25,336 nucleotides of DNA, from positions 1 to 25,336 of IMG/VR virus record IMGVR_UViG_3300010885_005762. One strand, written 5' to 3'. The notes below the pieces were generated by a model that saw nothing but the letters and a program-made list of their open reading frames with translations, searched no databases and was not told where the DNA came from. Below, piece after piece: positions 1 to 25,336 of this stretch (position 1 is the first letter of the stretch; every line of letters begins with the position of its first letter). This DNA is from a virus. Both the position numbers and the translations under genes were made by a program.

Positions 1-2
1 AC

Positions 3-185
3 TGCAACCCGCAAGAGTTGCAGGGCTACATATTTGGCGTGTACGAAACGGTAACGATGGGTGCGAAGTCAGACACACGCACGATGCCGTTGTTCGCTGC
101 ACCGCCTGAGATTGAATCGTCACGGCAGATGATCATGCCTGAGTTGTTAGAGAAGATGGGTTGGGTGCGAAAGGAAAACACATGA
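3..185 (+). CDS. C-terminal end of an unrecognised phage protein (5' partial)
   Basis: An open frame runs in from the left edge and ends at TGA 183-185, giving about 60 residues that finish in GWVRKENT. It is the only frame open from the edge to this point, and its stop overlaps the ATG of the next gene in an ATGA junction (182-185). That tight coupling matches the rest of the operon and supports it being real. The visible part has no recognisable catalytic motif. It contains a Pro/Ala-rich stretch (FAAPPEIE) and a short helical end (MPELLEKMGW). The N-terminal part lies outside the window, so no function is proposed. Confidence 0.7.
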   Translation, partial: CNPQELQGYIFGVYETVTMGAKSDTRTMPLFAAPPEIESSRQMIMPELLEKMGWVRKENT

Positions 186-505
186 CAACAGAAGAAGAAA
201 CAAAATATTACATTGCTCTTTATGGGTATGTGCCGTGGACAATATCGATTGCATTTTCGTTAGAAAACGGCATGGAATGGGATAGCGCAGAGATAGCTAA
301 ACAATTAAGGATGGCTCAAGCAAAAATAGATGAGCTTACTTTAAGGATCAATGAGAAGAACACATGGGTAGGGCTGACGGATGAGGAGCGACACGACATT
401 CGTGAATGGCAAAGGATTCAGGAAGAACTTGGCCCTGTGTGGTCTCCAATGATGTTGTATTTGTACGAGGCCATCGAAGCCAAGCTGCGGGAGAAGAACA
501 CATGA
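182..505 (+). CDS. Hypothetical phage protein, 107 aa
   Basis: The start is ATG 182, which overlaps the upstream stop and has an AAGGA-like site about 8 nt upstream. An earlier TTG at 161 is possible but would overlap the previous gene by more. The protein is rich in Glu, Lys and Met. It has a helical, probably coiled-coil segment around residues 40-57 and a segment GLTDEERHDIREW of a type often seen in small early phage proteins. It has no Cys motif, signal peptide or membrane segment. It lies in a run of small translationally coupled genes ahead of replication and recombination functions, so an accessory DNA-metabolism or host-modifying role is possible but not shown. The family was not recognised. 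Confidence 0.7.
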   Translation: MTTEEETKYYIALYGYVPWTISIAFSLENGMEWDSAEIAKQLRMAQAKIDELTLRINEKNTWVGLTDEERHDIREWQRIQEELGPVWSPMMLYLYEAIEAKLREKNT

Positions 506-723
506 CCGAGGAAGAGCTTGTTGCCATAGCGCGTAAGCACAGTCTCGGTGGGTTACAGTTTGATCGCAAAGGGTTGATGGCGTTTGTTGAGGAGATCAAA
601 CAAAAGCCGCTGCGTAAAGAAGTTGTTCGCCGTTTGTTCTCTCATGGCATCCCGCCATCAGCAGAGTTTTGGTACGCCTACGCACGGGCGGTAGAAAAGG
701 CACACGGTATCACGGAGGAATGA
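502..723 (+). CDS. Hypothetical small phage protein, 73 aa
   Basis: The start is ATG 502 in an ATGA overlap with the previous stop. A longer in-frame extension from 406 would lie wholly inside the upstream gene and is unlikely. The protein is soluble, mixed in charge and mostly helical. It begins MTEEELVAIARKH and contains a basic helix (QKPLRKEVVRRLF) that could contact nucleic acid or a partner, but no named domain was recognised. Its stop overlaps the next start (TGATG). GGAGG near its 3' end (714-718) acts as the ribosome binding site for the next gene. No function can be given. Confidence 0.65.
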   Translation: MTEEELVAIARKHSLGGLQFDRKGLMAFVEEIKQKPLRKEVVRRLFSHGIPPSAEFWYAYARAVEKAHGITEE

Positions 724-1001
724 TGGACACAGACCCAAAACTAAACCCCGACAGTTTCCCTCGATGGATGCTGTTTTCAGCTCAGCAGATGCCTGAAGGG
801 TGGCTTATGCTACCAAAGCGCACAATGATGACCGGTGAACGCGAACAGATAGTAACAAGTCGGGTATGTACTAAATGCAAAGATGAAAAACCATTTAGTG
901 CTTTTTGGGTGTTGAAAAGCGGGGCATACGATTCTTGGTGCAAGAATTGTAGGAATTTTGTAAAACGAGAAAGAACAAAACGCAATCGGAATAAAAAATG
1001 A
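723..1001 (+). CDS. Small zinc-knuckle protein, 92 aa (treble-clef-like, no nuclease half)
   Basis: ATG 723 is preferred over ATG 720 because GGAGG at 714-718 lies 4 nt from it but only 1 nt from the other. Cys49-x2-Cys52 (CTKC) and Cys73-x2-Cys76 (CKNC) form a probable four-Cys zinc site. The spacing and the flanking sequence (KDEKPFSAFW) resemble the zinc-binding N-terminal module often fused to HNH or endonuclease VII-type nucleases. Here the protein ends after a short, very basic tail (residues 79-92, mostly Lys/Arg) with no nuclease domain. DNA or RNA binding is a reasonable inference. Its stop overlaps the nuclease gene at 998. It could be a truncated HNH protein or a stand-alone zinc adaptor. 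Confidence 0.75.
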   Translation: MDTDPKLNPDSFPRWMLFSAQQMPEGWLMLPKRTMMTGEREQIVTSRVCTKCKDEKPFSAFWVLKSGAYDSWCKNCRNFVKRERTKRNRNKK

Positions 1002-1672
1002 CCGAGCTAATAACATGGTCGTACAGCAGCATCAAGACCTTTGACCAATGCCCCAAGAAGTATTACCACTTACGTGTAGCTAAGGATGTGAAAGACGAAG
1101 GTAGCGAAGCTACGCTATACGGTAACGAGGTACACAAGGCTGCGGAAGAATACATAAAGAACGGCATTCCCCTACCTGCCAAGTTTAATTTTATGCAGGA
1201 TGTGTTGGATACTCTGAATCAGATTGAAGGCGAGAAACATTGTGAAATCAAACTGGGGGTAAGACGGACAAGCACGGGCTACGAGCCGTGTAAGTTTTTT
1301 GACAAGGATGTGTGGTGGCGGGGTATTGCTGACCTGCTTATCCTGCAAGACAACACAGCATTCCTAGTTGATTACAAGACAAGTAAGAACGCAAAGTACG
1401 CGGACACCAAGCAGCTAGACATAGTTGCCGCCGCAGTATTCCTGCACTTCCCGCAGATTGAGGTGATTAAATCAGCATTGTTGTTTGTTGTTAGTAAAGA
1501 ATTCGTATCGAAGCGGCATGACATCGCTAACCGCGATTCGTACCTAGCAACATTTGAACCCGAGTTAGACAGACTTACGGCTGCACAGGAATCCGGAGTG
1601 TGGAATGCAGTATCCAGTCCGCTGTGCGGATGGTGTCCAGTAACGATGTGCGAACACCACAGGAGAAGGTAA
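998..1672 (+). CDS. PD-(D/E)XK nuclease of the RecB/Cas4/AddB type with probable Fe-S cluster, 224 aa
   Basis: The order of motifs matches RecB-like exonucleases of the PDDEXK superfamily. There is an N-terminal SSIKTFDQCPKKYY box with Cys18, a conserved His46 (GNEVHKAA), Asp112 (GIADLLI), Asp125-x-Lys127 (LVDYKTS) and the QxDxxA helix starting at Gln139. Cys210, Cys213 and Cys218 at the C-terminus, together with Cys18, make the four-Cys arrangement that holds a 4Fe-4S cluster in Cas4 and AddB. In phages such proteins usually resect or process DNA ends during recombination and replication. The gene lies in an operon with HNH, SNF2 and primase genes. No cas genes are nearby, so a CRISPR role is not suggested. 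The start is ATG 998 in an ATGA overlap. Confidence 0.9.
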   Translation: MTELITWSYSSIKTFDQCPKKYYHLRVAKDVKDEGSEATLYGNEVHKAAEEYIKNGIPLPAKFNFMQDVLDTLNQIEGEKHCEIKLGVRRTSTGYEPCKFFDKDVWWRGIADLLILQDNTAFLVDYKTSKNAKYADTKQLDIVAAAVFLHFPQIEVIKSALLFVVSKEFVSKRHDIANRDSYLATFEPELDRLTAAQESGVWNAVSSPLCGWCPVTMCEHHRRR

Positions 1673-2028
1673 TGGGTGGCTTAGCATCTAAACAGTTAGC
1701 AATACGTAGCCCTGAATTTGAATACAACACTTTCGACAACATTGGGTTGGAGATGGAGGTGCAGATAGGGCAAGCGGGGGAAAAGCTCAGTGGGCTTGCG
1801 ACCATCACCCTGCGCACCGACCAAATATCCGGTTACGACATGAAAGTCATGGTGCATAAGAGTAATGGTGCATGGTGTCAACCGATTGAAACTGGGGCGG
1901 TCTGCATCCAAGTGCGGGGGGAGTACGAACGGCAGATATTGATAGCGGCGCTTCAACAAATTGGTTTGATGACATTGCCCGTCTACGGCAAAATAGAGCG
2001 TGGCCCGTTCGAACCCTTTGAGGAGTGA
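1672..2028 (+). CDS. Hypothetical phage protein, 118 aa
   Basis: ATG 1672 overlaps the nuclease stop (TAATG) and follows an AGGAGAAGG ribosome binding site. A longer frame from 1600 would lie inside the nuclease gene and is not preferred. The composition suggests a compact mixed alpha/beta protein with alternating hydrophobic strands (ATITLR, AVCIQVRG) and a later helix (QILIAALQQIG). It has two isolated Cys residues and no metal-binding pattern, membrane segment or known catalytic motif. Its place between a RecB-like nuclease and an HNH protein suggests a recombination or replication accessory, but that is from context only. It was not recognised. Confidence 0.75.
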   Translation: MGGLASKQLAIRSPEFEYNTFDNIGLEMEVQIGQAGEKLSGLATITLRTDQISGYDMKVMVHKSNGAWCQPIETGAVCIQVRGEYERQILIAALQQIGLMTLPVYGKIERGPFEPFEE

Positions 2029-2031
2029 AAA

Positions 2032-2298
2032 ATGCCCTACGTGAACAAACCCCGCCCGTACAAGAAAGAGTACGAGCAGTACCAAGGAACCGAAGAACAG
2101 AAGAAAAACCGAGCCGTGCGTAATGCTGCTCGGCGCAAGTTGATGCGCACCGGTGGCGTAAGTAAAGGTGATGGCAAGGATGTGGATCATGTGAAACCCA
2201 TATCAAAGGGTGGCACAAATAAGGGTGGCAACCTGCGGGTTAAAAGCGCAAGTGCCAACCGGTCATTCAAACGGAACTCAGATAGCTCAGTGAAGTAA
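2032..2298 (+). CDS. HNH endonuclease-like protein, 88 aa
   Basis: The protein is small and very basic. Residues 50-79 carry an HNH-type beta-beta-alpha core: the Asp52-His53 pair (DVDHVKP), Gly60-Gly61, Asn67 (GNLRV) and Asn76 (SANRSF). These positions fit the metal-binding and catalytic residues of HNH nucleases. The extra zinc-binding CxxC pairs of many HNH proteins are absent. The N-terminal half (YKKEYEQYQ through NAARRKLMR) is a Lys/Arg-rich helix likely to grip DNA. Phage HNH proteins act as nicking enzymes, homing endonucleases or packaging helpers. The replication context argues for a nick or recombination role, but homing cannot be excluded. The start is ATG 2032, 3 nt after the previous stop, with a GAGGAG site. 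Confidence 0.8.
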   Translation: MPYVNKPRPYKKEYEQYQGTEEQKKNRAVRNAARRKLMRTGGVSKGDGKDVDHVKPISKGGTNKGGNLRVKSASANRSFKRNSDSSVK

Positions 2299-3860
2299 TG
2301 GAAATTGTAGATAACAAAGTACTGCTTATACGTACTAAACGACCACACCTGATAACCGAGCAGGTGAAAAAGAGTGCGGTTGTAAATCAAGAACAAGACA
2401 TATACGAAGTGGCAGTGAATTGGGGACTAACCGAATCGCAAGCACTAGCAAAGTTGCGTATCAAAGACGTACCATCGACCATAACGCGCGACTACAAGTG
2501 GACGGGCAAGTTGCAACCGTTCGCTCACCAAAAACAGACTTCTTCATTTCTGACCCTGTATCGCAAGGGCTTTTGCTTTAACGAGCAGGGCACGGGTAAA
2601 ACTGCATCGGCGATATGGGCTGCGGACTACCTGATGAAGTTGGGTGAAGTACGTCGCGTGTTAGTCATATGCCCGCTATCAATTATGAAGTCGGCGTGGC
2701 AGAACGACCTGTTTAAGTTTGCAATGCACCGTAGCTGCTCCATAGCGCACGGTGATCACAAGGCGCGGGCTAAGATCATCAACGCAAAGTCTGACTTCGT
2801 AATCATTAACTTTGACGGGTTAGCGGTGGTGAAGGACGAGATCATGGATGACGGTACGTTCGACCTGATCATCGTTGACGAAGCCAATGCCTATAAGAAT
2901 GCGCAAACTAATAGGTGGAAGGTATTACGAGATATTTCCGCTAAAGTTAAGTGGATGTGGATGATGACCGGCACACCGGCTGCGCAGTCTCCGCTTGATG
3001 CCTATGGGTTAGCCAAGCTGATTAACCCCGAGGGTATTCCTAAGTACTACGGTCAATTCCGTGATCAGGTGATGTACAAGGTGTCGCAGTATCGGTGGAT
3101 ACCCAAACCACAGGCTGAGAGTGTGGTGCATAAAGCCCTGCAACCCGCCATTCGGTTTGAAAAGAAAGACTGTTTAGATCTGCCGGAGTTGACATTTGTT
3201 GAACGCGATGCGCCGCTAACCGCCCAGCAAGCTAAATTTTACCGCACGTTGAAAAAACAAATGATGCTTACCACAGCGGGGGAGTCTGTTACCGCAGTCA
3301 ACGCAGCGACTAACATCAACAAACTTCTGCAAATATCTGGCGGTGCAGTTTATTCAGATAGCAGAGAAGTCATTGAGTTTGACGTCAGCAACCGGCTGCA
3401 AGTCATCTTGGAAGTGATTGAGGAGTCGTCCCACAAAGTGTTGGTGTTCGTGCCGTTTACGCACACCATCGAGCTACTTAAAACTTTCTTGGATAAACAC
3501 AACATCACATCTGAAGTTATCAATGGTCAAGTATCTGTAAACAAACGCAGCGAGCACGTAAAAAACTTTCAGGAAAAGCAAGACCCCCACGTACTTATTA
3601 TTCAACCGCAAGCAGCGTCACACGGTTTGACCCTGACTGCTGCGAACACAGTGATTTGGTATGCACCGGTCACGAGCGTGGAGACGTACCTTCAAGCCAA
3701 CGCGCGAATTAACCGTCCCGGACAAAAGAATGCCATGACCGTGGTACATATTAAAGGTAGTGAAGTTGAAGACAAGCTGTACAACATGCTGCAAAACAAC
3801 ATCAACAACCACAATAAAATAATAGACCTATACAAACAGGAGGTGGAAGATACAGTTTGA
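2298..3860 (+). CDS. SNF2-type superfamily 2 DNA helicase/translocase, 520 aa
   Basis: The classical SF2 motifs appear in order. They are LQPFAHQ (about 72-78), Walker A GTGKT (98-102), a Walker B variant DEAN (194-197, where DEAH or DEAQ is usual), TGTP (224-227), motif V ASHGLTLTAAN (440-450) and motif VI QANARINRPGQ (466-476). The NRPGQ box is typical of SNF2/RapA-like translocases. The length fits a two-RecA-fold core with little accessory sequence. Such phage enzymes use ATP to translocate on dsDNA and are linked to replication restart or recombination, and this one sits among a nuclease, an HNH protein and a primase. ATG 2298 overlaps the previous stop (TAATG). A promoter for the next unit overlaps its stop codon. 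Confidence 0.93.
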   Translation: MEIVDNKVLLIRTKRPHLITEQVKKSAVVNQEQDIYEVAVNWGLTESQALAKLRIKDVPSTITRDYKWTGKLQPFAHQKQTSSFLTLYRKGFCFNEQGTGKTASAIWAADYLMKLGEVRRVLVICPLSIMKSAWQNDLFKFAMHRSCSIAHGDHKARAKIINAKSDFVIINFDGLAVVKDEIMDDGTFDLIIVDEANAYKNAQTNRWKVLRDISAKVKWMWMMTGTPAAQSPLDAYGLAKLINPEGIPKYYGQFRDQVMYKVSQYRWIPKPQAESVVHKALQPAIRFEKKDCLDLPELTFVERDAPLTAQQAKFYRTLKKQMMLTTAGESVTAVNAATNINKLLQISGGAVYSDSREVIEFDVSNRLQVILEVIEESSHKVLVFVPFTHTIELLKTFLDKHNITSEVINGQVSVNKRSEHVKNFQEKQDPHVLIIQPQAASHGLTLTAANTVIWYAPVTSVETYLQANARINRPGQKNAMTVVHIKGSEVEDKLYNMLQNNINNHNKIIDLYKQEVEDTV

Positions 3861-3884
3861 CAAAGTCAAATGTTGTGCTATAAT
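3857..3884 (+). promoter_or_regulatory. Consensus extended -10 sigma70-type promoter
   Basis: TTGACA (3857-3862) and TATAAT (3879-3884) are separated by 16 bp. A TG dinucleotide one base before the -10 (3876-3877) gives the extended -10 form. Both hexamers match the bacterial consensus exactly. The -35 overlaps the TGA stop of the helicase gene (3858-3860), and initiation would fall near 3891, ahead of the GGAG ribosome binding site at 3904-3907. It would drive the genes at 3915, 4332 and 5236, and possibly the primase beyond the hairpin at 5500. The perfect match implies recognition by unmodified host RNA polymerase. Promoter activity itself is inferred. Confidence 0.85.
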
Positions 3885-3914
3885 TAAAAAACAAAAATAA
3901 CGCTGGAGCAAACC

Positions 3915-4322
3915 ATGACCGAAGAACCGTTAGACATAAACAAGACGGTAGCTGTTTATCTCAAGATACGCGATGCCATTGATCAAATGGAAGAGCGCCA
4001 TAAGGAAGAGTTGCGTGACCTCAAAGAGCAATTCAATGTGGTCGGGCAAAGCCTTCTGCAAATCTGTAACGACCAAAACTTAGATAGCGTCAAGACCCCA
4101 GTAGGAACAATCTCACGTCGTATATCAACACGGTACTGGACGAGTGATTGGGATTCTATGTATCAGTTTATAAAAGAACATGATGCACCTTTCCTATTGG
4201 AGCAAAGAATCCATGCAAGCAATATGCGGGAGTTTCTTGCAGATAACCCTGATCACTTCCCTATGGGTATGCAAGCCGACCGTACATACACCGTGCAAGT
4301 CCGTAAACCCACCAAAAAGTAA
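3915..4322 (+). CDS. Coiled-coil phage early protein, 135 aa, possibly Gam/Gp157-like
   Basis: This is the first gene after the strong promoter, with GGAG (3904-3907) 7 nt before ATG 3915. Residues 8-50 form a charged, probably coiled-coil helix (MEERHKEELRDLKEQ). The C-terminal half holds a compact domain with VKTPVGTISRRIS, a WDSMYQFIKEHDAPFLLEQRI helix and a final strand (YTVQVRKP). This layout, a long helix then a small domain with a TPxGTI-like strand, recalls phage Gam or Gp157-type proteins that bind DNA ends or inhibit host exonucleases. The likeness is by pattern only. The gene directly precedes a candidate ssDNA-binding protein. It has no membrane or signal segment. Confidence 0.75.
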   Translation: MTEEPLDINKTVAVYLKIRDAIDQMEERHKEELRDLKEQFNVVGQSLLQICNDQNLDSVKTPVGTISRRISTRYWTSDWDSMYQFIKEHDAPFLLEQRIHASNMREFLADNPDHFPMGMQADRTYTVQVRKPTKK

Positions 4323-4331
4323 GGAGCAAAC

Positions 4332-5231
4332 ATGAGCAACGTAGCAATCTTCAAGCAGCAAGGTGCTGTTACAACAACCGGCAAGCGTGAGTTGAGCGAC
4401 TTCGCCAAGACCCTTGCTACATCCTCAACCACCCGCCGTATCCAAACCAATACCAACGGTACGTTCAAGCGGATTGTCAACGGCGAACAGATTGGCAACG
4501 CTGTGCGTGGTGAGATCAATGTCATCATCTTGCATGCGCTACCAAAAGTATCGCGTAGCTTCTACAAAGAAAAGTACAACCCTGATTCAGCACCTACGCT
4601 GCCTAACTGCTGGTCTAACTTAGGTGACAAGCCTGAAGCTGCTGCCTCAGATAAGCAACATTCAAACTGCGCTGACTGCCCACAAAACATCAAGGGCTCC
4701 GGTGAAAACGGTGGACGTGCTTGCCGCTATCAGCGCCGCATCTCCGTGTTAGTCGAAGGCGATCCATCAGGGGATGTGTATCAGTTTAACGTACCTGCCA
4801 AGTCACTCTTCGGTAAGGGCACAGGTAACGTGCATCCGTTTGAGTCTTACATTAAGTTTCTGCTTGCCAACGGCGAGTCCCCCGATAATGTCGTAACCAA
4901 CATCAGCTACGATATCAACGCGGATTCGATGGAGCTGCTGTTTACTCCGCTGCGTAATATCAACGATGATGAATACAACATGGTGGTTGAGGCACAAGCC
5001 CGTCCTGAAACCAAGATGTACACCATGATCACAGTTGCGCAAGCAGACAAGGTAAACAAACTTCCTCCTGCTGCCAAAGCAGAAGCACCCGCTAAGGTTA
5101 CCCGTGTAGAAGAACCGGAAGATGAAGCTATTGAAGAACCGGTCAAGCGTCAATCGAAGAAGGTCGAACCAGCACCCAAGGCAAAGCAGAACCTTGCCGA
5201 TGTTGTGAGTGCGTGGAGCGAAGACGAGTAA
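4332..5231 (+). CDS. Candidate single-stranded DNA-binding protein with zinc site and acidic tail, 299 aa
   Basis: The start is ATG 4332 with AAGGAG just upstream. The core (about 40-220) has alternating beta-type segments. Cys93, Cys113, Cys116 and Cys131 (NCW, NCADC, ACRY) form a plausible zinc site inside it. From about residue 235 the chain becomes a Pro/Ala/Lys/Glu-rich linker and ends in an acidic tip (WSEDE). A folded core, flexible linker and acidic C-terminal tail is the layout of phage replication SSBs such as T7 gp2.5 and the zinc-containing T4 gp32, where the tail recruits other replication proteins. The tail lacks the terminal Phe of bacterial SSB. Position ahead of the primase-helicase fits. 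No OB-fold was proven, so the call is inferential. Confidence 0.7.
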   Translation: MSNVAIFKQQGAVTTTGKRELSDFAKTLATSSTTRRIQTNTNGTFKRIVNGEQIGNAVRGEINVIILHALPKVSRSFYKEKYNPDSAPTLPNCWSNLGDKPEAAASDKQHSNCADCPQNIKGSGENGGRACRYQRRISVLVEGDPSGDVYQFNVPAKSLFGKGTGNVHPFESYIKFLLANGESPDNVVTNISYDINADSMELLFTPLRNINDDEYNMVVEAQARPETKMYTMITVAQADKVNKLPPAAKAEAPAKVTRVEEPEDEAIEEPVKRQSKKVEPAPKAKQNLADVVSAWSEDE

Positions 5232-5235
5232 CCAT

Positions 5236-5475
5236 ATGAGTCACGGATACAGCGTACGGCTGATCGAGCAGAATCGTAACGCCGACAAACAGTTGCTTGG
5301 TGTAAGGCTTGGACGAGCTTGCATCAAATCCAACACCTCAGTAACTAAAGTATCTGAGTTACTGGGGGTTAGTCGGCAAACGGTATACAACTGGTTTAGC
5401 GGGGTGAGCAACCCGCAGAACGTACTGGTTGATGCCGTTACGAAACTGCTTGCTACGTTAAGTCGCAATAACTAA
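5236..5475 (+). CDS. Small helix-turn-helix DNA-binding protein (Cro/XRE-like), 79 aa
   Basis: Residues 36-56 (VTKVSELLGVSR followed by QTVYNWFSG) form a clear helix-turn-helix. The first helix contains SELLG, and the recognition helix is SRQTVYNWF, as in Cro/C1-type and transposase-type HTHs. The protein is about the size of a phage Cro. ATG 5236 lies 4 nt after the previous stop with only a weak ribosome binding site (GACGAG), so translation is probably coupled. It is the only recognisable transcription factor in the window and lies just before a hairpin/terminator, so it may regulate the 3857 promoter or a late promoter outside the window. An origin-binding role is an alternative. No partner repressor or integrase is seen, so temperate growth is not implied. 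Confidence 0.8.
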   Translation: MSHGYSVRLIEQNRNADKQLLGVRLGRACIKSNTSVTKVSELLGVSRQTVYNWFSGVSNPQNVLVDAVTKLLATLSRNN

Positions 5476-5487
5476 TTCGCTGGTCAA

Positions 5488-5495
5488 AGAGGAGA
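5488..5495 (+). promoter_or_regulatory. Purine-rich Shine-Dalgarno-like site placed before a hairpin
   Basis: AGAGGAGA is the best ribosome binding sequence ahead of the primase-helicase gene, but it ends 31 nt before the ATG at 5527. The hairpin at 5500-5515 lies in between. If folded, the hairpin would leave roughly 15 unpaired nucleotides between site and start. The stretch right before the ATG (TTTTTTAACGT) has no purine-rich site. The arrangement is seen directly. A role in translation is inferred. Confidence 0.4.
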
Positions 5496-5499
5496 CTCA

Positions 5500-5521
5500 G
5501 GGGGAGCAATCCCCCTTTTTT
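5500..5521 (+). terminator. Rho-independent terminator or attenuator before the primase gene
   Basis: GGGGG (5500-5504) pairs with CCCCC (5511-5515) around the loop AGCAAT and is followed by six T residues (5516-5521). It lies 24 nt after the HTH gene and ends 5 nt before the primase-helicase ATG. The 5-bp all-GC stem plus T-run fits an intrinsic terminator of moderate strength. No promoter is visible between it and the next gene, so it probably lets part of the transcription through and lowers primase expression relative to the SSB-like gene. Confidence 0.75.
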
Positions 5522-5526
5522 AACGT

Positions 5527-8376
5527 ATGACAAACATCGACCTTCTAAGCATCGTGCAGCCATCTGATGGGTGGTTTGCCGTGCTAGGTATAAAAGATAA
5601 AGACGATGTTCGCCAAAGACTTGTAGCAACAAGAGAAGAAGTCGATATAGAAGCGGAGAAGTTTGTAAAACAAGAGCGTAACGTCTACTTCGGTGTAGCG
5701 AAGTTTGAAACCAACGCCAACCGCCTTAAAGATAACGTCAAAGCACTGAAATCTTTTTGGCTAGATATTGACTGCGGAGAATCCAAGGCAGAGATAAACC
5801 CCAAGACCGGTAGACCTGACGGTTATATTGATCAAGCAACGGGGCTTGAAGAGCTGCGGAAATTTTGCAAGCTGATTGGGCTACCAAAGCCTTTACTTGT
5901 TAACTCAGGTCGTGGCATTCACGTCTACTGGCCCCTAACCCGTACAGTAACGCGGGATGAATGGGAGCCGGTGGCTGATCGTCTTCGCCAACTATGTGTA
6001 CTTCATAACTTCCATATTGACGGAAAGGTATTTGAAGTATCCCGTGTACTTAGGATACCGGGTACTTTTAACTTTAAGGATAACCCACCTACCCTAGTAG
6101 AAATAATTAGCGAAGCACCAGCCGTTGAGTTTGAAGCATTTCGTGATCTGCTTGGCGTTAAGCCTGTAACTGAGACGCCGCCAAAGCGCGAACTAACTGC
6201 ACTTGCTAAGGCAATGCAGAGCAACACCATTGCTAAGTTTGGCAAGATCATGGTGCGTAGTGCAAACGGCAAGGGTTGCCCACAGTTACTTGATGCGTAT
6301 GAAAATCGAACCACCCTCTCAGAGCCACGTTGGTTTGATGCGTTATCTATTGCTAAGTTTTGTGCTGACCGAGATACGGCGATCCACAAGATCTCCGAGG
6401 GCTATGCGGACTACAACCCTGCTGATACTGAAGCTAAGGTAATCCACATCAAGGGTCCACATACTTGTAATGAGTTTGAAAAGAGTAACCCCGGTGGTTG
6501 CGATGGATGTATACACAAGGGCAAGATCAAATCACCGATTCAGCTTGGTAACGAAATCTTAGAAGCATCTGAAGAAGACAACGTAGTAACCGTAGAACCG
6601 GAAGAAGAGGATGAGGAACAAGAAGTACACCACATCCCTAAATACCCACATCCTTTTTTCCGTGGCAAGAATGGTGGTGTTTACAAATCTCCGGTGGGCG
6701 ATGAAGAAGAACCAGTCAGAGTGTTTGAGCATGACTTGTACGTAGTGAAACGCATGCGTGATCCACTTGCGGGTGACGTAGTGGTTATGAAGTTTCATAC
6801 ACCGCGAGACGGTGTGCGTGAGTTTGTAATACCTAACCGTGTTATTACAGATAAGAACGAGGCGCGTAAATCCCTCGCGGATCACGGTGTGGTTGCAGGT
6901 GTTAAACAATTCAATCTAATTATGGAGTTTTTACTTGCATCAATAAAAGAACTTCAATTTAAAAGGAAGGCAGAGCAAATGAGGTTACAGTTTGGGTGGG
7001 CAGACAGAGACAGTAAATTTATTCTAGGGGACCGCGAGATTACCGCTGACGGTACGTTTCATAGCCCCCCTTCAGCCACGACAAGCAATCTTGCTACGTT
7101 AATGCAGCCAGTCGGTACGATGGAGAAGTGGCGGGAAGTGTTTGATCTATACGGTAAACCGGGGTTAGAACCACATGCGTTCGCTGCGCTGACTGCCTTT
7201 GGGTCGCCGTTGTTTAAATTCTTAGGTCAGAGCGGTGCAATCATCAACGTCATTCACCCAAGCTCAGGCACGGGTAAGACCACTATTTTGCATATGTGTA
7301 ATAGCGTGTACGGCGATCCGGCGCGTATGTGCGCTATGTGGGATGACACCCTGTATGCGAAGCTGATGCGCTTAGGCATCTTGAACAACCTGCCGTTTAC
7401 CGTTGACGAGATGACTAACACGACGCCGAAGGACTTCTCAACGTTGGCATACGCAATGTCACAGGGTCGGGGTAAGGATCGACTTAAGGCATCAACAAAC
7501 GAGCTGCGGCTAAACCTAACATCGTGGCAGTCTATGTCGCTGTGCAGCTCGAACGCTTCCTTTTATGAAAAGCTAACTTCGCTAAAGAACTCGCCTGACG
7601 GGGAGATGATGCGTCTGCTTGAGTACAAGATTGACTACACTAACTCAAACGTGATTGACGTAGCTACCGCCAAGGCGATGTTTGATCATCAGCTAAAGGA
7701 GAACTACGGGCATGCCGGTCCTATTTACGCCGCATGGTTAGTTAACAATTTGGAAGAGGCTAAGACCACCGCGCTTGGCATCCAAGCTAAGATCGACCGT
7801 GAGCTAAAGTTAACAGGGCGTGAGCGGTTTTGGTCAGCCATCGTAGCCGGTAACATCACCGGTGGACTAATTGCTAAGAACCTTAACCTGCTTAACTGGG
7901 ACATGAAGGCTATCTACAAGTTTGCCACCGGCATGATTTCAGGGGTACGTGAAGAAGTAGCACCGCCTGTCGGTGACGTAATGTCCGTGATTGGTGACTA
8001 CATCAACCGCCACATGACTAACATCTTGGTAGTGAACGATGACGCAGACCGCCGTACGCAGAAGCCATCTTTTCCAACATTAGAACCAAAATCAGAACTG
8101 CTAATACGTTACGAGCCCGACACCAAGAAGATGTTTATTGTTGCCAAGCCATTCAAAGATGAATGCGTGAAGTACCAAATTAACTACAAGGAAACATTAA
8201 AGCAGCTAGAAAAGAAGGGTGTGTTTCTTGGCACGATGAATAAGCGCATGACCAAAGGCATGAAGGTCGTTGCCCCCGGCGTACACAGTTTGATATTCAA
8301 TTGCTCTAGCAGCGAGTTTATTGATATCGAAGGTTTAGTATCGGCAGAGACTGAAAATGCTGGTGGAGAAGGTTAG
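5527..8376 (+). CDS. Fused AEP-type primase and DUF927-like helicase, 949 aa
   Basis: The N-terminal part (about 1-205) looks like an archaeo-eukaryotic primase/PrimPol. It has the acidic pair Asp80-x-Asp82 (WLDIDCG), SGRGIHVYW (127-135) with His132, and RVLRIPGTFNF (173-183). A linker region follows with a probable zinc knuckle, Cys313, Cys324 and Cys327 (GGCDGC), then an acidic stretch at about 348-366. The C-terminal part carries a P-loop, SSGTGKTT (578-585), and a Walker B strand LPFTVDE (621-627), matching DUF927-type phage helicase domains. The protein would make primers and unwind DNA at the fork. ATG 5527 is the first possible start because TAA lies in frame 6 nt upstream. No DNA polymerase is visible in the window. 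Confidence 0.92.
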   Translation: MTNIDLLSIVQPSDGWFAVLGIKDKDDVRQRLVATREEVDIEAEKFVKQERNVYFGVAKFETNANRLKDNVKALKSFWLDIDCGESKAEINPKTGRPDGYIDQATGLEELRKFCKLIGLPKPLLVNSGRGIHVYWPLTRTVTRDEWEPVADRLRQLCVLHNFHIDGKVFEVSRVLRIPGTFNFKDNPPTLVEIISEAPAVEFEAFRDLLGVKPVTETPPKRELTALAKAMQSNTIAKFGKIMVRSANGKGCPQLLDAYENRTTLSEPRWFDALSIAKFCADRDTAIHKISEGYADYNPADTEAKVIHIKGPHTCNEFEKSNPGGCDGCIHKGKIKSPIQLGNEILEASEEDNVVTVEPEEEDEEQEVHHIPKYPHPFFRGKNGGVYKSPVGDEEEPVRVFEHDLYVVKRMRDPLAGDVVVMKFHTPRDGVREFVIPNRVITDKNEARKSLADHGVVAGVKQFNLIMEFLLASIKELQFKRKAEQMRLQFGWADRDSKFILGDREITADGTFHSPPSATTSNLATLMQPVGTMEKWREVFDLYGKPGLEPHAFAALTAFGSPLFKFLGQSGAIINVIHPSSGTGKTTILHMCNSVYGDPARMCAMWDDTLYAKLMRLGILNNLPFTVDEMTNTTPKDFSTLAYAMSQGRGKDRLKASTNELRLNLTSWQSMSLCSSNASFYEKLTSLKNSPDGEMMRLLEYKIDYTNSNVIDVATAKAMFDHQLKENYGHAGPIYAAWLVNNLEEAKTTALGIQAKIDRELKLTGRERFWSAIVAGNITGGLIAKNLNLLNWDMKAIYKFATGMISGVREEVAPPVGDVMSVIGDYINRHMTNILVVNDDADRRTQKPSFPTLEPKSELLIRYEPDTKKMFIVAKPFKDECVKYQINYKETLKQLEKKGVFLGTMNKRMTKGMKVVAPGVHSLIFNCSSSEFIDIEGLVSAETENAGGEG

Positions 8377-8551
8377 TTACAAAATTAACTGGAAGGCGTT
8401 TAAGCGGGGGTATTCGTTTTTCATCCCCTGCCTAGACTGCAAGAAAGCTAGAAAAGAAGTGTTGTGTACCACAGACCGGCTTCAGCTCAAAGTGTTAACC
8501 AAAGTGGTGATTGAGGAAGGCATTAGGGGGTTGAGAATATGGAAACTTTGA
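8357..8551 (+). CDS. Small CxxC protein at the end of the replication operon, 64 aa
   Basis: This small basic protein starts at ATG 8357 and overlaps the end of the primase gene by 20 nt. The centre reads FFIPCLDCKKARK, so Cys30-x2-Cys33 may bind metal or be redox active, with one further Cys in VLCTT. The C-terminal half (LQLKVLTKVVIEEG) is a probable amphipathic helix. No signal peptide or membrane helix is evident. GTG 8363 is an alternative start. It is followed within 72 nt by a strong terminator, so it ends the plus-strand unit. The family was not recognised. A small DNA-binding or inhibitor protein is possible. Confidence 0.6.
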   Translation: MLVEKVSYKINWKAFKRGYSFFIPCLDCKKARKEVLCTTDRLQLKVLTKVVIEEGIRGLRIWKL

Positions 8552-8622
8552 TATACTACTTTACGAACGGCTCCCTCCTCTGTCGTTCCGGAAGTTTGCT
8601 CCTTCTGTGGTCCTCCCCTCTT

Positions 8623-8653
8623 ACCCCCGCCCTAAAAAGCGGGGGTTTTTTAT
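8623..8653 (+). terminator. Strong intrinsic terminator closing the plus-strand operon
   Basis: ACCCCCGC (8623-8630) pairs with GCGGGGGT (8639-8646) around an 8-nt loop (CCTAAAAA), followed by TTTTTATT. The 8-bp, mostly GC stem with a U-tract is a textbook plus-strand terminator. The minus-strand giant gene ends at 8653, so the site separates two convergent units. On the minus strand the same hairpin is followed by TAAGAGG and not a U-run, so it should not terminate leftward transcripts efficiently. The remaining gap (8552-8622) is pyrimidine-rich and holds no convincing gene. Confidence 0.9.
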
Positions 8654-11600
8654 TACTCCCTACGGAACCTATCTGAGAGGGGGTACACAAACGGAGCTTC
8701 ACGCTTAGATACAGATAGCCCTTCAAACGCTTCAGCACGACGCTTGGCTCTGTTGCTGAGGGACTTGTTAACTGTATCGCCGGTGATTGGGTTCACAGAA
8801 CCGTTCTTAACGTTGAACTTATCAATCTCTTCTAATAGCTTGTCTATCTTTGCTTCGTTCGCATCAGAATCATCTTCATCGTAACGCTGTACAGCCAAAT
8901 CAAGTTTATTCAATAGCCGTGAACGATCCTTCTCGATCTCAGTGATCATCTGCTTGGCTTTGAAATTAAACTTCTGGATCTCAGCTACCTCAGTGCTTTG
9001 GAAACCAAGTGCCTGTGCAAGCAGCTTGCCAGTGGTGTAGTACTCAGCAGGTTTAATTTCTACACCTTGCTTGGTCTTCAATCCTTCAGCGTTTAAGCGA
9101 TAAGCTACTGCGCTACCACGCAAGAACGCAGGAAGTATTTTTTCTAGCCCGCGATTGAAATGCCCGCTGTTAAAGTCATCAAGCGCACTGGCAACCTGAC
9201 TACCAGCACTGGCTAAAGGTCCCCCGAATGTATTTATCAGCATCTCTTGGAACGCACCCTTTGCATCATCCGCAGGTGTGTCATCACGGAACCACAAGCC
9301 ATCAAGTGACGTGCTAGCGCCGATATTCAAATCAGTTAGTGCCGATATGGGACCCAGCTCCACCGAACGTTGAAGCGTATTAGCCTGTTCTTCCGTTAAG
9401 CCTAACGCACCCGCAAGGCTGCTACCTGCACCGAAGTAATGGGGGATAAACCACTCGCGGAACCATATGTCTAGGTTGCGCTTACCAAGTGGGTTACCTT
9501 CATCGTCTTCATCGTAGTCTTCTTCATCCTCGCCACGTAGGAGATCACGGATACCTTCAGAAAGACCCATGATCAAGGAATACAAGGGAAGACCGGTAAC
9601 TCCTGCAAAAGCAGCGGTCATTCCTATCGTGCCAAAGAATTTAATCGCACATTCGCGTTTCTCTTCTTTATTAAGATACGGCAACATCCCGTAAAAATTA
9701 CGTATTAGATACGACGTTACTTGCAACGGGTAAGACAAGAACTGCGTAGCAATCTTACCTACGGGGGACTTCATAACCCGAGGCTTGTTGTATTGGGTGT
9801 AATTAAATAAAGAGTCGTACGTTATATCCATAGCCTTTTTAACGGCTGCTTGGAATGCTTCCGTGTCCGACTTATTAGCTTTCTTCTGCCGTGCGTACTC
9901 TAGCTCGAACGTAGACATATACATCGTCTCACGCGAAATGCGTTCTAGATGGTGAAAAGCACCCGACATGAAGTTGCCAACAAACCGTAAAGTTTTTCTT
10001 GTTGTACCTTGATACGTAGCAGTTGGTGCTTTTGCACGAGACGTCATATCCGAAGCATACGTAGACATGAACAAATCGCGGTCATCTGCATACTTCCACG
10101 CACGCTTAAGCATCTTGCGGTAAGACAAGTTCGGATGGCTATTTACGTAGCTAGAGTCATTGATTGAAGGCTGACCCCAATTAGTTGTCACGTTACCTGC
10201 GGCATCCCTCTTGGTTAGCCCCATTGTGCGGAACAACATGGAGTACCTACCTGAAACACGAGCGGTGTCTACCCCGCCATACTCAGCTACGAGGGTGGGC
10301 AAGCCAATCAACGGCAACTGGGTCATCTGCACCAACGCAGACTTAGGTGCGGTCAACAGATAGTAGAACACTAATTGGTTGCCAACACTTGCTAGCCTAT
10401 CCCAATCAAGACCATCGGTTGTGCGGGGCGTCATTTCAGAACCCACACGCATGGCGATCTCATCGACAAAAGCATTTAGCTTTAACTTGTCGGGGTTACC
10501 TGCAAGCTCTGCGTAAGCCGACCCAAGCGCGTTACGAATCCTATCTGAGTACTCAAGCCGCGATAGCTGGTTAGCAGCGGTATGTTGCGACACAATAAAG
10601 TTACGGATCACATCCGCGCTAAAGCCAGTCTTACCTTGACGATGCGTAAACTTACGACGGATATCTTTCTCCGGCAGCGTCATCAGGTACATCTGATAGA
10701 TTTGATCTTTAACTGCCTCAAGGTCGGTCAGCTTATTTTTATCCAGCATTTCAAAGATGCCCTTTAGCATCTGACTGGATTCAACAACCTGAGTGCGCAT
10801 TTGACGCAAGTCATCCCCGACGTCAATGTCCCCGTCTTCAATCATCTTTTCTAACGAGCGCTTATCACCAGCTTTTTGCAGTTCTTCAACTCGCGCTGCT
10901 ACAGCGTTGTTACGAGCCGCAGCCGACTCAAACATATAGAACTCGCCAGCTTTGCCTTTACCTAAACGGAACCAGTGATTACCGTAACGCATTAAGGGGA
11001 AGTAGGCTTCCAGCTTGCGGGCTTCTTGGAAGGTCTGCGTAATTGACGCTATTAGCTTGCCCTTCGGGGTAGAAGCATCTTTTATGTCACCCGGCACACT
11101 TGAAGCAGCAATCTTGGCGAGTAGCAATCGCTCATGTAGGTCGAATGTATCTTGGTATTTCTGCTTAACCGCTTTATAAATACTCTGTGCTTGAGTACCA
11201 CCCTTCATAGCACCGAGCTGACTCCACATACTGTAAGCACGTTTAATTTGGTTCTGTCGTTCTGTAACGCGACCCTTTGCGGCTATCTTAGATCTGCCAG
11301 TGACAGCAGGATCGTTGTATCTAGCTTCCCGCGCTTTCAGCTCGGCATCATTTGCTAGCGCCGTAGTTACATCTGGATACTTAGTAGGGTCTACTTCTAA
11401 CAACGTAGTGGCGTGCATGACGTCGCCTAAGTAACGACCAGTCATCTCATACTTTTGCGCAAATGAAACCCATTCGGGGACAAACTTAGCGATGTCGTTA
11501 ATCATACGAGTACGCATCGCTGCCATCTCTTGCACGTAGTCATTTACGTACTTGATATTGACAATTTTGTCTCCGATCCAGCGCGTAATGTCTTCCGTAG

Positions 11601-14600
11601 TCAGCGTTGGCAGAATCTTGCGTAGCGTGCCTACTTTCAAAGCGCCATACACAGCCTTAAGTAAACGCAGTGCATCCTTTGAATTTCGGGTCTGCGCCAT
11701 TAGCTGCCCGATAGACGCATTAAGCAACGAGCCTTTAGAAGACCTATCTATCTTGTTTTGCAGCCTGTCTACCTTGTTTGCTTTTTTAGCAAACGCAGCT
11801 TCTTGGTTAGCGGTCGCAGCTATCCGTGGGGCTTCCATAATCTGATCAGTAACCGTAATCAAATCAAGGAAAGCGTTGGACTGGTTGTCCCCCATGTTGA
11901 ACATCTTACGCACTGCATCAGAAAACTTAGACCACATGCCACCCTTACGGGCTTCGGCTGCAGAAAATCTACCGGATACATTTTGCAAAAAGTTCTGCAT
12001 CACAGGCAGCGTCAAACCATATGACACAAACTCTGCCAAGTCAGTAAACGCGCCAACCTGTAGCAACTGATCCAGCGCGGGAGAACTCTTACCGAAACCG
12101 GAAAGAACCGTGTAGAAATTCCTAGCGCTATCCATTATGCGCTTCAGTTCTTCAATTGCTTTTCGGGTTGCCTCATCTACGGATTTAGGATTAGCCATCC
12201 ATGCACGAATCTTATTTAGCGTAGCGCCGTGCAATGCTTCGTGCAAAAGGGTAACGTTATCTAAACCTTCAGTCGCATCAAGGTAGATGGTGTCGTTTGA
12301 TGGGGAGTACATACCCCCTGCGTCTTCAAACTGCTCGCGTAACGAGTCGTTGGGGATTTCAAACTCGGGGTCATAAACGATTACAAGCTTTGTGCCCTTA
12401 ACAAATTTCTTAAGGCGTTTAGCCAACAGTCGTTCAAACACATTGCCCGTAGTGGCGATATGCTCAAGAGCTTCTACAGCCGTAGTAAATTTAGCAAGCT
12501 CCGGATTAGGGTCTGTACTTGCCGTAGTGCCCTTCTCAGATCGTGCTACGTCTTGTTTGCTGGCTTCAAAGGCACGTTTAGCTGCATTTCGTTGACCTTC
12601 CGTCATTGCGTCAACAGCCGCCCGTGCTGTCTTACCCGGTTTGTTGTTACGGTTAGCTGGGTTAGCACCAATAGCGTATAGCTCAGCACGAAGAAGTTCG
12701 TTCTGCCGTTCTTTCTCGTTTACTGCAAGCTGCAACCCTTCCACCGTGTCGTAGTCATTAGGGTTTGGTTCCTCAAGCAGTTGCTTGTTGATTTTTTCTA
12801 CCCGCCGACCAGTATCACGAATGATCCCAGCGTTGTAATCACGGGTGGCCTCATATAGCGCCTGTTCTTCAGGGGTACGTACAATTTTCTTACGCCCACG
12901 TCTACCTTTAGGTTTTTCACCGGCAGGAGCTTGTGTTTCGGTCGTGGGTTTAACTACTTCAGTAGGTGTTGGTGTAACTACTTCCGTAGGCGTTGCCGCT
13001 GTTGCCGTTGTTGCCGCTATTCCGGTCGCAGGCGTAGCGCTGCCTTCTTCAAAAGTAAACGGTTTTCCAGCGGGGGTACCCGTATCTTCAACTTCTTCAA
13101 ATACTTCACCCACAGCGGTATCAATCGCAATCTGCGGTTGAGCGCCATCAAGGACTAATTCATTAGCCCTAGCAAGGATTTGATCGGCTTCGTTTGGCTC
13201 GTATGTCTGACGGATCTCGGTTTCAAACGGGGCTAGTGTATCGACGAGTCGCGTTGTTCCCGCTCCAGCGACATCAGTAGATGTGCTAAGTAATCCCAAT
13301 CCTTCGGGCGTAGTTGTTGTAAGCACTCCGGCAGTTTGGGCTGGTGCGCCTTCCCCGCCAGCCACAGAAACGCTAGGCTGACTTCCTCCGGTGACAGATT
13401 GTCCAAGCTCACTTTCAATACCTCCTGAGGCTAAAATGCTACCCGCCGTTTTAAAGGCTTCTACTTCGTCCATGCCATCACTGACAAGCCGCTCAACTAT
13501 TGCATCAAATTGAGGGGCTGCACCAGCAACATTCTTTTGCGTTTCTACCTCACGTACCTGACGTTCAACTTCCCGTTTTACAAGCTGCTCAGTGTAATCT
13601 TGTAATGCCTTTTGCCCTACTGCAGTGCTTACGTTTACGCCACTACCAGTAAGACTACCTGCCGCTTCCGATGCGGCAGCATTAAATACACGTTTTAAAT
13701 TTTTGTTAGACAGCACCTCACCGACTTGCTCACCAAGAGCAAATTCACCGGCAATCTGAGTAGCTTCTTGCGCACCACCTGTAAGTCCTTCTTCAGCGAG
13801 TTCTCTAGGTGTCTTTTTAAGTGCGGCAGCAGCAGCTTCTCTTTTTGTTTCGTACTTGATTGCAGCTTTACCGGCTTCTTTTGCAAACTGATTACGTAGC
13901 AAAGTGCCAACAACACCGAACATATCTAATGCACCGGAACCCACAGCTACAGCCATATTTACATCGCCGCTAGAGCGGATGTAGTCAGCAATCTTGTCAG
14001 CTTGTTCTTTAGGGGGTAACCCTTTGGTTCGCTCCATGATGTACTCAAGGCGGTTACCAAGAGTTTCACCATAAGCTAACGTAGTACCAACACCCAACGC
14101 ACCGGGTAGGCTACCAACTGTACCGCCAAGCATCACTGCGGCAATCTGCGGACCACCTGCACCTACGTTGTACGCAAGCCAGTTACTGAAATCGGTAATA
14201 CCGCGAATATCAAGCGCTTCCGGAGTGCGACCTTTATACTGTTCGTTTTCTTTTTGAAACTGCTTGTATTTCTCAATACCAAAACGAATTGTTTCTGCAC
14301 GGGAAGAAGTATCTTCAAACCGGTTTTGTTTCATTTGCGCCCGAGCTTCGGGGGTAGCACGCAAATAAGTTGAAGCTGACTGCAGGTTGTAGCCTTTTTG
14401 CCGTGCTTCAGCAGGTGTGGTTACTTCGCCACGATCAATCGCTTCATACGTTCCGAGCGCAGTTTTGTTGAAGTCAATTGAGCTAACATCACGCTGTAGT
14501 CCTAGCTGCAGTGGCAAACCTTCCACCATCTGCTTAACTGAGCCTGTAAAGCCTTTCTTTGCTTCTTCTATCGGGGCAAACTCAGATGAAGGCTTGGCGG

Positions 14601-14766
14601 CGTCTTCGAAAGAAAAAGTTTCTTCTCGTTTTGCAGGTGCTGCAGGAGTGGCGGCAGGAGCAGCGGCGGGAGCCATTGCTTTCTCAAATGAAAACCCTGC
14701 TGGGGGCGTAGCCGCAACGGGAGCAAGAGGCGTTGAAGCCTCTTCAAACGAGAAACCGTTAGCCAT
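8653..14766 (-). CDS. Giant internal virion / polyvalent-type protein with HEALH metallopeptidase motif, 2037 aa
   Basis: The start is ATG 14766-14764, sharing one base with the upstream stop (TAATG). The N-terminus carries three FSFE-type repeats in Ala/Pro linkers (F5, F25, F51), with a fourth at F570. Next come a Gly-rich hydrophobic stretch (around 195-240) and a Thr/Pro/Ala-rich linker with a basic GRRGRKK patch (about 570-640). The metallopeptidase motif TLLHEALHG follows (His842, Glu843, His846, with Glu912 in LAEFVSYG as likely third ligand). The rest is a long helical C-terminal half with hydrophobic segments near 1480-1500 and 1705-1735, ending YPLSDRFRRE. Length, position and composition fit large phage internal or ejection proteins (T7 gp16 role) and polyvalent proteins carried into the host with DNA. 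No lysozyme or transglycosylase signature was seen. Confidence 0.85.
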   Translation of the reverse strand: MANGFSFEEASTPLAPVAATPPAGFSFEKAMAPAAAPAATPAAPAKREETFSFEDAAKPSSEFAPIEEAKKGFTGSVKQMVEGLPLQLGLQRDVSSIDFNKTALGTYEAIDRGEVTTPAEARQKGYNLQSASTYLRATPEARAQMKQNRFEDTSSRAETIRFGIEKYKQFQKENEQYKGRTPEALDIRGITDFSNWLAYNVGAGGPQIAAVMLGGTVGSLPGALGVGTTLAYGETLGNRLEYIMERTKGLPPKEQADKIADYIRSSGDVNMAVAVGSGALDMFGVVGTLLRNQFAKEAGKAAIKYETKREAAAAALKKTPRELAEEGLTGGAQEATQIAGEFALGEQVGEVLSNKNLKRVFNAAASEAAGSLTGSGVNVSTAVGQKALQDYTEQLVKREVERQVREVETQKNVAGAAPQFDAIVERLVSDGMDEVEAFKTAGSILASGGIESELGQSVTGGSQPSVSVAGGEGAPAQTAGVLTTTTPEGLGLLSTSTDVAGAGTTRLVDTLAPFETEIRQTYEPNEADQILARANELVLDGAQPQIAIDTAVGEVFEEVEDTGTPAGKPFTFEEGSATPATGIAATTATAATPTEVVTPTPTEVVKPTTETQAPAGEKPKGRRGRKKIVRTPEEQALYEATRDYNAGIIRDTGRRVEKINKQLLEEPNPNDYDTVEGLQLAVNEKERQNELLRAELYAIGANPANRNNKPGKTARAAVDAMTEGQRNAAKRAFEASKQDVARSEKGTTASTDPNPELAKFTTAVEALEHIATTGNVFERLLAKRLKKFVKGTKLVIVYDPEFEIPNDSLREQFEDAGGMYSPSNDTIYLDATEGLDNVTLLHEALHGATLNKIRAWMANPKSVDEATRKAIEELKRIMDSARNFYTVLSGFGKSSPALDQLLQVGAFTDLAEFVSYGLTLPVMQNFLQNVSGRFSAAEARKGGMWSKFSDAVRKMFNMGDNQSNAFLDLITVTDQIMEAPRIAATANQEAAFAKKANKVDRLQNKIDRSSKGSLLNASIGQLMAQTRNSKDALRLLKAVYGALKVGTLRKILPTLTTEDITRWIGDKIVNIKYVNDYVQEMAAMRTRMINDIAKFVPEWVSFAQKYEMTGRYLGDVMHATTLLEVDPTKYPDVTTALANDAELKAREARYNDPAVTGRSKIAAKGRVTERQNQIKRAYSMWSQLGAMKGGTQAQSIYKAVKQKYQDTFDLHERLLLAKIAASSVPGDIKDASTPKGKLIASITQTFQEARKLEAYFPLMRYGNHWFRLGKGKAGEFYMFESAAARNNAVAARVEELQKAGDKRSLEKMIEDGDIDVGDDLRQMRTQVVESSQMLKGIFEMLDKNKLTDLEAVKDQIYQMYLMTLPEKDIRRKFTHRQGKTGFSADVIRNFIVSQHTAANQLSRLEYSDRIRNALGSAYAELAGNPDKLKLNAFVDEIAMRVGSEMTPRTTDGLDWDRLASVGNQLVFYYLLTAPKSALVQMTQLPLIGLPTLVAEYGGVDTARVSGRYSMLFRTMGLTKRDAAGNVTTNWGQPSINDSSYVNSHPNLSYRKMLKRAWKYADDRDLFMSTYASDMTSRAKAPTATYQGTTRKTLRFVGNFMSGAFHHLERISRETMYMSTFELEYARQKKANKSDTEAFQAAVKKAMDITYDSLFNYTQYNKPRVMKSPVGKIATQFLSYPLQVTSYLIRNFYGMLPYLNKEEKRECAIKFFGTIGMTAAFAGVTGLPLYSLIMGLSEGIRDLLRGEDEEDYDEDDEGNPLGKRNLDIWFREWFIPHYFGAGSSLAGALGLTEEQANTLQRSVELGPISALTDLNIGASTSLDGLWFRDDTPADDAKGAFQEMLINTFGGPLASAGSQVASALDDFNSGHFNRGLEKILPAFLRGSAVAYRLNAEGLKTKQGVEIKPAEYYTTGKLLAQALGFQSTEVAEIQKFNFKAKQMITEIEKDRSRLLNKLDLAVQRYDEDDSDANEAKIDKLLEEIDKFNVKNGSVNPITGDTVNKSLSNRAKRRAEAFEGLSVSKREAPFVYPLSDRFRRE
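14599..14754 (-). repeat. Three F-S-F-E-x-A peptide repeats at the N-terminus of the giant virion protein
   Basis: FSFEEA (residues 5-10), FSFEKA (25-30) and FSFEDA (51-56) are separated by 14-20 residues of Ala/Pro/Thr-rich sequence. A fourth, more distant copy, FTFEEG, lies at residues 570-575 (DNA 13042-13059). The conserved aromatic-acidic core in disordered linkers looks like a short binding motif and not a folded repeat. Confidence 0.8.
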
Positions 14767-16178
14767 TAACGTATGGGGATAAATTGAGAGCCATCCCAAA
14801 TTGCTGGCCCTCTTTGCGTTGCATAGACTTTCCCTTCAACAGCCTCCGCTTTAGTTTTAGGCATCGGTAATGGATTACCCGTACTACCCGAAGGGCCCGT
14901 AACTCTAGTAGGTGCAGTTTGAGCGGGTGCAGCCGGTTGTGCTGGAGCTACACGTGCTCCACGTAACCGATCAGTTTCTTTAGTCACTAAGCCATCGTAG
15001 TAATCTTGAGCAAGAGTAGTTGGCGTACCTTTTTCTTTGTTAGCCTTATCTTGCTTCTGCAAAGCTCTCAGTTCTTTACTCTGTGGGGAGTTCCAATTTT
15101 CTACCGCTTTAGCAATGTTGTCTCGTGCTTTATCCCCGAGATCAGTACCTGCTTTTGTACCCGCAATCTCTGCTTGTGATGCAGCGGCTCCAGCCCCAGT
15201 AAGTGCAGCCGTAGCTCTGGCTTGTGATGCACCATAAAGCGCAAGATATTTATCTGCACCGCGTTGTTTAAGGACAGACTCCGGAGTTTTAGTGTCGCCA
15301 GCTTCACGTGCAGCCATAACATAATCAGCTACGTAGCTACGCATATCCGTAGGCTTACCCGCAGCGATGAGGCGATCCCGCTCAGACTGGTACATCTTTT
15401 CACCCATCTTGACTGCTTCCAACTCCTCAGCACGTTCTTGGCGCTCCAAGTCAGCACGAGCTTTCATGGTGGTTTCTTCAGCCGTACGGCGGGCTTTTGC
15501 CGCTTCAACAAGTGCTGGCGCCGCTTTAGCTGCACCTGCTGAAATATTCGATAAGGCGTTAGGCGAAGTACCAGAAGCGATCTGCGAACCAAGCGAGATT
15601 AAAAACTCATTAAAGCTTTCACCCTTTTGCTTTTCTGCACGAGACGATGCGCCCTTCAAATATTCCCTGTAGGCTTCGGTTTCAGAACGTGGCACTGAGG
15701 AAATCGCTTCTCTTGCTGCTTTAACGTATTCCTGTAAACCACCAAGTCTTGAAGGTTGCGTTGCAGGCTGAGCGTATAACCCAGTACCTGCGGCTTCGTC
15801 TTGCTGTACAAGCATCCTGTTAATTTTGTCTTCGACGCTACCAGCATCTGCAAAAGCAACAATTCCACCACCTGCAAACGAATCTTCGTTGTACATGCTT
15901 TCAGGTACGGGTAAATCAGCAACACCACCCGAAGGCGCAGCTCCTAATCCCGCCATCTGTGGGCGGGGGGAGAGAACCTGTTCGGCTACAGTTTGCGTAG
16001 GAGCCTGCTCTTGTGCCATAGCACCGCGCATGCGGTCGATAAACATACCAGCAAGGACGGCAGAAGTAGGGTCAATAATCCCCATAGCAGCGGCTTGCTG
16101 AATACGACGTTTATCACCCCCGTACTCTTTAGCGACTTCCTCAGGCGCTTGGAGGCTGTAAGGTTTTGTCATTGCCAT
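14766..16178 (-). CDS. Internal virion (ejection) protein, 470 aa
   Basis: The start is ATG 16178, with AAGAGG about 7 nt upstream. The N-terminus (about 19-50) has YGGDKRRIQQAAAMG and a hydrophobic helix with MFIDRMR, a block typical of uncultured aquatic phage virion proteins. FAGGGIVAFADAG follows from residue 101. The middle (about 190-270) is an Ala/Glu/Lys-rich, probably coiled-coil region (KARRTAEETTMKARADLE), followed by a Pro/Ala/Thr-rich linker and a short C-terminal domain (VYATQRGPAIWDGSQFIPI). Position, between a hydrophobic 308-aa protein and the giant protein, and composition match the T7 internal core set (gp14, gp15, gp16), making it a gp15-like candidate. There is no sequence-level proof of homology. 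Confidence 0.7.
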   Translation of the reverse strand: MAMTKPYSLQAPEEVAKEYGGDKRRIQQAAAMGIIDPTSAVLAGMFIDRMRGAMAQEQAPTQTVAEQVLSPRPQMAGLGAAPSGGVADLPVPESMYNEDSFAGGGIVAFADAGSVEDKINRMLVQQDEAAGTGLYAQPATQPSRLGGLQEYVKAAREAISSVPRSETEAYREYLKGASSRAEKQKGESFNEFLISLGSQIASGTSPNALSNISAGAAKAAPALVEAAKARRTAEETTMKARADLERQERAEELEAVKMGEKMYQSERDRLIAAGKPTDMRSYVADYVMAAREAGDTKTPESVLKQRGADKYLALYGASQARATAALTGAGAAASQAEIAGTKAGTDLGDKARDNIAKAVENWNSPQSKELRALQKQDKANKEKGTPTTLAQDYYDGLVTKETDRLRGARVAPAQPAAPAQTAPTRVTGPSGSTGNPLPMPKTKAEAVEGKVYATQRGPAIWDGSQFIPIR

Positions 16179-16191
16179 GATTGCCTCTTAC

Positions 16192-17118
16192 TTAGGTCTT
16201 TGCAAGGTTGTAAAGGCCAAGACCTGCTAGACCTAAACCACCTACTTGTGATGCAAGGGATGGGGGTGGCACAGCCGTAGTAGCCGTAGAACTCAACCCA
16301 ACTGGTAGCCCACGTAATATATTGCTGTAATAACCCAACTGCTCCATTGGGTAGTCACGCTGGCGTAGGAAATCTGCGTATGCTTGATCAAGACGCTGCT
16401 GTGCAAGACTGCGTTGTTCTGCACCTGCTGTAGATTGCGCCGAGATACGCTGGAGTTTTGCCTGTTGCTCTGCAGAGCCTATGTTTCCTAACTGCGCACC
16501 AAGCTGTCCTGCTTGACCCAGACCTTGAAGACCGAGGTTGGCACCGAACTGTTGATTACGCATGGCTTGGTCATATGCCGACTGTGTGCCTAATGCTTGA
16601 ATACCAGCTAGTTGGTTTTGAAGATTACGTTGGCCTTCAGCTTCAACAATCGCATGACGTGAACCACCAAATGCACCTGAACGTGCAGCGGCAGCACCCA
16701 TACCGGGGAGCCCACGCGAGTAATCTTTGATGGCCTGTTCTTTTTGGTAGTCCACCACATTTTGCATGTAGGGAGACATATATGCAGAAACGGCGTTAGG
16801 GTTGGTCGCCATGTTTTCATATGCAGCGCCAGCACCCAAACTACCTAACCCAGAAAGACCAGTTAATTGTGTTGCGCCAGCAAACTGCGTAGGCGTCGTT
16901 AGCCCCGCTGTTTCTTGTTGAGCAGAAACTTGCCCCGGCGCAAATTCAGCAATACGTTCGGTTTGGTATGGCTGATACGGACGATAGGACTCAGACTGCG
17001 CCCGGTTCATTAAGTTTTCAAAATACGGACGTGCGTACTCCGGCAGGTTGCTAGTCGTCGATGTTGTCGTTACCTGCTGAGGCCCCGATGATGCGGGTGC
17101 TGGACTTCCCTTACCCAT
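16192..17118 (-). CDS. Internal virion (ejection) protein, T7 gp14-like candidate, 308 aa
   Basis: ATG 17118 overlaps the previous gene by 8 nt and follows an AGGAG site. The N-terminus is Ser/Thr/Pro-rich (SSGPQQVTTTSTTS) and then reads LPEYARPYFENLM, a common start of phage internal core proteins. The middle is Gln/Gly/Ala-rich and likely helical and flexible (ANLGLQGLGQAGQLGAQLG). The segment DFLRQRDYPMEQLGYY is followed by a Gly/Leu-rich hydrophobic end (VGGLGLAGLGLYNLAK) able to enter a membrane. T7 gp14 forms the outer-membrane part of the ejection channel, and size, order and composition fit that role here. This is inferred from context. Confidence 0.7.
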   Translation of the reverse strand: MGKGSPAPASSGPQQVTTTSTTSNLPEYARPYFENLMNRAQSESYRPYQPYQTERIAEFAPGQVSAQQETAGLTTPTQFAGATQLTGLSGLGSLGAGAAYENMATNPNAVSAYMSPYMQNVVDYQKEQAIKDYSRGLPGMGAAAARSGAFGGSRHAIVEAEGQRNLQNQLAGIQALGTQSAYDQAMRNQQFGANLGLQGLGQAGQLGAQLGNIGSAEQQAKLQRISAQSTAGAEQRSLAQQRLDQAYADFLRQRDYPMEQLGYYSNILRGLPVGLSSTATTAVPPPSLASQVGGLGLAGLGLYNLAKT

Positions 17119-17560
17119 GATCTGCTCCTAACCCTGCGTCAGCCGCAGGTAGTTGAAACGTTTGCCATAACGGGGTGTGCCCGTCATTCTTAAATATCTT
17201 TGTCCAACCCAACCGTGCTGTCGCTTCTACACCGTCGCAGTTATTGTCGTGCGCCCAGTGCTGCAACAGTTTTAACATAGGTGACTTCCACTGATCTAAT
17301 TGCACCCCACCGCAAAACGTCATGTTCAAATACTTCTTGCGTGGGTAAACAGAAAAATTAGTTACAACCGCACCCTTAATTCCTTCATCATCAAACGCAA
17401 TCCACAGCATGTGATCGTAATCTAGGAGTGCATCACGGATGTCTTCAACTTCATACCGTCCGTGGGTGTACTCTGCAGCACCGTCTAAGTACTTCTCAAC
17501 GTGTTCCCAACACTCTTCAACAAACTCTTTGGGTACCATCGAAACTTGCATTGTACGCAT
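17111..17560 (-). CDS. GNAT-fold-like internal virion protein (T7 gp13-like position), 149 aa
   Basis: ATG 17560 overlaps the upstream stop (TGATG). A TTG one codon earlier is a less likely start. The layout suggests a GNAT-type acetyltransferase fold: an early helix pair (EECWEHVEKYLD, VEDIRDALL), a strand followed by turn and strand (MLWIAFDDEGIKGAVVTNF), a central strand (KYLNMTFCGG), a long helix (MLKLLQHWAHDNNCDG), then VEATARLGWTKIF and KNDG. The C-terminal order matches how many phage GNAT-like structural genes end. T7 gp13 holds the same position at the head of the internal protein cluster and has been linked to this fold. The usual acetyl-CoA loop (Q/RxxGxG/A) is not evident, so enzymatic activity is doubtful. 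Confidence 0.7.
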   Translation of the reverse strand: MRTMQVSMVPKEFVEECWEHVEKYLDGAAEYTHGRYEVEDIRDALLDYDHMLWIAFDDEGIKGAVVTNFSVYPRKKYLNMTFCGGVQLDQWKSPMLKLLQHWAHDNNCDGVEATARLGWTKIFKNDGHTPLWQTFQLPAADAGLGADHG

Positions 17561-18900
17561 CAACCCGGTAAGAACCGTGCGGCTTTAGTGTCCTCACCCC
17601 GCTTAGCATGCTTACGGGAATTGTGAACGCGATCCATCATGGCATAGAGCTTTTTTGCCCCTGCTTTAGATGAGCCATTACCCAACTCGGACACGGTGCG
17701 GGCATCGACCACGAACTCTCCGTCGGCTAACCGAGCTTCCTGCTTGCCTTCAATATTTGCACGGATAGAGTCGCTAGTGCCATCGCCCGGACCTTGCAGG
17801 AAACGCCCACCCGCGTTGTATTCTGGCAGTGCAGCAATACCGCCAACCGCCATCATCTGCGCCCCTGTAGCCGGGTTAATCTGCGCATCGTAGCCACCCA
17901 CTACCTCATTAGCTGTAGGCGAAGACTGCACGCTATACCCAGCCTTACCTGCGGCTAAATTACTCATAGGGTACATTGCATTGTCATTTGGGCTAATTGC
18001 ACCGCCAAGAGCCATCAACCCGCCGCTAGCCGCGCCGATATAACCGGGATAGGGATTTACATCGTTAAAGTACTGGTACTCTTGGCTGCTTAATGGATTA
18101 CGGTTAAATTGTGCAGTGCGTATGGTGGGGCGATAAGGGCCTGTGTAATTCGAAGGCGCTGTCGTAGTCGTAGGTGTAGCAGAACCAGAGCTACCGAATA
18201 AGGATCCACCTAACCCAATTACTGTAGGTGCCGCAGCAGCCATAACTCCTTTAGGGCCACCTAAAGCTTGTGAGTATTTATCATAAAAAGCAGAAGGCTG
18301 GTCAAATGCAGCTTTAGCTCCTTCCCACATATTGCCAGCACGGTCAGAGATATCCCCTAAACCCATAGTGGAGCGTGTGAACCCTCGAGTATCCGCTAAG
18401 GGGTTGGGTCCGGCACCTTGTTCAAGTAGTTTTCCTCCTTCACCTGTTACGTTGGGCATATTGGCAAGGCTTGGTGCGCCCGTTTCCGCACCAGCTAATG
18501 CTTCAGGAGGTAAAACGGTATCTAAACCCATACCCCCAACTTCTGCACCCAATCCAGCCGCAGCCGTACCCAGACCCGCGCCACCGAATGCGCCAAGTCC
18601 TGCCATCAAACCTTTACCAAGATCACCAGTTTGTAAGGCGGTATACCCACCAACAAGTCCTGCTGCTAACGGAGCACCTATACCGGGGATCATGCTAAGA
18701 CCTATACCGGCGATTGTCGGCAGTAAGGAATCAAGGAAGTTAGCTTCGGGTAAGCCCGTATCAGGGTTAACGGTGAGCGATCCACCGTGCGCCATAGCCA
18801 AAGACTGCAGACCCTGCACCTCGCGTGGGGTCATATGAACGAGCATCGAGTCGCCGTTCCTGCCTAGCTCAGCGATGCCTTGTGCAATTTGTTTAGTCAT
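17560..18900 (-). CDS. Gly-rich virion/ejection protein with conserved DGEFVVDA tail domain, 446 aa
   Basis: The start is ATG 18900. MLVHMTPREVQGLQSLAMAH (residues 19-38) and GSLTVNPDTGLPEANFL are of a kind seen in aquatic phage virion proteins. Residues about 58-125 are Gly/Ala/Leu-rich and hydrophobic (IAGIGLSMIPGIGAPL, GLGAFGGAGLG), probably able to insert into membrane. Two short hydrophobic Gly-Gly motifs lie at 293-300 (GGLMALGG) and 350-357 (MAVGGIAA). The C-terminal domain (about 370-440) contains GPGDGTSDSI, LADGEFVVDA and LGNGSSKAGAKKLYAMMDRV, a block repeatedly found in phage structural proteins. It lies directly before the GNAT-like gene and is probably packaged and ejected. The exact function is unknown. 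Confidence 0.75.
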   Translation of the reverse strand: MTKQIAQGIAELGRNGDSMLVHMTPREVQGLQSLAMAHGGSLTVNPDTGLPEANFLDSLLPTIAGIGLSMIPGIGAPLAAGLVGGYTALQTGDLGKGLMAGLGAFGGAGLGTAAAGLGAEVGGMGLDTVLPPEALAGAETGAPSLANMPNVTGEGGKLLEQGAGPNPLADTRGFTRSTMGLGDISDRAGNMWEGAKAAFDQPSAFYDKYSQALGGPKGVMAAAAPTVIGLGGSLFGSSGSATPTTTTAPSNYTGPYRPTIRTAQFNRNPLSSQEYQYFNDVNPYPGYIGAASGGLMALGGAISPNDNAMYPMSNLAAGKAGYSVQSSPTANEVVGGYDAQINPATGAQMMAVGGIAALPEYNAGGRFLQGPGDGTSDSIRANIEGKQEARLADGEFVVDARTVSELGNGSSKAGAKKLYAMMDRVHNSRKHAKRGEDTKAARFLPG

Positions 18901-18928
18901 TTACGCCCCCAGAAAGTGGGTTTTGTCA

Positions 18929-18957
18929 ATAGTATCATGTGTATAGAGCCGACACAA
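18929..18957 (-). promoter_or_regulatory. Possible minus-strand promoter ahead of the ejection gene cluster
   Basis: Reading the minus strand, TTGTGT (18957-18952) and TACTAT (18934-18929) are 17 bp apart, with a TG one base before the -10. This gives an extended -10 form with a weak -35 (3 of 6) and a fair -10 (4 of 6). Initiation would fall near 18922, 22 nt before the ATG at 18900. The gap of 34 nt (18901-18934) is the longest on the minus strand of the window and also holds a small CCCA/TGGG stem. Activity is speculative. Confidence 0.3.
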
Positions 18958-20017
18958 AGCCGATAGTAGCGATGACGGATGCTGTCGCTGGGTACGCAGG
19001 GCTTGTGCTTTTTGTGAATGATTTGATGGTTACGTCTGTTGCGTTTGATGTAAGCCAAAATAATTCTACGTAATCACCAGCATTTAGGTTGATGTAGTAG
19101 TTCCAACCAGAAATTAAGTTGTTTGCTACACCCGCACTCTTCCTAGCTAATAACCCAACCTGACCGGTTGATCCAGCCAGATCCACACCGTTAACACGTA
19201 TCCAAACGTAAGCAGTTTCAGAGGCATTACTAAGGCTAGAGAATTGCCCTGACCATTGAAAGTTATAGGTGCCATCAACTTGCGCCGTGATCTTAGAAGT
19301 CGCTCTGCCTTGAATAGTGGTACTAGCAATCGTGCCGGATGTAGATGTTGAATATGTACCCACACCACCAGCCGTGCCTGTTAATTGGTTAACGATGTAG
19401 ATGCCGTAGGCGGTGATTGTGGTGGAGGCTAAACTAATACTGCTTCCGTCTGGCACGTTGATTAAATAAGTTCCAGTGCTACCCGTACCGCTAATTAGTT
19501 GAGCAATACGCGCCCCTGTAACAAGACCCGCTCCGGCAACCAGATACTGACCGACCGCTAATGTGCCGGAAGATACTGCAGTGACGTTCATCACATTTGC
19601 TGTAATGCTGGCAGTAAAAACAGCACTCGCCCAACCGGTGCCAGTCAAGTGCATGCCGGGGTATATGTAGCCTGAAGTCAGCGCAGAGACTGTGAGTGTG
19701 GTTGCAGCACGAGAACCAGTGAAGTTAGCCGTTTGGTCTGATAATGAAAATTGGTTGGTGGAGTCGATCTGCGTAAACGAAAGCGGCGATGGGTGCGTTA
19801 CCGACCCAGATTGCGACGTGTTGTCTTGGAATGACCCGCTTGGGAACTGCAATAGCGCACCGCTTAAGCTTGGGTTCAGCAAGCTACCGAAGACGTTATC
19901 CAATTGGTTAAAGTACAAGCGCAGGACGTTACTAAACTGATCCTGATAGCGCTGCTCGTACGCAACCGGACCGATAGGTAAGTTCGGTGCTTTTGGCGGG
20001 ATAAGGCGTTGAACCAT
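18935..20017 (-). CDS. Tail-associated protein with repeat modules and C1q/TNF-like beta end, 360 aa
   Basis: ATG 20017 overlaps the preceding stop (TAATG). Residues 1-45 (RLIPPKAPNLPIG, then YEQRYQDQFSNVLRLYFNQL) form a helical attachment region typical of proteins joined to the tail hub. The centre (about 95-240) is Ser/Thr/Gly-rich with beta-type repeat segments such as LTVSALTSG, GTGSTGTYLINV and GTAGGVGTYSTSTSG. The last 120 residues (KITAQVDGTYNFQWSGQF through GDYVELFWLTSNATDV) resemble a C1q/TNF-like jelly-roll, often used by phages for receptor binding or as an adhesion module. Neighbours are the 704-aa tail protein and the ejection cluster. A tail spike, fibre or adaptor role is likely. 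Confidence 0.75.
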   Translation of the reverse strand: MVQRLIPPKAPNLPIGPVAYEQRYQDQFSNVLRLYFNQLDNVFGSLLNPSLSGALLQFPSGSFQDNTSQSGSVTHPSPLSFTQIDSTNQFSLSDQTANFTGSRAATTLTVSALTSGYIYPGMHLTGTGWASAVFTASITANVMNVTAVSSGTLAVGQYLVAGAGLVTGARIAQLISGTGSTGTYLINVPDGSSISLASTTITAYGIYIVNQLTGTAGGVGTYSTSTSGTIASTTIQGRATSKITAQVDGTYNFQWSGQFSSLSNASETAYVWIRVNGVDLAGSTGQVGLLARKSAGVANNLISGWNYYINLNAGDYVELFWLTSNATDVTIKSFTKSTSPAYPATASVIATIGFVSALYT

Positions 20018-22131
20018 TAGCGGCGACCATCCGTACGGATATCAATACGTGGTGTACCTAGCTGCCATGCAATGCCAAGCGCAGTGGAGTCAATCCTGAA
20101 CGCCATCTGGCGACCACGCAATCGTGTGTAGATCTGATTGGTGTACTGCTCAACCGGAATCTTGGACGATAGATCAATCGCACCTGATGCTGATGTACCG
20201 TAGTTTGCACCGGGGAAGTTGCGCGGCTTTAGCGTCATCGTAACTTCGGGTGTGGTCGCTGTGCTAGATGTGAAGTTAATGTCTGGGATCATGCGCCACA
20301 CAAAGCTCAACTGATTACCGTCGGCAATATCAAAGTCAGACGATTCAATGTAAGACTCAATCGGCACCAGCGTGTCATCATCACCGTTATCTAAGCCTGT
20401 CTCGTGGAAGATGATGGAGTTCGTCACACCTGAACTAATCGCTGTGTAAGCAGCATGCGATGCAACCGTCGTGTTGTTAACCCCGCGTGTACAGCCAGTA
20501 AAGGTGTTACCCGTCTTGCCAGTGTAGGTGATGTCCTCAGAGTCAATCGTCAGCGTACCTGAGTTTGGATAGCTCGTACCATCAACCACCACGATAGTTT
20601 GGTTAGCTGCAGTTGAAGCGGTGAGCGCAGTCAACAAGAACGTGTTCTGTACGCTATACACACCCATCGGCGTAGTCTGTAGTGGGCTATCAAGCCAAGC
20701 CGTACGGTTTAACGTGCCGTAGTACCAGATGCGCTCTAGGTGGTTGTAAATTACGTAACGGTCATTTACGTCAGAATCTGCTGATGGGTAGTGCCACCAC
20801 ACTTCGTTGTAGCCCTCGTTAGAGCCGCAGACAATCTGCTGCTGTTGGCTGAAGTTTAAGTCGTTAAAGATGTACTGGCGTAGGGCGCACGGCAGCGTCT
20901 CAACGCGACCGGTATAGGTGTAGAACTTATCCACGCCCATCCAGTAAGTCACGTTGTTTACGGTGATTGCAGCGTTAGGCGCGATGATAGAGATGTTATC
21001 CATCAACAACTGAAAACCCCAAACGTACGGCGGTCCGAGGTACTGCATGGAGTAGATCGCCGCATCAGACCAGATCAAAATCTCCTGACGGGTAATCACA
21101 GAAGTTACAAGGTATGAGCCTGTGGCTAGGCGCTGTTCCCCTGACTGATTAGTGGATGCTGGCACCCAAGTAAACGGATCTTCTTGGTCAGACCAGCGCA
21201 CAAGCATCGGGTCAAACGTCGTATTAGCATCCGTCGGGTCGTATGGGTTAGAGCCAATAGCGATGGTGAAGCGCTGAACGTCAGAAGAAACAATTTGAAA
21301 TGTCTGGTTAGGTATGAAGTCGGTAATTGTGGATGGGTAACCCGCAGCCGTACCTGCAGCCTCAAGGGTAATAGCGCGAGTTGTGAAGCCTGTATCACGC
21401 ACCCAGTAATAGATGTCCCCGCCACGAGGCGCTAGGAGCAGGTTGTCACCGTAGTTATCTTGCGTCCATAGCCGTAGCTGCTGACCGACACCCACCGTTG
21501 CTGCAGAACCCCACGTACCACGACTCCATCCACCCGCACCCCAACCAGCGCCTGTTACATATGTAGCAAGACCAGCCGCAAGTAGTAAACGGATCGTTAC
21601 CGTGCCGCCACCTGTCGTGGTGGAAGAAGCAGCCGAAGTCGCTGCGATTGTGAACGTATTACCGTCAGGCACTGTGACCATCTGGTACTCGCCGCTGATT
21701 GTTAGACCGCCAACCGCCGCAGTGGATGTAATGGTGACAAACGTACCTGCTGTACCGCCATGACCTGAAGCCGTAACCGTAACCAACCGACTGCCGCTCG
21801 TGGTAGCAAATGGAGAGGCACCTAGCGCCACAGCACTAGCGGTATACCCTGCCGCCCACGGCGTGATGTCGTTGTAAGCGCCACCAGTTTGTACGTAATA
21901 CTTTTGGTTTGTACCGACTGCGACTAGGTTGTAGCCGTTTAGCGTGATCCAGTCCCACAGGGTGCGGCAAGTGCCATAGAACGTATTAGCGGACAAACGC
22001 AGCCAGCCGCCGATCTTTTCAGGGTAGCCCGAGCGGAAGCGAATCTTGTCGCAAGCATAGTAACCACCCTCGTTGGAGTAGTTAGTACCTTCGCGGTTCA
22101 CGCCGGGTCGTAGTTGGATTTTCTGTAGCAT
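20017..22131 (-). CDS. Large tail / stabilisation-type structural protein, 704 aa
   Basis: The start is ATG 22131 with AGGA 6 nt upstream. The N-terminus (LRPGVNREGTNYSNEGGYY, then CDKIRFRSGYPEKIGGW) is characteristic of a large podovirus structural family placed near the tail hub. It recalls proteins annotated as phage stabilisation or tail accessory factor (P22 gp10 role). Many Trp/Tyr-Gly blade-like segments suggest a beta-propeller-like fold. Two inserted modules are visible: one at about 115-175 (VTVTASGHGG to TTGGGTVTI), of a type reused in phage tail proteins, and one at about 535-580 (GTLTIDSEDITYTGKTG to TTVASHAAYTA). It probably sits at the tail-capsid or tail-tip interface. Confidence 0.8.
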   Translation of the reverse strand: MLQKIQLRPGVNREGTNYSNEGGYYACDKIRFRSGYPEKIGGWLRLSANTFYGTCRTLWDWITLNGYNLVAVGTNQKYYVQTGGAYNDITPWAAGYTASAVALGASPFATTSGSRLVTVTASGHGGTAGTFVTITSTAAVGGLTISGEYQMVTVPDGNTFTIAATSAASSTTTGGGTVTIRLLLAAGLATYVTGAGWGAGGWSRGTWGSAATVGVGQQLRLWTQDNYGDNLLLAPRGGDIYYWVRDTGFTTRAITLEAAGTAAGYPSTITDFIPNQTFQIVSSDVQRFTIAIGSNPYDPTDANTTFDPMLVRWSDQEDPFTWVPASTNQSGEQRLATGSYLVTSVITRQEILIWSDAAIYSMQYLGPPYVWGFQLLMDNISIIAPNAAITVNNVTYWMGVDKFYTYTGRVETLPCALRQYIFNDLNFSQQQQIVCGSNEGYNEVWWHYPSADSDVNDRYVIYNHLERIWYYGTLNRTAWLDSPLQTTPMGVYSVQNTFLLTALTASTAANQTIVVVDGTSYPNSGTLTIDSEDITYTGKTGNTFTGCTRGVNNTTVASHAAYTAISSGVTNSIIFHETGLDNGDDDTLVPIESYIESSDFDIADGNQLSFVWRMIPDINFTSSTATTPEVTMTLKPRNFPGANYGTSASGAIDLSSKIPVEQYTNQIYTRLRGRQMAFRIDSTALGIAWQLGTPRIDIRTDGRR

Positions 22132-22139
22132 GGTCGTTC

Positions 22140-22616
22140 CTAAGACAGATACAGCGCCCGTTCGTCATTTCGGCGCTTGACTAAGCCCGGAAGTATTTTA
22201 CCCCCACCTTTGGTGTATAGCAGGAAAGCATCGGCTGCGGCTTCAAATTCTCCCCTGTTGTGTTTCATGCGGATGCTTGAGCGCTGTAGCGTCCCTAACC
22301 CGAAATTGAAGCTAATACTAACCAAGGCATCGAACCGCTGCTGAGTAAGCCCAGTAGGGCACATTCGAGCCACACCCCGCTCAAAGCTACTAAGATCGTT
22401 AGCCAAAATCGCATCTACTTCTTCCTTCGTAAAAGTTCTGTTGTCTTCAGGACGAAGATCCACTTCCATGCGCCGTTCTACAGGCAACGCACCTTGTGAC
22501 GGATACATCACATGGCCCACGCCAATCGTCCACAACTTAGCGGGGCACCGATACGGTTTAAATCTCACACCTTCATGGTGCTTGATCATCTCAATGGCTT
22601 TAGCCGAGACGTTCAC
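22140..22616 (-). CDS. GH24 T4-type lysozyme endolysin, 158 aa
   Basis: The protein cleaves the glycan strands of host peptidoglycan at lysis. The catalytic signature is Glu15 (HHEGVRF), Cys24 (YRCPAK) and Thr30 (WTIGVGH), the Glu-8aa-Asp/Cys-5aa-Thr arrangement of phage lysozymes, with Cys in place of the T4 Asp. The family's C-terminal helices (LTQQRFDALVSISFNFG, LPGLVKRRNDERALY) are complete, so the enzyme looks intact. There is no signal peptide or SAR-type N-terminal membrane helix, so release should depend on a holin pore. The start is GTG 22616 in a GTGA overlap with the holin stop, suggesting translational coupling. Confidence 0.95.
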   Translation of the reverse strand: MNVSAKAIEMIKHHEGVRFKPYRCPAKLWTIGVGHVMYPSQGALPVERRMEVDLRPEDNRTFTKEEVDAILANDLSSFERGVARMCPTGLTQQRFDALVSISFNFGLGTLQRSSIRMKHNRGEFEAAADAFLLYTKGGGKILPGLVKRRNDERALYLS

Positions 22617-23119
22617 TTCTTACCAAACGCCTGTGTGCCGAACCAAAATGCAACGACGGAACTCCAGATGATCTGCGTCTCGTCATCCCACAACTGATCC
22701 ATCGCCACAGTAAACTCAACGCCGGTCTTCCATGCGTAGTAAAAACCAAAGATGTCAACGAAGACCAACAACGCAAACATTCCGAATGTAATCGCAGGAC
22801 GCACGATGGCACGTGAGTTAATCACCCACTGGCTTGCACCTTGACCGATAGCGATGTCATGTGCATAAAGCGCTTGGCGTTCCTGTACTGCTGTTTGGGC
22901 GTTGGTGACTTCTGCTTGGATCTGCACCTGCTCGGTTTGGATGTGAGCGATGCGCTCTTCAATCTCAAGCCCCGCCTTTTTTAACTCAAGCTCTCGCTGA
23001 ATTTGTAACTGAGCAAGCTCGATCTCGTGCTTCTTGTCTGAGCGGTCTTGAAAAAAGTTAAGGATGGATGGCAGGCCACCGGAGAGAAAGCTGATAACGG
23101 TGCTAAAAAGTGTAAGCAT
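22613..23119 (-). CDS. Holin-like membrane protein (3TM type), 168 aa
   Basis: ATG 23119 overlaps the previous stop (TAATG). A hydrophobic N-terminal segment (TLFSTVISFLSGGLPSILNFF, residues 3-23) is followed by a long charged coiled coil (about 27-92, repeated LQIQRELELKKAGLEIEER-type heptads). Two more hydrophobic segments follow: about 109-131 (PAITFGMFALLVFVDIFGFY) and 149-162 (IIWSSVVAFWFGTQ). This matches the three-membrane-segment holin family known from gene transfer agents and many phages. The endolysin gene follows immediately with a 4-nt overlap, which supports a pore-forming role in timing lysis. A tail-associated membrane role is a less likely alternative. Confidence 0.8.
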   Translation of the reverse strand: MLTLFSTVISFLSGGLPSILNFFQDRSDKKHEIELAQLQIQRELELKKAGLEIEERIAHIQTEQVQIQAEVTNAQTAVQERQALYAHDIAIGQGASQWVINSRAIVRPAITFGMFALLVFVDIFGFYYAWKTGVEFTVAMDQLWDDETQIIWSSVVAFWFGTQAFGKK

Positions 23120-23382
23120 TATTTAATCCTTTGCCGTTCTTCCATGAGTTTCACCCGCACTTGCAGGTCATGGATGTCTTTATATATGTCTTCTTTCAGT
23201 CTGTGCCGAGCCTCGGCAGAGATTGGGCTATCGGTCGGGATTCCAGCGGGAGTGATCAGCGCAGGCATGCTGCCTTCAATCTTGGTCAGCCGTGTGGAAA
23301 ACTCCGACACTTGACCCAGCAGCCAAGCAAGCGCAGCCACCACGATTGGGATCACCGCTTTTAATACGTCCTGCCAATTCAT
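23119..23382 (-). CDS. Single-TM lysis-cassette protein, 87 aa
   Basis: The start is ATG 23382, overlapping the stop of the 54-aa gene (ATGA). One membrane helix lies at about 8-24 (KAVIPIVVAALAWLLGQ) and is followed by a soluble C-terminal region with a helical, coiled-coil-like end (RLKEDIYKDIHDLQVRVKLMEERQ). The middle has a conserved-looking loop (MPALITPAGIPTDSPIS). The topology resembles an inner-membrane spanin subunit or a holin-associated regulator. No lipobox partner (o-spanin) was found in an overlapping frame. It lies directly before the holin-like gene, so a role in lysis is likely but unproven. Confidence 0.7.
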   Translation of the reverse strand: MNWQDVLKAVIPIVVAALAWLLGQVSEFSTRLTKIEGSMPALITPAGIPTDSPISAEARHRLKEDIYKDIHDLQVRVKLMEERQRIK

Positions 23383-23543
23383 TTGTTTTTCTCGTCGTTC
23401 TTTTTATTCCACAGCTCAAACAATGTGCGTACTTTTTCTTCAAGCACAGCGACCCGCAGATCAAGCTTACTCAGCACAATAATCAGAGTGACGATAGCCA
23501 GCAAGATGGGCCATCCCTTAACCAACAGATCAAATGTTTCCAT
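23379..23543 (-). CDS. Small single-TM lysis-cassette protein, 54 aa
   Basis: The reading frame starts at ATG 23543, eight bases after the stop of the collar protein gene, with AGGTG 5 nt upstream. It ends at TGA 23381-23379 overlapping the next ATG. The protein begins METFDLLVKGW. It has one membrane helix (about 11-27, PILLAIVTLIIVLSKL) and a charged helical tail (RVAVLEEKVRTLFELWNKK). Both ends fit tightly between neighbours, which argues that it is a real gene. The topology (N-terminal TM, then coiled coil) is the same as that of the 87-aa protein. A small holin, antiholin or spanin-like role is possible. Confidence 0.75.
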   Translation of the reverse strand: METFDLLVKGWPILLAIVTLIIVLSKLDLRVAVLEEKVRTLFELWNKKNDEKNK

Positions 23544-23551
23544 CTAAGCAC

Positions 23552-24697
23552 CTATGTCTTGATGATGTACGACACGACTAATGCTGGTGGAATGTTGGCG
23601 CTGCTACCCGTGCCGGATGAAGCAGTTGTTCCGCTGTATGTATGGGTGTGTGGAGCGCTCATGTTTACAACATAGTTGGTTTGTGAGTTTCCACCGTTAC
23701 CAGAATATGCTGTGCCAGCAGAGAACGGGCCTGAGAACGCTCCGCTAGGCCAACTTACGTTTGCAGCCGTTGGGAAGCTACCAGAAATTGTGGTCGAGTC
23801 AGACGTGCCGCTGTATGTATGCGTGTGGCTTGCTAATGCTTGGTTACCGCCTGAAGCACCCAACGTTGTGCCATCAACACCTGAACCCGCTGTCGTCAAA
23901 CGACTGGCAGCAGAGCCACCCATATTGTCCTGACCAAATAAAGAGCGACCGCGCAAATCAGGCACGTTAAACGTAGTTGTCGTATCGCCAGCACCGTATG
24001 TGGTTCCAATTGCCGCAAACAAGTCAGCGTACGTTGTGCGCGAAATAGCCTGTCCATAGCACAGTAACCAGCCTGACGGAGCAGACGAACCGGCGTATGG
24101 CATGAGCATGCCTGAGGCAAATGGATTAGGACTTTGAAATGTCGGTAGAGCACCAGCACCATTGCTTGTTAGTACTTGACCTGCTGTGCCAACACTAGCC
24201 ACCGACTGATGGGCGCCAGTAGAAGTTGTGCCGCCACAAATAACTGCATAGGCAGTAGAAGAAGTCACGCCCGTGCCGCCATATGGCACGGTCAAAGTTG
24301 AGCCAAGGTTGTTGATCGCGGTAACAACGTCTGTTCCATTGTTCACAAGAACAACTTTTGCAGTAGCAGGGATGGATACGCCAGTCTGACCGCTGACCTT
24401 AACGGTGATCGCGGAAGCCGTGTTGTTGTAAAAGAAGTAAAGCTTTTTGTTAGCAGGGACCTGCACCGTGCCGCCACCCGTGCCGGTCAGCTCGATGTAC
24501 ATATTACGAGCCGTGCCTGACGCACCGGATGGGATGGTGATGGTGTCGGTTCCACCTGAGCACGAGTAAGTCACATAGCCGCTGATGGCTTGCTCAATCA
24601 ACGTGCCGAGGTTGGTGTTTGTTGTGTTACCCCACGTACCAGATTGATCGCCTGTGGCAATCAGTTCAATACCGAGGTTAGTTGAGTATGTAGACAT
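23552..24697 (-). CDS. Tail fibre protein with phage tail collar domain, 381 aa
   Basis: The start is ATG 24697 with AAGGAA upstream. The N-terminal half (about 1-190) is a beta-rich stalk with Gly/Thr/Ser-rich segments (GTGGGTVQVPANKKLYFFY). The collar domain (PF07484-like) spans about 200-255: GMLMPYAGSSAPSGWLLC, then FAAIGTTYG and FNVPDLRGRSLFG. The C-terminus has two HTHTYSG motifs (His291/His293 and His350/His352) and ends PPALVVSYIIK, as in microcystin-dependent-protein-like fibres. HxH pairs bind iron in the T4 long-fibre needle, so a metal-pinned trimeric tip is plausible. It probably contributes to host recognition, together with the partial fibre gene and the small accessory gene upstream. 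Confidence 0.85.
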   Translation of the reverse strand: MSTYSTNLGIELIATGDQSGTWGNTTNTNLGTLIEQAISGYVTYSCSGGTDTITIPSGASGTARNMYIELTGTGGGTVQVPANKKLYFFYNNTASAITVKVSGQTGVSIPATAKVVLVNNGTDVVTAINNLGSTLTVPYGGTGVTSSTAYAVICGGTTSTGAHQSVASVGTAGQVLTSNGAGALPTFQSPNPFASGMLMPYAGSSAPSGWLLCYGQAISRTTYADLFAAIGTTYGAGDTTTTFNVPDLRGRSLFGQDNMGGSAASRLTTAGSGVDGTTLGASGGNQALASHTHTYSGTSDSTTISGSFPTAANVSWPSGAFSGPFSAGTAYSGNGGNSQTNYVVNMSAPHTHTYSGTTASSGTGSSANIPPALVVSYIIKT

Positions 24698-24706
24698 AGT
24701 TATTCC

Positions 24707-24991
24707 TTACGGTTTCGGGTACTTGGCTTTTACAGCGAGACATGCGTCAATGTACGCTTGCACTTGTGCTTGGTCACCTTTGACTATGCCATCTAGGTAA
24801 TCTGCAATAGGCGGGTATTCTGCTTGGCGTTTGGCTTTGTACGTATTTGGGTCAACCCAATCAAGCAACTCTTGCTCTTTCGGTTTTACTATGTCTTCAG
24901 ATAACCACGTCAGGCCATCATAGGTGTCGCCATTTAATGTCCATTTTGCGGTTGGGTATAAAGCAAATAATGGTTTGGTTAAATCAATCAC
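24707..24991 (-). CDS. XkdW-like small tail-fibre accessory protein, 94 aa
   Basis: The start codon is GTG 24991 in a GTGA overlap with the stop of the upstream fibre gene. The N-terminal part (FALYPTAKWTLNGDTYDGLTW) and the end (KRQAEYPPIADYLDGIV, then VQAYIDACLAVKAKYPK) match the pattern of small proteins such as XkdW found directly after tail-fibre genes in many phages. These are thought to help fibre assembly or to be minor tail parts. The protein is soluble with no Cys motif. Its place between two fibre genes supports a chaperone-like role. That is context-based. Confidence 0.75.
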   Translation of the reverse strand: MIDLTKPLFALYPTAKWTLNGDTYDGLTWLSEDIVKPKEQELLDWVDPNTYKAKRQAEYPPIADYLDGIVKGDQAQVQAYIDACLAVKAKYPKP

Positions 24992-25336
24992 GCCGCAATC
25001 TCCATGACTGTTATGTAACTAACACCTCTATACATATCTGTTGCATCAGTATCACTGCCAGTTCTGTTTATGTAAGTTCCTACAGTAATACTAGAAACTT
25101 GCACGCCATAAGTAATTGCTGATGTTGTTGCTGGAGAATCTAAATAAGTTAAATTTTGATTCAGCATTATAGTTAAATAACCTGCAGCAGAACCTCGATA
25201 AGCACTTCCAGCGAACGAACCTCTTGAACGAGAACCTGCTGCATCTGCTAAAGATAACTGCGTCGTACTAGCACCAATGGTTCTTGTTAATTTAGCAGCA
25301 CCGCCTTGAGCATTTTCAGCCGCAATACCCAGATTA
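24988..25336 (-). CDS. C-terminal end of a tail fibre / receptor-binding protein (5' end outside the window)
   Basis: The frame is open on the minus strand from the right edge to TGA 24990-24988, giving about 115 residues. They are Ser/Thr/Gly/Ala-rich and beta-prone, with TRTIGASTTQLSLADAAG, SRSRGSFAGSAYRGSAAGY and a final strand ITVMEIAA. This composition and a short hydrophobic C-terminal strand are typical of the tips of phage fibres and jelly-roll receptor-binding domains. The stop is coupled by a GTGA overlap to the small accessory gene. The N-terminal anchor lies beyond the window, so attachment and total length cannot be judged. Confidence 0.75.
   Translation of the reverse strand, partial: NLGIAAENAQGGAAKLTRTIGASTTQLSLADAAGSRSRGSFAGSAYRGSAAGYLTIMLNQNLTYLDSPATTSAITYGVQVSSITVGTYINRTGSDTDATDMYRGVSYITVMEIAA

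What the first reader, a model, noticed from the sequence alone, without database searches (positions are those of the whole stretch)
12037..12243. HEALH zinc metallopeptidase motif inside the giant ejection protein
His842-Glu843-x2-His846 lies after a hydrophobic strand (TLLHEALHG), with Glu912 in LAEFVSYG about 66 residues later as a possible third ligand. If active, a protease would be delivered into the cell envelope or cytoplasm with the DNA, instead of the transglycosylase known in T7 gp16. It might process the other ejected proteins or attack a host defence protein.
Basis: partly seen in the sequence, partly recalled or inferred. Interest (0 to 1): 0.6.

Follow-up and report, generated by a model that had tools for sequence, protein, structure and literature searches.

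The report
Zinc-protease domain in phage ejection protein
A giant phage protein, probably injected into the host with the DNA, carries a well-conserved zinc-protease-like domain that most likely cuts the giant protein itself; domains of this kind were predicted before, in phage N4 and other multi-domain phage proteins, so this is a solid new member rather than a new kind of thing.

Summary
The ~2,040-aa protein (8653-14799, minus strand) has HEALH at 12243-12229 and the proposed third ligand Glu912 at 12033-12031. In 63 non-redundant relatives both His and the catalytic Glu are invariant and Glu912 is kept in 62, including loci not selected for that residue. A confident AlphaFold2 model (pLDDT 91.7) has the zincin layout: N-terminal helix, three strands, HExxH helix, second helix with Glu912. 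The nearest solved folds are zincins, but only weakly. The domain is homologous to the HExxH (C1) domain of the phage N4 virion RNA polymerase and to phiKMV gp37, and matches the 'zincin-like MPTase' of polyvalent proteins predicted in 2017. It is a new member of a known kind. What I add: the gene is last in a conserved ejection-protein cluster; the N-terminus varies while peptidase plus C-terminus stay constant; three relatives carry other HExxH domains in the same slot, which favours cis-processing; the 'endolysin' part of phiKMV/PhiM1-type ejection proteins contains this domain; and a Limnohabitans phage has both transglycosylase and peptidase, so 'instead of transglycosylase' is not general. 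Zinc binding, proteolysis and substrate are untested.

The parts
8653..14766 (-). Giant last gene of the ejection cluster; polyvalent-type protein, 2037 aa from ATG 14766 (2048 from TTG 14799)
   Evidence: ORF and translation; TAATG overlap with upstream gene; same place in 48 of 49 related loci, 1.2-2.4 kb downstream of a PHROG_4287 ejection-protein homologue
11770..12492 (-). Zincin-like metallopeptidase domain (residues 770-1010 from TTG)
   Evidence: AF2 model pLDDT 91.7, pTM 0.90; PHROG_2206 match 5e-17; 63 non-redundant relatives
12229..12243 (-). HEALH: predicted zinc ligands His842, His846 and general base Glu843
   Evidence: 63/63 conserved; lies in helix 79-100 of the model
12031..12033 (-). 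Glu912, predicted third zinc ligand (LAEFVSYG)
   Evidence: 62/63 conserved; lies in helix 152-161 of the model
11107..11619 (-). LPD39, large polyvalent protein associated domain (residues 1061-1231)
   Evidence: Pfam PF18858, 40.3 bits against cut-off 27
9511..11007 (-). PLxRFG 'tail-700' domain (residues 1265-1763), with the motif PLMRYG
   Evidence: NCBIfam NF032893, 315 bits against cut-off 100; motif in relatives
14766..16178 (-). 470-aa protein directly upstream, probable second ejection/core protein
   Evidence: synteny: found upstream in 26 of 49 loci; function inferred
16192..17118 (-). 308-aa DNA ejection protein homologue
   Evidence: PHROG_4287 'DNA ejection protein' 3.5e-27; present in 48 of 49 loci

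Best explanation
It is a zincin-like (HExxH...E, gluzincin-type) metallopeptidase domain inside a giant polyvalent-type ejection protein, the same domain as in N4 virion RNA polymerase and phiKMV gp37. Proposed mechanism: His842, His846 and Glu912 bind Zn2+, and Glu843 activates water. Because the domain stands between a variable N-terminal part and a constant LPD39/PLxRFG C-terminal part, it most likely cleaves its own chain (or neighbouring copies) during packaging or after ejection, freeing the N-terminal part from the C-terminal packaging/delivery part. Shown here: homology, conservation, predicted fold, gene position, domain swaps. Inferred: zinc, activity, cis cleavage, timing, and that the protein is in the virion. 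My split: zincin domain 0.95, active protease about 0.75, cis-processing given activity about 0.65.
For: H, E, H 63/63 and Glu912 62/63, with no selection for the residue tested in sub-samples. Model pLDDT 91.7 with the predicted MPTase layout, which matches the description in PMC5512222. PHROG_2206 (virion RNA polymerase) matches exactly this domain at 5e-17, and phiKMV gp37 at 2.5e-17; hhalign to the N4 domain 95.9%. Structure neighbours: N4-type vRNAPs and LPD proteins in the viral library, 20 with E <= 1e-3. LPD39 and PLxRFG. Slot argument: of 51 non-redundant ORFs found through the C-terminal part alone, 43 reach far enough upstream to show the slot (one other is a broken ORF whose peptidase lies in the ORF before it, one more is cut inside the domain); all with a complete slot carry an HExxH domain, 39 of this family and 3 of other types: HE[LM]GH...EWYAD in two, WLM-like HEASH in one. 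Those types are not detectably related in sequence (hhalign 0.6%). N-terminal segments are recognisable in only 20-23 of 67 relatives, peptidase and C-terminus in 63-67.
Against: No cleavage product, zinc or virion mass-spectrometry data exist for this phage. N4 vRNAP is packaged uncleaved although it has the domain (PMC5512222). The last ejection-cluster gene of three syntenic isolates has no HExxH, so the peptidase is not needed for ejection in that wider group. Solved-structure matches are weak (best E 0.16).
Confidence: 0.62

Rival explanations
1. An active protease that works in trans on a host protein, for example a defence or envelope protein, after ejection.
For: Relatives carry effector-like domains next to it: ART-PolyVal directly upstream in L112, HATPase domains in L066, L072 and L131. 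The C-terminal part is shared with DarB-like antirestriction proteins. PMC5512222 lists host targeting as one possibility.
Against: The domain is nearly constant in phages with very different N-terminal parts, and different peptidases fill the same slot, which is easier to explain by a self-processing job than by one host target.
Confidence: 0.22
2. A catalytically silent, structural zinc-binding module of the internal core; the residues hold metal to stabilise the fold.
For: Solved or solvable as a folded part of packaged cores (8vb2, 9sfn matches). N4 region with the domain is needed for encapsidation (PMC5512222).
Against: The general-base Glu843 is not a zinc ligand in zincins, yet is 63/63 conserved; replacement by other HExxH domains that also keep the Glu.
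Confidence: 0.09
3. A peptidoglycan hydrolase ('endolysin/exotransglycosylase domain'), as such proteins are labelled in databases and in the PhiM1 structure paper.
For: Database labels of phiKMV-type relatives; PhiM1 TEP Asp268-Asp528 is called endolysin/exotransglycosidase-like.
Against: HExxH...E zincin residues and layout; no Pfam lysozyme or SLT match in the window protein or in phiKMV gp37; where an SLT domain exists it is a separate N-terminal domain (L008 residues 16-118, peptidase motif at 609).
Confidence: 0.04
4. Not a protease but another HExxH enzyme, such as an alpha-ketoglutarate-HExxH hydroxylase, which the N4 structure paper mentions as a motif-sharing group.
For: The N4 paper names both groups for the HExxH of domain C1 (PMC12633501).
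Against: Glu as third ligand on the following helix and the zincin layout with lethal-factor-like nearest solved folds.
Confidence: 0.03

Closest known systems
Zincin-like MPTase domains of polyvalent proteins (Iyer et al. 2017, PMC5512222), including the N4 virion RNA polymerase domain (C1, residues 2124-2375 in PMC12633501)
   Same: HExxH on one helix and Glu on a later helix, three-stranded sheet with N-terminal helix, giant multi-domain phage protein with LPD domains, detectable homology to N4 (hhalign 95.9%, PHROG_2206 5e-17)
   Different: No RNA polymerase domain detected here; C-terminal part is LPD39/PLxRFG of the DarB-like type rather than the N4 C2 domain
phiKMV/LUZ19 gp37 and the matching PDB chain 9sfn_G (1337 aa, 'Internal virion protein')
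   Same: Homologous peptidase domain with LHEAVHAAT and the Glu kept; last large protein of the ejection cluster
   Different: Rest of the protein is not recognisably alike; labelled 'endolysin domain' in databases
Phage PhiM1 tetrameric ejection protein gp48 (PDB 8vb2_A; PMC11440229)
   Same: Profile match 2.1e-10 with LHEAAHAKT and HEF, inside the domain Asp268-Asp528
   Different: Authors call the domain endolysin/exotransglycosidase-like; my model did not retrieve this chain by fold in the rows shown
Anthrax lethal factor zincin domain (peptidase family M34), comparison of fold only
   Same: Best solved-structure match of both peptidase families found here; also the link used in PMC5512222
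   Different: Weak match (E 0.16; TM 0.33), no Pfam sequence match; not a member of that family on this evidence
T7 gp16
   Same: Position as last, largest ejection protein and presumed injection
   Different: No SLT transglycosylase domain detected; no sequence match

Membership tests
Zincin-like MPTase of polyvalent proteins | HExxH motif on the first C-terminal helix, conserved | tested here: met
   63/63; model helix 79-100 holds motif 84-88
Zincin-like MPTase of polyvalent proteins | Conserved Glu on the second C-terminal helix | tested here: met
   62/63; model helix 152-161 holds residue 154
Zincin-like MPTase of polyvalent proteins | Three-stranded sheet with an N-terminal helix before the active-site helix | tested here: met
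   Predicted elements H18-31, E35-39, E58-63, E68-72, H79-100
Zincin-like MPTase of polyvalent proteins | Part of a large multi-domain protein with polyvalent-associated domains | tested here: met
   LPD39 above cut-off, PLxRFG, DarB-like C-terminus; ART-PolyVal in relative L112
Zincin-like MPTase of polyvalent proteins | Homology to a named member | tested here: met
   N4 vRNAP: hhalign 95.9%, PHROG_2206 5e-17 over this domain only
Zincin-like MPTase of polyvalent proteins | Zinc binding and peptide-bond cleavage | not testable with these tools
   Needs purified protein
Podovirus ejection (internal virion) protein | Last large gene of the ejection cluster | tested here: met
   Downstream of PHROG_4287 homologue here and in 48 of 49 loci; same place as the 'DNA transfer protein' of phage DSL-LC04
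Podovirus ejection (internal virion) protein | Protein present in the virion and ejected | not testable with these tools
   No proteomics for this uncultured phage
T7 gp16-type lytic transglycosylase ejection protein | SLT transglycosylase domain | tested here: not met
   No Pfam, PHROG or NCBIfam match in the giant protein
N4-type virion RNA polymerase | RNA polymerase domain | tested here: not met
   PHROG_2206 match is limited to residues 682-1023, i.e. the peptidase region
Anthrax lethal factor family (M34) | Sequence-family match | tested here: not met
   No Pfam match in the window domain; fold match only, E 0.16
Endolysin / exotransglycosylase | Glycan-hydrolase domain | tested here: not met
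   None detected in the window protein or phiKMV gp37

The most novel reading that the evidence does not exclude
The giant ejection proteins have a dedicated peptidase slot between a variable N-terminal part and a constant PLxRFG/LPD39 C-terminal part, filled by at least three separately acquired HExxH metallopeptidases; self-cleavage there is a general step of ejection-protein maturation, and the 'endolysin' domains of phiKMV- and PhiM1-type ejectosomes are in truth proteases of the same family.
Probability: 0.3. Interest if true: 0.62.

Novelty: new member of a known kind. Interest (0 to 1): 0.4.

Why it matters
Many short-tailed phages put a conserved, apparently intact metallopeptidase in an injected protein, yet no substrate is known. 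The finding gives a large family with clear catalytic residues, a natural control (slot swaps between different HExxH domains), and a cultured model in N4 with E. coli K-12 in which one active-site change would test a prediction standing since 2017. It also suggests that a common database label ('endolysin domain') for phiKMV-type ejection proteins, and one published structural assignment in PhiM1, should be re-examined.

Tried and rejected
Single-sequence searches with the domain found no IMG/VR relative; the full protein and then a four-row alignment were needed. The nine-row alignment was too divergent to scan with. Genome contigs gave no relative, so no prophage host clue. Pfam has no model that hits the window domain. 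Comparing A3 with A1 by hhalign was discarded as evidence because both contain the window sequence. The weak PDB sequence hits 8y6v, 8frf, 3d8l, 4v91 look like chance (no HExxH alignment where alignments were shown). I expected 8vb2_A to come up by fold; it is not in the 50 rows shown, possibly because its loops there are disordered (R280-S288, S321-A356, V427-D446 in PMC11440229), so its fold identity is not proven here. No paper for 9SFN was found. The relatives' last gene in DSL-LC04, CRP-901 and HTVC023P showed neither HExxH nor similarity.

Full report
WHAT WAS CHECKED. The window is a 25,336-base viral record, classed as a contig of IMG/VR. The minus-strand ORF 8653-14799 encodes 2,048 aa from TTG, or 2,037 from the ATG at 14766, which overlaps the stop of the upstream gene as TAATG. 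HEALH is at 12243-12229, the only HExxH in the protein, and Glu912 is encoded at 12033-12031, just outside the interval given. A shuffled protein of this composition has an HExxH in 0.85% of cases, so the motif alone is only modest evidence.

CONSERVATION. tblastn of the region against 50,697 phage records gave 111 records, nearly all phiKMV-type Pseudomonas phages plus Xanthomonas, Salmonella, Variovorax and Limnohabitans phages, all under 60% identity. Full-length P0001 gave four IMG/VR relatives. In nine diverse proteins HExxH, a Thr three residues on, and the later Glu are invariant. A scan with four of them gave 74 loci, 63 non-redundant domains with the window. H842, E843, H846: 63/63. 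Glu912: 62/63, one Asp. The scan used two patterns, one over each motif, so I split the loci: 24 found only by the Glu pattern keep H, E, H in 24/24; 18 found only by the HExxH pattern keep Glu in 17/18. Mean column identity is 36%. Both the metal ligands and the non-ligand general base are under strong constraint.

FOLD. AlphaFold2 with 61 sequences: pLDDT 91.7, pTM 0.90; helix 18-31, strands 35-39, 58-63, 68-72, helix 79-100 with HEALH at 84-88, helix 152-161 with Glu at 154. This is the layout described for polyvalent MPTases in PMC5512222. Foldseek against the PDB puts lethal factor zincin first (E 0.16, prob 0.60), with MATCAP, ACE2 and ACE, all zincins, further down; none is significant alone. 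Against viral models 20 hits have E <= 1e-3, including a virion RNA polymerase and several LPD proteins; a 'zincin protease' fusion of a crAss-like phage appears at E 7e-3. I could not measure ligand distances, because coordinates are not released by the tool.

WHAT THE PROTEIN IS. Pfam LPD39 (1061-1231), NCBIfam PLxRFG tail-700 (1265-1763), PHROG DarB-like C-terminus (1090-2033) and PHROG_2206 'virion RNA polymerase' at 682-1023 only. The domain alone matches PHROG_2206 at 5e-17, and phiKMV gp37 matches it at 2.5e-17. The N4 vRNAP domain, with IHELVHAST and NEFMAWGL, aligns by hhalign at 95.9%. The N4 structure preprint (PMC12633501) reports a conserved HExxH in its C1 domain, residues 2124-2375. 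The PDB has two sequence relatives: 9sfn_G (1337 aa, internal virion protein, 1.8e-8 with the window alone) and 8vb2_A (PhiM1 gp48, 2.1e-10 with the nine-row profile); both keep HExxH and Glu. The 9sfn profile value (3.2e-64) is inflated because phiKMV gp37 is in the profile.

CONTEXT. Upstream genes include a PHROG_4287 'DNA ejection protein' (16192-17118) and a structural protein matched in podovirus-like phages DSL-LC04, CRP-901 and HTVC023P. In 49 related loci with room upstream, the ejection-protein homologue is upstream in 48 and the 446-aa protein in 45. In DSL-LC04 the corresponding last gene is annotated 'DNA transfer protein' and is followed on the other strand by nuclease and helicase genes, as in the window. 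That gene, and the counterparts in CRP-901 and HTVC023P, have no HExxH. So the giant protein occupies the third-ejection-protein position, but the peptidase is not universal there.

THE SLOT. I searched again with the C-terminal part only. Of 51 non-redundant ORFs, 7 are cut by the contig end before the slot, one (L100) is cut inside the domain, and one (L121) is a broken ORF whose peptidase lies in the preceding ORF of the same contig (L014). The other 42 all have an HExxH domain: 39 of this family, and L120, L123 and L131 of other types. L120 and L123 have HE[LM]GH...EWYAD; L131 has a WLM-like match, below Pfam's cut-off. The EWYAD family is itself large (50 non-redundant loci, HExxH 50/50); 23 of its 50 ORFs also have a detectable C-terminal match, often 385-445 residues downstream. 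It has no profile similarity to the first family (hhalign 0.6%); its model is less certain (pLDDT 77) and also finds lethal factor first (E 0.017). In 67 long ORFs the N-terminal segments match the window's in 20-23, the peptidase in 66, the C-terminal segments in 67; HExxH lies a median 420 residues before the C-terminal block while the N-terminal part before HExxH runs from 608 to 1884 residues. The set is partly selected by these same domains, so the N/C contrast is supportive rather than independent; the cross-checks (peptidase-selected loci have the C-terminus, C-terminus-selected loci have a peptidase) are independent of each other.

READING. A constant peptidase placed between a variable N-terminal part and a constant C-terminal part, replaceable by other HExxH domains, is best explained by a need for proteolysis itself, most simply self-processing. 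PMC5512222 proposed self-processing, processing after injection, or host targeting, and noted that P1 DdrB is cleaved before packaging whereas N4 vRNAP is packaged whole. For the window phage, after-packaging or after-injection cleavage seems the better guess, by analogy with N4; this is inference. Relatives with ART and HATPase domains upstream show that the N-terminal part can carry payload-like domains.

ON THE TRANSGLYCOSYLASE. No transglycosylase is detected in the window protein, but the Limnohabitans phage protein has an SLT domain at 16-118 and the peptidase motif at 609, so they are separate modules. The 'endolysin domain' label of phiKMV gp37 has no Pfam support, and the PhiM1 domain Asp268-Asp528 described as endolysin/exotransglycosidase-like contains HEAAH and the Glu. 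I take these as likely mislabels, unproven until the maps are inspected.

LIMITS. IMG/VR contigs are fragments and partly redundant; no host, proteomics or biochemistry exists for this phage; all functional steps are inferred.

Noticed in passing
PDB 8vb2_A residues 378-513 (PhiM1 gp48); L007 3759-7772 (phiKMV gp37): The 'endolysin/exotransglycosidase-like' part of published podophage ejection proteins contains the HExxH...E motif of this metallopeptidase family; probable mislabel.
   Followed up: partly
L142-L198 (alignment A6): A second, sequence-unrelated family HE[LM]GHxH...F.EWYAD in the same kind of giant phage proteins, 50 non-redundant loci, HExxH 50/50.
   Followed up: partly
L131 1-8328 (+): Giant relative with a GHKL/HATPase domain and a WLM-like HEASH motif in the peptidase slot.
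   Followed up: partly
L112 1108-8349 (+): ART-PolyVal (ADP-ribosyltransferase) domain directly upstream of the peptidase in a relative.
   Followed up: no
window 14766-13018 (-), residues 15, 35, 61 and 580 of the giant protein: Short repeated motif GFSFEEA / GFSFEKA / TFSFEDA / PFTFEEG; not found in the 20 relatives checked; possibly a binding motif.
   Followed up: partly
L006 2289-9725 (+): Xanthomonas phage CP2 giant protein has a second HExxH (MHEMGH) about 340 residues after the first, and LPD22 at its N-terminus.
   Followed up: no
L008 3201-7931 (+): Limnohabitans phage protein combines an SLT transglycosylase domain and the metallopeptidase.
   Followed up: partly
L014 / L121 (one contig): The giant ORF is split into a 583-aa ORF with the peptidase and an 834-aa ORF with the C-terminal part: frameshift, sequencing error or natural split.
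   Followed up: no
window 998-1672, 2032-2298, 2298-3860 (+): PD-(D/E)XK-like nuclease, small HNH-like protein and SNF2-type helicase in a row on the opposite strand, an arrangement like that in phage DSL-LC04.
   Followed up: partly
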